A stretch of DNA of 64,000 bases from a virus, in IMG/VR virus record IMGVR_UViG_3300027375_000003, positions 1-64,000 of that record, one strand, 5' to 3'. Shown here piece by piece: positions 1-64,000 of this stretch. Position numbers and translations under genes: made by a program. The notes beneath the pieces are model-generated. The model ran no database searches and had not been told where the DNA came from. It saw nothing but the letters and a program-made list of their open reading frames with translations. The first letter of the stretch is position 1. Every line of letters begins with the position of its first letter.

Positions 1-93
1 AGTAATAAGGCTAATGCTATCATCATTGTGATATGTGATTTCATCAGCAATCGCTTGTAAATCGGTAGTGAATTTAAGGTTGTACTTTTCCAT
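1..93 (-). CDS. Hypothetical protein, N-terminal 31 codons only
   Basis: An ATG on the minus strand at 93 opens a frame that stays open to the window edge, giving 31 codons starting MEKYNLKFTTDLQAIADE. It starts 3 bases after the stop of the next gene upstream (97-294), so the two are probably co-transcribed from the promoter near 741-769. The visible part is acidic and helix-prone with no motif I recognise. The gene is truncated by the window, so no function can be given. Confidence 0.55.
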   Translation of the reverse strand, partial: MEKYNLKFTTDLQAIADEITYHNDDSISLIT

Positions 94-96
94 TTT

Positions 97-294
97 TTAA
101 TCTTTAAGTTTAAGAGTGAGAGTAAGATCACCTGCATCTGTTGTGATTTGGATTTCACCGAAGTGTTTTAAAAGGTGTATTGCATCAAGCATTTCTTCAT
201 TATCTTGATTTTTTTCAACAAAAGAAACTAATGTTTCTTCGCTGATTAAAATGTCTTTATCGAACATTTGAATAATGGTGTTTTGACTAAGCAT
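97..294 (-). CDS. Small acidic hypothetical protein (65 aa)
   Basis: A 65-residue acidic protein beginning MLSQNTIIQMFDKD and ending LTLTLKLKD, with no Cys, signal peptide or membrane segment. A good ribosome site (AAAGGACA) lies about 10 bases before the ATG at 294, in a context (AAAGGACA, then an A-rich spacer, then ATG) shared by several genes here. It is the second gene of a small minus-strand operon behind the promoter at 741-769. I do not recognise the family. Position and size fit a small early phage protein, which is inference only. Confidence 0.7.
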   Translation of the reverse strand: MLSQNTIIQMFDKDILISEETLVSFVEKNQDNEEMLDAIHLLKHFGEIQITTDAGDLTLTLKLKD

Positions 295-313
295 CTTTTG
301 CTATGTCCTTTCT

Positions 314-700
314 TTATCTCAAGTTCATTTGTATAAACTTGTTAAGTTCATTTTTGAAGTGATCTGCAAAATCAGAAATTGTGGTAAGTGGAAATTCAGA
401 AAATTCCATATCAGTTGAAAGGTCTTTAATAAATCCATATAGGATATATGTTTCATCATCATCTGTACACAATTGAGTTTCACATCTGAATGTTGTTTGA
501 AGGTCAAACTTCCTATTGCCAATAAGGTAAGACTTGTGTAAATCTTCAACAAATTCTGAATTTTCATATCCATTGCTGAGATGTAAAATATTAGAAATAT
601 CATTATTTGTTTCTAAACAAGTCATCAAGATTTCACCAATCATGCAATCAAGTTCTGTTTTCATGTTTACTGTGCTTTCGTTTGAGAGTTGGTTAAGCAT
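314..700 (-). CDS. Hypothetical protein (128 aa), first gene of small operon
   Basis: A 128-residue acidic protein starting MLNQLSNESTVNMK. The frame is open upstream to 775, but the ATG at 698-700 is chosen because AAAGGACA sits just before it, while the upstream part lies in the promoter at 741-769. The C-terminal half (DDDETYILYGFIKD, later FADHFKNELNKF) looks like a small alpha/beta fold. Four Cys are scattered and form no obvious zinc site. It is the first gene after the TTGCAA/TGTTAT promoter, with 97-294 and 1-93 behind it. Family not recognised. Confidence 0.72.
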   Translation of the reverse strand: MLNQLSNESTVNMKTELDCMIGEILMTCLETNNDISNILHLSNGYENSEFVEDLHKSYLIGNRKFDLQTTFRCETQLCTDDDETYILYGFIKDLSTDMEFSEFPLTTISDFADHFKNELNKFIQMNLR

Positions 701-740
701 TTTGCTTTGTCCTTTCTGTGTTATCTGTTCTGATGTAGAT

Positions 741-769
741 ATAACACTTAGGAATAAGAATAATTGCAA
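741..769 (-). promoter_or_regulatory. Phage promoter of the TTGCAA-17-TGTTAT class (copy A)
   Basis: On the minus strand TTGCAA (764-769), preceded by GAAC, is followed after exactly 17 bp by TGTTAT (741-746), with AG closing the spacer. Three other copies at 39740-39768, 44214-44242 and 46534-46562 keep the same ACTTGCAAT block, spacing and AGTGTT, each just upstream of a gene start. Here it would drive 314-700, 97-294 and 1-93. The motif is seen directly. Calling it a promoter is inference from position and its -35/-10 geometry. Confidence 0.7.
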
Positions 770-792
770 GTTCACTTAAAAATATTTTTATT

Positions 793-819
793 TTGTCTTA
801 TCTGTTTTCAATGTATAAT
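793..819 (+). promoter_or_regulatory. Possible host-type promoter for the GMP reductase gene
   Basis: TTGTCT (793-798), a 15-bp spacer and TATAAT (814-819) stand 28 bases before the ATG at 848. The spacer is shorter than the usual 17 bp, but the TATAAT is perfect, and a parallel arrangement (TTGTAT, 15 bp, TATAAT) occurs before the gene at 4141. It lies back to back with the minus-strand promoter at 741-769. Confidence 0.45.
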
Positions 820-847
820 TTCTTTGTTTAAAAAGGAGTATCTACAA

Positions 848-1831
848 ATGCTATTAAAGACTTTCAATGACTATCTCATTTCACCTCAATATTCTAGTAT
901 CGCATCAAGAGATGAAATTGATTTAAGTTCATCTCTTGGTAATCAGAAATATGCTTTACCTATTATCTCATCACCAATGACTACTGTCACAGAAACAGAG
1001 ATGGCAATCGCAATGCAATCTAAAGGTGGTCTTGGTATCATTCATAGATATAATAGTATTGTTGATCGTACTCATCTTTCTTTTAATGCTAATAAAGCCT
1101 GTGTTGCTTTTGGCTGTAATGAACTAGACAGTATAGACAAGTTTATTAATGCAGGCATCACAACCTTTTGTTTAGATGTTGCACATGGTCATACTAAAAT
1201 CGTAGGTGATACATTAAAAGAATTGAAAGCAAGACATAAAGACATTTATGTAATAGCTGGCAATGTAGCTACACAAGATGGATATGAGTTTTTAATAGAT
1301 CATGGTGCAGATGCAGTTCGTGTAGGTATAGGTGGTGGTTCTATTTGTACTACTCGTATTCAAACAGGACATGGTATTCCTACATTAGCTAGTGTTTTTG
1401 ATTGTGCTAAATCTACATATGAAAAACCTATTATTGCAGATGGTGGAATTAAGACAACAGGTGATATGGTAAAGTGTTTGGCAGGTGGTGCAGATTTTGT
1501 CATGTTAGGTTCATATTTAGCAGGTACAGATGAAGCCCCGGGTAGAGTACATACAGATGAACAAGGTAATAAATATAAGAAGTATGTAGGTATGGCAAGT
1601 AAAGAAGCACAATCTCAATGGCGAGGAAATGTAAGATCAGTAGAAGGTGTAAGTCATCAAGTGAATTACAAAGGATCAGTGTTAGATATATTAGATGAGA
1701 TAGCAATTAATATTAAGAGTGGATTAAGCTATAGTGGAGCAAGGAATATTAGAGAATTGCAATTAACAGCAAAGTGGGTAGAGATTAGTAATCAAGCATA
1801 TGCAGAAAGTCAAGCACACATCTTTAATTAG
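848..1831 (+). CDS. guaC: GMP reductase / IMP dehydrogenase family enzyme
   Basis: A 327-residue TIM-barrel enzyme without CBS domains, close to GMP reductase length (about 345) and far below typical IMP dehydrogenase (about 490). Motifs in order: SSPMTTVTETEMAIAM (41-56), GGLGIIHR (60-67), IAGNVAT (137-142), the nucleotide/catalytic loop GIGGGSICTTR with catalytic Cys167, ADGGIKTTGD and GGADFVMLG. CTTR after the Cys, a C-terminal RSVEG and the ending ESQAHIFN match GMP reductases (GMP to IMP plus ammonia, using NADPH) better than IMP dehydrogenase, though small IMP dehydrogenase-like relatives cannot be excluded. The start is set by AAAAGGAG ten bases before ATG 848; the frame is open upstream to 764. 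It probably adjusts purine pools during infection. Its end overlaps the convergent gene by 8 bases. Confidence 0.85.
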   Translation: MLLKTFNDYLISPQYSSIASRDEIDLSSSLGNQKYALPIISSPMTTVTETEMAIAMQSKGGLGIIHRYNSIVDRTHLSFNANKACVAFGCNELDSIDKFINAGITTFCLDVAHGHTKIVGDTLKELKARHKDIYVIAGNVATQDGYEFLIDHGADAVRVGIGGGSICTTRIQTGHGIPTLASVFDCAKSTYEKPIIADGGIKTTGDMVKCLAGGADFVMLGSYLAGTDEAPGRVHTDEQGNKYKKYVGMASKEAQSQWRGNVRSVEGVSHQVNYKGSVLDILDEIAINIKSGLSYSGARNIRELQLTAKWVEISNQAYAESQAHIFN

Positions 1832-2243
1832 GATTAGAAGGATAACAAACAAAGCTGGTGACAACAGTAGCAACAGTAGCTAAACCTGATACACCTAATT
1901 GTAGGTAGTTTCCATTTTTACAGTGTTTAAAATCTACTTCACATTCTTTCTTTTCGATAGCAATTTGGTTATTGACTTGGATAAGTCTTAAAATTTCAGC
2001 ATCTTTTTCTCTAAGCAGGTTATCTTTTTCAACGAGTAGTTTTTCTAATTTCTTAACATTATCATTTAAGAAAGGTAATATGGCAAGGCTACTGAGATCT
2101 ACTTTGGCAGATTCTTTAATGGTTTCAGCAGTTTTAGCAAGTTGGTTTTCATGTTGAAAAATCAAAGGTGATAAAAGGTAGTCTTTATCTTCTTGAGCAA
2201 AAGTATATAAGGGAAAGAATAAAAAGCAGGCAAGGTATTTCAT
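1824..2243 (-). CDS. Exported coiled-coil protein with C-terminal membrane segment
   Basis: A 139-residue protein starting MKYLACFLFFPLYTFAQ, a clear export signal with likely cleavage after about residue 17. There is a charged coiled coil at about 60-100 (LEKLLVEKDNLLREKD) and a hydrophobic C-terminal segment (LGVSGLATVATVVTSFV) followed by a short tail. No lipobox fits a signal-peptidase II site. An exported coiled coil anchored near its C-terminus recalls one-piece spanins that fuse inner and outer membrane at lysis, but the missing lipobox argues against a standard one. ATG 2243 follows AAAGAAAG and begins exactly at the signal peptide. Its end overlaps the convergent guaC-like gene. Confidence 0.65.
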   Translation of the reverse strand: MKYLACFLFFPLYTFAQEDKDYLLSPLIFQHENQLAKTAETIKESAKVDLSSLAILPFLNDNVKKLEKLLVEKDNLLREKDAEILRLIQVNNQIAIEKKECEVDFKHCKNGNYLQLGVSGLATVATVVTSFVCYPSNPN

Positions 2244-2319
2244 AGGGTATCTTTCTTTAGTTTGTATAATATACATAAACTTATTATATGTATCAGTAAA
2301 CAAAAAAAGGAAATTGTTA

Positions 2320-3249
2320 ATGAAATCTTATTTTGAAATATCTAATAGTTTTGAAGAGGACAGTTCAATTGTAATTGCTACAAAAGACAGTTTAGAAGAG
2401 ATTAAGAATTTGCCTAATGAGAAATTCAAACTTATTTTGACATCACCACCTTATAATATAGGTAAGTCATATGAAACTCAAACCAAACTAGATGTCTATT
2501 TAGAATGGCAAGAAAATATACTTGTAGAATTAGTTAGAATACTACATTCAAATGGCAGTTTAGTATTACAGGTAGGCACTTTTGTAAATAATGGTGAAAT
2601 GTTTCCTTTAGATTTTTATTTTTATCCTATTTGTAAGAAGCTAGGTTTACAGCTTAGAAATCGTATAGTATGGCATTTTGAGCATGGCTTACATAGCACA
2701 AAAAAGCTATCAGGTAGGTATGAAGTTTTATTATGGTTTACAAAAACTAAAGACTATACTTTCAATCTTGACTCTATTAGAGTACCTTCTTTATATCCAG
2801 ATAAAAAACATTTTAAAGGACCGAAAAAAGGACAACTTAGTGGAAATCCTTTAGGTAAAAATCCATCTGATTTTTGGGAAATAATAGAAAACGAATTTGA
2901 AAAAGGTATATTTGATGTACCTAATGTGAAAAATGCACATCCTGAAAAAACAGAGCATCCTTGTCAATTTCCTGTAGAAATTGCAGAAAGGTGTGTTTTG
3001 GCATTTACAGATGAAGATGATTGGATACTTGATCCTTTTGGTGGAGTAGGCTCAACTTTGATTGCATCCATTAAAAATAATCGTAAAGCTATGAGTATAG
3101 ATAGAGATGAAAAGTATTCTAATATTGCCACACAAAGAGTATGTGATTTTTTTAATGGAAATTTAAAATTAAGAAAAATTGGAACACCCATTTCTAAACC
3201 TAAAAAGCCAATAGCTACACCAAATCAAGGATTGCATTCTCTTTTTTAA
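2320..3249 (+). CDS. DNA methyltransferase, beta-class N4-cytosine/N6-adenine type
   Basis: A 309-residue methyltransferase. Catalytic motif IV TSPPY is at residues 41-45 and the AdoMet-binding motif DPFGGVGS at about 238-245, so IV precedes I, which is the beta class with the target-recognition region between (about 100-210). TSPPY is common in N4-cytosine enzymes but also occurs in N6-adenine ones, so the base cannot be settled. EHPCQFPVEIAERCV before motif I is typical of the family. ATG 2320 lies 10 bases after AAAAAAAGG; a TTG 6 bases upstream is less likely. No restriction enzyme gene is adjacent, so it looks like an orphan phage enzyme that modifies phage DNA, perhaps against restriction. 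Confidence 0.9.
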   Translation: MKSYFEISNSFEEDSSIVIATKDSLEEIKNLPNEKFKLILTSPPYNIGKSYETQTKLDVYLEWQENILVELVRILHSNGSLVLQVGTFVNNGEMFPLDFYFYPICKKLGLQLRNRIVWHFEHGLHSTKKLSGRYEVLLWFTKTKDYTFNLDSIRVPSLYPDKKHFKGPKKGQLSGNPLGKNPSDFWEIIENEFEKGIFDVPNVKNAHPEKTEHPCQFPVEIAERCVLAFTDEDDWILDPFGGVGSTLIASIKNNRKAMSIDRDEKYSNIATQRVCDFFNGNLKLRKIGTPISKPKKPIATPNQGLHSLF

Positions 3250-3419
3250 GATTAGGATGCACGAATTTTTGTAGGATCGTTTCGTGCGAACGAACAAGGA
3301 ACACCTAATTGCAGGAGGCGACTACATTTAATAAGAATGATATAAATAAAGTATTGAGAAAGAGAATTTTATATGAAAATAAGCAAAGATTTTAGGATTC
3401 GATAGTTTGTGCCAAAGGT
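3250..3419. other. Non-coding gap between convergent genes, with a hairpin
   Basis: These 170 bases separate the end of the methyltransferase (plus) from the end of the minus-strand gene at 3420 and hold no credible ORF. GCACGAA (3259-3265) and TTCGTGC (3281-3287) form a perfect 7-bp stem with a 15-base loop. No T-run follows, so it is not a textbook terminator, though the site between convergent genes suits one. The stretch to about 3330 is richer in GC than its surroundings. I found no tRNA cloverleaf in it. Confidence 0.4.
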
Positions 3420-3806
3420 TTATCTCTTAATTACATCATTCTTAAGTTGATCTAAAGATGACATAAGTTCTTCAAAGTCCTTAGTAGATTCCACAGGAAG
3501 TGAAGGTGTTAAACTATAAGCTAAGTCTTGCCATTGAGTTAGAATATTATACTTGATATCCTCAAGATCAAGTTGTTCGCCTGTCAATTCTGCATGGAGA
3601 TGATACAATTGGTCCCAGGGCATTTGATCTTCAAGTTGTTGATATCTTTTTTGTAAAAAAAGATCACCATCTTTTAGAAGTTTCCCCATTTGGTTTTTAA
3701 TAATTTGGATTGTTTTTGCATATTCTTGCTTGAGAGCAGGATTTGCTCTCTTATATTGAGAAGCTAAACGAGTTCTCAAAGAAGAAGTAGGATTTCTACG
3801 GATCAT
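3420..3806 (-). CDS. Hypothetical helical protein (128 aa)
   Basis: A 128-residue, highly helical charged protein starting MIRRNPTSSLRTRLASQYKR, with a basic N-terminus and a Glu/Asp/Gln-rich remainder; it has no Cys and no membrane segment. A good ribosome site (AAAGGACA) precedes the ATG at 3806 by about 8 bases. The basic, Arg/Ser-rich start including RLAS recalls the N-termini of several other proteins here (see 34882-37501). It sits with 3879-4067 in a short minus-strand group. Family not recognised. Confidence 0.65.
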   Translation of the reverse strand: MIRRNPTSSLRTRLASQYKRANPALKQEYAKTIQIIKNQMGKLLKDGDLFLQKRYQQLEDQMPWDQLYHLHAELTGEQLDLEDIKYNILTQWQDLAYSLTPSLPVESTKDFEELMSSLDQLKNDVIKR

Positions 3807-3878
3807 TTTATTTGTCCTTTTGTGAAAGTGGATTTTCTCTATTCTATTAAGATTGATTTAATAAAAGAAATATTGATC

Positions 3879-4067
3879 TTATGCCCAAATAGGTGCTTGA
3901 GCCTGTCCATTCTTAACTTTTTGACCTAGATCAAAACCTTGATTATAGAATTGTAATTGCACAGGATCAGAAGGTGGATTAGATGTGCCTTGTAAACCAT
4001 CTTGATAACCACGAACAGTTTCTGTATTCACTTGAGTAGCAGGTGTGCCTGTTTTCATCATAGCCAT
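3879..4067 (-). CDS. Small hypothetical protein (62 aa)
   Basis: A 62-residue protein starting MAMMKTGTPATQVNTETV, rich in Gly, Gln and Asn, with no Cys and no hydrophobic segment. AAAAGGA lies about 8 bases before the ATG at 4067. The TETVRGYQDGLQ and FYNQGFDLGQKV stretches give it a tidy small-domain look, but I do not recognise it. It is read away from the divergent control region 4068-4140. Confidence 0.6.
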   Translation of the reverse strand: MAMMKTGTPATQVNTETVRGYQDGLQGTSNPPSDPVQLQFYNQGFDLGQKVKNGQAQAPIWA

Positions 4068-4080
4068 AATAAAATCCTTT

Positions 4081-4107
4081 TTGTATCTCTTTTATTGTAT
4101 GTATAAT
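4081..4107 (+). promoter_or_regulatory. Possible host-type promoter for the exported Cys-rich protein
   Basis: TTGTAT (4081-4086), a 15-bp spacer and TATAAT (4102-4107) lie 33 bases before ATG 4141, the same geometry as the candidate at 793-819. The gap 4068-4140 is divergent, so it probably also holds minus-strand signals; TATAAT on the minus strand can be read at about 4117-4122. Confidence 0.45.
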
Positions 4108-4140
4108 ATAAAGACATTATACACCTAAGAAAGGTCAAAT

Positions 4141-4377
4141 ATGAAATATTTATTAGGATTGCTTTTATTAGTGAGTTTGATACTCAAATCACCAGCACAA
4201 GACAAACATAAAGAAGTGAGATCAAAAGCTGATTGGTGTGCATTAACAAAAGATGAAAAAGTAAAGTATTCAAATTCGCCTTTTAAATGTGAATTGCCAA
4301 AATGTGATTGCAATAACCAATGTGATACAGAACCTGAAACCTGTGATTTTGAAGAGAAACCTGAAGGGATTAAATAA
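4141..4377 (+). CDS. Small exported cysteine-rich protein
   Basis: A 78-residue protein with a strong N-terminal signal sequence (MKYLLGLLLLVSLILKSPAQ) and a mature part of about 58 residues carrying seven Cys, most of them in the stretch FKCELPKCDCNNQC. An odd number of Cys in a probably oxidising compartment suggests disulphides plus one free or inter-chain Cys. AAGAAAGG precedes the ATG by 7 bases. It is followed after one base by the next gene, so translation is probably coupled. Function unknown; a lysis or superinfection role is possible from location only. Confidence 0.7.
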   Translation: MKYLLGLLLLVSLILKSPAQDKHKEVRSKADWCALTKDEKVKYSNSPFKCELPKCDCNNQCDTEPETCDFEEKPEGIK

Positions 4378-4378
4378 A

Positions 4379-4948
4379 ATGAGTAATATCTTTGGTGGTG
4401 GCAATAATAAGCATATCTATATTCCACTTACAGAAGTAGAACAAGAATTTATTAGCAGGTTAGTAGAATCAAAAGACTTGCAAATAGTGATACATGGCTG
4501 GCAAACCATCACAGAAATTAGACCTGTGTTTGGCGATAAGAATTTGCATTTGCATTTTAATTTTCCATTTTTGAATGTTGAGCCAAAGGAAGTGTATTTC
4601 TTTGATATGGAATTACAGACAGGATCAGGTGCATCTTTATATAAAGAAAAGATGCCATGCGAATATGATGGTAAACCATTAAAGGTATGTTCACCAATGG
4701 TTTTAGCAATGGTATGGGATATATCAATTAATATGATAGATCCAAAGCTAGTGAAAGCATTGATGCCGGGGGTAATAGGATTGACATCAAGACGAATAGA
4801 TAAAGACAGTGGATTTGCTACAATAGAAGGGAATATGAAATTAGATGCGAAACAAAAGTTTCATGCTTATGATTTAATGCAAAGAGAAAAGAAATTAAAT
4901 ATTCAAAGAAAAAAGAAAGTTCAATCTAAAAGTTCTAAAACTCGTTGA
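4379..4948 (+). CDS. Hypothetical protein (189 aa) with basic tail
   Basis: A 189-residue protein starting MSNIFGGGNNKHIYIPLTEV and ending in a very basic tail (REKKLNIQRKKKVQSK). The middle is beta-rich (HLHFNFPFLNVEPKEVYFFD). ATG 4379 is chosen because it follows the previous stop by one base with GAAGGGA upstream; the frame is open to 4289 inside the previous gene. The basic tail could bind nucleic acid. Its last 28 bases overlap the convergent gene 4921-5949. Family not recognised. Confidence 0.65.
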   Translation: MSNIFGGGNNKHIYIPLTEVEQEFISRLVESKDLQIVIHGWQTITEIRPVFGDKNLHLHFNFPFLNVEPKEVYFFDMELQTGSGASLYKEKMPCEYDGKPLKVCSPMVLAMVWDISINMIDPKLVKALMPGVIGLTSRRIDKDSGFATIEGNMKLDAKQKFHAYDLMQREKKLNIQRKKKVQSKSSKTR

Positions 4949-5949
4949 TGGAAAACAGGATTAACAGATGCAAGTCTTAAGGTTTCTCTAAAGACAGCAA
5001 CTTTGGGATTAGATGTTTCAACTTCTTCATCATCACCAAACCATGAATCAAAGAAAGCAACAGTATTAGAAACGATTTTACTAAAGAAAGTAGAGATTTT
5101 ATTCCAAGACCATTTTAATGCACGAATTAAATCATTAAAAAGCACAATAGGAATAGCTTTAATTAAAATATCTTGTTTGCGAATGAATTGGGCGGAATCT
5201 TTAATATCCAATAATAAAACAGACAAGATGACAATATAGAGAACTTCTTTAATGCCATGTCCGATACTATGAAGAATATCCATAAAAGAACCACCACCAA
5301 AAGCCATAACTACAAAACTAAAAACACTAGCTTCTAAAAGTGTCATTGCAAGTTCAACAGTAAATAACTTATATACTTCTTTAATTTCAGCAATAGCAGA
5401 GTAAAACTTTCTCCAACCACCACCAATAAGACCTGTGACTTTTTTACCTAAAAGTACAGAAAGGTATCCTTCAAATTCATCCATAGAAATATCAAGTGCT
5501 TTAACAATTTCTTCAGGTGATTCTGCTTGAGTAATACGACCTAGAAAAGCAATGCTATCTGAAACATCTGCAAAACTTTTAGCTTTTTCACTAATCTTTT
5601 TTTCAAGTGGATTTGAAGGTGCAGTAATAATCTTTTCACCTCTACGAATTTTATTCGCAAGACCTGTTTCTTTGATTAGATCTTTAAAGGTATCTAAAGC
5701 ACCTGCATCTATATGAGATTGCATTTGGACTTTAACTTTATTTACGATTTCACTTAAAACACCTACTTTGACTTCTTTTTGTTCATCTGCAGGAAGTTCT
5801 GTTAATGCTTGTAGTTGACCATCAATATTGCCAACATTAGCTTTTCTTCTCATATTTGGTTTAGCTGTTAATGCTCTTAAACAAGCCTTTTGTAAAGCAC
5901 TACTGCCTTTGGTTTGTTTTGCAATACGATAGATTTCATTGATTACCAT
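4921..5949 (-). CDS. Putative membrane-associated virion protein (342 aa)
   Basis: A 342-residue protein with a basic, helical N-terminus (MVINEIYRIAKQTKGSSALQ) and two long hydrophobic stretches at about 198-220 (ELAMTLLEASVFSFVVMAFG) and 233-250 (EVLYIVILSVLLLDI), probably membrane-spanning. It ends in ETLRLASVNPVFHQRVLELL, a short amphipathic RLAS-type segment that echoes N-termini of the membrane proteins at 34882-37501. Ribosome site AAAGGACA precedes ATG 5949. It follows the spike gene on the same strand, so a virion or DNA-delivery role is possible. I know no family that fits with certainty. Confidence 0.7.
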   Translation of the reverse strand: MVINEIYRIAKQTKGSSALQKACLRALTAKPNMRRKANVGNIDGQLQALTELPADEQKEVKVGVLSEIVNKVKVQMQSHIDAGALDTFKDLIKETGLANKIRRGEKIITAPSNPLEKKISEKAKSFADVSDSIAFLGRITQAESPEEIVKALDISMDEFEGYLSVLLGKKVTGLIGGGWRKFYSAIAEIKEVYKLFTVELAMTLLEASVFSFVVMAFGGGSFMDILHSIGHGIKEVLYIVILSVLLLDIKDSAQFIRKQDILIKAIPIVLFNDLIRALKWSWNKISTFFSKIVSNTVAFFDSWFGDDEEVETSNPKVAVFRETLRLASVNPVFHQRVLELLD

Positions 5950-6014
5950 TTGTTATGTCCTTTAAAAAAGAATTGGTTTTTGTTAATCACAAAGATATAA
6001 ATAAATTATTAAGA

Positions 6015-8237
6015 TCAACCAATAGCTAAAACATGACCTCTTGGAATTAAACCTAATGCTACATATGGCAAGCCTGTGACAGTATCTCTATCTGATCCAC
6101 ACATAATAAAACCAACACTTGTACCTTTACTAGATAAAACTAAAGCACCACCACCACGAATGGTAGTAACAACTTCACTATTAACTACTGCACTAGCAAC
6201 ACCATTGAGAGTAGCAATACCACTTAAAGCATTCACAGTAGCTACACCTGCAGTAGCATTTATTATTGCACTTGCAGGTGTAAGATTAATAGCATTTGCT
6301 CCAACAGTCATATTTAAAGCACCTGCACCAATGACAGTATTTTTAGTACCTGATGTAATGAGATCGGTAATATTGCTAGTAGTCAAATAAGTATTAAGTT
6401 CATCACCAAAAGCAACAACCTTTTCATCTACAATACCTGCGACTTGACCTGTTGCAGGTGATGCCAAAATCTTTGTAGATCGTGGCGGTCCACTTAACAT
6501 ATTAAAGTCTTTGGGTCCACTAATGGTAGTACTTGAACCACCCATAATGGTTTCATTTTTACCTTTAGCTGAAATATTGATTGATTCAGCACTACCAAAA
6601 TTTAAAGCACTTTGAGATTTAAGTACAACTTGACCTGCATCAGCTAAATTTACAACAGGAGCAGATAAGTTTATTCTTTCATTAGAGCTAAGATTGATCG
6701 TATTGACTGCATTAATATTAATAACTTTATTGGATTTTAAATCTACATTGTTGCCAGCATTAAGAGAAACCTGTCCACCTAAGTTCATATCCAAATTACC
6801 TGTAGTTTGAACATTTACTTTTTGAGCAGATAGACCAACACCACTATTGACTTTAGCCTTAATGCCATATTCAGTAGTAGCATTACCTATAAATGCTCTT
6901 AAAGCACCACCTTTGGTAAAAGAAATAAAAGATGCAGGATCACCACCAACAACAGGTTGTACTTTTAATAAAGTAGCAGAATGTTCTTGTAAATCTAAAG
7001 TAGAAGCATCTACAAGAGAAGAACCTGCACCAAATTCAATTTTAGGTGATAAAGGTTTACCATATAAATCTTTACCTGTTAAAGTAAATGCTTCATTACC
7101 GACTACAGAACCTAAAACAAATTCAACAAAAGGTAATTTATCTTTGCTTTCTTTAACATCAGGCAGTCTATCAGAATCAAAACCATCTGTCTGTTCAGAT
7201 ACAGGTAAAGTGCCATCAGTTAAGTGATTAAGTTCGATACGATATTCAGTAGCCATGTTAGTATTAAAAGATGCTTTGCCTTCTGTATTTAATCTAAGAA
7301 TAGCTTTGCCACCATAAACAAGACTTCTAGTTTCACTTTCATTTTCAAAAAACTCATTAACAAGGTTAGCATTGTAAACGAATTTATATGGATCAACAGT
7401 GATGAAACCATCATCTTTCTCAAAGTTGTTTTTTTCATTAAGACTTTCTTTTCTAAAAAGATGGTGTGGTTTATAGTTATCCTGTGAAACAGTATCATTT
7501 TTAAAATTTCTTTTAGGTTTGCCATCTACATCTAATTGATATGGATCAGACCAATCACTACCATCAGAGATAAGTTCTTTAGGTAAAGTTCTAGCATCTC
7601 TTTGAACAATGCCACCATAAATTCTAGCACCACTCATTGTATGGAATTGTTGTTGGGATCTTACAACAAATGCTTGATCTTGATCTCTCAATCTAATTTC
7701 ATTTGCTCGCCTATTAGATAATAAAACACTTTCATCTAAAACAAGATCAGAGCCTTGAGATGAAGATGCACCAATATTGCCAGCTTGAAAGTGTCTTAAT
7801 TTATTTCTAATACGATGACTAATACCTTTAAGTTCAATTCTATCTTTAGGTGTATTGAGCATACCTTCTTCAGTAGTAGTAGATTGAGTAGGCAACCAAT
7901 CATGTCCTAGAAAAGGTGATTTGGGAAACCAACCTAAAATAGCAGGTTTTCTTTTCCCATCTTGATCAGCAGACATCCAGCCTACAATACAAAGATCATT
8001 AATATCAGGAATAGCACCTAAGAAATGTCTAGCACCAAAAGCAGGCAGGATAATTTCAACACCTGAATAAATAGGTTCATCTTTTTCACCTTGCACAACT
8101 TTAATATCACATCTAAGTTCTTCAGCATAAACTTTAATAATGCTTGCGAGAGAGATAGAAAGTTTAGACCATCCTTGAGAAGATGATTTAGGAGCAAGTT
8201 CATTTCTTAAATTATTAGTGAGAGTAGTATTACTCAT
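6015..8237 (-). CDS. Baseplate central spike protein, OB-fold plus beta-helix
   Basis: A 740-residue gp5/VgrG-like spike. Residues about 40-110 (YSGVEIILPAFGARHFLGAI, later DLCIVGWM and KPAILGWFP) fit the OB-fold domain of phage spike proteins. From about 450 to 600 and again about 620-700 it becomes a regular series of short beta-strands (NVDLKSNKVININAV, NTINLSSNERINLSAP), the pattern of a trimeric beta-helical needle. It would sit at the tip of the tail below the hub and pierce the outer membrane. The start overlaps the hub stop (ATGA) with AGGTGG upstream, so hub and spike are translationally coupled. No separate lysozyme domain is seen here; the hydrolase is in the hub. Confidence 0.85.
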   Translation of the reverse strand: MSNTTLTNNLRNELAPKSSSQGWSKLSISLASIIKVYAEELRCDIKVVQGEKDEPIYSGVEIILPAFGARHFLGAIPDINDLCIVGWMSADQDGKRKPAILGWFPKSPFLGHDWLPTQSTTTEEGMLNTPKDRIELKGISHRIRNKLRHFQAGNIGASSSQGSDLVLDESVLLSNRRANEIRLRDQDQAFVVRSQQQFHTMSGARIYGGIVQRDARTLPKELISDGSDWSDPYQLDVDGKPKRNFKNDTVSQDNYKPHHLFRKESLNEKNNFEKDDGFITVDPYKFVYNANLVNEFFENESETRSLVYGGKAILRLNTEGKASFNTNMATEYRIELNHLTDGTLPVSEQTDGFDSDRLPDVKESKDKLPFVEFVLGSVVGNEAFTLTGKDLYGKPLSPKIEFGAGSSLVDASTLDLQEHSATLLKVQPVVGGDPASFISFTKGGALRAFIGNATTEYGIKAKVNSGVGLSAQKVNVQTTGNLDMNLGGQVSLNAGNNVDLKSNKVININAVNTINLSSNERINLSAPVVNLADAGQVVLKSQSALNFGSAESINISAKGKNETIMGGSSTTISGPKDFNMLSGPPRSTKILASPATGQVAGIVDEKVVAFGDELNTYLTTSNITDLITSGTKNTVIGAGALNMTVGANAINLTPASAIINATAGVATVNALSGIATLNGVASAVVNSEVVTTIRGGGALVLSSKGTSVGFIMCGSDRDTVTGLPYVALGLIPRGHVLAIG

Positions 8238-11200
8238 TTGCCACCACCTATTAATTTGCTTTGGTTAGATTGCCAAACTTCAGCTTTAGAGAAGTTATCG
8301 TTAGCCATTTTCTTAACAAGTTGTTCTTGACCAACATTGACATAGTTATATGCACCATCAAGACTTATACCTAAAAGCTGTAAATCTCTATCATAAGATC
8401 TACAATCACAGACATTACCTTTTTGATCAAAGTTTGGAGTAATATCTTGAAGTTTCTTTGGCACGGATTCAATAATAAGACCTTGATCAACAGAAGTTTG
8501 ATTTACAGGCTGGTTAGCAAGACCACTATCAATAATATTTGTAGACATTTCTTTATTTAAATTCGCATCTGAATTGACTGCATTTTTAATTGTATTGCTA
8601 CCTTCTTGAATAGTGACATTAGCAAGTTCACTGCCTGCAACATCTTCTTTAGTGTCCTCTAAATTTACAGAAGATGTTTTATCTTTCTTTAATAGTTTTT
8701 CAAAAGATCCATTTTTTCTTAAAGTCAATCCTCTGCCATAAGGATAACTACCAAATACTTCATAACCATATTCATCAGATACAGGGAAAACAGGCATAAC
8801 AGTAGGATCATTATTATAAGCACCTGCACCACTAGCAAGACTATTACTTGGAGTGAGATTAAAACCACCTGTAAGACTTAAAAGGATTTTTAAATCTTTT
8901 TGAAGTTTATCAATATTTTCACCTTGAGTATTAAAGACATTTTGGACAGCTTGTGGATTTTCTTTAGCTTTTTTAAGATCAGTAAGTACAGAATGTTTTT
9001 TTTCTAGTTTAGCCATAAGGTTAGTAACAATGTTATTAAGTTTAATTTTATAGACACTGTCATTAGGATTAGCTTTTGGAGTTTGAGCAGGTGGAATAAA
9101 ATCTTCAGGAAGGAAACGATAAAGATACCAAATAATATCTTTTTTTCGTTTAGTTTTAACAACACCACTACCTCTTTTACCATCTGGATGTTCGCCTTCA
9201 GAATTGCCGTCTACACAGATAATATAATCTTGATGGATTTCAGCACAAAGAGCAATATGTTTACCATGTTCAGCAGATTTATTAGTGGGTGCACCTGTTT
9301 CACTATCAATACCATTAAAGATAACAATATCACCTACTTTGATTTCTGCATTTTTATTTTTATAGTAATCGATAAATCTAGGAGTATTTCCCCATTTACT
9401 AAAAATGCCACCACATCCACCTAAAAATCCACCATCATAAACACTAGGTTTAATTGCACCACTTTCTTTAATGCAATATTGAGCAAAAAGACCACACCAT
9501 GCGACTTGACAATCATAACGATAATCTCGTCCTGTATATATATCTAAATATGTTTTACTTGGTGTTGCACACCATCTTTGATTAGCAGGATCAAGACGAG
9601 CATTTGCAACACCTATTTTATCAGGTGATACAGGTGCATCATAAATATCTCTTGACCATTCTCTAATCGCAACACCTAGAATCCTTTGGATACCTTCACC
9701 ATTAATTTCTATATAATCACCTACAAGAGATTTGCCATCACCATCACATAAAGAACCATTTGCATATGCTTGGAAAATATCCTCATTTATATCATCTATT
9801 TTATCTTTATCAAATAAAACTTCGCAAATATTCTTATTGATTTGTGGATCATTAGCACCAATCTTCTTTTCTCTTAATAAAGGTCTACCATTACTAAATA
9901 ATTGATCACGGATAATTTTGGCAATTTGAGAATAAGAAATACCTGTCATTTTTCCCATAGGTGTGCCTTGAGTTTGCTCTGTAATAACAGTAGTAGGTAT
10001 CTCTAAATCTATCTTTTGAAAAGCAAGACCTTTGATTTCACTTGTAGGTACAATTTCCTGTGGTTGTCCAATGTTCTTAAAGATACGAATACCTGTCTTA
10101 ACAAAATTAGGATCATCTACAAATTCAATAAGATTACCATCAGTATTAGCATTAGTAGGATCAGGCATTACAACATTTACATTTTTAAGATTGGGATTAG
10201 CCTCTATTCTAGGTGGTTGCTTAAAATCTACTTTGCCTTTCTTTACTGATATTTCAATTGCACCTTGCATTTGAACATCAGGATGAGAGCAACTATAATA
10301 TCTATAATGTCCAGCGACAGCACCACCAAAGGTAGATTTTCTTGTAGCTAAATTTGCAAGGATATTTGCTTTACTGCCTTGACCAAAAGCTGTTGTATTT
10401 GATGATCTATATGATTTAACAAGATCTACCAATTGACTTAAAGTGACTTTCTTATCTGCAATAGATTGTTGTTGTCCAATATCTACAGATGTAGTAGGTA
10501 TTTCATCAGGTAGAGATTGGTTTTGTACATTAAGTTCATTACTAGCAATTTGATCTTGGCTCAAATCATTACCTTTAATAGAATTATCTTTAGGTTGGAC
10601 TGCATTAGTAGAGTTATTAGGTGATATACTAGCTTGTGTTCCTAATTGACTTGTAGCATCTTTAACATCAAGAATACCTATGATTTCACCTTCACCATCT
10701 GTACTAGCAGGATTTCTAACAAAGAAGGGTCCATTAAATAGAGGATTACCTTTATTTAAATCACTAGATGCTTGAGGTGCAATTTGTAAAATACCTGCAT
10801 TATGTGCTTCAAGGATAAGCATATTAAGATGTTCAGGTGTAGAGATTTCAATATTATCTTGACCTGATGGTAAAGAAGTAGGATTGATTTTAGTTTGGTC
10901 AATAGCCATAACTACATTAGGAAAACCACAGACACGAACATTGCCTTCCGTGTCTAAAGAATTGAGATATTTATTAGGCTGAGAGATATTAGCTAGATCG
11001 ACAGCTTTACTACTGTCTTGTGCATAAGAAGTGTTAGAACTGCCGGGCAGGATAAATTTCTTTCTTCTGCAAACAAGAGTTAAAGAAGTAGTGCAATCAC
11101 CACCAAAAGAAAAAGAATGACTAACAGCTTCTACATAATAAAAGCAATCTATATGTTCAATATAGATAGGATAACCTGCTTTTAATTCAGGTCTTAAAGG

Positions 11201-12691
11201 AATAGTGAGTGTACAGCCTTCAACATCTTTATTAAGAAGATCAAGTTTAGCAGATGCCATATAGAAAGCAGATTTAGGATCTTTAATATGAGTGGCATCA
11301 AATTGATTTTCTCGCCATCCAAATTTAGCAACTAAACGATAATCTACATATTGTGCTTGAGGTGCAATTTGTTGGTTATCTACAAGACCTGTCATATTGC
11401 CAAACATACTACCTTTACAGACAACATAGGTAGCATTAGGTTCTTTTTGAGTAAAACCTAAATCTACAATATCTTCAGGTTTAATAGTATAGACACGATT
11501 ACCTTTAACATTAAGATTAAACATAGGTGGTTTAAAAACAAGATCACCATCTACATCTTGAAAAAATTCCCAATTTGTTTTTTCAACGACAGTATCTGCA
11601 ATACCTAATTTAGTTTCATAAGTAGATTGATAAGAATCAAATTGACCAACACTGCCAACATCTAAAGTAAAAGGTTGTATTTGTTCTGTGTCTGTACCTG
11701 TCAAAGGTACTTCAATTAAATCATATTGTCTAAGAACTCTAGGATCAAGAGTGTTATCTACTCTTTGTTGAGAGTTCATTGTAGGTAAACCATTTTGAGA
11801 TCTAGGACTTAAAGAACCACTATTAACAATAAGCTGATCTATATAAGCATCTGCACCATTAGTAAGAAGATTGCCTGATGCACCATACATTCTTAAATTA
11901 TAAAGACCTTGAGAAAATCTAGTTTCCCAATATTGTAATGCTTGTTGCCAAAGTTCATCACCACCTTGAGAAGATAAATTACTAACACCATTGATTACAT
12001 AACCTAAATCATTTTTTTGAGCCCCACCACGATCTTTAAATAGATATTTAATAATTTGATGTGGTGTCCAGCCTGTGAACACATGACCTGTAGGTTGCAT
12101 TTGAGCATTAGGTACAGATTCAAGTGATGCTGATTGTGTGATGATATGTTGATATTGCCAAAAATGTAATAAACCATTACACGATAAACTGCCTGAATAA
12201 AAGCCACCACTATATGTGTAATTTACACTTGTAACAACACCATGAAAGACAGGATAATAAGGTTTCATTTGTAGATCAGCTAAATCATATTCTTCATCAC
12301 CATAATCAATGATTTCTGATTCAACTAAATTCTGGACATTAAAAAAACCACGATAATAGACATTGATCTCTAAGCCTACACATAAAATAAAAGTACCATC
12401 TTTAAAGATGCTATCACCATGATGTTTAGGTATAGAAAAATTAATAGAAGATGATGATGATGAAGATGTATTACCTGCTTCAACATTAACAGATGTAATA
12501 AAAGGTTGGAAATCTATTTTATTTTTACATTCTTGACAGCCTATTAAAGCAGTATCACCATTAATATAGACAAGAGCATCGGGTGACCATGTATGTACTT
12601 TTCTAAAATTAGGTTTCCATGATCCTGCATAAGGTCTATTTTCAATTCTTGAAGTATTAACAAAGCTAGTGCCTTTAGTAGTAGTACTCAT
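8234..12691 (-). CDS. Baseplate hub fused to CHAP/NlpC-type peptidoglycan hydrolase
   Basis: A 1485-residue multidomain tail protein. Residues 1 to about 560 resemble gp27/gpD-type hubs, ending in ELKAGYPIYIEHIDCFYYVE and a strand-rich VSHSFSFGGDC block; there is a CxxC at 52-55 and a seven-Ser run at 76-82. Residues about 1020-1200 form a papain-like hydrolase: AWCGLFAQYC with putative catalytic Cys1066, then GDIVIFNG and HIALCAEI with putative His1145, and DGNSEGEH. This should open the cell wall during DNA entry. The C-terminus is a low-complexity, coiled linker. ATG 12691 is chosen because AAGGACAATAAC precedes it and the upstream gene stops there; the frame is open to 12805. Strong on the hub-plus-hydrolase reading, weaker on domain borders. 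Confidence 0.82.
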   Translation of the reverse strand: MSTTTKGTSFVNTSRIENRPYAGSWKPNFRKVHTWSPDALVYINGDTALIGCQECKNKIDFQPFITSVNVEAGNTSSSSSSSINFSIPKHHGDSIFKDGTFILCVGLEINVYYRGFFNVQNLVESEIIDYGDEEYDLADLQMKPYYPVFHGVVTSVNYTYSGGFYSGSLSCNGLLHFWQYQHIITQSASLESVPNAQMQPTGHVFTGWTPHQIIKYLFKDRGGAQKNDLGYVINGVSNLSSQGGDELWQQALQYWETRFSQGLYNLRMYGASGNLLTNGADAYIDQLIVNSGSLSPRSQNGLPTMNSQQRVDNTLDPRVLRQYDLIEVPLTGTDTEQIQPFTLDVGSVGQFDSYQSTYETKLGIADTVVEKTNWEFFQDVDGDLVFKPPMFNLNVKGNRVYTIKPEDIVDLGFTQKEPNATYVVCKGSMFGNMTGLVDNQQIAPQAQYVDYRLVAKFGWRENQFDATHIKDPKSAFYMASAKLDLLNKDVEGCTLTIPLRPELKAGYPIYIEHIDCFYYVEAVSHSFSFGGDCTTSLTLVCRRKKFILPGSSNTSYAQDSSKAVDLANISQPNKYLNSLDTEGNVRVCGFPNVVMAIDQTKINPTSLPSGQDNIEISTPEHLNMLILEAHNAGILQIAPQASSDLNKGNPLFNGPFFVRNPASTDGEGEIIGILDVKDATSQLGTQASISPNNSTNAVQPKDNSIKGNDLSQDQIASNELNVQNQSLPDEIPTTSVDIGQQQSIADKKVTLSQLVDLVKSYRSSNTTAFGQGSKANILANLATRKSTFGGAVAGHYRYYSCSHPDVQMQGAIEISVKKGKVDFKQPPRIEANPNLKNVNVVMPDPTNANTDGNLIEFVDDPNFVKTGIRIFKNIGQPQEIVPTSEIKGLAFQKIDLEIPTTVITEQTQGTPMGKMTGISYSQIAKIIRDQLFSNGRPLLREKKIGANDPQINKNICEVLFDKDKIDDINEDIFQAYANGSLCDGDGKSLVGDYIEINGEGIQRILGVAIREWSRDIYDAPVSPDKIGVANARLDPANQRWCATPSKTYLDIYTGRDYRYDCQVAWCGLFAQYCIKESGAIKPSVYDGGFLGGCGGIFSKWGNTPRFIDYYKNKNAEIKVGDIVIFNGIDSETGAPTNKSAEHGKHIALCAEIHQDYIICVDGNSEGEHPDGKRGSGVVKTKRKKDIIWYLYRFLPEDFIPPAQTPKANPNDSVYKIKLNNIVTNLMAKLEKKHSVLTDLKKAKENPQAVQNVFNTQGENIDKLQKDLKILLSLTGGFNLTPSNSLASGAGAYNNDPTVMPVFPVSDEYGYEVFGSYPYGRGLTLRKNGSFEKLLKKDKTSSVNLEDTKEDVAGSELANVTIQEGSNTIKNAVNSDANLNKEMSTNIIDSGLANQPVNQTSVDQGLIIESVPKKLQDITPNFDQKGNVCDCRSYDRDLQLLGISLDGAYNYVNVGQEQLVKKMANDNFSKAEVWQSNQSKLIGGGK

Positions 12692-12692
12692 G

Positions 12693-13760
12693 TTATTGTC
12701 CTTGTTGGGATGAAGTAAACAAAGCATTGACTTGAGTTTGTTGGCTTTGCTCTGTAGGAAGTAAAACACCTGATCCAACAGGTTTAGTAGTTTGGTTATC
12801 CTCAATAATATCGTTTTGAGTAAGTTCTATTTTATCAGCATCAAGATTTGTTTTAGGTGTGGCAGTATTTTGTGCTTTAGTAGGCTCAAAATAAGTCATT
12901 TCATGAACTTTCATTTTAAAGTTAAAATCCATACCACCAAGCATTTGTGCTTCATCATAACCATAGTCAAAGGATTCAAGACTGCCTTTATATCTAGTAC
13001 CATCATATTCAATAACAAAGCGACCAACTTCATGTATCATTTCAGATCTACCAACACGATCACGGATGGTAGCACCATTACGATACATGGCAAGGATAGC
13101 AAGTATTTGTCTAAAGCTGGCACTATCTCTCATAGATGCGAATTGCAAACCTGTGGCAGTTTTACTTGGATCACCATAGGCAATAAAAGCACCTGATTTG
13201 CATTGAATATCGAGATCAGGTAAATCTTCACCCCATGCTTGAAAAACATAACCAAATCTAGTTCGTTCGGAATATTGTTGGACTTTAGTAAAGGTTAAGC
13301 CTAGTGATTGTGGATTAGAAAGAAAGACGAGTGGTGGCAAATCTCTTAATTGTTTAAATTGATCTACAATATCTAAAGCCATTAAACGATCTGAAAGACC
13401 AGCTTGAGAAGTATTATTTTCAGTAACTTGACTATTAAAAGAGTAAATAGGATTTTTAGCATTAGAAGAAATAGATGCACCATTAAGACTATTAACATTA
13501 GTAGCTAGATATGCTCTATTTCTTAAAGGTGATGCAAAAGGTGGGATTTTAGTAGAAGAGATTTCACTTTGTTTTCTTATTGTTTTAGGAAAGATAATAG
13601 CAGGTGGTTCGATATACATAACAAAAGGTGAATAAGAACGAGCAACAGGATCAGCAGTATCTACAGGATAACCACCATTAGATACTTCATTGCTATACAT
13701 TTGAAAGAGTTCACCTGTTGCCAATTGGGAAAATTGACTAATATCAAGAGTAGGTTTCAT
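12693..13760 (-). CDS. Baseplate/tail structural protein (355 aa), related to next upstream gene
   Basis: A 355-residue tail protein with an ordered core at about 140-290 (FLSNPQSLGLTFTKVQQYSE, then FGYVFQAWGEDLPDLDIQ and SGAFIAYG) and a disordered Thr/Gln-rich tail. The core shares a scheme with 13764-14360: NP-S-L-FTK, aromatic-W-GE/D, then G-FI. The two look like diverged copies of one hub-adaptor or tail-terminal domain. It starts just after that gene's stop with GGGAGG upstream, and ends one base before the hub start. Location between tape measure and hub supports a baseplate role. Exact equivalent not identified. Confidence 0.75.
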   Translation of the reverse strand: MKPTLDISQFSQLATGELFQMYSNEVSNGGYPVDTADPVARSYSPFVMYIEPPAIIFPKTIRKQSEISSTKIPPFASPLRNRAYLATNVNSLNGASISSNAKNPIYSFNSQVTENNTSQAGLSDRLMALDIVDQFKQLRDLPPLVFLSNPQSLGLTFTKVQQYSERTRFGYVFQAWGEDLPDLDIQCKSGAFIAYGDPSKTATGLQFASMRDSASFRQILAILAMYRNGATIRDRVGRSEMIHEVGRFVIEYDGTRYKGSLESFDYGYDEAQMLGGMDFNFKMKVHEMTYFEPTKAQNTATPKTNLDADKIELTQNDIIEDNQTTKPVGSGVLLPTEQSQQTQVNALFTSSQQGQ

Positions 13761-13763
13761 ATT

Positions 13764-14360
13764 TTAAAAACCTCCCATTTGAGTTCGGATTTCATGTACT
13801 TCTCTTTCGATTTGAAAGCCTGCACTTAAAGCAAAGCTATATGGAGTTTCAATACTATCAGTAACAGTAAAGGTTTGAAACCAACCAAACCATGTACCAC
13901 CATTAAAAGACATTTTAATTCTACCATGCACAACAATATTGCCAAAGGCATCATATAAAGCACCATTGTTATGGAATAGAGCAAGGAAATCTAAATATTT
14001 ATCATAGGCAAGAGTATCCATTCGAGTACCTGTATCTAAATTAGAACCACCTACACTAGGAACAGCACCTGTGATAGCAGATGTACCTGTACCTACACGG
14101 ATAAAACCACCTGTAGCAGTTTCGATATTAGTGGTGATAGGTTCATCGCCCCAATGAGTTTCAATAAATCCACCAAAGGTTTGAGTACGAGTGATTTTTT
14201 TAGTGTAAGAGAATTTAAGATTGGATGGATTGACTTGAAGAACAAGTCTAAGATCAGATTGACCATCATTTAAGAGAGAAGTGTATCCATCAGGAGCAAC
14301 AATATCAAAAATGACAGGTCTAACACCTGATCCATTATTAAGATCATTTAAGCTAGGCAT
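13764..14360 (-). CDS. Baseplate/tail structural protein (198 aa)
   Basis: A 198-residue protein with a compact beta-rich domain: LVLQVNPSNLKFSYTKKITR (about 40-60), TFGGFIETHWGDEP and TGGFIRVG. The NPSNLKFSYTK and THWGDE pattern is typical of small baseplate proteins next to the hub in large myoviruses and recurs in the neighbouring 355-residue protein. AAAGGATATG precedes ATG 14360. It lies directly after the tape measure. Likely a hub-proximal baseplate or tail-tip protein; the specific role is not shown by the sequence. Confidence 0.75.
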   Translation of the reverse strand: MPSLNDLNNGSGVRPVIFDIVAPDGYTSLLNDGQSDLRLVLQVNPSNLKFSYTKKITRTQTFGGFIETHWGDEPITTNIETATGGFIRVGTGTSAITGAVPSVGGSNLDTGTRMDTLAYDKYLDFLALFHNNGALYDAFGNIVVHGRIKMSFNGGTWFGWFQTFTVTDSIETPYSFALSAGFQIEREVHEIRTQMGGF

Positions 14361-14382
14361 TTAAACATATCCTTTCTTTCTA

Positions 14383-17300
14383 TTAAGCATAAGAAGTTCG
14401 TTCAGTAACAACACCTGCTCTTTTAAGAGCATCAGTAATAGTTTTAAGAACTTCATCTTTATTACCACCATTGATATTGATATTAAACATAGCACGAGCA
14501 TTATTGTTATTATTAGTAGTATTGCCTGCCATCATAGAATTGATAGCAGAACCCATTTTACCTTGATCTTTAAAACCAATGACATTATCTTGAGGTGAGA
14601 ATGATTGTAGACCACCTTTTTCTCGCCAAATAAAATCCTGCATAGGTAGAGCAGGTATAGGATTGCCACTTGCATCAAATTGAGTTTTACTAAGTTCGTG
14701 TTTTTCTAAACCTTGTTGAATACCTTCAGCAGTAGTATCGACAGTTTCTTTTCTATTTTTTTTATTTTCTTCTGTTTGTGCTTTAGCAAATAAAGCTGGA
14801 TTAAAAACATCTTTCATTGTGTCTGATACATATTGACCTTCACCATGACTTGTTCGAAGAAACTTTTCATCGCCTTTAGATAAGGATAAATTTGAAGTTA
14901 GATAATCGGATTCAAAATTAGTTTGGATGCCATGCTTTTTCATAGCATCTTCAATTTTCTTTTTTTGTTCTTCCTGTTCTTTAGTAAGTTTATTAAAGTA
15001 AGGATCATTTTCTTGCTCTAAAATATCACTACGATAAGACTCTAATATTTTTAGAGCATCCTCTTGAGTTTTAGCACCAATTTCTTCAAAGAAACCTGAA
15101 ATTTCTTTTTGATTATTTTGTGAACTAAGAAGTTCTTTATGTAAAACATCCGTGTTCACTTTATTTGTATCACTCATATAACCTTCAATAGATTCAAATA
15201 AAGCTCTACCTTGATCATCAAAGATTTTAGCATATTCAGTACCTAAAGTAGAATCGAGTTGTAATTGTAGACCTGATGCTTTAACTTTTTCTTCAAAGTC
15301 AGCAAGTTTTTTTAATTCTTCTTCAGTAGCATCTTCATCATCTTTGTTTTCATAAATATCTCTCATTTCATCTAATAAATCTAAAACTTCTTGATCTGTA
15401 GATTTGCCTAAACTTTCTTTTAAAGCACCTAATTTAGCACCTGCTGTGCCAGCACCAAATGCTTTACTAGCAACATCTCTTTTAGTAGTAGCAAGTTGGA
15501 GTTCTTGTTGTTTTTTATTTCCTAATAAAGTAGCACCTTTTTGTAGAAGTTCTAGTTCGCTTTGACTAGATTCTTTAAGTTTAGAAAGTTCAGCAATTCT
15601 TTTTTCACTTTTCGCAACTTCATCTGCACTGCCACCTGTCTTTTTAAGTTGAGCGATTTTATCTGTTTCTTCTTTAATTTGTTTATCGTATCGCTTTTGT
15701 TGGTCAATTTTTTCTTCTTGTAGTCTTTGTTGAGTTTTCATTTCTTGATTTGTTTGAGTGCCAAACCAAGATGAAATATAAGATAAGATTTTAGCAACAT
15801 AAGTATTAAGCTGTTCAAGATAAACACCGAAGGTAGCTTCAAGACGATCACCCATACCCCAAGTAGCATCTATTTGATCTTTCATAAGATCCTGTTCAGA
15901 TTTAACTTTAGGTTCTCTTGCTTTTTGTTCCTCACTAAAAATTTCACCTGTTGCGACATACATATCTTCAGTAGATTTAACGAGTTGCTGTGTATTTTTA
16001 GTAACAAGTTCACCTTGAGCATTCATCATTAAACCCATTTTAGCTAAATCTTCATCCATTTTTTGTTTGTCCTCAGCACTAGCACTTGCATATTTAGCTT
16101 GGATTTCTTGTGCTTTGCTAAAATCACCTCTTGCTCTTTGATCTAAAGAAATTAAAGTATTGATTTCTTTTTCAGTTTTGCCTTGACCTTTGAGAGCAGT
16201 TTTAACTGTTTCTAAAACTTTTTCATCTAATTGACTAATTGTTTTACCTTTACCTGCACCTGTTTCAATAATAGCTTTTGCTTCAGCAAATTTCATTGCA
16301 TATTGACCACCCATAGAAAGTTCTCTTAAAGCTAATGATTGTTCTTCAAATCCTTTATCTTTACCAACACCTTGAGCAGATCTAACACCTGCTTGTACTT
16401 TTTCAATTAAAGCAGAGGCATTACCAATACCTGAATCTTCTAAAGTACTTATGAATTTAACAAAAGCATCGCTTGTTAGATCAACACCTTGTAATTGTGT
16501 CATAATTTCTTCATTACTTTTAGTGAGATCGAGATTTAAACCTGATTCTTTAGATGCTTTTTCAAATGCTTTTTTTTCTTCATCACTGCTAATTGCTTTT
16601 TGAAGACCACCTGCACTTGTAATAGCATTTTGTCGCATAATTTTTTGCATCGTTTCGCTTGCGGGACCTCCAGCCATTGCAAGGTTTTTAATAAGATCTG
16701 CATATTCTTTTTCTTTTTGATCCTCAAATCCTTCAAAGAAGTCTTTTGCTCGATTTGCACCTAATGCTTTATTAACTTTAAACATAACAGATGCAGTTTG
16801 AACAATAGACTTATTAAAGCTAGTAGATTTAGCATTAGCCTCTTTAAGCTGGTTGGTAAATGCTTTGGTAGAGATATTAGATTTGCTTGCAAAGAAACCA
16901 ATACTTTGAAAAGCAGAAGATAAAGTTTCCATACCATCTTGTGTAGATGTATCGATAGCCATACTATCAACAAAAGATTCAGCAATTTCTGTTGTTTCAG
17001 AAATAGAAAGACCAAGACCTTTAGAATAAGTAGATAGTGTTTTAAATGCTCTTTCAAAACCATCAAAATCTTTAAGTGTTTCTTTATTGAAGAAAGTAGT
17101 GTCTTGTAGAGCAATAAATTGAGATTTGATCTCATCAGCTTTCATACCTACAGTGTTTGCCATTTTAGCAAAACCTTCACGATAGGTATTTAAACTACTA
17201 GCTAAACCTTCTTGACTATGTTTAAGAAAAGATAAAGAACCACCTGCATCGTTCAACATATCTTTATTAAATTCTTTAACTTTAGATTCAGCATCAATCA

Positions 17301-18153
17301 TCATTTTAAAGGCAGTGACAACACCCATTACACCTACAGAAAGCATCTGCATACCTTTACTCATAGCTAACATACCTGTAGCATCTTTTTCAGAACTAAC
17401 TCTACTTGATTCTAATGTAGTAAGTTCTTTATCATCATCGGATGAACCACCTGATTTAGCACCTCTTTTTTTTAATTCAGTAATTCTAGCTAAATCTTTT
17501 TTACCTTGTTCAGCTAGTTTTAATGCTCTTATTTGAAAGACTTTAGTGATGCCACCTAAAGAAGATGATAGGATTTTTTCCATTCCTGCAATACCACCAT
17601 CCATAGCAGTTTCTATAACTTCTTGTAATTCGCTACCTATTGAAGAAATTTGTTTGAAAAGATTTCCATCTTTAAAAGCACTATCTAAATTTTGATTAAT
17701 TTCTTCAATACCATCTTCAAAGTCTTTAATGATCTTTAAATTCTGTTTGGCAATTTCTTCATATGCTCTCCTTTGAGTATTAAACATTTTTTCATGTTCT
17801 TTTTGTAAATTCTTTAATTCAAGTCTTTGTTCAATGATTTGTTTTCTTGATTCTTTAGATCCTACTGCTTGAAGGTTTTTGATATTATTTAAAATTTCCA
17901 TTTCGGATTTTTGGAAATCCTTATTGATTTTATTGATTTCTTTTAGTTTTTTCTTTTGAGCTTCATAATCACCTAAAGTTCTACTATTCACTTTAGCAAG
18001 AGTATCATTAAAATTAGCAGATGCTTTTTTCACAAGTTCTGCTTGATGCACAATAGTATTCATCACACCTAAAAGACTTTTATCGGTATCAGAAATTTTT
18101 TTGGTTAGATCTTTCAGCTGATCCATTGTCATTTGCATCTTTGGAATTGCCAT
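14383..18153 (-). CDS. Tail tape measure protein
   Basis: A 1256-residue protein, the longest in this tail block, with long coiled-coil stretches (about 10-170, 700-900 and later), one hydrophobic segment near 265-290 (LSVGVMGVVTAFKMMI), helical repeats in the middle, and a C-terminus FNININGGNKDEVLKTITDA resembling other tape measures. It sets tail length and is ejected ahead of DNA. At about 0.15 nm per residue it predicts a tail of about 190 nm. Placement after two chaperone-like genes and before hub genes is the classical order. I see no muralytic motif in it. Start MAIPKMQM has AGGTAAAG upstream. Confidence 0.9.
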   Translation of the reverse strand: MAIPKMQMTMDQLKDLTKKISDTDKSLLGVMNTIVHQAELVKKASANFNDTLAKVNSRTLGDYEAQKKKLKEINKINKDFQKSEMEILNNIKNLQAVGSKESRKQIIEQRLELKNLQKEHEKMFNTQRRAYEEIAKQNLKIIKDFEDGIEEINQNLDSAFKDGNLFKQISSIGSELQEVIETAMDGGIAGMEKILSSSLGGITKVFQIRALKLAEQGKKDLARITELKKRGAKSGGSSDDDKELTTLESSRVSSEKDATGMLAMSKGMQMLSVGVMGVVTAFKMMIDAESKVKEFNKDMLNDAGGSLSFLKHSQEGLASSLNTYREGFAKMANTVGMKADEIKSQFIALQDTTFFNKETLKDFDGFERAFKTLSTYSKGLGLSISETTEIAESFVDSMAIDTSTQDGMETLSSAFQSIGFFASKSNISTKAFTNQLKEANAKSTSFNKSIVQTASVMFKVNKALGANRAKDFFEGFEDQKEKEYADLIKNLAMAGGPASETMQKIMRQNAITSAGGLQKAISSDEEKKAFEKASKESGLNLDLTKSNEEIMTQLQGVDLTSDAFVKFISTLEDSGIGNASALIEKVQAGVRSAQGVGKDKGFEEQSLALRELSMGGQYAMKFAEAKAIIETGAGKGKTISQLDEKVLETVKTALKGQGKTEKEINTLISLDQRARGDFSKAQEIQAKYASASAEDKQKMDEDLAKMGLMMNAQGELVTKNTQQLVKSTEDMYVATGEIFSEEQKAREPKVKSEQDLMKDQIDATWGMGDRLEATFGVYLEQLNTYVAKILSYISSWFGTQTNQEMKTQQRLQEEKIDQQKRYDKQIKEETDKIAQLKKTGGSADEVAKSEKRIAELSKLKESSQSELELLQKGATLLGNKKQQELQLATTKRDVASKAFGAGTAGAKLGALKESLGKSTDQEVLDLLDEMRDIYENKDDEDATEEELKKLADFEEKVKASGLQLQLDSTLGTEYAKIFDDQGRALFESIEGYMSDTNKVNTDVLHKELLSSQNNQKEISGFFEEIGAKTQEDALKILESYRSDILEQENDPYFNKLTKEQEEQKKKIEDAMKKHGIQTNFESDYLTSNLSLSKGDEKFLRTSHGEGQYVSDTMKDVFNPALFAKAQTEENKKNRKETVDTTAEGIQQGLEKHELSKTQFDASGNPIPALPMQDFIWREKGGLQSFSPQDNVIGFKDQGKMGSAINSMMAGNTTNNNNNARAMFNININGGNKDEVLKTITDALKRAGVVTERTSYA

Positions 18154-18162
18154 GTTCTTTAC

Positions 18163-19221
18163 CTATATCTTTGGTTGCCTTTGTGTAATTTTATCCATTA
18201 ATGATGTTTTTGATTGATTGAAAATTGAATCTTGTTCTGGATTTAAAGGCTCAGGTACAAGAGCATCTGCCATAATTTTATCTAATACTTTTTCATTGTC
18301 TTTACTTAAATGCACACCTATTGTTGTTGATTGTGTTATTCCACCTGTCTTTTGTTTTATATCATCTAAGGAATAACCAACCAATGGTATAGCTTGTATT
18401 TCTTCCTTTTTCTCAATAGCAATTTGTCTTTGTTCTTCTGCATAGGTTTTAGCTTTAGTGATTTGCTCTTTCATAAATTCTTTATGTTCTCTAATCACTT
18501 TATCATGTTCATCTTCTTCACCAGCTAACCACCTTCTCATTTCTTCAATCAATTTTTCATTTTGATCTAGGACAGCTCCTTTAGCATCTTTAGGCATAGG
18601 TTTTCCCATGCGAGCATATTTCTTTACTTCTTCTCTTCTCTTGTTTTCCAATTCTTCTTGATTTTTCCATTTGGCTTTAATTTTATCTACACCTGATGCC
18701 ATAGCACTAGCTACAAATAATGACCTTTGCCAATGTGAATCTTCTATAGCTTTTAAATCTTCACTTTCATTCCATATAATCCAAGCGAGTTGCAAAGTAT
18801 CAAAAGCACCATCAGATACTTCTTTTTGAAATCTATTTTTAGACATCCAAGTTTTCCAAAGCTGTCTTGATTCAGTTTCATAGCAAAATCCTTCAAGTAA
18901 AATACCTGCATTTCTTAAACGATTAGTGATTGCATATATATAAAGCACAATCTTATTAAAACATGACATAGGAATGGTTTTACAAAATTCTATCATTTGA
19001 TAGAAATCTCTGTCTTGATTGATTTTGACATAACCAATAGAATAGATACACCTTGCGATAAGAATAATATCTCTTACAGATCTTAAAGAATAAGATTCCA
19101 TCAATTCAAAATCTTTAAGAGATGGTGATCTGAAAGTAATATATCTGTGATTGATAAGTATTTTAAAAGAAAGAAAGCCATATTCAATGACTTGTCTTAA
19201 ATCTTGATAATGATCTATCAT
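18163..19221 (-). CDS. Putative tail assembly chaperone, large partner (352 aa)
   Basis: A 352-residue cytosolic, mostly helical protein. The N-terminal half has aromatic-rich helices (YGFLSFKILINHRYITF, later WKTWMSKNRFQKEV) and the middle is a charged coiled coil (about 190-290). It lies between the tape measure and 19224-19829, the slot normally held by tape-measure chaperones, and starts two bases after that gene's stop (TAA, AA, ATG). No slippery heptamer is obvious at the junction, so stop-and-reinitiate is more likely than a gpG/gpGT-type frameshift. Assignment is from position and composition. Confidence 0.65.
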   Translation of the reverse strand: MIDHYQDLRQVIEYGFLSFKILINHRYITFRSPSLKDFELMESYSLRSVRDIILIARCIYSIGYVKINQDRDFYQMIEFCKTIPMSCFNKIVLYIYAITNRLRNAGILLEGFCYETESRQLWKTWMSKNRFQKEVSDGAFDTLQLAWIIWNESEDLKAIEDSHWQRSLFVASAMASGVDKIKAKWKNQEELENKRREEVKKYARMGKPMPKDAKGAVLDQNEKLIEEMRRWLAGEEDEHDKVIREHKEFMKEQITKAKTYAEEQRQIAIEKKEEIQAIPLVGYSLDDIKQKTGGITQSTTIGVHLSKDNEKVLDKIMADALVPEPLNPEQDSIFNQSKTSLMDKITQRQPKI

Positions 19222-19223
19222 TT

Positions 19224-19829
19224 TTATTCAACAGATCCGATTTCCTTTAAAGCATCACTAAAATTTGGTTGCTTAATATTATTTAAAGTTGCCAAACTTT
19301 GCTTGGTCTTTTCTTCATTCTTTTTCTGAATTTCTTGTTGTCTTAAAGTATTTGCTCTATTTTCTAATAAATCTGCCTCAACAAGATTATCTTTTTCTTT
19401 AACCTGCAATAAACTTTCCACTTGTTTTTCAGATTGCTCTGTTAAAGCAGTCATTTCATTAAACAGGTGTGCAAGAATACCTTTAGGTAATTTATCAAGC
19501 ATTTTCATAATAGCTTCTTGTTTGGTGATCTTAATGGAAACACCATTATCTAAATTTTCTTCAGTTTCAATGACTGTGAGATTTCTTAGATTTTTACCAT
19601 TCACTTCAATGATTGCTCTTGAAAGAGTTTCTTTTCTAAACACATCAATAAACTCAACTGCGAGTGTATCATCATTTCTAAAAGCACTAATGACTTTTTG
19701 GATTTCAATTTCATCAGCTGGTGTGAGTGTTTTAAGCACTAAAGAAATATTGCCAATAGTAACTTGTCTTTCGAGATTACCAATTTTAATAAGATCATCA
19801 AATGCAGATGCGATTTCATTTAAAAACAT
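19224..19829 (-). CDS. Putative tail assembly chaperone, small partner (201 aa)
   Basis: A 201-residue protein starting MFLNEIASAFDDLIKIGNLE, with a beta-rich N-terminus (VTIGNISLVLKTLTPADEIE) and a helical, Gln/Lys/Glu-rich C-terminus. The LKTLTPADEIEIQ block is the type of sequence found in phage tail assembly chaperones encoded just before the tape measure. AAAGGGAG precedes ATG 19829. It follows the tail tube gene and is tightly linked to the next gene, its likely partner. The pair should coat the tape measure while the tube polymerises. Confidence 0.7.
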   Translation of the reverse strand: MFLNEIASAFDDLIKIGNLERQVTIGNISLVLKTLTPADEIEIQKVISAFRNDDTLAVEFIDVFRKETLSRAIIEVNGKNLRNLTVIETEENLDNGVSIKITKQEAIMKMLDKLPKGILAHLFNEMTALTEQSEKQVESLLQVKEKDNLVEADLLENRANTLRQQEIQKKNEEKTKQSLATLNNIKQPNFSDALKEIGSVE

Positions 19830-19879
19830 ATTTATATTCTCCCTTTATAGATCGTCATCTATATCATACAATAAAATTA

Positions 19880-20653
19880 TCAACGAGATGCAGGGAATCG
19901 TTTAGATGCAACTTGACCAAGATAAGGATTATTACCTGTAGATAAGAACTCACCATAAGTAGAAAGACCATCGTGTACATCTGTAACACCACAAGCAACA
20001 TTTTCCATAATATGTGCAGAACTAATATCAACAGAGTGATCAATAGAGTGCAACCAACAGGTTTCAAAATAAGTTAAAATAGCTTTGTGTACTTTTTTAG
20101 AATATCTAAATGCTGAGACATCAGGTTCAGTAACATTTTGAGCAGAGTAATCTACATTAACAATACCTTGAGTATATGTATTGCCATCTGTACCATCTGA
20201 TTCATTATCTGCAATATCACTAAACACAAGTTGTTCTTCAACATCAAAGGGCCAGCGAGTATGCTTAACACTTCTTACGGGTCCGTCTACACCACCTGCA
20301 AAACCAATCGTTTGGAAAGCATTAGATAAATAAAATAAAGCACGAGTGAAAGAAATGGTTGGTGGATCAGTGAGCCCGGGTACAAGTTCTGCAATCTGAT
20401 CACCAAAACCAATACCTCTTCTAGCTTCTGTAGATCTACTATTACCTTCATAAGAAAAAGTTTCTACAACACCTAACTGATATTTCTTTAAAGCAGTTTG
20501 TCCTGTTTTACCATAAGTAGGTGCTAGGATTCTTACCTTTTGAGAAAGAGCAACACGAGTATTTGGTGATGTATTAAATTTGTAAAGTTCGCTAGTACCT
20601 TGCATATCAAAGCCACCCACATTTTGTGGATTTTGATCTGGATTCTTAGACAT
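19880..20653 (-). CDS. Tail tube protein
   Basis: A 257-residue beta-rich protein: PDQNPQNVGGFDMQGTSELY, GVVETFSYEGNSRSTEARRG, GLTDPPTISFTRALFYLS, and a C-terminal block with ILTYFETCWLHSIDHSVDIS and AHIMENVACGVTDVH. This resembles contractile-tail tube proteins of the gp19 type, which stack as hexamers inside the sheath. It heads the minus-strand tail block directly before chaperones and tape measure, as expected. The sheath gene is not in this window. AAAAGGAT precedes ATG 20653. Tube rather than another tail protein is the best fit by length, fold pattern and order. Confidence 0.75.
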   Translation of the reverse strand: MSKNPDQNPQNVGGFDMQGTSELYKFNTSPNTRVALSQKVRILAPTYGKTGQTALKKYQLGVVETFSYEGNSRSTEARRGIGFGDQIAELVPGLTDPPTISFTRALFYLSNAFQTIGFAGGVDGPVRSVKHTRWPFDVEEQLVFSDIADNESDGTDGNTYTQGIVNVDYSAQNVTEPDVSAFRYSKKVHKAILTYFETCWLHSIDHSVDISSAHIMENVACGVTDVHDGLSTYGEFLSTGNNPYLGQVASKRFPASR

Positions 20654-20749
20654 GGTGATCTATCCTTTTTTCTGAAATTAGAGTATTTAATACTTAAGAA
20701 AATAATAAAATATTTATTGAAAACTACTTTTGCATAAAGGAGTTTTAAA
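20654..20749. promoter_or_regulatory. Divergent control region between tail and replication blocks
   Basis: These 96 bases separate the first gene of the minus-strand tail block from the first gene of the plus-strand replication block, so both should have signals here. A perfect inverted repeat AGTATT-T-AATACT lies at 20682-20694, followed by an A/T tract with imperfect symmetry (20704-20720). No TTGCAA-class motif is present. A regulator-binding site is plausible but unproven. AAAGGAG for the plus gene lies at about 20737-20743. Confidence 0.35.
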
Positions 20750-21214
20750 ATGAACAGATCAGAAAAAGCCTATGGTGGATATTCAACACATTCTTTACCT
20801 ACAAGAAATGCTGAAGACAATATAGCAACCTTATTAGATATATATGCTACGATTGAAAAGTTTGATGATCCAAAGATTGTAGATGTCTTAATGGCAAATG
20901 ATTATGATACAGCTATTAAGATGGCATCAAATGAAACCTGTAGAATATTGATAGGCAATATTCAAAAGCATAGTGCAAGAGTAAAACAAGCAAGAGATAG
21001 AATTATTGCTACAATTCTAAATGAAAAAAGAAGAAATAAGATCATGATTCATGAACCAATGAATGGTGATGTAGTCATTCAACTTTTATTAGCAGGTGAT
21101 TGGGAAGGTGCTTTAGATCAAGCAGATCATCCAAAAAGCAAAGAAGTCGCAATCGAAGTAAAGAATTTATACATTAGACTTATTAACAAACTTGGACTAA
21201 GGATGGTAGGTTAA
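20750..21214 (+). CDS. Hypothetical protein (154 aa), first gene of replication operon
   Basis: A 154-residue helical, soluble protein starting MNRSEKAYGGYSTHSLPTRN, with no Cys in a motif and no membrane segment. An excellent ribosome site (AAAGGAG) lies 7 bases before the ATG. It is followed after one base by 21216-21662, and both lead into the helicase genes, so an early or replication-linked role is likely. The helical repeats (MANDYDTAIKMASNE and LLAGDWEGALDQADH) resemble each other and may be a two-repeat helical domain. Family not recognised. Confidence 0.7.
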   Translation: MNRSEKAYGGYSTHSLPTRNAEDNIATLLDIYATIEKFDDPKIVDVLMANDYDTAIKMASNETCRILIGNIQKHSARVKQARDRIIATILNEKRRNKIMIHEPMNGDVVIQLLLAGDWEGALDQADHPKSKEVAIEVKNLYIRLINKLGLRMVG

Positions 21215-21215
21215 A

Positions 21216-21662
21216 ATGGATATTTTTAAATTTACAGATGTTGAAACAGATGAACTGTTTAAGTTTATTTTAGAGTTTTTTGGTCGTGATGCCGATTCAG
21301 CAAATGTTGCTTGGTACTTCTTTATTAAAAGAAAGGTTGGTAAATCCGAGCAAACACAAGCATATATTATGCTAACTAGAATAGCTAAACTTAAATATGG
21401 TACTATTAAGAGAAAACCTGTCTATACAGGTGATATCTATTTAAGAGCAATCACAGCTGTTCGTAAAATTATTAAATGGATTCAAAAAACATGGCTTAAA
21501 GAAAAACAAAAACAAATTAATATCAAGTCAGATTATATTCAAGAACAAACATTTAAACTTTTACATTCTAATAGACCACTAGCTACTGAATATGCTATCC
21601 TGTTTAATATTATTTTGACTTGGAAACCAATGACAGGTGTTGTAAAAAAACAAGTGCTTTAA
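21216..21662 (+). CDS. Hypothetical basic protein (148 aa)
   Basis: A 148-residue basic protein starting MDIFKFTDVETDELFKFILE, with an aromatic-rich N-terminal part and a Lys-rich helix (IKWIQKTWLKEKQKQINIK). No zinc site or membrane segment. It begins one base after the previous stop, so the pair is translationally coupled. The basic character suits nucleic-acid binding, but no known fold is evident. It precedes the SNF2-type helicase by 72 bases that can fold into a stem. Confidence 0.65.
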   Translation: MDIFKFTDVETDELFKFILEFFGRDADSANVAWYFFIKRKVGKSEQTQAYIMLTRIAKLKYGTIKRKPVYTGDIYLRAITAVRKIIKWIQKTWLKEKQKQINIKSDYIQEQTFKLLHSNRPLATEYAILFNIILTWKPMTGVVKKQVL

Positions 21663-21691
21663 TAGATGTAAAGCATAGATAAATATCTTAT

Positions 21692-21730
21692 AAGTAGATC
21701 ATTCATTATCACTTTGAAAGATGACTACTT
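21692..21730 (+). promoter_or_regulatory. Stem-loop immediately upstream of the SNF2 helicase start
   Basis: AAGTAG (21692-21697) pairs with CTACTT (21725-21730), and TCAT (21699-21702) with ATGA (21721-21724), giving 10 base pairs with one bulged A and an 18-base loop. The stem ends 4 bases before the likely ATG at 21735, and the only SD-like bases (GAAAG, 21716-21720) fall in the loop. It may modulate translation of the helicase. Complementarity is seen directly; function is inference. Confidence 0.35.
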
Positions 21731-21734
21731 AAAA

Positions 21735-23333
21735 ATGAATTATTTAAAAGATCCAAAGCTACTTGCTACTATTGAAAAATTAAGAGAAGTTCGTGTTAAA
21801 CAAGAAATCAAAATGCCTGCAAACTCATTCTTGAGAACTCATTTGGCAAATGGCAAACCTTTAACATTAAGAAACTATCAATTACAAGGCATTCTGCATT
21901 TACTTGCAATGCCACGATTTGTACTTGGCGATGACACGGGGTTAGGTAAAACGATTCAAACCATAGCATCTCTATGCTATGTATGGGAAAAAAGACCTGA
22001 TATGCCTGCTGTCATTATGACTACTAAATCTGCTCTAAACCAATGGGCAAGTGAATTTGAGAAATTTACCAATGGTAGTATCTCTTGTTTTGTTGTCAGT
22101 GGAGATAAAAAGAAAAGACAAAAGGTTTATGATGCTTACTTTGCCTGTACTACTACTAAAGTTCTTATTTTAGGTTATAGAACAGGTGTGATTGATTTTG
22201 ATATTATTCAACCTATCACAGGTAATGTTATGGTCTTTGACGAGGCAACTGCTTTTAAAAACGATACTTCTCAAATCCATCAAGTTTGTTCTCATTTATC
22301 TGGTAGTGCAGAAAAGGTATGGTCTTTATCAGCTACTATTATTAAAAATAGACTTATGGAAGCATGGGCAATCTATAAAGTAACTGTCCCCGGACTTATG
22401 CCTAGCAAGAATGTATTCATGTCTAATTACTGTGTATGTGTAGATAAGCAAATAGGTAGAAAGAGAATTAAGTTTGTAGTAGGTCATAGGAAATCTGATA
22501 TTGAAGCATTTAAAGAAAAGATTGATCCTTTCTTTGTAGGTAGACCAAAACATGAAGTAGCGAGTGAATTGCCACCATTGACTACTAAGAGAATTGAATG
22601 TGAATTATCTGATCAACAAAGATCAAAATATAAAGAAGCATTAAGTGGTCTATTAGAAAAATATGATGCTGAATCAGGTGAGATCAAACAAAAGGAAGTA
22701 ACAAAACTCACAGCAGTTATGTATTGTCAACAGATTGTAAACCATTTAGAACTTGTAGATGCGACAGGTGATAGTGGCAAAATGGATGCTTTATTTGAGT
22801 TACTAGAAGATGAACTAGATGGAGAAAAGGTAATTATCTTTTCAAGGTTTAGGAAGATGATAGATGTTTTGGAAAGAGAACTAACAGCAAAGAAAATTAA
22901 GAGTGTAAGAATTACAGGTGGTGAAAAGGATGATGAGAGAAAGAAATCACAAGAGGCATTTCAAGATGAAAATTCTGATGTAAAGGTCGTCTTGATTACA
23001 ATGGCGGCGGCAGAAGGTATTAATTTACAGTTAGCTAAAGCAGTTATCTTTTATGACTCCCCATGGAGTGCAGGTGATTATCTTCAAATCATTGGTAGAA
23101 TGATTCGTATCGGTAGTATTCATGATCGTGTATTTTGTTATCATTTAGTTTGTCCAAAGACTATTGATGATCGTGTAATGAAAGCCTTAGCAAGTAAAAT
23201 GGATTTAATTGAAAATGTTTTAGGTAAAAGACTGAAAAACGATGAAGAATCAGATAAGATAGAAGGAGTATCTGATACAGAACTCAAAGATATTTTCAAT
23301 GGCTTACTAGAGGATGCAAAAGACAATGGCTAA
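21735..23333 (+). CDS. SNF2-type DEAD/H-box helicase
   Basis: A 532-residue superfamily 2 helicase. NYQLQGILHLL (Q-like motif) leads into Walker A GDDTGLGKT (about 65-73). Motif II is VFDEAT (about 168), an unusual form of DEAH. SLSATI is motif III. The second lobe carries KVIIFSRF, AAEGINLQ (motif V) and QIIGRMIRIGS (motif VI, about 450), typical of SNF2/RapA-like ATPases. It probably translocates on double-stranded DNA in replication, repair or anti-restriction. The ATG at 21735 is chosen; the frame is open from a TTG at 21714 and neither start has a strong ribosome site. It overlaps the next gene by 8 bases. Confidence 0.85.
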   Translation: MNYLKDPKLLATIEKLREVRVKQEIKMPANSFLRTHLANGKPLTLRNYQLQGILHLLAMPRFVLGDDTGLGKTIQTIASLCYVWEKRPDMPAVIMTTKSALNQWASEFEKFTNGSISCFVVSGDKKKRQKVYDAYFACTTTKVLILGYRTGVIDFDIIQPITGNVMVFDEATAFKNDTSQIHQVCSHLSGSAEKVWSLSATIIKNRLMEAWAIYKVTVPGLMPSKNVFMSNYCVCVDKQIGRKRIKFVVGHRKSDIEAFKEKIDPFFVGRPKHEVASELPPLTTKRIECELSDQQRSKYKEALSGLLEKYDAESGEIKQKEVTKLTAVMYCQQIVNHLELVDATGDSGKMDALFELLEDELDGEKVIIFSRFRKMIDVLERELTAKKIKSVRITGGEKDDERKKSQEAFQDENSDVKVVLITMAAAEGINLQLAKAVIFYDSPWSAGDYLQIIGRMIRIGSIHDRVFCYHLVCPKTIDDRVMKALASKMDLIENVLGKRLKNDEESDKIEGVSDTELKDIFNGLLEDAKDNG

Positions 23334-23994
23334 AGTTTGTGAAAAATGTGGTGGCATAGGTTTAGTACCTAGTGGTCAATATTATAGAAATGAACCTATC
23401 ATGGCTCAATGTTCATGTGTATTAAAAGAACATTTGAAAAATCAATGTGAAAGAGCTTGGACAGGTTTAAGTCAATTTCCAGCGAAAAAAGCTACACCTT
23501 TAAAAGGTAAACTAAAAGAAAACATTATTGTTCATGCAGAGAAAACAGAATTATGTTCTCATCTGAAAGGAGCAATCTTTTTAGAAAAGAATCCTAGCTT
23601 TTTTATTAAAGTTGTATCTGATGCAAATTTAATGAGTGCATGGCTTTCTAATATCTCATTAGCACAAAGTGATATTATTGATCCTGATTTCACTAGAGAA
23701 ATTACAGTTCGTGGTTTAGAAGATATGGCTGAAGCACCAAGTCTTTTAATAGTGAGATTAGGTGTTAAGATGGCAAGAAATTCAGCTATGCCTGAAGTCT
23801 TAATAGAAACAATAGAATTAAGACAACATCTTAATAAACCTACTTGGATTGTAGTTGATCCAAACAGACCATTATGTGAAGGACATATTGCATGGTCAAG
23901 AGGTGTAGAAGATGTATTATTAGGATGGAATAATATAAGACTTGTAGAGCAACAAGAAGTTGAAAACAAAAAAGTACCAACACTTAAAATTTAA
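23326..23994 (+). CDS. Putative helicase loader-like zinc protein
   Basis: A 222-residue protein starting MAKVCEKCGGIGLVPSGQYY, with a four-Cys knuckle (C5, C8, C29, C31) like the N-terminal zinc finger of some DnaC-type loaders. The C-terminal half (LLIVRLGVKMARNSAMPEVL, later NKPTWIVVDPNRPL and GHIAWSRGVEDVLLGW) recalls the AAA+ half of loaders, but no Walker A motif is visible. It ends 13 bases before the DnaB-like helicase gene, the usual loader position. ATG 23326 is preferred to the ATG at 23314 because AGAGG (23309-23313) is better spaced. Function inferred from motif and synteny; an inactive loader or adaptor is possible. Confidence 0.6.
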   Translation: MAKVCEKCGGIGLVPSGQYYRNEPIMAQCSCVLKEHLKNQCERAWTGLSQFPAKKATPLKGKLKENIIVHAEKTELCSHLKGAIFLEKNPSFFIKVVSDANLMSAWLSNISLAQSDIIDPDFTREITVRGLEDMAEAPSLLIVRLGVKMARNSAMPEVLIETIELRQHLNKPTWIVVDPNRPLCEGHIAWSRGVEDVLLGWNNIRLVEQQEVENKKVPTLKI

Positions 23995-24007
23995 GAGATA
24001 AGAAAAC

Positions 24008-25516
24008 ATGAAGATTTTAAGAAGTATATTGCCTGATCAAAGATTAGGTGATGATATTAATCAAATGCAGATGAATTACATGGCATTAAGAGAAAGCATT
24101 TTTAACTTTGAAACAAAAGAAGATAATGCGATTTGGTCTTATGTAAAAGGTTTTATGTCAAATCACGGACATTTACCTGATCATGCTACTATTACACAAC
24201 ACTTTGAAACACAAAATGAATTTGAATGTTCAGATCGTGTTCGTGCATTAGCATCTATTACACCTATCTATAAAGGTAATTTCCTAAGTGAAATTGAAAA
24301 CCTTGTAGAAGAGGCTCGTATCATTAAATTGTCAAATACCATTACAGATGTTAAGACAATTATTAAAAGTGGTTTAGAAGTCAAAGAAAAAGGCAACCAT
24401 AAAACTATTCTTAAAGGAGCAAGAGATGCAGGTCGTTTCTTATCTAATAAGTTAGTAGAAGTGATGACACCTACATTTGGATCAAAGCTAGGTGGTGAAG
24501 TATTAACAGATGTAGAAGACCTTGCAGAAGAATATCAAAAAGCAGAAGAGGCAGGTAGAGAAGTCATTCCTACAACAGGTATTAAGATTATAGATGATGC
24601 GATAGGTGGATTTAGAAAAAAAGAGTTATATATTTTAGCTGGCTTTACAGGTCATGCTAAATCAAAGACAGCATTAAATTGGGCATATTCACAAGCTACT
24701 TGGGATAAGACCAATACTTTATATTTCTCATTAGAAATGCACTATCCACAAGTAAGAAGATCAATTTATTGTATTCATTCTTGTCATTCTAAATTTAAGA
24801 ATATTCGTTTAGCATTAGGATTACAGAAACCTAATGTAGAATTATATGAAGGGATTGATCCATCTAAAGTTCGTGGTGGCAAGCTAACAGCAGAAGAGAA
24901 AGATTTCTTTTTTAATTATGTAGTACCTGATTTAAAGAAATGTAGAGAAAATGGTGAATATGGAGCAATTCATATAGAAGGAGATAATCCTGATAGCTTT
25001 GATTTCACAGTAGAAGATTTAAGAGCAAAAGCAGAGTTATTAAGTCAAAAAGAAAAGATAGATTTGATCGTAGTAGACCATGCTTTGTTACTAGCAAGTA
25101 GAACTAAATATGGATCAACCACAGAAAGATTAAATGAAGTCATTAGAGATTTAAAGAGAATGGCAATGAATTTTAATCGTGGTCAAGGTATTCCTGTGTT
25201 ATGTTTATTTCAGATTAGTCGTGATGGCTATAATGATGCTCTTAAAAAGAATGGTGAGTATCAATTAACACACTTGTCTTATGCAAATGAAGCAGAACGA
25301 TCAGCAGATATAGTGATAGCAAATTGGTTTGGTAATGATGTGAGAGAACAGAAACAAATTAAGTATCAATGTTTAAAGAGTAGAGATCAAGCAGGCTTTC
25401 CTACATTTAATGCAAACATTTTGTTTCCTGCAGGTAAAATCACAAACAGTGATAATTTGTCATTATTGCCATTAACAGGTAATGCAAAAGCAGATCCATT
25501 AACAGATGTGATATAG
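24008..25516 (+). CDS. DnaB-like replicative helicase
   Basis: A 502-residue RecA-fold helicase of the DnaB/gp41 type. The N-terminal domain (about 1-185) includes NFETKEDNAIWSYVKGFM and a helical hairpin. The ATPase core begins with TTGIKIIDDAIGGFRKKELY. The P-loop reads GFTGHAKSK (about 212-220), with Ala where the canonical motif has Gly before Lys. SLEMHYPQV is motif H1a, IDLIVVDHALLL (about 350) is Walker B, and LCLFQISRDG is motif H3 with its sensor Gln. It should form the hexamer at the phage fork and work with the primase zinc protein that starts 4 bases downstream. The upstream gene may be its loader. Confidence 0.9.
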   Translation: MKILRSILPDQRLGDDINQMQMNYMALRESIFNFETKEDNAIWSYVKGFMSNHGHLPDHATITQHFETQNEFECSDRVRALASITPIYKGNFLSEIENLVEEARIIKLSNTITDVKTIIKSGLEVKEKGNHKTILKGARDAGRFLSNKLVEVMTPTFGSKLGGEVLTDVEDLAEEYQKAEEAGREVIPTTGIKIIDDAIGGFRKKELYILAGFTGHAKSKTALNWAYSQATWDKTNTLYFSLEMHYPQVRRSIYCIHSCHSKFKNIRLALGLQKPNVELYEGIDPSKVRGGKLTAEEKDFFFNYVVPDLKKCRENGEYGAIHIEGDNPDSFDFTVEDLRAKAELLSQKEKIDLIVVDHALLLASRTKYGSTTERLNEVIRDLKRMAMNFNRGQGIPVLCLFQISRDGYNDALKKNGEYQLTHLSYANEAERSADIVIANWFGNDVREQKQIKYQCLKSRDQAGFPTFNANILFPAGKITNSDNLSLLPLTGNAKADPLTDVI

Positions 25517-25520
25517 AAAA

Positions 25521-26045
25521 ATGAGTAAAAGATCAGATCGTATTAAAAACCAAGTACCTTTAGATCAAGTGTTAGGTGCTTATGGATATAATGTAAGAAC
25601 GAATGGATCTGATCAACAATTTTCATGTGATTTACATGGTAGTGGTGTAGATACAAAACCTAGTGCAAGATATTACCATAATACAAAGACATGGTATTGC
25701 TTTGCTTGTGGCAAGGTAAGAGATGTAGTATCAACAGTAATGGAAAAAGAAGGTGTGGAATTTAATGTAGCTTGCAGGATGATAGAAAAGAAATATGGTT
25801 TAAGCGAATGGCAGGAATATGAGAAACCTGATGTGTTTAAAGATGTGGATATAGAAGATAGTGAAATTGATTGGCAGGCGAAAACAATAAATAAGTTGTC
25901 AAGGATTACAAAAGAAAAAGTATTATCTTTAAAGGAATGTTTAAAGTTATGGGAAGCAGTAGATTTTTTATTGTTTGCCAAAAAGACAGAACCTGAACTA
26001 TGGATAAAGATATACAGGAAACTTGAAAATGACAGACAACAATGA
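25521..26045 (+). CDS. Primase zinc-binding subunit, CHC2 type
   Basis: A 174-residue protein whose N-terminal 90 residues match the CHC2 zinc ribbon of DnaG primases: FSCDLHG (Cys36, His39), SARYYHNTKTWYCFACGK (Cys60, Cys63) and VVSTVMEKEGVEFNVACRMI. The rest (about 95-174) is helical and acidic, and no TOPRIM or RNA-polymerase core follows. The matching catalytic TOPRIM protein is encoded separately at 38001-38678 on the other strand, so the primase appears split into two polypeptides. It starts 4 bases after the helicase stop, so template recognition and helicase are co-expressed. Family assignment is firm; the split-enzyme role is inference. Confidence 0.85.
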   Translation: MSKRSDRIKNQVPLDQVLGAYGYNVRTNGSDQQFSCDLHGSGVDTKPSARYYHNTKTWYCFACGKVRDVVSTVMEKEGVEFNVACRMIEKKYGLSEWQEYEKPDVFKDVDIEDSEIDWQAKTINKLSRITKEKVLSLKECLKLWEAVDFLLFAKKTEPELWIKIYRKLENDRQQ

Positions 26046-26391
26046 AGAAGATAAAGAACTACTACCGAGTGATGTATTTAATCAAGAAGGATTTGAGTTT
26101 TTAATATCACAGTTAGCACAGACATATTACTTTGGACAAAATGATTTTGAAGGTGAACAGGAATTATTAAATGTATGGATTAAGATAGGACAGCTTTTAA
26201 ATATATTTCATGTTTTGCCACATCATAAGTTAATAGTGAATAATGAAGAAGGTCAAACCAAAATCTTATCTTATATTTTATGTGCAAGTAAAAAGGTATT
26301 AGAGCAGATCACAGATCATGATATATTTGATCAAGACATGGTAGAGCAGTCAGTAAAGGCAATAGAAGATAAGAAAAAAGGATATAATTAA
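26029..26391 (+). CDS. Hypothetical acidic protein (120 aa)
   Basis: A 120-residue acidic helical protein starting MTDNNEEDKELLPSDVFNQ and ending KKGYN. ATG 26029 overlaps the primase-subunit end by 17 bases and has CAGGAAAC upstream; a TTG two codons earlier is less likely. No motif or membrane segment. Its place in the helicase/primase operon suggests a replication accessory role, but nothing in the sequence shows one. Confidence 0.65.
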   Translation: MTDNNEEDKELLPSDVFNQEGFEFLISQLAQTYYFGQNDFEGEQELLNVWIKIGQLLNIFHVLPHHKLIVNNEEGQTKILSYILCASKKVLEQITDHDIFDQDMVEQSVKAIEDKKKGYN

Positions 26392-26393
26392 AA

Positions 26394-26828
26394 ATGTATA
26401 GAGAAAATGGAATGATCTTTTGTGTGATAACAGATGAGAGATATGGTAATCCAAAGGTAGCTAGAATAATACCAAAAGAGAATGTAGACAATTGGGGTGA
26501 GTATATAGAATTAAAAGATAGTGAATGGGAAAGATTATTGCCTGTCATATCAGAGGAAGTGATAGACAGAGCATTAAGAGGTGATGCGAAAACATTAATG
26601 CAGTCGCAGGGATTAAGAGATCCGAAAGGATGTTTAAAGTTAATACCGATAAAGAATAGTGTATGTGCAGATAAGAAAGGATGTCCATCATATACAGTAA
26701 AATGTGATTTTAGGAATAAGGATTGTCCTGAGTGTTTTAGTGTAGATGGTGATGTGAGTATGGTAAAGAGGAATTTAATACAAGCATGGCGAATGGGATA
26801 TATAGTGGTTCGGATGTTAGAATTTTAA
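26394..26828 (+). CDS. Hypothetical protein with cysteine cluster (144 aa)
   Basis: A 144-residue protein starting MYRENGMIFCVITDERYGNP. The C-terminal half carries six Cys at 80, 91, 97, 104, 111 and 114, ending CDFRNKDCPECF, which suggests a zinc or iron-sulphur site. The first half looks like a small beta-rich domain. It begins 2 bases after the previous stop at the end of the helicase/primase operon. I do not recognise the family. Confidence 0.65.
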   Translation: MYRENGMIFCVITDERYGNPKVARIIPKENVDNWGEYIELKDSEWERLLPVISEEVIDRALRGDAKTLMQSQGLRDPKGCLKLIPIKNSVCADKKGCPSYTVKCDFRNKDCPECFSVDGDVSMVKRNLIQAWRMGYIVVRMLEF

Positions 26829-26899
26829 TAATGATTAAAAGAAATTTGTATAAAGCAAAAACTCATTTTTTTTAATAGAAAAAGAAAGGTCGTAGTAAA

Positions 26900-27280
26900 A
26901 TGCTACAACACCAACATATTGTAATCCGTGCTTATGTAAATAAGCCACCTATGGCAACAGATGTGATTGAATCATGGTTAAAGGATTTGATCCAAGCGAT
27001 TGACATGAAGATTTTAAGTGGACCCCATGCTGTGTATCTTGACAAGGCAGGCAATAGAGGTTTAACAGCAGTGACTATTATTGAAACATCACATATTGCG
27101 ATTCATGTGTGGGATGAAGCAGTGCCCGGCTTAATTCAATTGGATGTATATTCATGCAAGGAATTTGACAAAGAAACAGTGTTTGCAAAGTTTGCACAAT
27201 TTGAACCTGTGAGTGTGGAATGGTTTATGATGGATCGTACAGACAAGTTATCTATTACGAATGAGATTGAGAAAATTTAA
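26900..27280 (+). CDS. speD: SpeD-like S-adenosylmethionine decarboxylase family protein
   Basis: A 126-residue protein of the bacterial SpeD class. TAVTIIETSHIAIHVWDE covers the self-cleavage region: Ser64 should become the pyruvoyl group and His65 follows as in the family, and Cys86 in LDVYSCK matches the catalytic Cys. The residue before Ser is Thr, where the classical enzyme has Glu. Members make decarboxylated AdoMet for spermidine synthesis, and some homologues have been reported to decarboxylate ornithine or arginine instead, so the substrate is uncertain. No spermidine synthase gene is nearby. AAAGG lies about 11 bases before the ATG, and the gene stands alone between AT-rich gaps. 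Confidence 0.85.
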   Translation: MLQHQHIVIRAYVNKPPMATDVIESWLKDLIQAIDMKILSGPHAVYLDKAGNRGLTAVTIIETSHIAIHVWDEAVPGLIQLDVYSCKEFDKETVFAKFAQFEPVSVEWFMMDRTDKLSITNEIEKI

Positions 27281-27349
27281 TATTAAATCTATATTTACAA
27301 GCATAATTATAAAAGAGCATATTTTCACTTAAAACAAAGGATAAGCAAA

Positions 27350-30300
27350 ATGCCTGTTGTGAAATTGATAAACAATCCAAATCGCAGTGCCAATCCATTT
27401 AAATCTAATTTTCTATTAGCTTTTAAAGTTCCACAATTGTCTAGTAGAGATACTACTAGAGGCAAGATCGAAGGAAATGGCAATTATGTTTTTAATCACT
27501 ACCAGCAATTGGTAGAGTTTGAAGATTACTTAATCGATTATATTAATGATCGAGTATCACAGGTAGCGAAAGATAAGTCTTTAGTTAAGTGGTCTTTAGA
27601 TGAAGATATGGAAAAAGCATATCTGTATTATTTGGGATTTTTCAGAGAAAAAGAACAAGATGAGGAATTGAAAAACCTTTGGATTGACTTGAAAGTAAAT
27701 ATTCAAAAAGTAGATGCTTTCATTGAAACGAATTTACAAAAGGTATGGGAAGGATATTTAGAGTTCATTGTGAGACAAGGAAATCCAACAAGTAATTCAC
27801 AAGAAGAAGTCTTTAAGAAAGCTAAAGTTGTTTTAATGGCAGGTGCTTTTGATGTGGCAAATCGTTTAGGTAAGCAAGCATTTTTCAAAGAAAGTTTGAA
27901 GTCATTATCAGGATGGATTGCTTTAATTTGCAAAGCAAAAGGTTTGCAATATGAGATCACACAAAAAGTAACAAGCACAGGTGTAAAATACGATGTGTTT
28001 AAAGAAGTATCAGGAGCAATACCTGCTGTTGTGATTGCAGAAAATGCAAATACGATTAAGAAGAAATATGTTGAGTATGAAAAAGCTCAATTAAAGACTA
28101 AGTTATCAGGAATCGGAGCATTTACAGAAGTTAAATTAGAAGATGGTGATCGTCTTGATTTATATTTAAATGATCCAAAAAATATGCCTACGATTGCAGG
28201 TGTTATTAAAAAAAGAAAACTAGACTTTTTACAGACAATGAATTTGCCTGTTGATTTAGACATTGATACGATGTCGGAAGTCAAAGAAGAAGATTACTTA
28301 GTAAAAATGGATCAATTAGCTAAAAAGAAGTTAAGTGCCAAATTATTAAGTACATCAGTCGTAGGTACAACAGAAGATGTAATTAAAAAGATTTTATCTC
28401 AAACAGATATGGATTTGACCTTTGCTAATCTTATGGAATATATGATAGCAAAAAACAATATTGTACCAATTGGTCTATCTTTAAAACCATTGATCACAAA
28501 ATTTAAGCAATTTAAGATTGATAGTAATCTTAAGCTATCTCAAATTTGCCAAAACTATTTTCTGAGTCAAGGTTGGGATATTGATCAAGATCCATATAAA
28601 GAGATGTTTGAAAAATTAGTGTCTTTAGTGGATGTGCCTTCATTTAAATATGTTTTAGATGAATATAATATGGAAAAAGAAATTATTGATTCAGATATGC
28701 AAATCAATAAGCGAGCAGTAAAGCAATTATATGGACAGCTTAAAGAACTTGAAAAACCAAATTCTATTGTCAAAGGTAAAACTTTAAAGGTAGCTATCAA
28801 AGAAGAACAAAAGAACTTTTTAGATAAAGCACATACCATTTATAGTGAAAAGCTAGGTGTGATTGAATCCGAAAATGGTTTATCTGCATATGAAGTTTAT
28901 CAACAAAAGAAATTTGATGTCCAAATTAAGTCAAAGGTTTTAAGAGATGCTTTTCCTGAAATCAGAACGATTACAGTAACAAACCAAAATGGTGAAGAAG
29001 TACAACAAAAGCAATTAATCTTTAAGCATATCAAGAGAAGAGTGATTTATGAAAAAGATGAATTAGGAAATGTAATTTTTAAAAATGGTGAGCCTGTACC
29101 TAAATATGAAACCAAAAAAGATGGTACACTTAAATTTGATGAGATTGGAAATCCTATTCCATTAACAGAAGATTTGGATATGAATATTCCACCTATTGTG
29201 ATAGATCATTTACCTGATTCAGTAGTAGATGCACTTCCGGGCGAAGAAAGAGAAGTAGAATTATCTGATGATACAACACCAAAGGCATCAAATCCTTTAA
29301 GATTTGCACATTGGGTCAAAGTAAAGACTACTACTATTAAAGGTGTTACTAAAGATATTATCACAAGGGGACCAATGAAAGGTTTCTCTGTGGAAGATTT
29401 AGCAAATGCAACAGGAAGATTAACAAGCGAAAATAAATGTTATTCTGTTGGAGCAAATGGTAAAATTATTAATATCTATGAAGGTATTAAAGTAGAGAGT
29501 GGTGATATTAAGATCAATTATAATGTTTTGGAAGAACCATATATCACATGGTTTAAAGGCAGGTTTGTAATTGCATTACCAAAAGGTGATGCTTTTAAAG
29601 GTGAAAGAGGTGCTTTAAAGAATTTAAAGAAGACAAGAGCATCAGTTGAAGAAATTGAAAATATTAGTGGTACAAGAGTAACTTATTATTTTGATGGTGA
29701 TGATTATGAGTCAATCAAAGATTCTTTAGGATCTTGTTTGATGACTAGAAAAGCACATGAAGAATTAGAAAAGTATTATGGTATTGTCTTACAGAAAGAC
29801 AAAGCATTAAATGCACAGAATTTAGAAAAATATAAACCTGTATCAATAGGTGGATTTAAAGATAACATTGTATTTAACAATAAGCAAGTTGAGGCATTAG
29901 CTTGGTTAGATGCAAATGATTTAAAAGGTGTGATGGCATTAGACACAGGTGTAGGTAAAACCTTAGTAGGTGTGACTGCAATGCAATTGGGATCAAAAAA
30001 AGAAAAGGATGCAAAGTTTTTAATTGTGGGTCCTGATGCTTTAAGAGGAAACTTTTTAAGTGAAGTGAGAAAGTTTTTAACAGAAGATGTAGCAGATGGA
30101 TTAGCTGGGAATGTAGAAAAAAAGATTGATAGTCGTGCAAAAGAAATTGGATATACCGAATTTGTTAAGATGTACGAAAGCAAGTTTGATTTTGAAAATG
30201 AATATTACTGCATGATTTTTGATGAAGTGAATGAAGCCTTAACAGGAAAGAAAGCACAAGCGATTAGTGGAGTAAAACATAAAAGAAAGATTTTACTAAC

Positions 30301-32962
30301 TGCATCTGCATTAGAAACATCACCTATGGATTTATTTAGATTTGTATCTTTATCTACAGGTAATCCTATTGAACCTGCAAAAGAAAAAGCATTTGCAGAT
30401 AAATATGCAATCAATATTGGTGGCAAGTTTGTAGGTATTAAACCTGAAGCAAGACATCAATTTAATATTTGGTTAAAGCAAAATGCTTACTTTGCAGATA
30501 AGATGGATGTGGATTACGAGGCAGTAGGTAAAAAACAACTTAAACCTTTAGTGAAATTAAACACAGCTGTAAATATGCCACCTGAAGTAGGTAAGGCATA
30601 TGTAGAAGTAGCAAGTGGCATTAAAAACCAGCTTAAAGAAATGAAAGACAGGTATTCTGCTTTATTGACACAAAATGCTGAAGATATTTCAGTAACCTTG
30701 CAAAAAGAAAAAGATATTGCAGTTGGTAATTTAAAGGATAAGATTGCTTTATTACACTTGTTTAGTTTAAATCCACATAAAGCAATGGCAAAATATAATA
30801 AGATGAAAGGCATTGAGCCAAAAACTTATACTTTTGTAAATCCAAAGGTAGAACAAGCAACAGCTTTAGCTACTAAATTCTTACAGGAATCTAAACGAAC
30901 AATTTATTTCACAGAAGATAATGATGTAGCAAAACAAACAGTCATTTCTATTTCTATGAGACATCGTACAAAAATTCATGCTCTTTGTTTATCTAATATG
31001 ATTGTGTTTTATCAGGCAGGTGTTCCTTTAAAGAAAGGTCGTGCTACTAAAAAAACCAATGTAGAGAATTTTAAGATCAATCGTTTAACAGAAGAACAAA
31101 TTGAAGCGATTGAAAGAGAAAGAATGTCAAAGACAGGTGCAGTAGCTAAACCTTCTGTAAAAAATATGTCTGTAGATATGACATGGGCAATTAAGATTGT
31201 TAAGAACTTTATTGCAGAAAATGATCAAGTAGTTACAATGGTATGTAATTCATCTTATGCAAGAGGATTTAATTTACAAAAATTTAAAGCTGTTGTGCAT
31301 TTAGATAGAGATGGTTGGGATAGTGAAGAAATTAAGCAAAGAACAGCAAGAGCATTTAGACAAGGACAGGAGAATGAAGTTCTTGAAGTGATGGTAGATG
31401 CAGTAGCACCTAATGATGAAAAAGGCAAACCAACAGTGTCAATAGATGAATTGAGAGGTCTAGTACATGAAACAGATCAGAAGTTCTTTAATGACATTAT
31501 TAAAAAAAGTGGTGCTATCAAGTTATCTGAAAACTACAGTGCGATTGAACATGGTGTTGTAAGTGATAAAATGACAACACCAAACTTAGAAGAATTTACA
31601 AGAGCGATTTTGCCTACAAGAGAAGCATCAAATGAAATTGATGAATACTTTAAGAATAAGAAGGAAGATCCTGTTAAGCATACAGTTTTAGATCCAAATC
31701 GTTTTAATCATCCATCAATTAAAACTATACTACAACAATTAGGCACTACTGTATTGACACCTGAATTGAAAGAAAAGTTAGATGTTTCAGGTATATCAGG
31801 TGTTTTGAATGTAACACCTGCTGAAATTACAAGTAGTGTTTCTGTACCTGATGTAAAGCATATTAGGTTAAAAGGCGATTGGATTGCATCACAAATTAGA
31901 GCAGTCAATTCTGATTCAGTAAAAAATTGTGAGTTTTTTACAACAACTTGTGCCCCAAAGAGTATTGGAAACAAAGCATTGTTTTCTCAATTAGTAGCTT
32001 GTAAAAAGGCAGGTAAAAAAGAACTTGTAACAGATGGTGGTGGTTCTTTTAATAGCTTTGATCCTGAAACAGGACTTGGTAAAAAAGGTCAAGGACATAA
32101 TCCTATGATTGGTTATTATATCTGGCCCAAGTTTGGATATGATGCTACTGTGCTAATACTTACACTACAGTATCCTCCTTTACAACAGAATTTTGATTTG
32201 GTATTAAAATTCTTAAATCCAACTAATCTAGTTTCACCACTACCAGCAGGAAATGATGCACAATCACAATTGGTTTTTCAGGAAGAATTGAAAAACTATA
32301 TTGAAAAAGTCGAAGAACACAATGCAAGTTTAAAAACAAAAGCAGTAGATGTAAAAGTAGATAAAGAAAGTGTTTTGGATTTAATTTCAAAACTAAAAAA
32401 TCCTGATACTAAAGGACTTAATTCTCAACAAAAACATCAAATTGTTACTTTCCTTAGAGATGGTGCAGGTTGGTGGCTTTTAAAACTAGCTAAATGTTAT
32501 TATCTTGTTTCCGAAATGACAGATGTTTACAAGCAACAAACTTATAGTCTTTTAGATCTTTATGCAATCACTTTTACAGATTCTGAAGGTAATGTTGTTA
32601 AAGCAGGTGAAGAACTATGGAAATTCTTTGGTAGTACTACAAAACTTACTTTATCTTTAGATGACAATTCTAAGTCATATAAGCATTTAACTAAATATGT
32701 AGATGCAAAAGTTAAAGAGGCAGGCTTTGAAACTTTAGAAGAATATTTATCAGCACCTACAGATCCATTTGATACTAAAAGTACTGAATGTTGGTTTTTG
32801 TTCTTTAGAGATCAAATCTTAACACAGTTAACAAAATCAGAAAAATCTACTCTTGTAAAAACTTATATGAAAGACTTAAAAGAAGTTCTTGTCAAAGCTA
32901 ATATGAATGAAAGAGTAGCTATTCTAGATAGTTTAAAAATAATCCTGAACTTTCATCTATGA
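27350..32962 (+). CDS. Giant SNF2-type helicase polyprotein with GNAT-like segment
   Basis: An 1870-residue protein. Residues 1 to about 830 are helical and beta segments of unknown fold. A helicase core follows: Walker A ALDTGVGKTLVG (about 863-874), motif II MIFDEVNE (about 955), LTASALETSP (motif III), SSYARGFNLQ (motif V) and QRTARAFRQGQ (motif VI, about 1329), the SNF2/DarB arrangement. At about 1515-1600 GNKALFSQLVACKKAGKKEL and GYYIWPKFGYDA resemble a GNAT-like acetyltransferase segment seen in phage polyvalent proteins. The C-terminus is helical. Helicase plus accessory effector domains in one giant chain suggests a DarB-like anti-restriction or injected virion protein (inference). 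AAAGGAT precedes ATG 27350; the end overlaps the next start (ATGA). Confidence 0.75.
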   Translation: MPVVKLINNPNRSANPFKSNFLLAFKVPQLSSRDTTRGKIEGNGNYVFNHYQQLVEFEDYLIDYINDRVSQVAKDKSLVKWSLDEDMEKAYLYYLGFFREKEQDEELKNLWIDLKVNIQKVDAFIETNLQKVWEGYLEFIVRQGNPTSNSQEEVFKKAKVVLMAGAFDVANRLGKQAFFKESLKSLSGWIALICKAKGLQYEITQKVTSTGVKYDVFKEVSGAIPAVVIAENANTIKKKYVEYEKAQLKTKLSGIGAFTEVKLEDGDRLDLYLNDPKNMPTIAGVIKKRKLDFLQTMNLPVDLDIDTMSEVKEEDYLVKMDQLAKKKLSAKLLSTSVVGTTEDVIKKILSQTDMDLTFANLMEYMIAKNNIVPIGLSLKPLITKFKQFKIDSNLKLSQICQNYFLSQGWDIDQDPYKEMFEKLVSLVDVPSFKYVLDEYNMEKEIIDSDMQINKRAVKQLYGQLKELEKPNSIVKGKTLKVAIKEEQKNFLDKAHTIYSEKLGVIESENGLSAYEVYQQKKFDVQIKSKVLRDAFPEIRTITVTNQNGEEVQQKQLIFKHIKRRVIYEKDELGNVIFKNGEPVPKYETKKDGTLKFDEIGNPIPLTEDLDMNIPPIVIDHLPDSVVDALPGEEREVELSDDTTPKASNPLRFAHWVKVKTTTIKGVTKDIITRGPMKGFSVEDLANATGRLTSENKCYSVGANGKIINIYEGIKVESGDIKINYNVLEEPYITWFKGRFVIALPKGDAFKGERGALKNLKKTRASVEEIENISGTRVTYYFDGDDYESIKDSLGSCLMTRKAHEELEKYYGIVLQKDKALNAQNLEKYKPVSIGGFKDNIVFNNKQVEALAWLDANDLKGVMALDTGVGKTLVGVTAMQLGSKKEKDAKFLIVGPDALRGNFLSEVRKFLTEDVADGLAGNVEKKIDSRAKEIGYTEFVKMYESKFDFENEYYCMIFDEVNEALTGKKAQAISGVKHKRKILLTASALETSPMDLFRFVSLSTGNPIEPAKEKAFADKYAINIGGKFVGIKPEARHQFNIWLKQNAYFADKMDVDYEAVGKKQLKPLVKLNTAVNMPPEVGKAYVEVASGIKNQLKEMKDRYSALLTQNAEDISVTLQKEKDIAVGNLKDKIALLHLFSLNPHKAMAKYNKMKGIEPKTYTFVNPKVEQATALATKFLQESKRTIYFTEDNDVAKQTVISISMRHRTKIHALCLSNMIVFYQAGVPLKKGRATKKTNVENFKINRLTEEQIEAIERERMSKTGAVAKPSVKNMSVDMTWAIKIVKNFIAENDQVVTMVCNSSYARGFNLQKFKAVVHLDRDGWDSEEIKQRTARAFRQGQENEVLEVMVDAVAPNDEKGKPTVSIDELRGLVHETDQKFFNDIIKKSGAIKLSENYSAIEHGVVSDKMTTPNLEEFTRAILPTREASNEIDEYFKNKKEDPVKHTVLDPNRFNHPSIKTILQQLGTTVLTPELKEKLDVSGISGVLNVTPAEITSSVSVPDVKHIRLKGDWIASQIRAVNSDSVKNCEFFTTTCAPKSIGNKALFSQLVACKKAGKKELVTDGGGSFNSFDPETGLGKKGQGHNPMIGYYIWPKFGYDATVLILTLQYPPLQQNFDLVLKFLNPTNLVSPLPAGNDAQSQLVFQEELKNYIEKVEEHNASLKTKAVDVKVDKESVLDLISKLKNPDTKGLNSQQKHQIVTFLRDGAGWWLLKLAKCYYLVSEMTDVYKQQTYSLLDLYAITFTDSEGNVVKAGEELWKFFGSTTKLTLSLDDNSKSYKHLTKYVDAKVKEAGFETLEEYLSAPTDPFDTKSTECWFLFFRDQILTQLTKSEKSTLVKTYMKDLKEVLVKANMNERVAILDSLKIILNFHL

Positions 32963-33183
32963 AATTAGCATCTAAAAAGTATGCAGATGAAGATCAAGAA
33001 GTATCATCTGAAAGTTTAATGGGAATGTTAGCAGTACAAGACGATGCTCTTTTTACTACTATTACTAAAGAACTAGAAAATGAAAAAACTTTAGAAAATA
33101 CACAAAAAGAAATTGCAGTATTGAGAGGTGATTTGAAACCTGTTTTAAATCCTTTTGATCTAAGCAAGAAAGGCAATAAATAA
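32959..33183 (+). CDS. Small hypothetical protein (74 aa)
   Basis: A 74-residue protein starting MKLASKKYADEDQEVSSESL, with a basic KLASKKY start followed by an acidic, helical remainder. It overlaps the end of the giant helicase gene by 4 bases (ATGA), so it is translationally coupled to it. The N-terminus resembles the RLAS/KLAC starts of the membrane proteins at 34882-37501. It could be a partner of the giant protein. Family not recognised. Confidence 0.65.
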   Translation: MKLASKKYADEDQEVSSESLMGMLAVQDDALFTTITKELENEKTLENTQKEIAVLRGDLKPVLNPFDLSKKGNK

Positions 33184-33185
33184 AA

Positions 33186-33458
33186 ATGGAAGATCCAAAG
33201 ACACTAAAAGAATGGATTTTGTATGTATCACAAATTTCAGATGAAGATTTAATTGTGCAAGCTAAATATGCAGGCACTCAAGTTTTTATCAATATGCTTA
33301 CAGAAGATGGATATTCAAGTGATGATATTTTTAAGATTCACAAAGCATTTGCTTTAAGATTTCAAGAAGATGGTCGCAGGATTCCTATGTATGATGGGAT
33401 TTTAGTAGATTATAAGTCTATCCTTAATCCTACAAGTTTGCCTGATGATGCTACTTAG
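33186..33458 (+). CDS. Small hypothetical protein (90 aa)
   Basis: A 90-residue soluble acidic protein starting MEDPKTLKEWILYVSQISDE, with helices and no Cys or membrane segment. It follows the previous stop by 2 bases, third in the giant-helicase operon. Its last 8 bases overlap the convergent gene 33451-33672, leaving no room for a separate terminator. No family recognised. Confidence 0.65.
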   Translation: MEDPKTLKEWILYVSQISDEDLIVQAKYAGTQVFINMLTEDGYSSDDIFKIHKAFALRFQEDGRRIPMYDGILVDYKSILNPTSLPDDAT

Positions 33459-33672
33459 TTTGCACGAATTGATTTAATTTATCAGCAACAGATAAAATTT
33501 CTTCAATTGTATTGGCAGGTGCATTTAGCTTGGCTAAATCTTCTAAAGACTTTGCCATATGTAATTTTGCTTCAAATAATTTAAGCTGTGTTTGAGATTG
33601 TTCTTCTACAATACGAGTTGCTAAATGTAAAAGATCTGTACGAATTTGATAACCATTTACTTTGTCAGACAT
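33451..33672 (-). CDS. Small helical protein (73 aa)
   Basis: A 73-residue helical protein starting MSDKVNGYQIRTDLLHLATR with a coiled-coil-like middle (SQTQLKLFEAKLHMAKSLED). The frame is open to 33720, but ATG 33672 has AGGAA about 10 bases upstream and the longer version would include a GT repeat, so the shorter start is chosen. It resembles small coiled-coil regulators or scaffolding helpers, with no specific match. It lies downstream of the sliding clamp gene on the same strand. Confidence 0.6.
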   Translation of the reverse strand: MSDKVNGYQIRTDLLHLATRIVEEQSQTQLKLFEAKLHMAKSLEDLAKLNAPANTIEEILSVADKLNQFVQTK

Positions 33673-33751
33673 GATCATTATTCCTATAAAAAAGTGTGTG
33701 TGTGTTTTAATAAGCAACATTGCCTATCTTTTTATATTATACCATCACTTT

Positions 33752-34801
33752 TTAAACTTTTGTAGGCATCAATAAGATTTTAACATTATCTTTTGTAAAT
33801 AAGAATGGTGCAGATGAAAAGTTTCTAGGATTGCAGTAAATGTTTTCAGTTAAAGCTAGAACTTGAGTGAGGTTGTTAATATTGAAATTAACAGATCGTT
33901 CTTTACCTTGAAATTCATTCTCTTGCCATACATATTGACTTTCTGTATTGGTCAATCTCAATGTGGATCTTTCATCTACATCTATTTTCATAATAGGTGT
34001 ATCAATCACTTTTTCGCTTTCATATAATGCTTGTTTGCCACGAGCAGAGATATTGATCTTTTCAAGATCAGCATCTTTAGGCATGACATTTAAGTAGTTT
34101 GGAAAACTTTCATTCACCAGCAAAATTGAATATCTTGTAGTCGCATTTTGGATATTCAAATGACAATCCTTAACACTAGCATGAGCATTAATAAGGTTAT
34201 CAGCAAGAATAGGAATAGCATCAGCAGGGATCAAAGCCTTTTGATTGACAAATTCAAATGTTAGCTTTTGAGTAAAGAGTTTAGTACCATCAGTAGATAC
34301 GATATTACGATTGGTTGGATCATAATAAACACCTGTGATTTTATTCTTTCCTTCTTCTTTGGATAAGAAACGAACAGCATTTTTAAGAGCATATCCGAGT
34401 TCAATCGCTTGTGCTTGATTGATCTTTTTACCTGTAAAGGTTTCAAAATCATCTTCTTTGCTAGTAAATTCTAATTGAGTAAACTCAACAGTTTCAATAT
34501 CACCTTGAGAGAAAAGACCATCAGGTTCTTCACCATAAGAGATGCGATCATCTTTTAAAATGATAGTAGATGATCTCATAGCTTTATCTAAAACATCAGT
34601 AGGTAAAAAGACAATACCATCATCATAGATAGATCCGTCTAAAATACATGACAAGATGAAATCATTATTTGTAGCAGTTGCTTTAATGGTGTTATTAAAA
34701 CATTCAAATTTTACTGCACGAGATGTTTTATTTTTTTTAGACAAACTGATCAATGATCTTAAATGTTGTCTGTTTTGTTTAACATGAAAATGGACTTCCA
34801 T
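33752..34801 (-). CDS. dnaN: DNA polymerase sliding clamp, beta-subunit-like
   Basis: A 349-residue protein with the three-domain layout of the bacterial beta clamp (usual length about 370). Diagnostic parts are NQKALIPADAIPILADNLIN in domain 2, SFPNYLNVMP, and the C-terminal FTKDNVKILLMPTKV, which corresponds to the MPM(R/L)-type end that lines the partner-binding pocket. It should dimerise on DNA as a ring and tether the phage or host polymerase and ligase. AAAAGGAAAA precedes ATG 34801. The three membrane paralogues lie upstream on the same strand, and the polymerase gene is outside the window. Confidence 0.85.
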   Translation of the reverse strand: MEVHFHVKQNRQHLRSLISLSKKNKTSRAVKFECFNNTIKATATNNDFILSCILDGSIYDDGIVFLPTDVLDKAMRSSTIILKDDRISYGEEPDGLFSQGDIETVEFTQLEFTSKEDDFETFTGKKINQAQAIELGYALKNAVRFLSKEEGKNKITGVYYDPTNRNIVSTDGTKLFTQKLTFEFVNQKALIPADAIPILADNLINAHASVKDCHLNIQNATTRYSILLVNESFPNYLNVMPKDADLEKINISARGKQALYESEKVIDTPIMKIDVDERSTLRLTNTESQYVWQENEFQGKERSVNFNINNLTQVLALTENIYCNPRNFSSAPFLFTKDNVKILLMPTKV

Positions 34802-34881
34802 TTGTTTTTTCCTTTTGACAAAAGAAGAGTTTTGTTGTCCATTTACTTATATTATTAAGGATTTGATTTACTTAAAAAATG

Positions 34882-35754
34882 CTATTCTAATTTTAAAACT
34901 TCACTTTCAATTAGATTACCTTTTTCATCTATTAAATGCCTGCGATACAGATAATAAAATTGAGCACCCATAGCAGGTATTATTAAAGCATTCCATCCTA
35001 TCTTCAAAGAGGATGCAATCATTCCACTTGGGATAAAAGGACAAAATACTTGAATAAGTAAACCTAAACCTGTTTCAGGTAAAGTACGAATAAGATCACC
35101 CCATGACATTAAACCTAAAAATCCTTTAGTGATATCTGTAACCTTCCAACTTATTTCTGTTACATTTGTCCAAACTAACCAAAATACATATGCTTTAGCA
35201 GGCATAGACATGACATCAAAAACAGGATGATGATCAAAAAAATCTTCAATAATTTCTGCAAAGGTATTAAAACCACCATTGTATTTTTTAAATGCCTGCA
35301 TGATAATTTGCTTTTCTTCACTATCTACTCTTTCAAGTAAATAGTTTATTGAACTTGTTACTGTTGGTGCTTTATCTGCATATAAGAACATAAAGTACAA
35401 ATACTTATTTTTTTCCGATAGCTGTTGTTTATGCTTATTGACCCATTCTTTACCTTGTTCAAGATATCCTGCTAATTTATCATTAAGCTGGTGATATAGA
35501 GAAACATTATCTATAGCATTAATACCTAAAGTCTTTTTAAAAAGATTCCACATCTGTGGTTGCTCTTGGTACTTTTCATAAATATCTTTGAGTTTACTTG
35601 TTAGTCCAAAAAGAGAACCATGTTTAACAATTTGGTTAGCAAAAGGTATTAAGGTAGTCGCATTAAGTTCTTTTCTAACTTGATATGCACTAGCTGTCCT
35701 TATCTTTTTACTTTCTTTTATTGCTTGTATGCAGGCAAGTTTTATATATTTCAT
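34882..35754 (-). CDS. Membrane protein, paralogue 1 of a tandem triplet
   Basis: A 290-residue protein nearly collinear with 35751-36626 and more distantly with 36629-37501. It starts MKYIKLACIQAIKESKKIRT followed by ASAYQVRKELNATT, a basic amphipathic leader shared by all three. The middle is helical and charged, with hydrophobic stretches at about 187-205 (AKAYVFWLVWTNVTEISW) and 228-270 (GLGLLIQVFCPFIPSGMIAS and the following IIPAMGAQFYYLY). It ends LIDEKGNLIESEVLKLE. Probably membrane-inserted late in the chain. Its ATG overlaps the previous stop (ATGA). Function unknown; a virion inner protein or host membrane modifier are options. Confidence 0.75.
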   Translation of the reverse strand: MKYIKLACIQAIKESKKIRTASAYQVRKELNATTLIPFANQIVKHGSLFGLTSKLKDIYEKYQEQPQMWNLFKKTLGINAIDNVSLYHQLNDKLAGYLEQGKEWVNKHKQQLSEKNKYLYFMFLYADKAPTVTSSINYLLERVDSEEKQIIMQAFKKYNGGFNTFAEIIEDFFDHHPVFDVMSMPAKAYVFWLVWTNVTEISWKVTDITKGFLGLMSWGDLIRTLPETGLGLLIQVFCPFIPSGMIASSLKIGWNALIIPAMGAQFYYLYRRHLIDEKGNLIESEVLKLE

Positions 35755-36626
35755 GTTAGTTTCTCTACTTCACTTTCAATCAGTTTACCATGTTCATCTA
35801 TTAAGTGTTGTTGATACAGATAATAAAATTGTATACCCATAGCAGGGATGATCAGTGCATTCCAACCTATCTTTAAAGAAGATGCAACCATGCCACTTGG
35901 GATGAAAGGCATAAAGATTTGGATAAGAAAACCTAAACCACTTTCAGGTAGTGATTCTAAAAGATCACCCCATGAGATTTGACCTAGAAAACCTTTAATA
36001 ATATCTGTGATTTTCCAACTGACTTCAGCTACATTGACCCAAATGATCCAAAATAAATATGCTTTAGCAGGAATACTGATTGTATGTAGAACAGGATGTT
36101 TTTTAAAGAACTCATCTATTGTGTCTTTTAGGTTTCCAAATCCATCTGATAATTGTTTAAGTTTTTTAGACAGCTTAGATGAATTATCAGGATTGATCTT
36201 TTCAAGTAGTGTTTTTATAGAACCTGTTATTGTAGGTGCATTCTCTGCATATAAGAACATAAAATAAATTAGCTTGTTTTCTTTTGCTAGTTTCTGTTTA
36301 TGTCCATCAATCCATTTTTTACCTTCTTCAAGATATTCAGATAACTTTTCATTAAGTTGCTTATATAGAGAAACAACATTAGTCGCAGTGATACCTAATT
36401 TTTCTTTAAACTTTTCCCAAAGGTTTGGCATCTTTTGAAAACCTTCATAGATTTGTTTAATTTTACCAACAAGACCTTTAATAGAACCATACTTAACAAT
36501 TTGATTGCCAAAAGGTATTAAAGTAGTCGCATTAAGTTCTTGTCTTAAATGTGATGCAGTTTTATATTTAATGCTTTTATGTACTGCTATTTGACAGGCA
36601 AGTTTTATTAAAATTTCTCTTTTCAT
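35751..36626 (-). CDS. Membrane protein, paralogue 2 of a tandem triplet
   Basis: A 291-residue close paralogue of the downstream gene: the same leader (IKLACQIAVHKSIKYKTAS), the same RQELNATTLIPFGNQIVKYG block, the same WGDLLESLPESGLGFLIQIF and FIPSGMVASSLKIGWNALII hydrophobic region, and a similar end (LIDEHGKLIESEVEKLT). By eye well over half of positions agree, so the duplication is fairly recent. Predicted helices and C-terminal membrane segments as in paralogue 1. AAAGGACA lies upstream of ATG 36626. It is coupled to the downstream copy by a 4-base overlap. Confidence 0.75.
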   Translation of the reverse strand: MKREILIKLACQIAVHKSIKYKTASHLRQELNATTLIPFGNQIVKYGSIKGLVGKIKQIYEGFQKMPNLWEKFKEKLGITATNVVSLYKQLNEKLSEYLEEGKKWIDGHKQKLAKENKLIYFMFLYAENAPTITGSIKTLLEKINPDNSSKLSKKLKQLSDGFGNLKDTIDEFFKKHPVLHTISIPAKAYLFWIIWVNVAEVSWKITDIIKGFLGQISWGDLLESLPESGLGFLIQIFMPFIPSGMVASSLKIGWNALIIPAMGIQFYYLYQQHLIDEHGKLIESEVEKLT

Positions 36627-36628
36627 TC

Positions 36629-37501
36629 CTAATGTCCTTTCAATATTCTTAGTTCTTCATCTAAATATCCTTCTTGATAAAGGAAATAAATCTGAAAAGG
36701 TAAAGTCTTATATTTCACAATATCTTCAATATCTATGAAATCCTCTAAAAGAGCAGATATGAAATCACTTAACTTATCCATAGGTAAATCATCTAGTATC
36801 TGATCACTATCTAATTTGCCTGTTAGTCCTGATACTAGATTTTTCTTTGCAAAGGTATCATCATCTATTTTTCTTGAAATACCTAAATAGACTAAAAACA
36901 CAGCTATGTTTACTGCTTTGTTATCTGTCTTTTTAATTTTTTCTTTTAATAAATCCCAAATCTTTCCTAACCAATCCTTAACAGATGTAGCCATATTTTT
37001 AAGTTTATCTATACCTTGTTGGATTTTAGCAGGTAGTTTAGCATATAAGTTCTCTAACCATTGTTTCGCTTGTGTATATTCTAATTTAGACACTTTATAC
37101 ATGATGTTTAAGAAAGGTATATCTTTAATAACACTTTCTAACCACTTGCCAAAATTGGATTTAAAATTAGGCAAGTCCATTAGCATAGAACCAATATTTT
37201 TAGGATCGAGATTTAAGGTTTTTTTAATTTCTTCCCATTTGTTTGGTTTCTTTTGTATTTCTTCATAGATATGGATTAAAGAATTTTTAGTGTTTTCATA
37301 TAAAGAAGTAATGTCTTTAATAAAAGCAGTCTTATAGAAAAGATGATTGCCTAAAACTTCTAAAACTTCAGGTGTGATTTCAGAACGAACATATCCAGCA
37401 CTAGCTGTTTTATATTTTTTACTTTCACGAATAGCATCAATAGATGCTAAACGAATGATATGTCTTTTGACTACATTATTTATTAAAACTTGTCTACTCA
37501 T
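36629..37501 (-). CDS. Membrane-associated protein, diverged paralogue 3
   Basis: A 290-residue protein sharing the basic leader (IIRLASIDAIRESKKYKTAS) and the ending type (YFLYQEGYLDEELRILKGH) with its two downstream relatives, but with a different helical middle (EWLENLYAKL-type helices; KNMATSVKDWLGKIWDLLKE) and only weakly hydrophobic segments (VNIAVFLVYLGI). It is first in the triplet, and its AAGGG ribosome site is buried in a perfect 11-bp stem (37503-37541), so its translation is probably controlled. The shared leader suggests a common targeting or processing step. Function unknown. Confidence 0.72.
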   Translation of the reverse strand: MSRQVLINNVVKRHIIRLASIDAIRESKKYKTASAGYVRSEITPEVLEVLGNHLFYKTAFIKDITSLYENTKNSLIHIYEEIQKKPNKWEEIKKTLNLDPKNIGSMLMDLPNFKSNFGKWLESVIKDIPFLNIMYKVSKLEYTQAKQWLENLYAKLPAKIQQGIDKLKNMATSVKDWLGKIWDLLKEKIKKTDNKAVNIAVFLVYLGISRKIDDDTFAKKNLVSGLTGKLDSDQILDDLPMDKLSDFISALLEDFIDIEDIVKYKTLPFQIYFLYQEGYLDEELRILKGH

Positions 37502-37502
37502 C

Positions 37503-37541
37503 TGATATTCCCTTTTTATTTTATAATAGAAGGGAATATCA
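37503..37541 (-). promoter_or_regulatory. Hairpin burying the ribosome binding site of 36629-37501
   Basis: On the minus strand TGATATTCCCT (37531-37541) and AGGGAATATCA (37503-37513) form a perfect 11-bp stem around a 17-base A/T-rich loop, ending 2 bases before the ATG at 37501. The AAGGG ribosome site lies in the 3' arm, so the folded mRNA would hide it. No T-run follows, which argues against an intrinsic terminator. An RNA thermometer, a protein-controlled switch or a DNA operator would all fit. Confidence 0.6.
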
Positions 37542-37546
37542 AAATT

Positions 37547-37945
37547 TTATTGAAGGTAGCCTTTTTGCCAAGAGAGTTTAAACATCTTTACAATATAACC
37601 TACGAGTTCTTGTTCAATTTCATCAGATGTAAGATTGCTTTCTTTACCATCCCAAACCTTTGAAAATCCTGCGATTTCCCAAGAGATGGCATAACCATTA
37701 ATTTTAGGACTTTCTAACATCAATCTAAAAACTAATGCAAGTTCTTGATCATCTTTATAAATAACAATACTTTCTGCATCATCATCCACAGCTACTTTAT
37801 ATTCTGATTTTTTAATCACAGGATTAGACTTCAATTGCTTTTCTACAGTCTTAAAAAAAATCTCACTAAAAAGACCACCTGCAATCTTTTCAACACCTGC
37901 TATTTTATTTAAACGATTCTTTAAAGATGAAATAAGATACTTCAT
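37547..37945 (-). CDS. Hypothetical protein (132 aa)
   Basis: A 132-residue protein starting MKYLISSLKNRLNKIAGVEK, with a basic helical leader followed by a compact alpha/beta domain (KVAVDDDAESIVIYKDDQEL, then YAISWEIAGFSKVWDG). No Cys or membrane segment. AAAGGTAA precedes ATG 37945. It sits just upstream of the membrane triplet on the same strand. The leader is similar in character, though not in sequence, to the KLAC/RLAS leaders of the triplet. Family not recognised. Confidence 0.65.
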   Translation of the reverse strand: MKYLISSLKNRLNKIAGVEKIAGGLFSEIFFKTVEKQLKSNPVIKKSEYKVAVDDDAESIVIYKDDQELALVFRLMLESPKINGYAISWEIAGFSKVWDGKESNLTSDEIEQELVGYIVKMFKLSWQKGYLQ

Positions 37946-38000
37946 TTTGATTACCTTTCATATTGTGTTCATATCTAAATATAATAAGATAAAAGAATTA

Positions 38001-38678
38001 TTAAAATAGGAAGTATCTTTTTAGACCTGCATCTCCTTGCATCGTCCATAATTCATTTGGATCTTTGCCACGATATTTACATTCCACAGCACGAATACCT
38101 AACTTTTTGAATTTATAAATAGCATCACTAGATTTCAATCTACCTGTGTTGTCATTATCGTATGCCATATAAATAGTACTGATCTTATTAGCAAACCTTT
38201 GGATTAAAGAGATTGTTAATTCATCTACACCTGCTCTCATAGTACAGCCTACTGCATTGGGATATGAGATAACCTTTTTAAGAGCAACCATATCAAAGAC
38301 ACCTTCAACAAAATAAACATCACCATTAGACCATAATGATTCAGCTACTTCATGTCCATTAAGTAAAGAAGGTATCCATTGACTGCGATCTAGCATATAT
38401 TTAAAAACTTTTTTATTACCATTTGCATCCCAAGACCTTGCTTCAAATCCATAGGTTTCACCTTTTGGACAGGTAGCAGGGATGATTAAACAGTCTTTTA
38501 ATTTTTCACCTGCTTTGCCAAAGGTTGCTTTAAATCGATCACACGGAATGTTAAAGTTTACCATATCAAAGGTTTTAAAATTAACATTAGTGTTTTGATC
38601 CACACCTCTTTTATTTAAGTAGTTTTGATGCTCTGTGCTTAAAGGCAGGATTGAGATAAAATCATCTAGCCAATTCAT
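38001..38678 (-). CDS. TOPRIM primase catalytic subunit
   Basis: A 225-residue protein with the catalytic half of a DnaG-type primase. GEKLKDCLIIPATCPKGETY and YGFEARSWD fit the N-terminal part of the RNA-polymerase core. VYFVEGVFDMVAL (Glu125) and YMAYDNDNTGR (Asp174, Asp176) are the TOPRIM acidic motifs that bind metal. KDPNELW (205-211) is the usual downstream signature. No zinc ribbon is present; that domain is encoded alone at 25521-26045, over 12 kb away on the other strand. The protein is short for DnaG (about 580). Its start overlaps the zinc-finger microprotein stop by 4 bases (ATGA). Confidence 0.85.
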   Translation of the reverse strand: MNWLDDFISILPLSTEHQNYLNKRGVDQNTNVNFKTFDMVNFNIPCDRFKATFGKAGEKLKDCLIIPATCPKGETYGFEARSWDANGNKKVFKYMLDRSQWIPSLLNGHEVAESLWSNGDVYFVEGVFDMVALKKVISYPNAVGCTMRAGVDELTISLIQRFANKISTIYMAYDNDNTGRLKSSDAIYKFKKLGIRAVECKYRGKDPNELWTMQGDAGLKRYFLF

Positions 38679-38842
38679 TTTTTAGCTTTCTTATTTTCAT
38701 GTGTAATGAAATGTTCATGGTATTTGCCAAAGGTTTTTCTAAGTCTATGTACACAAGGTTCACAAGCACCACCATCTCTTTCAGTCCATTTGATAGCATT
38801 AGGCAGGTCGTGGTATTTTTTGCCACAGATCGTGCAATTCAT
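38675..38842 (-). CDS. Zinc-finger microprotein (55 aa) upstream of the TOPRIM primase
   Basis: A 55-residue ORF starting MNCTICGKKYHDLPNAIKW, with two CxxC knuckles (Cys3/Cys6 and Cys27/Cys30) and a basic tail ending ENKKAKK. AAAGGAG lies 9 bases before ATG 38842, among the best ribosome sites in the window, and its stop overlaps the primase start as ATGA. The zinc ribbon and tight coupling to a primase core lacking its own zinc domain suggest it could help the primase, besides the CHC2 protein at 25521. The knuckle pattern is seen; the function is inference. Confidence 0.75.
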   Translation of the reverse strand: MNCTICGKKYHDLPNAIKWTERDGGACEPCVHRLRKTFGKYHEHFITHENKKAKK

Positions 38843-38880
38843 TTTTAAGTACTCCTTTATAAAAATTCAAATTCATTATA

Positions 38881-39426
38881 TTAAAGACAGGTTTCTATTA
38901 CTTTCTTAATTTCAGAATGATCAATATTTTTAGATTTCTTTAAAAACTCTACTGCTTTAAGTCTTGCATTTTTATGATTACTTGCATAGGTTTCAGATGC
39001 TTTATCATCACATCTATTGCCACTAAAGTAATGACAGATGGTTTTATCTAGTTTGCCATCCCATCTTTCTTTTATGTATTTCAATTGATCTAATGCCTCT
39101 TTGGTTGCTCTAGTAGGATGTAAAAGATCAACACAATCAAATTTATTCATGCTTAATTTATCTGTCTGTTGAAACACACCACAAGCCTCACCATAGTAGT
39201 TTGGTGTGATATGATCTGTATCAAAAGAAAATCTAGTTTCATTCCATGCAAGTGCAATTAAATGTTGCACAGATTGCTCTTGAGTAAAGTATGTGTTCTC
39301 TACACTATAGGAATAGATAACATTTGAGAGTTGGTTTAGTTTACAGATTTCATCTGTATCTAAGACAGGTGTTTCGGTGTTTAACATAGATAAGAGAGTA
39401 AAGAGAATATCGATTGACTTGATCAT
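38881..39426 (-). CDS. Lytic transglycosylase-like endolysin candidate
   Basis: A 181-residue lysozyme-like protein. A hydrophobic N-terminus (MIKSIDILFTLLSMLN) looks like an export signal or anchor. LIALAWNETRFSFD contains the likely catalytic Glu63, and GEACGVFQQTDKLS (GVFQQ at 83-87) matches the second SLT motif; ICHYFSGNRCDD and ETYASNHKNAR follow. Several Cys suggest disulphides outside the cytoplasm. A small exported muramidase-like enzyme is a good endolysin candidate, with no holin identified beside it. AAGGACA precedes ATG 39426. Placed behind a gene under the TTGCAA-class promoter at 39740-39768. Confidence 0.75.
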   Translation of the reverse strand: MIKSIDILFTLLSMLNTETPVLDTDEICKLNQLSNVIYSYSVENTYFTQEQSVQHLIALAWNETRFSFDTDHITPNYYGEACGVFQQTDKLSMNKFDCVDLLHPTRATKEALDQLKYIKERWDGKLDKTICHYFSGNRCDDKASETYASNHKNARLKAVEFLKKSKNIDHSEIKKVIETCL

Positions 39427-39437
39427 TTTTTTTGTCC

Positions 39438-39707
39438 TTATAGGTTAGAGAAAAAAGTTTTAAGGTCTTGTGCAATATCATCAGATGTATCATAAGACTT
39501 ATGATACACTTGATACATATCATCATTTTCACTGTCATCTACATCTAAAGAGATTTCGATTTTGTTATTATCAGATATATAACTGTAAAGGTAAAAACTA
39601 CCTTTATCACAGTAAAGAAGACTTTCTAGTTCAGTATCGGAACAGTCAAGTACATCAATAGAAGAGATTAGATCAACAGATTTGATTTGATTTAAGATAG
39701 TGTTCAT
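39438..39707 (-). CDS. Small acidic hypothetical protein (89 aa)
   Basis: An 89-residue very acidic protein starting MNTILNQIKSVDLISSIDVL. The start at 39707 is chosen for its AAAGGAG; the frame is open to 39746, which lies within the promoter. DDSENDDMYQVYHKSYDTSD contains a perfect DNA palindrome (39486-39508). It is the first gene behind promoter copy B, followed by the transglycosylase-like gene. Acidic small early proteins of phages often inhibit host enzymes, but nothing specific is recognisable here. Confidence 0.7.
   Translation of the reverse strand: MNTILNQIKSVDLISSIDVLDCSDTELESLLYCDKGSFYLYSYISDNNKIEISLDVDDSENDDMYQVYHKSYDTSDDIAQDLKTFFSNL
39486..39508. repeat. 23-bp perfect palindrome inside the gene 39438-39707
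   Basis: TGTATCATAAG (39486-39496), one central A, then CTTATGATACA (39498-39508) are exact reverse complements, an 11-bp arm length that is very unlikely by chance. It is in coding sequence (encoding about VYHKSYDT on the minus strand) about 60 bases upstream of the transglycosylase-like gene. Options are an operator, a cruciform or an mRNA hairpin limiting read-through into the lytic gene. Symmetry is seen directly; function is not known. Confidence 0.6.
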
Positions 39708-39739
39708 AAGAACTCCTTTTTGTTTAGGTTTGTACTTAT

Positions 39740-39768
39740 ATAACACTTTGCATAAGATATTATTGCAA
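39740..39768 (-). promoter_or_regulatory. Phage promoter of the TTGCAA-17-TGTTAT class (copy B)
   Basis: Minus-strand TTGCAA (39763-39768), preceded by GAAC, a 17-bp spacer ending AG, and TGTTAT (39740-39745). It lies 33 bases before the ATG at 39707 and should drive the acidic protein, the transglycosylase-like enzyme and perhaps the zinc protein and primase behind them. The left block GAACTTGCAAT is identical to copy A. Confidence 0.7.
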
Positions 39769-39774
39769 GTTCAT

Positions 39775-40137
39775 TTAAATTTCTAAAATTTTTTTAATCC
39801 TTTCTCTTAAGACATCCTGTTTCCAAAAGTAATAGTCATCTGCATTATGAATATGAGAAATTTCATTCACTTCAAAGTTTTCAAGTGGAAAACCAACAGA
39901 CACAATAGGATGCTTAACATTAATAATGTCATGTTGATATTCTTTAATCCATAGCACCAAGTAATCTTCAAAGTCGTCTTTTTTCACTACAATATAAGTT
40001 TGTCCATCACGATCTTCTTTTGTTTCATTATTAGAAACGAAAGGTCTTACAGGTTCTTCGAGTTCTAAGAAGATTTGATGCAGGTCTTGTAGGATTGCAT
40101 TTTGAACTTGTATTGCTTTACGAGTTTTTAAAGCCAT
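39775..40137 (-). CDS. Hypothetical protein (120 aa)
   Basis: A 120-residue acidic alpha/beta protein starting MALKTRKAIQVQNAILQDLH, with YIVVKKDDFEDYLVLWIKEY in the middle and a helical C-terminus (WKQDVLRERIKKILEI). No Cys, signal peptide or membrane segment. It has AAAGGAAAAG before ATG 40137. Its stop is immediately before promoter copy B, so it is probably expressed separately from the genes behind that promoter. Family not recognised. Confidence 0.65.
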   Translation of the reverse strand: MALKTRKAIQVQNAILQDLHQIFLELEEPVRPFVSNNETKEDRDGQTYIVVKKDDFEDYLVLWIKEYQHDIINVKHPIVSVGFPLENFEVNEISHIHNADDYYFWKQDVLRERIKKILEI

Positions 40138-40226
40138 TTTCTTTTCCTTTATTTAAAAGAGATATGTATCTTATACTATATTTGTTTTATTAAATGTTCT
40201 TTATGTGAAAAAAGGTGAGATTAAAA

Positions 40227-40412
40227 ATGACAGAATGGAAAAGCAAGATCAATCCAGATCAAGAAAAAGTTAAATCCTTTACAGATCAGTTAGAAAGTTT
40301 AAAGCAGATGTTTCAATCTATGCTGGATAAAGACTTAATGGAATTAAGTAAAGCACAAATGGAATTAGAAAGATTAGAAGCACAAAAAAGAAATCAAAGA
40401 GAGAAAAAATAA
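40227..40412 (+). CDS. Small coiled-coil protein (61 aa)
   Basis: A 61-residue, highly charged coiled-coil protein starting MTEWKSKINPDQEKVKSFTD and ending EAQKRNQREKK. ATG 40227 follows AAAAAGGTG; a GTG four codons upstream is less likely. The stop abuts the ATG of the next gene, so the two are coupled, and both begin M-x-E-W (MTEW, MAEW). It could be a small partner or scaffold of the next, larger protein. No family recognised. Confidence 0.6.
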   Translation: MTEWKSKINPDQEKVKSFTDQLESLKQMFQSMLDKDLMELSKAQMELERLEAQKRNQREKK

Positions 40413-42893
40413 ATGGCAGAATGGTCAATTATTAAAACACCTAAAATACCTGACATCTTTAAAGAAGTTAGACCAATTGTAGATAACATCTTTGCTACTC
40501 TTAATATCTTTCTTACCTTTCTTAATAATGTGTTAGAATTTGTGAAAGCCTTTCTAATAGATTTCAGTAATCCTTTGTTATTGCTTTTGAAAGAGCTTAT
40601 TGCACTTATTAAAAATATCATTTCAGATCTTCAAAACTTAGGTCTTTATTTAACTACCGATTTGGATATGTTGCCAAGAGTTTTTGATGAAGGCTATAAA
40701 GTGTATGCTGGTGGATATCAAGCATTTGAGCAAAGGATGGTAAACAAGTTTACTAATCCAGCTGATACAACAAGACCTGTTATCAGTAAAGATAGTGTTG
40801 TGCTTGGTATTTTTCAATTCGCAGGTTCTAATATAGAAGGGATTTTAAGACTCATCAAAATATTTAATGATTTGAAAAAGCTATTTACAGGAATTTTAGA
40901 AGATAGTGGTTTGCCAGTCGCATCCAATGTTAAAGCAACACTTGTTTCAAAGTTCGGAGTTCCTTTCTCTAATTCAAAACTTAAAACACCTGAAGGTTTA
41001 AAAATCTCTTGGGAATTAACACCACCTTCTAATAGTCAAGACAGTTTTTTTCCATCTTTTGTAGTACCACCTGATGCTTTCTTAGTAAATATAAGTACTA
41101 TGCCTGTGAAAGTAGGTTTATTAAGAAGAACTAAATCTGCACAGACAACTACTAATATTGAACTTGCACAAGAAATAGGTGCAAGTTTATATAAGCCTGT
41201 TACTGTAAATGGAAAGTCATTTACATTATTAAGTAGTCCAACACTCATTCAAGATAGTCGTGTAATACCTTATTTTGAAAACTTTATTGATGACATTATT
41301 AAAAAAGGTTATCCCTTTAGTTATCAGTATTTTTTTAATGATAAAGTGATCCTGCCACAAGACTTGGTAGAAAAGACAAATAAATCTTTTTACTACAATC
41401 CTTTCGCAGTAGGTGCTTTCTTAACAGGTAATTCATATAGCTTAACCATACCATATAAAGATTTGCCTAAAAAAATCACATATTCAAGTAAACCATATGA
41501 AGTAGATGGCAATACAACAAATGGCATCACTGTTATTGATAAACAAACTGAAAGTGAAGCAGAAGATTTATATGTAGAAGTTTTATCTTTAAGTTCAGAT
41601 TTAGGTTTTAGTGATAGTGATCTTGTAGAAAATCTTCCTTTATACTTATGGAACTCTATTGTTTCTAATGGGATTGTTACAGGTTTGGTTTCTACTAATT
41701 CTAATGCTATCTCAACCAAGCTACCTAAATATGATCGTGTAGATTATATCAATGCTTTAAGAGAGGCATTAGCTATTTTCATTTTAGGTGATTATTTAAA
41801 TGAAAAGAATTATTTGAATGGTCAAGAGGCTGGTGTAAAAAGTGCTGAGTTTGCCAAATCATATTTATATGGTACAAGTAAGTTTCATTTTTTCAATTTG
41901 CCATCACAAGTGAAATTCAATCTTATGGCATATGCCAATAGACAGGCAAATGCCACCAGCTTTGTGAAATTTGATCAAGATGCGAATAGCTTTAGATCAG
42001 ATGTTTTAGCTGTCATTCAGAACATAGTAAATAAATTACCTTTTCCAACAGAAGCACAACTGATAGCATTGCAAGAGCCAATTGAATTTCTTTCTGAAAA
42101 AAGAATAGATGTTAAAGTAGGCGATCAAATTCAAAAGAAAAGTTTTTATGATTTCTTAATAGAAGATAATATGTATGGTGTGCATGGGAATGCTAATAAT
42201 TATGGTAGCTTTGGCGATACTTCTTTTGATGAAGTTCTAAAGGCAAATAAACCTCGTGTTGAAGGATCTGCATTTAATAACATCATCTACTTAACTACAG
42301 GTCTTGAAAGAAGAATCGAACCTTTGTTTCCTACTGCATACACAGAAAAGAAATTAGGTGTTTCAGAAAAAGAACAAGTAAAGACTACTGCTAAACTTTC
42401 TCTTATGTATGATTTGGTAGATCAAGATATTGTAGATAATGCTAGACGGATGCTTACTTCTTTACCACAGAAGGTATTAAATGAAACAGGTGCTTGGTTT
42501 AATGTGAAATTCTTTATTGATGGCTTTCCTGATTTCACAGCTTATTTAAATGAAATTATTGCTTTTGTAGAAACCTTAACTTTAGGTTTAGAAGGTCTTA
42601 TTAAAGCGATTAAAGATTTTATTGAAGTCTTGCAAAAGAGAATACAAGAAATTCAAAGAATCATTGCTAAACTAAAAGCATTTATAGATGCTATCTTAAA
42701 TTTCGCTTTAGATCTAGGTGCAACTGTCGGTATGCTTTTTGTTGTTTCACAAGGTACAGATGGTTTACTTGCTGATTTCTTATCTGCTACTAAAAAACCT
42801 AATGCTCCTTCTTTAGGTATTGGTCAATGTGTTGTCATCCCCGGTCCACCACAAATTGTTATTGATCTTTTCTCTGCTATCTTTGGAGGATAA
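40413..42893 (+). CDS. Large putative virion protein (826 aa)
   Basis: An 826-residue protein. The N-terminus (about 20-75) and the C-terminus (about 690-780) are long amphipathic hydrophobic helices (IFLTFLNNVLEFVKAFLIDF; IIAKLKAFIDAILNFALDLG), probably helical bundles rather than classical membrane spans. The centre is mixed alpha/beta with no enzymatic motif. It ends VVIPGPPQIVIDLFSAIFGG. Size, lack of enzymatic motifs and coupling to a second structural-looking gene suggest a virion structural protein, perhaps in neck or baseplate. No specific family was recognised. Confidence 0.6.
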   Translation: MAEWSIIKTPKIPDIFKEVRPIVDNIFATLNIFLTFLNNVLEFVKAFLIDFSNPLLLLLKELIALIKNIISDLQNLGLYLTTDLDMLPRVFDEGYKVYAGGYQAFEQRMVNKFTNPADTTRPVISKDSVVLGIFQFAGSNIEGILRLIKIFNDLKKLFTGILEDSGLPVASNVKATLVSKFGVPFSNSKLKTPEGLKISWELTPPSNSQDSFFPSFVVPPDAFLVNISTMPVKVGLLRRTKSAQTTTNIELAQEIGASLYKPVTVNGKSFTLLSSPTLIQDSRVIPYFENFIDDIIKKGYPFSYQYFFNDKVILPQDLVEKTNKSFYYNPFAVGAFLTGNSYSLTIPYKDLPKKITYSSKPYEVDGNTTNGITVIDKQTESEAEDLYVEVLSLSSDLGFSDSDLVENLPLYLWNSIVSNGIVTGLVSTNSNAISTKLPKYDRVDYINALREALAIFILGDYLNEKNYLNGQEAGVKSAEFAKSYLYGTSKFHFFNLPSQVKFNLMAYANRQANATSFVKFDQDANSFRSDVLAVIQNIVNKLPFPTEAQLIALQEPIEFLSEKRIDVKVGDQIQKKSFYDFLIEDNMYGVHGNANNYGSFGDTSFDEVLKANKPRVEGSAFNNIIYLTTGLERRIEPLFPTAYTEKKLGVSEKEQVKTTAKLSLMYDLVDQDIVDNARRMLTSLPQKVLNETGAWFNVKFFIDGFPDFTAYLNEIIAFVETLTLGLEGLIKAIKDFIEVLQKRIQEIQRIIAKLKAFIDAILNFALDLGATVGMLFVVSQGTDGLLADFLSATKKPNAPSLGIGQCVVIPGPPQIVIDLFSAIFGG

Positions 42894-42898
42894 TAAAA

Positions 42899-43735
42899 AT
42901 GTCTTTTGCTTGGTCTGTTTATTTTAGAGAAGGTAGTTGGTATGAGTTCAGAAACTTTGCTTTAAACCAAAGAAGAAATGTCGAAGCACGATTGAAAGTT
43001 ATTAACAATGAACTTTCACAAATAGGATATATCCGTGTATCTTTTTTAAAAGATGGTTCTACAAGTAAAATGACAGAAAGAAGAATAGGATTTGAAGTCA
43101 ATAAAGGATCAAGCCTGCATAAACTCATTATTGCTTATGTTGTGCAAGGTGGAAATCCTTTTGATATTTCTATGTTCTTAAAACCAGATTCATATTTTTA
43201 CAGTGATGAACAAATTATTGAAACACAGCCTTACACGGGTATCATTGCACCACAGCCAGATAAAAATCCACAAACAGGTACATTAAGTACAGGTGGTTGG
43301 TTGCCATTATGGAAATTTCCACCTAGAAAGTTTGGCAAGAATTTAAATATGTATGACTTTGGCAAAGAGATTAGTGATGCAGTCGAATCAGCTAAAAGAT
43401 GGTTGCCACAGGAAATTAAAGAATTGAGAAATGATCTTGAGGCAAGAATTATTAAGCTATGCGATTTAAGAGAACAGCTGGTCAAAGAAAGAGATGAAAT
43501 CTTATTAGGTGCAGTAGGTGGTGTCACACCAAGTCTTTTATTTGATAGTGAATCATATTCAGATACACATCATTTAAGTTTCATTGTAAATAACATAGAC
43601 AATATTGTTTATCCTAATTTAGATACAAATCTAAGCAGGGATTTTAATAATCCACGAATAACAACAGTAGAAAGTGCTTTTCCTACATTAGTAGATAATG
43701 CACCTAATAATGAAGAGAAATGGACAGCTTTGTAA
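42899..43735 (+). CDS. Putative virion protein (278 aa)
   Basis: A 278-residue protein starting MSFAWSVYFREGSWYEFRNF. The N-terminal part is beta-rich with basic patches, a Pro/Gly/Trp-rich linker lies at about 117-145 (GGWLPLWKFPPRKFG), a coiled coil (EIKELRNDLEARIIKLCDLR) at about 170-200, and an extended acidic tail. It begins 5 bases after the 826-residue protein and is probably its structural partner. No enzymatic motif. Family not recognised. Confidence 0.6.
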   Translation: MSFAWSVYFREGSWYEFRNFALNQRRNVEARLKVINNELSQIGYIRVSFLKDGSTSKMTERRIGFEVNKGSSLHKLIIAYVVQGGNPFDISMFLKPDSYFYSDEQIIETQPYTGIIAPQPDKNPQTGTLSTGGWLPLWKFPPRKFGKNLNMYDFGKEISDAVESAKRWLPQEIKELRNDLEARIIKLCDLREQLVKERDEILLGAVGGVTPSLLFDSESYSDTHHLSFIVNNIDNIVYPNLDTNLSRDFNNPRITTVESAFPTLVDNAPNNEEKWTAL

Positions 43736-43736
43736 A

Positions 43737-43859
43737 ATGATTAAGCATCTTTTAATTTGTTTAGCTTTATTCTTTTTAAGTAAAGAGGCATTATTTATAT
43801 ATCTAGTAGGTTTGCTTGGCTCTTATATAGAAAGCCACCATGAATCTAATGCACCATAA
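43737..43859 (+). CDS. Small membrane protein (40 aa)
   Basis: A 40-residue ORF starting MIKHLLICLALFFLSKEALF, with about 28 hydrophobic residues followed by a polar tail rich in His and Ser. Its ATG follows the previous stop after one base (TAA, A, ATG), so it may be translated by reinitiation; there is no strong ribosome site of its own. Its last 37 bases overlap the convergent T5orf172-like gene. A holin-like or other single-span role is possible. The ORF may also be fortuitous. Confidence 0.4.
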   Translation: MIKHLLICLALFFLSKEALFIYLVGLLGSYIESHHESNAP

Positions 43860-44167
43860 GGTATCTGTTCATATATCTCAACAGGCAGTGAGCCAACACA
43901 TTTATAGGAAAACCATTCACCTTTTTCTCTAAACTTTTTCAATTCTTTATGCAGTGGTCTTTCTACATTGCCATATCCTTTAAAGACATGAATCAATCTT
44001 AATTCTACAGCATTGCCTGTCTGTAATTGCTTTATACGAGCATCACAATCTTTAGCTACACCTATTTTAATAGAACCTGATCCTTTAGCTTGGATCAAAT
44101 ACATATCCTGTTCGGAATAAGGCACTTTTATCAAATCTTGTGTAAAAGGTAAGTAAAGTTTAATCAA
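43823..44167 (-). CDS. T5orf172/MUG113 (GIY-YIG-like) domain protein
   Basis: A 114-residue single-domain protein. YLIQAKGSGSIKIGVAKDCD (Tyr23, KIG at 34-36), RIKQLQTGNAVELRLIHVF (Arg44) and ERPLHKELKKFREKGEWF (Glu69, His73, GEWF) form the signature of the T5orf172/MUG113 family, a compact relative of GIY-YIG nucleases common in phages. The classical GIY is replaced by KIG. No homing-type DNA-binding domain is fused, so it may be a stand-alone nuclease or DNA-binding protein. It is transcribed away from the divergent region that holds promoter copy D. Confidence 0.8.
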   Translation of the reverse strand: MIKLYLPFTQDLIKVPYSEQDMYLIQAKGSGSIKIGVAKDCDARIKQLQTGNAVELRLIHVFKGYGNVERPLHKELKKFREKGEWFSYKCVGSLPVEIYEQIPYGALDSWWLSI

Positions 44168-44213
44168 TTAAACACCTGCTTTCTTTTTTTTCTTATAATC
44201 TTTTTTATCTGAC

Positions 44214-44242
44214 TTGCAATAAATCTTAATCTTAAGTGTTTA
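44214..44242 (+). promoter_or_regulatory. Phage promoter of the TTGCAA-17-TGTTTA class (copy D)
   Basis: Plus-strand ACTTGCAAT with TTGCAA at 44214-44219, a 17-bp spacer ending AG, and TGTTTA at 44237-44242, 48 bases before the ATG at 44291. It should drive the 130-residue protein and DNA ligase. A T-rich tract and TATAAT-like bases (TTATAATC, about 44193) lie just upstream. Confidence 0.7.
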
Positions 44243-44290
44243 AGTAGTATCAATAAGACAAAACCACTTTTCAAAAAAAGGAAAATGAAA

Positions 44291-44683
44291 ATGGCAAGAA
44301 GATCAAAAGGTATTACTGTTCTCAAGGAAAAGACATACATCAAAGAAAGATTGACCATGAAAGGTTTAAACTTCTCAATCAAAAAGAATGAAGTAATTCT
44401 TCATGATTTTGTAGCAATGGGATTTGAAAGTATCACCATTAGGACAACAGAAGATGGTAAATATGTCACAGGTCTAGTAGTCAATCACAAAAATTTATTA
44501 TCCTTCACAGAAAATGATAATAATTATCCTCTTTTCACAGATGGTAAATTTGTGACAAGTGATATAGATTTCATCCTATCTTACTTATCATGGGAATGTA
44601 GAAACAATCCTAGCGATAAAGTACCTGATGGATTACAAATAAAAAGACTAACAAAAATGAGTGTCAATCAAGTAGATTGTTAA
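44291..44683 (+). CDS. Hypothetical protein (130 aa) ahead of ligase
   Basis: A 130-residue protein starting MARRSKGITVLKEKTYIKER, with a basic N-terminus and a beta-rich middle (ITIRTTEDGKYVTGLVVNHK), ending KMSVNQVDC. An ATG at 44285 is in frame, but ATG 44291 is better spaced (10 bases) from AAAAAAAGG. It is the first gene behind promoter copy D and lies 21 bases before the DNA ligase start, so a replication or repair link is plausible. Family not recognised. Confidence 0.68.
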   Translation: MARRSKGITVLKEKTYIKERLTMKGLNFSIKKNEVILHDFVAMGFESITIRTTEDGKYVTGLVVNHKNLLSFTENDNNYPLFTDGKFVTSDIDFILSYLSWECRNNPSDKVPDGLQIKRLTKMSVNQVDC

Positions 44684-44704
44684 AAAACGAAAGGACGAAT
44701 GAAA

Positions 44705-46531
44705 ATGTTATCTATCACAGAACTTGAAAATCTAGTTAAGAAACACAATTCTCTTTATTGGGATTTGAATGCACCTGAAATCTCTGATGTAGAGTATGAT
44801 GCACTTGTAGAGCAATTAAGAGCAGTTGCACCTACATCACCTGTCTTAAGCAGTTTAGGCACATTCGCAGAAATTGGTATGGAAGTACAACATTCTAAAC
44901 CTATGTTGTCATTAGACAAGTGTTATAATGAAGATGACTTAAAGAAATGGTCTAGGTCTTTTTCATCTTATGTATGCACACCTAAAATTGATGGTATGGC
45001 TTGCAGTATCAAATATGAAAATGGCATTTTGGTACAAGGTGCAACAAGAGGTGATGGCAATATAGGTGAAGATATTACACAAAACATTATCAACATCGTA
45101 CCAAAGCAAATTAGCATAACAACACCTGTAGAAATTCGTGGTGAATTATATATGCCTATTTCTGTATTTAATACTCAAAAGGATATCTTTGCAAATCCTA
45201 GAAATGCAGTAGCAGGTATTATTAAGAGAAAAGATGGCAATGTACAAGGCATCAAGTTTCTTGCATACGATTTCATAGGCAGTGAGTTTAATCTATTTTC
45301 TGATAAAATAGATGCACTTAAAGCATTAGGTTTTGAAATCCCATTTTATACTGTCTTTAATGGTATTGATCATCTACAAGCAGGTTATGATCATATCCTA
45401 AACATTAAAGATAGTTTGGACTATGAACTAGATGGTGTTGTTTATCGTGTAAATGATAATCAAGCATATGAAAATGCAGGATATACATCACATCACCCTA
45501 AAGGAGCAATAGCATATAAATTTCAAGGTGAGTTTGGTACAACTAAACTTTTAAATGTTGAATGGCAAATTAGCAGATCAGGTATCTTAACACCTGTAGC
45601 AATCGTCCAACCTGTGAAATTAAGTGGTGCAATGGTAGGCAGGATTACTTTGCATCATGCAGGTATGATTAAGACAAAAGGTTTAACTCTTAATGCAGAT
45701 GTTTTGGCAATAAGAAGAGGTGGTGTTATTCCACACCTTGAAAAAGTCATTAATGCAGGTGATACATCTATTGAAATTCCTGTATGTTGTCCATTCTGTT
45801 CATCAGCAACAGAACAAAAAGAAGATTTTCTATATTGCACAGCGAATTGTAGTTTATCTACAAAGGTAAGTTACTTTATGGAAAAAGTAGGTATTGAAGG
45901 CATAGGCAATGTATGGATTGAAAAGTTAATAGAAGAAGGTCTTGTCAATAACTTTGCTGATCTATATAGACTTAAAAGAGAAGATTTATTAAAGATTGAA
46001 AGTGTTGGTGAAACTAGAGCAGATAATTGGTTATCTAGCATTACCAAAAGCACTAGATTATCTTTAGATAAGTTTTTAATATCTCTTGGCATTCACAGTT
46101 TAGGTAAAAAAGCAAGTGATGTTTTAACAAGTCAATTTAAAACCTTAGATGCAGTTTTAGCATTAAAGACATCTGATATTGAAAAACTAGATGGTTTTGG
46201 CAGTATCACAGCACAGGATATTGTTAATGGTCTTAAAGCAAATGTAAATGTTATTACTGATCTTTTGCAATATATCCAAATTGACAATGGCAGTGAAAAG
46301 ACAGGTATCTTTAAAAACAAATCATTTCTTTTCACAGGTACATTGACTACCTTAAAGAGAAATGATGCAGAAGCAAAGGTATTAGAGTTAGGTGGCAATG
46401 TAGCATCATCAGTAAGCAAGAATTTAAGTTATCTTGTAGCAGGTGAAAAAGCTGGCAGTAAACTAGATAAAGCAAATGCACTTGGCATTAAGGTTATCAC
46501 AGAACAAGAATTTTTAAATATGTGTAAATGA
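44705..46531 (+). CDS. ligA: NAD-dependent DNA ligase
   Basis: A 608-residue LigA. An N-terminal Ia-like part (HNSLYWDLNAPEISDVEYDA) binds NAD, though it is shorter than in bacteria (about 670 total). The adenylation motif CTPKIDGMA has the catalytic Lys94, with ATRGDGNIGED downstream. The OB domain follows, then a four-Cys zinc finger (CCPFC, YCTANC, about 361-380), helix-hairpin-helix repeats and a C-terminal BRCT domain (about 533-608; FLFTGTLTTLKR). It seals nicks at the phage fork. ATG 44705 is better spaced from AAAGGA than ATG 44699. Its stop immediately precedes promoter copy C. Confidence 0.93.
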   Translation: MLSITELENLVKKHNSLYWDLNAPEISDVEYDALVEQLRAVAPTSPVLSSLGTFAEIGMEVQHSKPMLSLDKCYNEDDLKKWSRSFSSYVCTPKIDGMACSIKYENGILVQGATRGDGNIGEDITQNIINIVPKQISITTPVEIRGELYMPISVFNTQKDIFANPRNAVAGIIKRKDGNVQGIKFLAYDFIGSEFNLFSDKIDALKALGFEIPFYTVFNGIDHLQAGYDHILNIKDSLDYELDGVVYRVNDNQAYENAGYTSHHPKGAIAYKFQGEFGTTKLLNVEWQISRSGILTPVAIVQPVKLSGAMVGRITLHHAGMIKTKGLTLNADVLAIRRGGVIPHLEKVINAGDTSIEIPVCCPFCSSATEQKEDFLYCTANCSLSTKVSYFMEKVGIEGIGNVWIEKLIEEGLVNNFADLYRLKREDLLKIESVGETRADNWLSSITKSTRLSLDKFLISLGIHSLGKKASDVLTSQFKTLDAVLALKTSDIEKLDGFGSITAQDIVNGLKANVNVITDLLQYIQIDNGSEKTGIFKNKSFLFTGTLTTLKRNDAEAKVLELGGNVASSVSKNLSYLVAGEKAGSKLDKANALGIKVITEQEFLNMCK

Positions 46532-46533
46532 AC

Positions 46534-46562
46534 TTGCAATAAAAATTTATCTTTAGTGTTTA
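46534..46562 (+). promoter_or_regulatory. Phage promoter of the TTGCAA-17-TGTTTA class (copy C)
   Basis: Plus-strand TTGCAA (46534-46539), preceded by GAAC, a 17-bp spacer ending AG, and TGTTTA (46557-46562). It begins 2 bases after the ligase stop and 89 bases before the sspB-like ATG, so the adaptor gene has its own copy rather than relying on ligase read-through. GTATAT follows at 46564-46569 as an alternative -10. Confidence 0.7.
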
Positions 46563-46622
46563 GGTATATGTAGACAATAAGTTCTTTGAGAACTCAAACT
46601 TCAATAACGAAGGAAAATACAA

Positions 46623-47051
46623 ATGGATAGAAAGCAAATCCTTTTAGATCACTTAGCAATAGCAAAAACCACTGTTGCAATTAATCCTACCTATGAAGGT
46701 GTTAAATTACCAAAAGATTTAATGAGTAAAGATAATGTACGATTAAATCTTTCAAATCACTTTTCATATCCTATGCAGTTTAGAGATGATAAAGTCGTGG
46801 CAACTTTATCCTTTGGTGGTGTACCTTTTGAATGTCATATTCCATACAATGCAATCTTTGCAGTTTTCATTGCAGGTGCATCACTTGAAGATGCAGTTCT
46901 TTTTGATGATGCAATTCCTGATTCCACAAAGAGATTGATTCCTTTAATTGAATTAGGTGATATTGATGCAATGAAATTTATTTCAGATTTACAAAAACAA
47001 TTTGAAAGAGATGATATTACTGTTGGTCAATATAATGACAAACCACAATGA
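46623..47051 (+). CDS. sspB: SspB-like ClpXP proteolysis adaptor
   Basis: A 142-residue protein whose first 96 residues follow bacterial SspB: an N-terminal helix, TTVAINPTYEGVKLPKDLMS (matching the conserved strand and GV-x-P loop), VRLNLSNHF, the core VATLSFGGVPFECHIPYNAI (FGG at 64-66) and AVFIAG. SspB dimerises, binds ssrA-tagged proteins and delivers them to ClpX by a C-terminal ClpX-binding tail such as LRVVK in E. coli. Here the C-terminus (about 100-142, ending VGQYNDKPQ) has no such tail, so it may bind substrates without delivering them. GAAGGAAA precedes the ATG and promoter copy C serves it. Confidence 0.8.
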   Translation: MDRKQILLDHLAIAKTTVAINPTYEGVKLPKDLMSKDNVRLNLSNHFSYPMQFRDDKVVATLSFGGVPFECHIPYNAIFAVFIAGASLEDAVLFDDAIPDSTKRLIPLIELGDIDAMKFISDLQKQFERDDITVGQYNDKPQ

Positions 47052-47063
47052 TCATTTACTTTG

Positions 47064-50000
47064 TTACCTTGTAAATGGTGCAGGACTAATTGTTAAATCA
47101 GGTTTCTGAATTTTATTCTTAATCACAGGTCTACCTTTAATATTAAATCTATCTGCACTTGCATATCCTTCACCATATCCACTTGGTGAAATACTACCTT
47201 GTAAAGTAATTGCCTGATTCACATCTGATCTGTAAATTGCCTGTGTAATGATAACTAATTGTAATTCACTACCATAAGATACTTCATCATCTGTAGTAAA
47301 TGCAGTTTCATCAAAGTTTTGAACGAGCATAGCTTTACAAGCTAAAACACCACCTTTAAGGACAGGTTGTACACTTGTAGGAAAGCTAGTGACAACATAA
47401 GAAACAGCACCACCTTTAACTTTACCTGATGCTCCAAATAAAACAGCACCACGATGTGTTCTATAGGTTTTAGTACCTGATGGACTAAGATCAGTAAAAG
47501 CAATATATGTATCATTTACTGCTTCACTCATAATAAGAGCATCACCAGCAACACCATTCACTTTAGAATAAGCAAGACCATTGCTACCAATAGGTAAAGA
47601 GATATTAGCAGTCTTAACACTACCTAAAGTAGATTGTAAATAGCTTGATCCATCATTAAGAATATCTTCACATAAGAAATCATAATCATTTACAAGTAAA
47701 CCTAATGGCAATCGAGATGTTAAGCCTATTAAAGATGAGTCAAGTGATCCATTGCCTGCATTATTTTGAATACCTGTGCCACCTGTCATATACACTTTTG
47801 TTGTGGCATATAAAGTATCTACACCTAATTTATATGTGAACTTATTTTGATTTACAGGGAAGGTAAAATAAATAGAGATTTGAGCTTGATTCCCAATCAC
47901 ACCTTTTTCCATATATGTAAACACAATTCTATTTACATAAAGATCTATTGTATATGATCCACTAATAATGTAGTCAGATAAAATGCCTACTGTGTCAATA
48001 ATGGTAGATGCTAAACTCTCATCTGTGAAAACATTAGTGATCGCAAAGTCATCTGATTTAATTGTACCATTAGGCAATGTGATTGTAATATAGCAATGGT
48101 TTACTTGTAAGACACCATCTACAATTTTATTTTTTACATAAACTAAAGTAGCAGTAGCATTTGTTAATCCAATTTCTTTTCCATTAAAGGCTTTTGCTTT
48201 GATATGGATCAATTCTTGATTTAAGGCAGTTGGTGGTGTATGTGTAGATTCATATCCAATATCTGTTACTGTGTTCTCATAAAGAGTACCACCGATATTA
48301 CCTGTACCTAATGTCAAATAAAAATCCATAGATGCAAGCACTGCAAATCCTCTTGGATTAGTGATTGTAATAGCTGATGAACCATCTGTATTAAATTGTT
48401 TTCTTGTAAGTCCACCATAATAGTGATCATTTGGATTAAGTTGTCCTTGTCTAATAACTTCATCATTATAATTTGCAACTGATCCTCCTCTTGTATGGTA
48501 AATATCACCTTGATATGCTGTTCTTGAATACTCTACATAAAGTTCATCTGCTGATCCAAAAGGTGAAGGGATAACAACATCCACATTTTGTAATTCTGTT
48601 GGTAAGGTAGTGAGATTTACATTCTCAACACCAGCACCATCATATTTACGAATGAGAATAAAGCTATTCTTATTAATAAATCCATTTGCAAAGCCAAAGA
48701 CACAGCATTCTACTACATAATCAAAATCTGCAAATTCATCGCCTGCTACATAAGTAGGAATTTTACGAATATCAAGAGAATGTTCTGTTAAGATATAAGT
48801 ATGACTGCCTGTTGTGTCTGCTACATCACTTGCACCATCTTGTCTAATAAACATAGTGTATTTAGTAGCATCTGTTCTTAATAAATTAATAGGTGGATTT
48901 GCAATAGGAGTAACACGATCTGATTCATGTCCACCAGCTACAGATGAACCTACTTTAGCAAGGTAATCTGTTTTTTCATATACACCATAAACACGAGCAA
49001 GACCATGATAAGGTGGCAGTTCAATACCATTTAAGATATTGCCAAAGTCTGTACTTGGGATTTCAAGAGAAACTTTTCTAGCACCTAAAGATGGATGACC
49101 TGTAGTAATATCATCACTTGTACCATAATCAATAGCAGTGTAGAAAAGCATAGGCTCAACACCAGCTGAACCCTCATTACTATCACCACCAATGATATTA
49201 TAGACATCATCTGTATTTGTATTAGTGTCAATAAAGAGATGATGTAAACCATTTAAGAAAGGATCACCTAAACCTGTGTTTGTATGGAAAGGAATATCCT
49301 GTCTACCAAATTTAGGTAGGTGCATAGGTGGAAATTCAAAATAATCTTGAGGCAATCCAGCACCTGTGAAGATGCCTGCACCATCTTTATCAGTGACACC
49401 ATCTTGATAATATTGACTTAAAAGCAAATCAGTAGATGTACTTGCACGGAAGGATTGCAATAATAGATTATGTTGCTTAAAAGGTTTAAGAATTAAAGTT
49501 TTAGAATTTGGATCAGCAAAGATTTCATTATTACGATCAATATCTGCACCACCAATAACACTGCCACCAAAAGTATTAAGATTACCTGTAGGACTAGGAT
49601 CAGCATTTTTAGATGCTAAAGCATTCCATAATTGAATATGAGTATTGGCATCATATTTAACAAGGTCTGTTTCAAAAATAGTTTGAGTAGCATCAAGATC
49701 ACTAATAGCATTTCTAAGATAAGCTGTGCTTTTATTTCTTAAAGACACATTATGGATTTGATCAGGTGAACGAGCAAGACCACTGTGACCGGGTGCATAT
49801 TGTAAAGTAGCATTAATTAAAAGTTTAGATGTAGAGTATGTGCCTTCAGTAGCATAAATTTGAGATACTGCATTATTTTCATAAACAGTATGATAAGGCA
49901 AGACGATACATAAAGAAGGATCAGTAGCAGTAGTACCATCAAAAGCATAAGTTCTTCTAGTTCTGATTTCTACTGTTAAAGTATTGCCATCTGTATCTTC

Positions 50001-52208
50001 TGTCCAATTAGAGAAAGCACCATTTAAACGAAGTAAGCGAATGGTAGAATTTGTATTTAAACCACTAGCATCAGTTTCACTAGAAGTTAAACCATCTTTT
50101 CCCATGCCTATAATTTGAAAGGATTGGTTGTTTTGTGTTTTAGGTGATCCATAAACAATAGCAAATAATTCAGAACTAAAGCCTGTATTATCTTTACCAT
50201 AGTTTGTAAGAAGATCAGCTACTGATTCATTACCTAAAACTTTAGTAGTACCATCAAGTAAACTTGCAAGATTTACACCTAAATCAATTTCATAATAATA
50301 TTCAAGATTGACATCTGCACTATTAGAAATTCTTTTAATTTGAAGATCAGCTAAGACTGTTGAAATACCTGTAACTTTTAAAGATGAGTGTACAAGACCA
50401 CCAAAGATTTCTACTTTAGATGGATAACCTGCAAAAGTTGATAGTACAGGCAAAAGAGTTTTTTTGGTGAATGGATCGGTATATCCATTATCATTAATAA
50501 GATATAGCTTTAAATCTTCCTCTGATTCAGTTAAGAAACGAACTGCTTTTTGATTATTCTTAAAACCTTTTCTTGCACCACTTTGACCATCAAGACCACC
50601 TAAGTTTAAGAAAATGACAGCACCACTTGACCATGCTTGTTGATATGTACCACCACCAATATCTACACTAGGCATAAAACCTGTTGGTTTTAAATCTGCA
50701 CTAATCGTCCAATTGTCTGTTAAGCCACTATCAAAATATCCAACAGTAGTACCATCATCATTTAAAGCTGTAGCTGGATCAATAATGATATTTACATTTT
50801 TCTCAACCACTGCACTATCTGACCATACTGTTCTAATACCATTTGGAGCATCTAAAATTTCAGTATATGGTCTTGTTGTATTAGGATTACCAATAACATC
50901 CACTTGAGCCAAAGTAATACCTTTACTATCACTGCCTGTAGCACTTGATTTCCAAGTTGTTCTTAAATTATTTGTGATCAAGTCATTTACTGCATTTTGC
51001 AATAGCTGTGAATAATCAAATCCTGTTAAAGAAATGCTATTCATCAAATCTAAAATATCTTGTTCATGAATTTGATCTGCATATAAACCATCAGGTCTTG
51101 CATTATATAAACTCACTTGTGTAGATGCTAGATGAGATTTAGCTTGAGTACCTAATTGACCACGAACAATAACAATAGCACCTGTGCCTACATTCACACT
51201 AGAGATCAAAACAATCTCTTTATTAATGCCTGTGTTTAAAACTAGATAATCACCTACAGAATTACCTTCATCTAAACCACTGCCTACAATAGAACTGCCT
51301 AAATTTAAAGTAGTAGCAGATGAAGTCAAACTTGCAGATAAAATAGCTTGTGTTAAGGTTTTAGGTGTAGATGATGATCTTACAGATGCACCATTATGTG
51401 TAGGTGATGAACCATTAAGAACAGCAATATAAGAAGAAGTAGATCGTCTAAAGACAGCACAAATAGGAATAGCATAGGAATAATTATCTGTTGATTCAAA
51501 ATCAACAGATGATGCTTTCCAGCAGGATGGATCACCTTCGCTTGCCATATTAGTATATACTGCACTTGTCACAGGATTAATAGAATTACCTTGACCAAAA
51601 ACAGATGGATCACCTAAGCCTTGTGGATAAGTGTCAATATCAATATTAGTTTCTACTCTTAAACGATATTGAATTTGAACTCGTTTAGTGGTTTCAAATC
51701 CTATGTCATTATCAATAAGATCATCTGTAATATTAGTACCACCAAATTGAGTGTTGCCATATTTATAGAAAGTAATAGCACTAGGTTTATAATCAGTAGA
51801 AGGATTTGGACTAACTAAAGATCGCCAAACTTCTAAGAAAACAAAATCTACACGATTGCCTGTGGCAGGTGGTGCAGATAATTTAATGATGTTAGAGGTT
51901 TCACTATTCGTATTACAGCCACGAATACGAATAGGCATACCATTAACAATAGCATCAATAGAATTTAATCTGAACTGATTGCTATCTAAAGGATTACATT
52001 CAAAATCAATCGCACTAATAGGATCAGCAAGAAAACCACTAGGTGTAGTTTGTTTAATTGCATCAATTAAAGAATCATTGGCAAGCTGTCCAACAAAGTT
52101 TAATTCAGAATCCAAAGGTGGTTTACCTGATTGCCAAATGAGATGTGTAAATTTAGTGTTTTGATTATTGAGAACTCTACTGACTTCTGTTCCAAAATTA
52201 TCAGCCAT
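47064..52208 (-). CDS. Very large tail fibre/baseplate-peripheral protein (1714 aa)
   Basis: A 1714-residue beta-rich protein. The N-terminal domain (THLIWQSGKPPLDSELNFVG, then LSAPPATGNRVDFVFLEVWR and SLVSP) is closely paralogous to the N-terminus of 55861-58755, most likely a shared baseplate attachment domain. The rest is extended, Thr/Ser/Asn/Gly-rich and strand-rich (NYYGG-, SVAGGHESDRVTP-type loops), as in long fibres, with no coiled coil. It ends GRPVIKNKIQKPDLTISP. Being last of the block and by far the longest, it is a good candidate for a side fibre or receptor-binding protein. AGGAGATAATTAAC precedes ATG 52208. Confidence 0.72.
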   Translation of the reverse strand: MADNFGTEVSRVLNNQNTKFTHLIWQSGKPPLDSELNFVGQLANDSLIDAIKQTTPSGFLADPISAIDFECNPLDSNQFRLNSIDAIVNGMPIRIRGCNTNSETSNIIKLSAPPATGNRVDFVFLEVWRSLVSPNPSTDYKPSAITFYKYGNTQFGGTNITDDLIDNDIGFETTKRVQIQYRLRVETNIDIDTYPQGLGDPSVFGQGNSINPVTSAVYTNMASEGDPSCWKASSVDFESTDNYSYAIPICAVFRRSTSSYIAVLNGSSPTHNGASVRSSSTPKTLTQAILSASLTSSATTLNLGSSIVGSGLDEGNSVGDYLVLNTGINKEIVLISSVNVGTGAIVIVRGQLGTQAKSHLASTQVSLYNARPDGLYADQIHEQDILDLMNSISLTGFDYSQLLQNAVNDLITNNLRTTWKSSATGSDSKGITLAQVDVIGNPNTTRPYTEILDAPNGIRTVWSDSAVVEKNVNIIIDPATALNDDGTTVGYFDSGLTDNWTISADLKPTGFMPSVDIGGGTYQQAWSSGAVIFLNLGGLDGQSGARKGFKNNQKAVRFLTESEEDLKLYLINDNGYTDPFTKKTLLPVLSTFAGYPSKVEIFGGLVHSSLKVTGISTVLADLQIKRISNSADVNLEYYYEIDLGVNLASLLDGTTKVLGNESVADLLTNYGKDNTGFSSELFAIVYGSPKTQNNQSFQIIGMGKDGLTSSETDASGLNTNSTIRLLRLNGAFSNWTEDTDGNTLTVEIRTRRTYAFDGTTATDPSLCIVLPYHTVYENNAVSQIYATEGTYSTSKLLINATLQYAPGHSGLARSPDQIHNVSLRNKSTAYLRNAISDLDATQTIFETDLVKYDANTHIQLWNALASKNADPSPTGNLNTFGGSVIGGADIDRNNEIFADPNSKTLILKPFKQHNLLLQSFRASTSTDLLLSQYYQDGVTDKDGAGIFTGAGLPQDYFEFPPMHLPKFGRQDIPFHTNTGLGDPFLNGLHHLFIDTNTNTDDVYNIIGGDSNEGSAGVEPMLFYTAIDYGTSDDITTGHPSLGARKVSLEIPSTDFGNILNGIELPPYHGLARVYGVYEKTDYLAKVGSSVAGGHESDRVTPIANPPINLLRTDATKYTMFIRQDGASDVADTTGSHTYILTEHSLDIRKIPTYVAGDEFADFDYVVECCVFGFANGFINKNSFILIRKYDGAGVENVNLTTLPTELQNVDVVIPSPFGSADELYVEYSRTAYQGDIYHTRGGSVANYNDEVIRQGQLNPNDHYYGGLTRKQFNTDGSSAITITNPRGFAVLASMDFYLTLGTGNIGGTLYENTVTDIGYESTHTPPTALNQELIHIKAKAFNGKEIGLTNATATLVYVKNKIVDGVLQVNHCYITITLPNGTIKSDDFAITNVFTDESLASTIIDTVGILSDYIISGSYTIDLYVNRIVFTYMEKGVIGNQAQISIYFTFPVNQNKFTYKLGVDTLYATTKVYMTGGTGIQNNAGNGSLDSSLIGLTSRLPLGLLVNDYDFLCEDILNDGSSYLQSTLGSVKTANISLPIGSNGLAYSKVNGVAGDALIMSEAVNDTYIAFTDLSPSGTKTYRTHRGAVLFGASGKVKGGAVSYVVTSFPTSVQPVLKGGVLACKAMLVQNFDETAFTTDDEVSYGSELQLVIITQAIYRSDVNQAITLQGSISPSGYGEGYASADRFNIKGRPVIKNKIQKPDLTISPAPFTR

Positions 52209-52220
52209 GTTAATTATCTC

Positions 52221-52856
52221 CTAGTAAAGTATTGCATATCCTAATAAGTGTATTTTATTTAATGAATTATTGATAAATGCTAGTCTTAGAGTAGTGGATG
52301 CACTCGGAAAACTCACAGGTGTCAAATAATTCGCCTCTGTATAAGATACACCGTCATCATTAGAAATATACACTTGAATATCACTAGGTTCTAAAATTTC
52401 ATATGTCATTGTGCTTGGTACATTTACATTTACTGATTGCTCTTGACCATAGCTAACAATAGCAACCTTCCAATAGACAAGGAATTTATCTTTACTTGTA
52501 GTAGTGATTGTATCTGTGATAAGCACACCATAAGCATTAGTGTTTTCATTTTTAGGTAAAATAGCACAGGTATTATAATCACTACCTAACTGACATCTTG
52601 ATGGATAAGTAGTATATAAAGCACTAGCATCAAAATCGGATTGCACAGGTAAAGATTTAAAGGTTATATCTGTGTAATCTGGATAAAGAGCAAGGAAGCT
52701 ATCTTGAATATCGGATTGGATGGTAGGAATAGAATTAGCTAAAGAAACTTTAGTGGTTTCAGGTTCATCTAAAAGGTATTTGCCATTCATATCTGTGATT
52801 GTGATTTCACTAGACCTTTGGATGATTTTATCATCTTTTCTGTTTACGATTATCAT
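52221..52856 (-). CDS. Tail structural protein (211 aa)
   Basis: A 211-residue beta-rich protein starting MIIVNRKDDKIIQRSSEITI, with YEILEPSDIQVYISNDDGVS and LRLAFINNSLNKIHLLGYAI near the end. It has no enzymatic motif and one weak hydrophobic C-terminus. It lies between two fibre-like genes in the second tail block, so a small fibre cap, hinge or baseplate component is likely. The upstream ribosome site is weak. Family not recognised. Confidence 0.65.
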   Translation of the reverse strand: MIIVNRKDDKIIQRSSEITITDMNGKYLLDEPETTKVSLANSIPTIQSDIQDSFLALYPDYTDITFKSLPVQSDFDASALYTTYPSRCQLGSDYNTCAILPKNENTNAYGVLITDTITTTSKDKFLVYWKVAIVSYGQEQSVNVNVPSTMTYEILEPSDIQVYISNDDGVSYTEANYLTPVSFPSASTTLRLAFINNSLNKIHLLGYAILY

Positions 52857-52872
52857 TTTATACTTTCATTTT

Positions 52873-55854
52873 TTAAGGGACTGTGGTTATGCCGACATTG
52901 CCATACATACTAGAAACCCACCAGCTAGTACCATAATAATATATACTTAAACCTTTTGCATCTGAATTGAAGGTGATTGTATTATGTGTACCTTCAATAC
53001 CACTATTTGCAGTAGTGATTGTAGTGGTTTGATTAGATCTAGATCTAAATGTAAGTTGTGTACCATTAGGTGCAACACCTAAAGTTAAAGCAATAGTACC
53101 TGCAGGATTGCAGTGATAGGTCTTGCCATTAAAAATAGTAATAGCACCACTAGCAGTGATATAATCTATCATATCTGAATTAGATATAGCTGTGACATAC
53201 CAATCTTTAACACCACCTACAATATGAGATATTAATTGAACAGAACTATATCCACTTAAAATAAAAGCATCTGATGGTGAGTATATAGTACCACCATGTC
53301 TAATATTTTGTCCTGTACCACCTGTGTAAATCTCTGCATAGTTTGCATTTTTGACTGCAATATTAATAACTCTTCCACCTATTGTATCATCATTTAAATT
53401 AGGAAGATTCATTTGGAAAACAGCACTACCTAAAGCACCATTTTCTATAACTACAAAAGACACATCTGAGGTGATATTAGTTGGTGTAGAGGATATTCTT
53501 TGTACTTTATAGAATAGACTATTATTTAAACTTAAAGGCTTATAGGTATAAATAAAAGAAGTATCTGTTAGTAAAGTAGTATTTGAAGATGAATCTAAAA
53601 CTTTAAGATCATTGAATATTTCCCATCTGTCATTTGTTTCATCCCATTTAATATAGCTGTTAGTACTTGTACCCCTCTCTACTTCAATTTGTACACTTTT
53701 TGTAGGTGATCCTGTTTCATCACTATTTAATAAGATAGCAGTAGTAGATTGATTTTCTTTTTTAGAGTGTATTCTAAGAGGTATGGTATCAATATCATCT
53801 ACTGTGGTTGCACCATTCATTGTACTAATTTCTACTGTACCATTATCTACTCTACGAACTATATTATTGCCATTCCATTGAGCATTGGTAATTAGAGTAT
53901 AAACAATATTTGCCGAAGTAGTAGTGCTTGAACTAAAACCACTCAATACAAGTGCATAAGAAGGTAATTCTCCTGATCCTAATTCTGTTGTACTTACATA
54001 AGCATAAAAATCAGGCACTAAAGATTCAATATCAGTACTGTCCATATTAAAATAATAAGTTTTATTTGGATCTAAATAAGCAATAGCATTTACAGTAGGT
54101 GTAGGTGTTGTGTTATTATATGTTGAACCTGCACTTGCAATATAACGATAATAACCAGCACCTGTGTTTTCGGAAAGATGATCTAAATTAGATAAACGAA
54201 CAACATCTCTTGTAATACCATTGTCATCTGTACTAAAAATATAAAAATACTCACTATCACCTAAAGATAAAGAATTATACTTAACATAAATATAAACAGG
54301 GAAATGATTGTTTTCAATCTCAATTTGTTCTGTTGTAATGTTATTAGCATCTAACATATTTATTGTAGTAGTAGTAGCATCTAAAGTATCTGTTGCGAAA
54401 GATGTAGAAAAAGAACTTGGTTCTATATCCCATCTTTGATTTTCTTCATTCCATTCAATATAACTATTAGTGCCTATCCCTCTCTCTACTTCGAGAGCAA
54501 TGACATTTGAACCATCTACATTAGGATTGCCTGTGTAATCACTATTTAATAAAATTGCATTTTTACCTTTTTGGATTTTTAAAGAAGTCTTAGCTTGAAT
54601 ATCACTCACAGAAGTAGGACTACTTATATCAGAAACATCTATAAATCCAAATCCACCTAAAATCCCTGCTTTGTAAACAACATCACTTTCTTTCCAAGTA
54701 GAACCTCTGACAAATGTATATGTTACGATAGCAGTTGTAGTATTTACATCATATCCGTCAAATACTTTCCAATATGTTGGAGCATATCCTAAAATAGAAT
54801 TACTTGCATAAATTTGAAAATCTAAATTAGACAAGTCTATTGCATCACTCACCATATGAAAATAATAAGTTTTATTTGGATTAATATAGACAATACCATT
54901 GATAGTAGGTGGTGTGGTGTTATTATATGTTGATGCTGAATATGCAATATAACGATTATATCCAGCACTTTGATTTAATTTTAGTTTTGGCGAACTAAAA
55001 TTAACTTTTATCGGAATGACTTCTCTTGTAAGACCATTATCGTCTGTACTAAAGATATAAAAATACTCATTGTCTGTAAAGGATGTAGCATTATACTTAA
55101 CATAAATATAGACAGGAATGAGATTATTTGAGATAGTGGTTTCAGAAAGAATTGTTAAATCTTTTGTATCATCACTGCCTATTGTCAAATTTTCAGAAAA
55201 ATAAACATTGGAATTAAAATCCCACCAATCATTTGTTTCATCCCATTTAATTTTAGCATTTGTTAATGCACCTCTCTCTACTTCAAGAGCAATAATATCT
55301 GCTTGTTGTCCATTACCTGTTCTATCTGCATTTAATAAAATAGCAGGTGTAGTAGAAGTGTCTGTTGGTTTTTTAATTGAAACTTGACCATCTGTTGTTA
55401 AAGATAGACCATTTGAAGTAACTACACCTGTAAAGGTAGCAGATGATCCACTAAAAATACCTGCTTTTAAAGTAGAATATGTTTTTGTAAGACTTGTGAA
55501 ATTTGTTGTTGCACTCGTTGCACCTGCTACTGTTGCAAGTTCAAATTGATTTAAAGTTTCATTCCAAATAAAAACAGCAGGATTTTCTGTACTTCCTCTT
55601 TGTAAAAACAAGCCTGCATCTGTACTAGCAGTAGGATTAAGATTAGCATTTTTAGCTAATGTAATCACAGGATCTTCTATTGTCAAAGTAACACTATCTA
55701 TTGTTGTAGTTGTACCATTAACAGTCAAATTTCCATCTATTGTTATATACCCATCAAATGTAGTATTGCCTTTATCTTGAACATAAATCACATTATTTAC
55801 ATTCTTATTTGTACCACTACCTGCATTGCCACCTGTAAATGAACTTGTAGGCAT
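52873..55854 (-). CDS. Repetitive tail fibre protein (993 aa)
   Basis: A 993-residue fibre built of repeats. An N-terminal domain (DKGNTTFDGYITIDGNLTVN, then TLTIEDPVITLAKNANL) is followed by four Trp-containing units near residues 93, 200, 466 and 735 (VFIWNETLNQFEL; IKWDETNDWWDF; YIEWNEENQRWDIE; YIKWDETNDRWEI). A module of about 270 residues (PVYIYVKYN, YFYIFSTDDNG, YNRYIA, STYNNTTPPT, NKTYYFHM) occurs at least twice, at about 246 and 518. The ALEVERG-KWDE-repeat is the type found in phage fibre stalks. The C-terminus may be the distal or receptor region. Repeat homology is strong; orientation is inference. Confidence 0.8.
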   Translation of the reverse strand: MPTSSFTGGNAGSGTNKNVNNVIYVQDKGNTTFDGYITIDGNLTVNGTTTTIDSVTLTIEDPVITLAKNANLNPTASTDAGLFLQRGSTENPAVFIWNETLNQFELATVAGATSATTNFTSLTKTYSTLKAGIFSGSSATFTGVVTSNGLSLTTDGQVSIKKPTDTSTTPAILLNADRTGNGQQADIIALEVERGALTNAKIKWDETNDWWDFNSNVYFSENLTIGSDDTKDLTILSETTISNNLIPVYIYVKYNATSFTDNEYFYIFSTDDNGLTREVIPIKVNFSSPKLKLNQSAGYNRYIAYSASTYNNTTPPTINGIVYINPNKTYYFHMVSDAIDLSNLDFQIYASNSILGYAPTYWKVFDGYDVNTTTAIVTYTFVRGSTWKESDVVYKAGILGGFGFIDVSDISSPTSVSDIQAKTSLKIQKGKNAILLNSDYTGNPNVDGSNVIALEVERGIGTNSYIEWNEENQRWDIEPSSFSTSFATDTLDATTTTINMLDANNITTEQIEIENNHFPVYIYVKYNSLSLGDSEYFYIFSTDDNGITRDVVRLSNLDHLSENTGAGYYRYIASAGSTYNNTTPTPTVNAIAYLDPNKTYYFNMDSTDIESLVPDFYAYVSTTELGSGELPSYALVLSGFSSSTTTSANIVYTLITNAQWNGNNIVRRVDNGTVEISTMNGATTVDDIDTIPLRIHSKKENQSTTAILLNSDETGSPTKSVQIEVERGTSTNSYIKWDETNDRWEIFNDLKVLDSSSNTTLLTDTSFIYTYKPLSLNNSLFYKVQRISSTPTNITSDVSFVVIENGALGSAVFQMNLPNLNDDTIGGRVINIAVKNANYAEIYTGGTGQNIRHGGTIYSPSDAFILSGYSSVQLISHIVGGVKDWYVTAISNSDMIDYITASGAITIFNGKTYHCNPAGTIALTLGVAPNGTQLTFRSRSNQTTTITTANSGIEGTHNTITFNSDAKGLSIYYYGTSWWVSSMYGNVGITTVP

Positions 55855-55860
55855 TTTTCT

Positions 55861-58755
55861 TTACTCCATCATCAATCTGTTTTTAGTGTTGTAGATACTT
55901 GCAATCGTGTAATTACTACCTAATGTAATTTTATTCTCACTATCCAATTCTGCATATCTACTAATCAAAACCAAAAGCACTTCACCTTTTCTGAAATATA
56001 AAGTGTTTGATTTCGCTTTACATAATAAAGGTAATACATTTTTATGACTTACTTCACTAGAGAAAGGTGATGAATAAGTGACAGGTAAATATCCTGAACC
56101 ACCTTCATAAATTGTATTGCCTTGTGAGTCTGTTGTCTTGCTTGTAAAAGTCAAATCCGTGTTAATATCAATAGGCATAAAGTTATTAAGACTTAACATA
56201 CCAGCATCAATATTAAAATCACTAATAGAGATCTGTGCATTTGCTCTTAAATCCCATTCGTCTAAGTCAAAATCACTATGGATACCTACCATGTCACTTG
56301 CACTCGGATAAGGATAAGATACACTTAAACTGCCTTTGCTTGTTTGAATAGCATACATAGATTTAGAAATATAAATAGGCTCAACATCAATCGTTAATCC
56401 TGATGGGATTGTAGTTTGAGATGCTAGGTATCTATAATAGACCATCGTTCTAGCTTTGTTTGCTAGTAAAGGATAATATTTTAAGCTAACTAAAGTTTGA
56501 CCTGCATTTGTTAAAGCATTTACCAAAACACTCGCATCGGATTTATTGTAATCAGATGTATTAAGTACATCTGAATATCCAGCACCTACTTCTTGATCTT
56601 CATATTGCACAAAATAAGTAATGCCATCACCATAGAATTTAAAAGGAGTTAAGATTTCTGTGGCAGACTTACTTACAAGTTCTATTGTCTGTATTTTCTT
56701 AACATACTCTAAAGCAATTTCTCTATTCGTATCATTAAAAGATGCTAAAACACCATCTTCAAATTCTGAAAAGAAAAGACTAGATTCGTTAATAACACTA
56801 CCTTGTGGATAAACACTTGAATCAGGATTTAATAAAATAGGTGTTGCACTTAAACCATTACCTTCAGGATAACATAAAGCAAGTTCAATAAAGATATTTC
56901 TAGGACTGCCTACATCACCATCTGTAGTATTGCCTGTCATTTGGTAATTACTTGTAGCAGATAGACCACCATTTACAGTGAAGTCATTTTTATCTAAGAT
57001 TAAAGAAACCTTTGTTGCAGAGATAAATTCTATTTTCTTAAATTGAATATTTTGACTAACTGCTGTAGTTGTGTGTCCATCATCATGCCATGCTCTTAAG
57101 ACATCAATGATTTTTGTACTTGTTGGGAATGAATCAGTAACAGGATTAAAAAAGCCTGCATTATAATAGTTGCCAAAGTCTAAAATGATCTCATCATTTT
57201 CATACCAATTAAAAGTACCTACTACTTTATCTACATAAGCAAAAGCTGTCGGATCATCATCTGAAATTGTTATTGTTGCGATTACTTTCTCTACATTTGG
57301 ATAGCCTGAAAATCTTCGTCTTAAACCATCTGCATATCCGATTAAATTGCCATAGGTATTTGGTTGAGTAACACCATAATATTCAATCGCATCACAAACC
57401 AAAGGTTCTGTACTGCGATCACCATCTGTAATTTGATTGCCTATATAAAATCTATTTCTACCATCTCTTTGAACTGTCTTAATGTTATTGTCAAAAAGAT
57501 AATGTGTTTGCTCTGTTAATAGCTTTTCACTGTCTAAAATATCAATCACTTTCTTTCTCATGTCTGTGATATCCACATCAGATATTAAATCAGCAAATAA
57601 ACCATCAGGTCTGTCGCTTAATCCAGCAGGAATAATAATAGGATCAAGATCTAGCCAATTTTCTGTTGCACCTGTATGTGTAGATAATAAAGCACCATTA
57701 GGATTAACAGGATTAAAACCACCACTATTTCTACGATTGACAAAACAAATAGGTAAAGCATATACATATCCATCTACAGTACCTAAATCAGTAGCAGATG
57801 CTTCATTACCTGAGCCTGCAATCCATAAGCCATTATCTGTTGAGCTTGCACTAAAAGAATAAGAAGTAGGTGATCCATTAGTACCTTGTGCTTTAACATT
57901 AGTAGTATCTGAAAAACCATCTTGATATGTATCTACTGCAAAGTTATCTACTGTTCGGAAACGATATTGATATTGTATTCTCTTAGTGGACTCTGCATTT
58001 AAAGTAGTATCATAAATATCATCATCTAACCAAGCACCTGTTAAAGATTGCACATTGCCATAAATGTATATCTTATTATTCGCAGGAATATTTAAACCAC
58101 TTGATTCACCTGTGGCAGGTGTTACAGTAATAGCAAGTGATGTTGTACTAATGGAAACAGTAGTATCTAAAGTTAAGAAAATAAAATCTGTACCTTTGCT
58201 ATCTGAACTGACTACATTAGATAAGCTACTTAAAGCAGTAGCAATATTTAAAGCAGTGACATATTTATCAGCACCTAAGACAAAATCCACACCACAAGTA
58301 ATTGTATCTGTATCAATGGTAATCGTATCACCATTGGCAACATTATCACCTATTCTTAATCTAGCATTAGGTAAAGTAGCAGGACTAACTAATGCTTTCC
58401 AAATTTCTAAAAAGACAAAGGTTGTAGATTTTTGAGTAGCTGGTGGACTAGATAAAGAGATTTTATTTGAGCCTGTGTTATCATTTGCATAAGCAATTCT
58501 AATGACTTTATTTTTAACACGGACATCAAAAGCACTTAAAGTTAAGGTATTTGGAGTAGTGTTAAAAACATAATCAGAAAAGATGTCTTTTTTATTTGAA
58601 ATGATGCCACTAGGTTTGGAATTGACTAGACTAATATCTTGAACTAAGTTTAATTCGCTATCAAGTAAAGGTTTGCCTGTTTGAAAGACAACACTCTCAT
58701 AATTTGTTAAACTAGGATCAAGGTTTCTGGATGTAGTAGTAATATATTTTGCCAT
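55861..58755 (-). CDS. Tail fibre/baseplate-peripheral protein (964 aa), paralogue of 1714-aa protein
   Basis: A 964-residue protein. Its first domain (YESVVFQTGKPLLDSELNLV; later SLSSPPATQKSTTFVFLEIW and KALVSP) corresponds segment by segment to the start of 47064-52208. It then has an Asp/Gly/Thr-rich beta body (GSGNEASATDLGTVDGYVYA and similar) and ends LGSNYTIASIYNTKNRLMME. The shared domain suggests both are mounted on the same baseplate site or are stacked adaptor and fibre. GGTAGATAAG precedes ATG 58755. No enzymatic motif. Fibre or adaptor is the best reading. Confidence 0.75.
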   Translation of the reverse strand: MAKYITTTSRNLDPSLTNYESVVFQTGKPLLDSELNLVQDISLVNSKPSGIISNKKDIFSDYVFNTTPNTLTLSAFDVRVKNKVIRIAYANDNTGSNKISLSSPPATQKSTTFVFLEIWKALVSPATLPNARLRIGDNVANGDTITIDTDTITCGVDFVLGADKYVTALNIATALSSLSNVVSSDSKGTDFIFLTLDTTVSISTTSLAITVTPATGESSGLNIPANNKIYIYGNVQSLTGAWLDDDIYDTTLNAESTKRIQYQYRFRTVDNFAVDTYQDGFSDTTNVKAQGTNGSPTSYSFSASSTDNGLWIAGSGNEASATDLGTVDGYVYALPICFVNRRNSGGFNPVNPNGALLSTHTGATENWLDLDPIIIPAGLSDRPDGLFADLISDVDITDMRKKVIDILDSEKLLTEQTHYLFDNNIKTVQRDGRNRFYIGNQITDGDRSTEPLVCDAIEYYGVTQPNTYGNLIGYADGLRRRFSGYPNVEKVIATITISDDDPTAFAYVDKVVGTFNWYENDEIILDFGNYYNAGFFNPVTDSFPTSTKIIDVLRAWHDDGHTTTAVSQNIQFKKIEFISATKVSLILDKNDFTVNGGLSATSNYQMTGNTTDGDVGSPRNIFIELALCYPEGNGLSATPILLNPDSSVYPQGSVINESSLFFSEFEDGVLASFNDTNREIALEYVKKIQTIELVSKSATEILTPFKFYGDGITYFVQYEDQEVGAGYSDVLNTSDYNKSDASVLVNALTNAGQTLVSLKYYPLLANKARTMVYYRYLASQTTIPSGLTIDVEPIYISKSMYAIQTSKGSLSVSYPYPSASDMVGIHSDFDLDEWDLRANAQISISDFNIDAGMLSLNNFMPIDINTDLTFTSKTTDSQGNTIYEGGSGYLPVTYSSPFSSEVSHKNVLPLLCKAKSNTLYFRKGEVLLVLISRYAELDSENKITLGSNYTIASIYNTKNRLMME

Positions 58756-58771
58756 TTTACTTATCTACCTT

Positions 58772-59395
58772 TTAAAAAGTCAATCGCCAAGTAATTGCTA
58801 AAACAGAATTAGATGGCTTATTGATCACAGGGAAAGTCAAATAGTTAATCAGAATGTCATAATTCGTAACATCTAAAGTAGTATCATAATCAGGAAAACT
58901 AACAGGATCACCATTACCATCTAATAAAGGATAATTAGATAAAGGACTTGCATCATAAGGACTAACCAATCCCATTTCATTTAAAGCACCTACTGCTTCA
59001 CCCTCATTATAAACAGTTGTGAAATCTACAACATTCGTAGGAATTGTACTGACTGCAAATGTTGTAGGATTTCTAAATAAGACAGATGCAAATTCTTTAC
59101 GAGCAATTTCAGTATTTAATCTTCTTTGTCTTTGATCTGCAACACTAGGTACTAAACTTGTACCTGTTGCACCTGTACCTACTGCTAACATTGTAATAGG
59201 TGATCGTGTTGGATATAATCCTGAAAAGAGAATAGATGCAAGCAAGCTACCATCTAAAGTGTAAACATTATTTACTTTAATCTCTTGATCATCCAGCTTA
59301 ATAAACACTTCACCTTTTACACGGTATGTAGTTTCATTAAATCCAAATCCAAAAGCTACTGAACTTTGTGGTCTTTTAATATTTTCACTAATCAT
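58772..59395 (-). CDS. Tail structural protein (207 aa)
   Basis: A 207-residue beta-rich protein starting MISENIKRPQSSVAFGFGFN. MLAVGTGATGTSLVPSVADQ and VVDFTTVYNEGEAVGALNEM resemble small structural proteins of phage baseplates that sit between the wedge and the fibres. It ends SVLAITWRLTF. AAAGGATAG precedes ATG 59395. No enzymatic motif. It lies between the wedge-like protein and the paralogous fibre proteins, so an attachment or wedge-tip role is likely. Confidence 0.68.
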   Translation of the reverse strand: MISENIKRPQSSVAFGFGFNETTYRVKGEVFIKLDDQEIKVNNVYTLDGSLLASILFSGLYPTRSPITMLAVGTGATGTSLVPSVADQRQRRLNTEIARKEFASVLFRNPTTFAVSTIPTNVVDFTTVYNEGEAVGALNEMGLVSPYDASPLSNYPLLDGNGDPVSFPDYDTTLDVTNYDILINYLTFPVINKPSNSVLAITWRLTF

Positions 59396-59412
59396 TTTTT
59401 CTTATCTATCCT

Positions 59413-61779
59413 TTAAAGCGATATGAGTATTATTTCAACACTTGCAGTACCATCATATATAACTTGAGTGTTATTATTTAATACATATTGCTCAAGATTT
59501 AAGATGCCATTATTTAATAAGAAAGGTGCATTATTTACACCACTGCTCTTAAACACAGGACAAACATCCTCAAAAACAAAGGTTTGCTCTAAGCCTATCC
59601 ACTCATCTTTAAAAAAACTAAACTCACTAGCTAAACCACTATTGTCTGTTACTGTATCTTTAATTTTAGTTTGTCTAGGCTTTTCAGGTGGATTTGCATT
59701 GCCTAATGGATTTGCCATAAATTCATCCACATTAAAAGCAACCTGCTTAACAATATTCTTAAATGGTATCATGCCTTCATTTAAATCATCAGGTCTAAAC
59801 CAATCACCACTTTGACTAACTGAACGATTTGTTAAGCATACAACATCTATCACTATGCCATCTGCTATGCCATTAAAAGTAATTGCATTGCCATTTACTT
59901 TATATGCAGTGATATTTGTCAATCCTTGCTTAACAGATATCATTCGTTTCACATGAAAAGGTAAAATCACTTTACCATCTAAGACAGATACACTTGCACT
60001 AGCAGGTGCTAATACTCTATGCACAGCATTAATAACATTGTGTCTGTTTAATTTATTTTTAGAATTTAAAAGCAAAGATGAGTTATTAAGAGTATCTGTA
60101 TTACTATGTGCATAAAATGATCTTACCCATTCTTTTACTAATGGATATGTATTCTTATGGTGAAATAAGACCTGTGCATTTCTTTTTTCAATTCTATTCG
60201 CAGGCAAAAGATTTGTTGTTGGTCTTTGGTTTCTAGGTCTATATGAATTAAGCACAAAGCTAGTATCATTTAAAGCAGTGAAACATACTTGATCTGTTTC
60301 ATCATAAGGATAAGTGATTTCAATTTCAGTAGTGGATGTACTTAAAGAAATAACACGAGTAAATGGATTGTATTCTGTAATTTCTACACTGCTAGTAAAA
60401 TCACTTGGTAGGATAGGCATACCATAAATTGTATATGGTGTAGAAAAAGGTAAAGTAAATTGACTTGTTAAGACAGGGAAAGTTTGACTATATGTTTTAT
60501 ATCTCAATGGTCTTGTCTTAAAAGAAGATTGTAGATTTTCTAATAGATATAAGTTAGCTGTGGTAGCAGTCAAAGGTCTATCCAAAGTGAAAACCTGTGC
60601 AGATAATTTATATGTATAAGGATTTACTTTTAAGATGAAATAAGCAGATGCACCTATTAAGACTAATTCACCTTCTTGCATAACTAACATAGATGCAATT
60701 AAGCAATGGTTTACAATAGAACCTGTGCCTGTTAAGTTAAGTCTTGGTACAGAATAAGAAACACTAGGTGCATCATCTGCCAAAACAGTATTAATGGCAA
60801 CAATCTTTCTCTCTTGATTATTTACACGGATACGATCATTTATCCTAAAACCACTATCATACACTCTTAGGAATTTAGAGTTTGTAAGAGTATATCCATA
60901 AACACTAGATAAATAAATGCCTTGATCTGTCTTTCTTAAATCCTCTTGAAACATTAAACCAGCAGTCAAAGAAAAATCAAAGGTAGGTTTATTAATAACT
61001 TCTTTAAATAAAGTACTTGGTCTATTACCTATATTGACATGAGCAGGTTTAGTTTTTAAGAGTAGCTTATATAAATTATCCTGTAGTGTAATCACATCCT
61101 GTTGAAAACCATATAAGACTTCATGTGTATGTCCACTAGCAGTTTGAACGATGCCATCTAAAACATCATGTTGGTGTAGATCATCACCCCATTTATATCC
61201 TATAGGTGCAGATGTTTTACCTAAACCTAAAATAGGTGCATATACATAATGTTTATGTCCATTCACTTCTGTTGTCAAAGCATAAGATGAGATAAGACAG
61301 TCAATTAAAAAATCACCTATTTCTGAAATCTCAACAAGACTATTCGCTTGAACTTTATTAAGAAGATATAAAATAGCTTTACCTGTGCTACCTTGTAATA
61401 ATGCTTGGATAAGATTTAAAATCGTATATCTCAATTCTGTTTCATTATTAAAAGAAGGTCTATCTACAGATTTAGGAAAAAGTAGTCCATAAAGTCTATC
61501 ATTAAAAAACTCAGGTCTAATTTGAGAGTAGTCCACTTCATTTACAAGGTCTAAGCAATCTAATAAAAGACTAGAAAGAGTTTTACCTAGACCTTCATAT
61601 AAAATTCTATTATTGCTACCATATTCGGAAAGGTAGTTAGATGCTAAAGAACCTGAAAGAGCATTAGCATAAGCGACTACAAGTGAATCCTGTAATGCTT
61701 TTTTTTCTTCACTTTTACTGCCAATCGGATCTGTATTGGCAATTGGGAAATCAGGATAAAAAGGAATTTTATCACTCAT
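59413..61779 (-). CDS. Baseplate wedge-like protein with His-x-His motifs (788 aa)
   Basis: A 788-residue protein following the baseplate J gene. The N-terminal third is helical (RPEFFNDRLYGLLFPKSVDR; GKAILYLLNKVQANSLVEI) and resembles wedge proteins that partner J. It carries three His-x-His pairs at about 175 (GHKHYVY), 203 (LHQHDV) and 218 (GHTHEVLY), a possible metal site. The C-terminal two-thirds are beta-rich. Order J, this protein, small structural, fibres suggests a role like the wedge/adaptor that links J to the fibre domain (compare gp7 of T4 in position). His-x-His function is inference. Confidence 0.72.
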   Translation of the reverse strand: MSDKIPFYPDFPIANTDPIGSKSEEKKALQDSLVVAYANALSGSLASNYLSEYGSNNRILYEGLGKTLSSLLLDCLDLVNEVDYSQIRPEFFNDRLYGLLFPKSVDRPSFNNETELRYTILNLIQALLQGSTGKAILYLLNKVQANSLVEISEIGDFLIDCLISSYALTTEVNGHKHYVYAPILGLGKTSAPIGYKWGDDLHQHDVLDGIVQTASGHTHEVLYGFQQDVITLQDNLYKLLLKTKPAHVNIGNRPSTLFKEVINKPTFDFSLTAGLMFQEDLRKTDQGIYLSSVYGYTLTNSKFLRVYDSGFRINDRIRVNNQERKIVAINTVLADDAPSVSYSVPRLNLTGTGSIVNHCLIASMLVMQEGELVLIGASAYFILKVNPYTYKLSAQVFTLDRPLTATTANLYLLENLQSSFKTRPLRYKTYSQTFPVLTSQFTLPFSTPYTIYGMPILPSDFTSSVEITEYNPFTRVISLSTSTTEIEITYPYDETDQVCFTALNDTSFVLNSYRPRNQRPTTNLLPANRIEKRNAQVLFHHKNTYPLVKEWVRSFYAHSNTDTLNNSSLLLNSKNKLNRHNVINAVHRVLAPASASVSVLDGKVILPFHVKRMISVKQGLTNITAYKVNGNAITFNGIADGIVIDVVCLTNRSVSQSGDWFRPDDLNEGMIPFKNIVKQVAFNVDEFMANPLGNANPPEKPRQTKIKDTVTDNSGLASEFSFFKDEWIGLEQTFVFEDVCPVFKSSGVNNAPFLLNNGILNLEQYVLNNNTQVIYDGTASVEIILISL

Positions 61780-61783
61780 GTTT

Positions 61784-64000
61784 TTACTCTGCTCTGTAAG
61801 TGAAGTTTAAGTTGCCAACAGTGAAATAAGAGAATGGATTTAAGGATAAGTTATTAACAAAGCCTGAGCCATCTGCTGTTTGGTAATTTACATGAAAGGT
61901 GTAATCACTTGGTGATTTACCAATAGGCAAAGCAACAAGGATTTTATTTTTACTGTTTGTAATAGGATTGCCACCTATTACAAGATCAGTATTGCCTATA
62001 ATGCAAACACTATTTGGTTTATTCCCCAAAGTAGTGATCAGTGATTGGGAAACTAGATTAAATTCTAAACCATTGCCATAAACACGACCTATTTCACCAC
62101 CATCTGTAGATGCAGGTTGTGCTAGGTTTACATCAATAAGCCATGCGACTGCAACACCTGTAGTTAAAGATACAATTTGAGTGTATGAGTTATTAGGTAT
62201 GATTTCTTCTCTAATGACAAGAGTATTTACTGAAAAAGAAAGCTGTGTTAAAGGCAAGTCAATAAAAGCAACACCATCTGCATTATCCAGCACTCTTACA
62301 ATATCACTCACTCTTAGGTTAGCACCTAGATTAAGATAAGAAATATAATTTTGTACATTGTTTCTAATAGCAAGATCGATTTGGCTAACTTGATAGCCTT
62401 TTCGGATAACAATATTTGCTTTTACATCTATAGGACAGGGAATGCACTGTTTAACAAGTATATCAGCAGTCAAATGTTTTGAGTTATTAATTTGAGATTG
62501 AACATTTTGCAGTACTTGATTATATGAATAAGTGACTTCAAGATTTAAGAGATAGCTATAATTGACTTTGACTGTGACATTTTCAGGGATGTCAGAATTA
62601 GATGTTCTAGTTAAAGTAGTATATCCTTCATCTGTAGTTTCAATAATGAAATCAGGATTAGCAACATAAGATGAATTATAGAAAGTATAGCCTGTTTCAC
62701 CATCACCACTCGAATCAAGTCTAAGCTGGATGCTTAAAGCATCTACACCTTTTTTAGTCAATTGATATGGATAAAAACCAATAAAGCTAAACACTTCGCT
62801 TGTGGAATAGAAATCAGAAGTGATAGCACCATTATTGATTAAGATATTATCTTTAGCTTTGGTGGAATATCCTTCAAGTAAAGGATCTTGTGTTTTCTTA
62901 AAAAGATAATCAGTACCTTGTGCATATTCTACATTATTTTCATCTATTAAAGTAGAGATGCTTTCAACAGGCTGTCTAGTGAGATAAATGATTTCACTAA
63001 TATTTTCTTGCCAATCACCTATGATAACATCTGTGATATTGTAATCAGGCTGTGTTAAGCTAGTATCTAAAATAACAATATTGTCATTTGTTATAGTATG
63101 GTTAGTGAGATCAAACCATTCACCTGTTGTGGCATTTTTTAAACCATATCCTAATGTTTGGTTATCTATCATTTTATATAAAGACAAATTGAGATCACCT
63201 AATTTAAATTGATAGATGCCTTCAGCAATAGGAATGAAAAGACTATCTTTATGTGTTTGGAAATTTGGAGCATATAAATCAGTAGCAGTAGCTAAAGACA
63301 CACCACGAATCCACACATCAACTTTGCCATCACCTCTAAATTGATAAGGTGATTCAGCACCTGCGACAAAAACTTCAGTAACACCAGCAGTTGCACTAGC
63401 TATTCTTTCAATACCTGATTTAGTACCTGTATCTACACTAGCAAGAGTATTAATTGCTCTTGAACTTAAATCTAAATTTGATTCTACTTCTGATCCACCA
63501 AAGGTAGGATTTTCATTATTCACAGAAAGACCATTAATAGAAGAGTTTCTGATTTGGTTGCTAGTGACATTGCCTGCAATACCTATATTTAATGCTTGCA
63601 CAGGTACATAAACTGCATATCTATCTTTAACAGGATCATAAAAAGAAGATAATGTATCTATTGAAATTCTAGCGAATTGTGTAGTTTGAAAAGGAATACT
63701 GCCTGCATAAATCGTAGTGTATGAAGGAATATTGATAGTTCTAGTAGGAGCAGTCTTAACAAAGAAAACTACTTCACCAATTGCACGACTACCTAATCTT
63801 CTTTTAATGCCAAAGTTATATGCAAGTTTATCAAAGGCTGAATCAATAACTGCTTGTACTCTATTTTGTTCACTAAAGAAAAGAGCTTGTCCAAGAGCAG
63901 TTTTATAATTTGAATTACTGACTGCAATACTTTTACCTGTGTTTCTAGGATCATCAATAGTGAGTAAAGTAGTAAAAGACATAGCACGGTAGGTAAAGTC
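61784..64000 (-). CDS. Baseplate J-like protein, probably truncated by the window
   Basis: The visible chain has a baseplate J/gp6-type fold: SRAIGEVVFFVKTAPTRTIN, VQALNIGIAGNVTSNQI, and the C-terminal CIPCPIDVKANIVIRKGY, then LRVSDIVRVLDNADGVAFID and PLTQLSF. J proteins dimerise to form the inner wedge ring. ATG 63982 gives 732 residues, but it has no ribosome site in the 18 bases to the window edge. The frame is open upstream and reads DFTYRA just before the ATG, while this protein ends NFTYRAE and stops. So the real protein probably continues leftward from another J module fused in frame. Family firm; start uncertain. Confidence 0.85.
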   Translation of the reverse strand, partial: DFTYRAMSFTTLLTIDDPRNTGKSIAVSNSNYKTALGQALFFSEQNRVQAVIDSAFDKLAYNFGIKRRLGSRAIGEVVFFVKTAPTRTINIPSYTTIYAGSIPFQTTQFARISIDTLSSFYDPVKDRYAVYVPVQALNIGIAGNVTSNQIRNSSINGLSVNNENPTFGGSEVESNLDLSSRAINTLASVDTGTKSGIERIASATAGVTEVFVAGAESPYQFRGDGKVDVWIRGVSLATATDLYAPNFQTHKDSLFIPIAEGIYQFKLGDLNLSLYKMIDNQTLGYGLKNATTGEWFDLTNHTITNDNIVILDTSLTQPDYNITDVIIGDWQENISEIIYLTRQPVESISTLIDENNVEYAQGTDYLFKKTQDPLLEGYSTKAKDNILINNGAITSDFYSTSEVFSFIGFYPYQLTKKGVDALSIQLRLDSSGDGETGYTFYNSSYVANPDFIIETTDEGYTTLTRTSNSDIPENVTVKVNYSYLLNLEVTYSYNQVLQNVQSQINNSKHLTADILVKQCIPCPIDVKANIVIRKGYQVSQIDLAIRNNVQNYISYLNLGANLRVSDIVRVLDNADGVAFIDLPLTQLSFSVNTLVIREEIIPNNSYTQIVSLTTGVAVAWLIDVNLAQPASTDGGEIGRVYGNGLEFNLVSQSLITTLGNKPNSVCIIGNTDLVIGGNPITNSKNKILVALPIGKSPSDYTFHVNYQTADGSGFVNNLSLNPFSYFTVGNLNFTYRAE

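Follow-up and report, generated by a model that had tools for sequence, protein, structure and literature searches.

The locus

The window (the whole 64,000-nt stretch that was analysed) is contained in a 90-kb virus record and carries an SspB-like gene together with a likely ribosome-binding site and a phage promoter motif (Table 1). Orthologues in two further virus genomes and the fold match described below led us to reject a chance ORF. The window appears to be part of a large phage genome, because the relatives of its DnaB helicase include the 316-kb contig G004 (96% identical) and the 485-kb LR745208. Two longer records (147 kb and 196 kb) show no difference over the 10,426 nt compared; they were counted as one virus and may be the same virus. 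Repeat searches for further viral relatives gave only the same four contigs, and tblastn was unproductive both with the window protein against phages and plasmids and with the orthologue of the related sequence L003 against phages.

An earlier reading of this DNA, made from sequence only, had proposed that the gene possesses its own copy of a phage promoter and that this suggests an early role. The promoter copy was borne out, TTGCAA-N-GTGTTTA being present at two sites in the window where 0.08 are expected. The pattern TTGCAA-(11-17)-AGTGTT has five copies in the window (46534-46562 and 44214, and on the minus strand 39768, 5351 and 769); the 196-kb record has 26 and G004 has 45. In 24 of these 26 and 37 of these 45, an ORF on the same strand follows at a distance of 15-110 nt; letter shuffles give 0.3 (196-kb record) and 0.5 (G004) copies. 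The promoter copies of G004 more often read TTGCAAAG and AAGTGTTATA.

Table 1. Features of the SspB-like gene and its neighbourhood (nucleotide positions in the window).
Feature	Position	Strand	Basis or remark
NAD-dependent DNA ligase (ligA)	44699..46531	+	5′ neighbour; yardstick for rate
Phage promoter motif TTGCAA-N-AGTGTTTA	46534..46562	+	starts 89 nt upstream of the SspB start codon
Likely ribosome-binding site AAGGAAAA	46610..46617	+	read from sequence
SspB-like gene	46623..47051	+	142 codons and stop; frame intact; Pfam, phmmer and fold support
Folded SspB core, residues 1-96	46623..46910	+	AlphaFold2 model and alignment to 1ou8
Core elements: first helix H3-13; strands 16-20, 39-43, 57-64, 67-74, 78-83			AlphaFold2
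C-terminal part, residues 97-142	46911..47048	+	without LRVVK-like XB end
Predicted extra helix, residues 114-128	46962..47006	+	AlphaFold2; contact candidate within block 112-135
Low-confidence end DDITVGQYNDKPQ, residues 130-142	47010..47048	+	AlphaFold2
1714-residue protein	47064..52208	-	3′ neighbour of the SspB ORF

The SspB core

The window protein is an SspB by its predicted fold, and the homology proposed earlier is supported. Pfam SspB (PF04386) matches it with an E value of 4.9e-5 at 23.8 bits, the Pfam cut-off being 27 bits; the L003 protein holding the orthologue reaches 27.5 bits, above that cut-off. With phmmer the window protein matches H. influenzae SspB (E 2e-4), and the phage SspB-like profile phrog_8945 gives a weak match (E 0.033) over residues 18-82.

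The AlphaFold2 model drew on 26 sequences, of which 21 are bacterial SspBs, and has a mean pLDDT of 81.4 and a pTM of 0.73, with residues 129-141 below 50. Foldseek returned 19 matches at E≤0.001, of which 17 bear the title SspB and the other two are chains of Agrobacterium AGR_C_3712; the E value of the model against SspB is 4.5e-6, and the next match after these 19 has an E value of 0.39. Comparison of such a model with SspB had been suggested as a check, and VIA-align against PDB 1ou8 gave a structural match with a Z of 12.4 (2.3 Å, 94 residues). The alignment extends over residues 1-96 of the model, in agreement with the extent of the core as first given.

The SspBs of E. coli and H. influenzae (PDB 1ou8, 1ox9, 8et3) have the same core fold at about 20% identity, but in full length they have an XB tail, and their first helix is longer. 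The FGG-IP region of the core is conserved in the window protein. Its first helix, the one through which SspB adaptors form homodimers, is present but shorter than that of the bacterial SspBs, and the dimer and groove may therefore be altered.

The C-terminal part

In bacterial SspB the C-terminal residues bind the zinc-binding domain of ClpX, according to the available part of PMC12373786. Replacement of the eight C-terminal residues (128-135) of P. aeruginosa SspB by alanine is described, in the accessible portion of PMC13251409, as shifting the ClpX Kd from 27 nM to 179 nM, a binding about sevenfold weaker. An SspB core split from the XB peptide gave controllable degradation only once the two were rejoined (PMC8138137, from the portion at hand).

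The sequence-only reading had noted that the window protein has no LRVVK-like end, which proved correct, and had placed 40 residues after the core, where there are in fact 46. The protein ends ITVGQYNDKPQ. In L003, where the first of two SspB domains continues straight into the second, the second ends IVIGNIEGTNKPQ, its last residues being NKPQ; the syntenic copy of G004 ends FTINANDKKQ (NDKKQ), so that a K-[PK]-Q end is common to three orthologues. The other G004 copy ends NEELKKLKS. Across the phage lineage, all five SspB domains (one in the window, two each in L003 and G004) are without the LRVVK-like XB end. Block 112-135, which includes the predicted extra helix, is 58% identical between the window and L003.

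We also considered whether a plain frameshift or an error of assembly had removed the tail, and rejected this: the missing XB motif is absent from all three frames over the 150 nt past the stop in four sequences (window, L003, L037 and L038). The identity of the 147-kb and 196-kb records, possibly of one virus, further counters an assembly error.

Copies in related phages and rate of change

At the syntenic place L003 has a 283-codon frame (L003:966-1817; P0003) with two SspB domains, 27% alike, and no stop between them. A ribosome-binding-like sequence precedes the second ATG, and the second domain may also be made alone; the frame could yield either one chain with paired domains or two products that overlap; in the predicted structure both domains are present in an uncertain arrangement (pTM 0.43). 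G004 has two SspB genes at separate places, one of them syntenic with the window. By this comparison SspB has multiplied within the phage lineage. No SspB was found in G005 (an 85-kb fragment) or G006, both relatives by DnaB, nor by tblastn in LR745208. The two-domain frame, the two copies in G004 and the fast change relative to ligA are new here. G004 also encodes a 206-residue ClpP-family protein (L080:1498-2118, minus strand; Pfam 100 bits), for which five other related records gave no match.

In the comparison of the window with L003, SspB has a dN of 0.242 (dS 0.66), the ligase part one of 0.064 (dS 0.54) and the tail-side neighbour one of 0.143 (dS 0.47). The amino-acid-changing rate of SspB is thus 3.8 times that of ligA but only 1.7 times that of the tail-side neighbour. 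Against G004, dN is 0.567 for SspB and 0.126 for the ligase. Within SspB a simple counting method gives a dN/dS of about 0.27 for the core and about 0.58 for residues 97-142, the tail comprising 45 codons; a constrained core and a freer tail are what one would predict for a protein that acts through its core. The missing tail, short first helix and high dN might be taken as signs that a host gene is decaying and no longer has a function. We consider this very improbable, because the frames are intact in three distinct virus genomes, the core dN/dS is low at the value just given, the promoter is present and two relatives possess extra copies.

Bacterial relatives and origin

We searched 398 Pseudomonadota genomes with a profile built from four phage-lineage sequences, and 175 of them matched; the best E value was 1e-23, compared with 8e-5 for the gamma-proteobacterium G007. 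Twenty of 21 genomes drawn from the class to which the best match belongs are among the profile matches, the exception being G075. Thirty SspB loci (L111-L140; genomes G155, G063, G079 and others) were returned, ten of them in genomes known to belong to the class, and all 30 of these SspBs, the closest among the bacterial ones examined, end in the strict LRVVK-like motif. Since they were retrieved with the phage-lineage profile, they are the top hits of that search, not a random sample. They resemble the window protein also in the segment after the core, as seen in the alignment, and differ from it by the LRVVK-like end and a longer N-terminus. Forty gamma/beta SspBs were gathered by core pattern, one of which (L057) was read from inside the gene and used for its tail only; by eye, 39 of the 40 end in [LI]x[VIL][VIL][KD]. 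The remaining one, L069, ends LKRVK, a near-fit that fails the strict pattern.

Against a profile of the 30 the window protein reaches 64.8 bits, a closeness that is partly by choice of the set; a profile of 18 gamma/beta SspBs gives it 38.7 bits and one of two alpha SspBs 11.9 bits. All five phage-lineage domains score highest with the 30-SspB profile. In a maximum-likelihood tree of 61 rows these five domains group together (99/99), are joined to the 30 (96/86), and stand apart from the SspBs of phiKZ, RAY and pf16. The tree program flagged long branches, including the first L003 domain and L038, and the window type is therefore placed more surely than the deeper copies. Profile scores and tree support common descent with bacterial SspB, with the same long-branch warning for the deeper copies, and on both we rejected a gamma-proteobacterial origin like that of the named phages.

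The simplest reading of these sequences is that an ancestor of the lineage acquired SspB from such a Pseudomonadota bacterium and that its XB tail was lost in the phage. With XB ends on all 30 of the nearest bacterial SspBs, tail loss in the phage lineage is better founded than the earlier reading could know. The donor bacteria are probably, we infer, kin of the host. LigA was of no help as a host clue: 323 of the 398 genomes match, identities among the matches listed are 33-39%, and no class is prominent by eye. All 12 tmRNAs fetched from the class encode the tag ANDDVELAYAA (eight) or a close variant (four). A tmRNA of the phage's own was found in neither of two records (G002, G003), and none scored above the cut-off in G004, G005, G006 or LR745208, weaker matches being present in G006 and LR745208.

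SspB in other phages

The statement in the sequence-only reading that no phage SspB was well described turned out to be wrong, because pf16 gp18 (2017) and RAY gp039 (2023) had already been published. The pf16 authors, in the part of PMC5587285 available, stated that SspB was not reported in any other phage. The accessible portions of the two descriptions report no biochemical test of either protein. A literature search, in part on incomplete texts, found no experimentally shown function of a phage SspB and, among mainly openly available papers, no report of a phage SspB lacking XB.

tblastn with E. coli SspB matched 75 records of a phage collection, including phiKZ. Four records (two Acinetobacter "MD-2021a" contigs and two Salmonella) were treated as bacterial and left out; in the one Acinetobacter contig examined sspA adjoins the SspB gene. 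Seven distinct phage proteins were read out of the 75 records, covering one of three Vibrio records, and five of the seven have an XB-like end. These five (pf16, RAY, AH06, SNUABM_54 and phiKZ), mostly from large phages, have an SspB core like the window protein, but unlike it they have kept the XB-like end, which in phiKZ is followed by four residues, and they fit the gamma/beta SspBs best, as do all six named-phage SspBs profiled. The phiKZ protein PHIKZ232 (L014:671-1579), whose record annotation gives no function, has 302 residues with a long insert between the core and the XB-like end KLTVIKGGKK.

The SspB-like proteins of Xanthomonas phage LucasX (L012:653-1219) and Vibrio phage D181 (L162:650-1111), like the window protein, have no LRVVK-type end. 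The former ends SSMADFRARRKPSS, resembling the alpha-type end, and the latter NATVK. Both phages belong to other lineages than the window phage, which suggests, on these sequences, that a change to a non-LRVVK end happened more than once among phages.

The pf16 protein gp18 also bears on whether the fold has been repurposed in the window phage, with no link to ClpXP, for binding a host regulator such as an anti-sigma factor of the RseA/MucA type, or a phage protein. It was modelled to compete within the RpoE/RseA system (PMC5587285, in the part available), and the rapid change and the copies found here would suit new partners. Against this, no partner was seen and the core fold and FGG-IP region are retained; we regard such a role as rather improbable.

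Function

The window protein has an SspB core and no canonical tether to ClpX, and it shares its origin with bacterial SspBs that possess XB. As the ClpX N-domain tether is missing, we think it most likely a decoy: a tail-less SspB of bacterial origin, multiplied in the phage lineage, that would keep clients off ClpXP, a reading to which we give somewhat less than an even chance. Going by the fold, the core probably still binds degron peptides of clients, ssrA-tagged or other, and these clients would lack the usual tether to the ClpX N-domain. The decoy might cover the degron or compete with host SspB, and lower ClpXP delivery of particular proteins during infection would be the result. To go by its title, a 2001 paper reports that SspB and ClpX recognize overlapping parts of the ssrA tag; an SspB without its tail is then a plausible inhibitor. 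We count in favour of the decoy the fold, the absence of XB from all five domains as against its presence in the 30 closest bacterial SspBs examined and in 39 of 40 gamma/beta ones, the published effects of altering the tail or splitting it from the core, the constrained core with its freer tail, the gene's own promoter, and the absence of a zinc-binding ClpX domain from six related records. We count against it that five of the seven named-phage SspBs have the canonical tail, delivery being also a phage use, that the short first helix may alter dimer and groove, and that the recurring block 112-135 and K-[PK]-Q end could be another docking sequence.

The last point leads to the main rival, a working adaptor in which helix 114-128 or the terminal segment DDITVGQYNDKPQ docks the ClpX N-domain of the host, or another protease, and brings it clients of the phage's choosing. 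The sequence-only reading had offered both alternatives, holding substrates back from ClpXP and docking by a different sequence. The identity of the helix block between the window and L003 and the end shared by three orthologues argue for this, as does the ClpP-family protein of G004. SspB ends also vary between groups, because the alpha-type SspBs examined end otherwise, for example VVSLDSFRKK. Yet the closest bacterial SspBs have kept the LRVVK type, and their ClpX is therefore expected to read that motif; furthermore, the tail has the higher dN/dS and the second G004 copy a different end. On balance we judge a working adaptor unlikely.

More tentatively than for the decoy itself, we propose a family of phage anti-adaptors, tail-stripped cores that would be copied or joined, would cover degrons to shield selected phage or host proteins from ClpXP and would change fast with their clients. 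The duplicated genes and the two-domain frame may point to more than one client. A lineage with a client-binding core but without the protease tether offers a clean test of whether a phage uses this fold for delivering proteins to ClpXP or for hiding them from it. If the decoy is real, it would add a phage route to control of host proteolysis and a natural tool for shielding degrons.

Other observations

No ORF ending in AA, AV, ENY or ENA is present among the called ORFs of G002 (214) or G004 (363); this is perhaps avoidance of ClpXP degrons, or perhaps reflects low alanine content. The Walker A pattern is found in four ORFs of G004 and in none of the 196-kb record. Elsewhere in the window lie genes for an IMP dehydrogenase/GMP reductase-like protein (764-1831), an S-adenosylmethionine decarboxylase-like protein (26900-27280) and a T5orf172/MUG113 domain protein (43823-44167). 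Three adjoining genes on the minus strand (34882-37501) encode proteins of 290-291 residues, of which at least the first two are clearly alike by eye.
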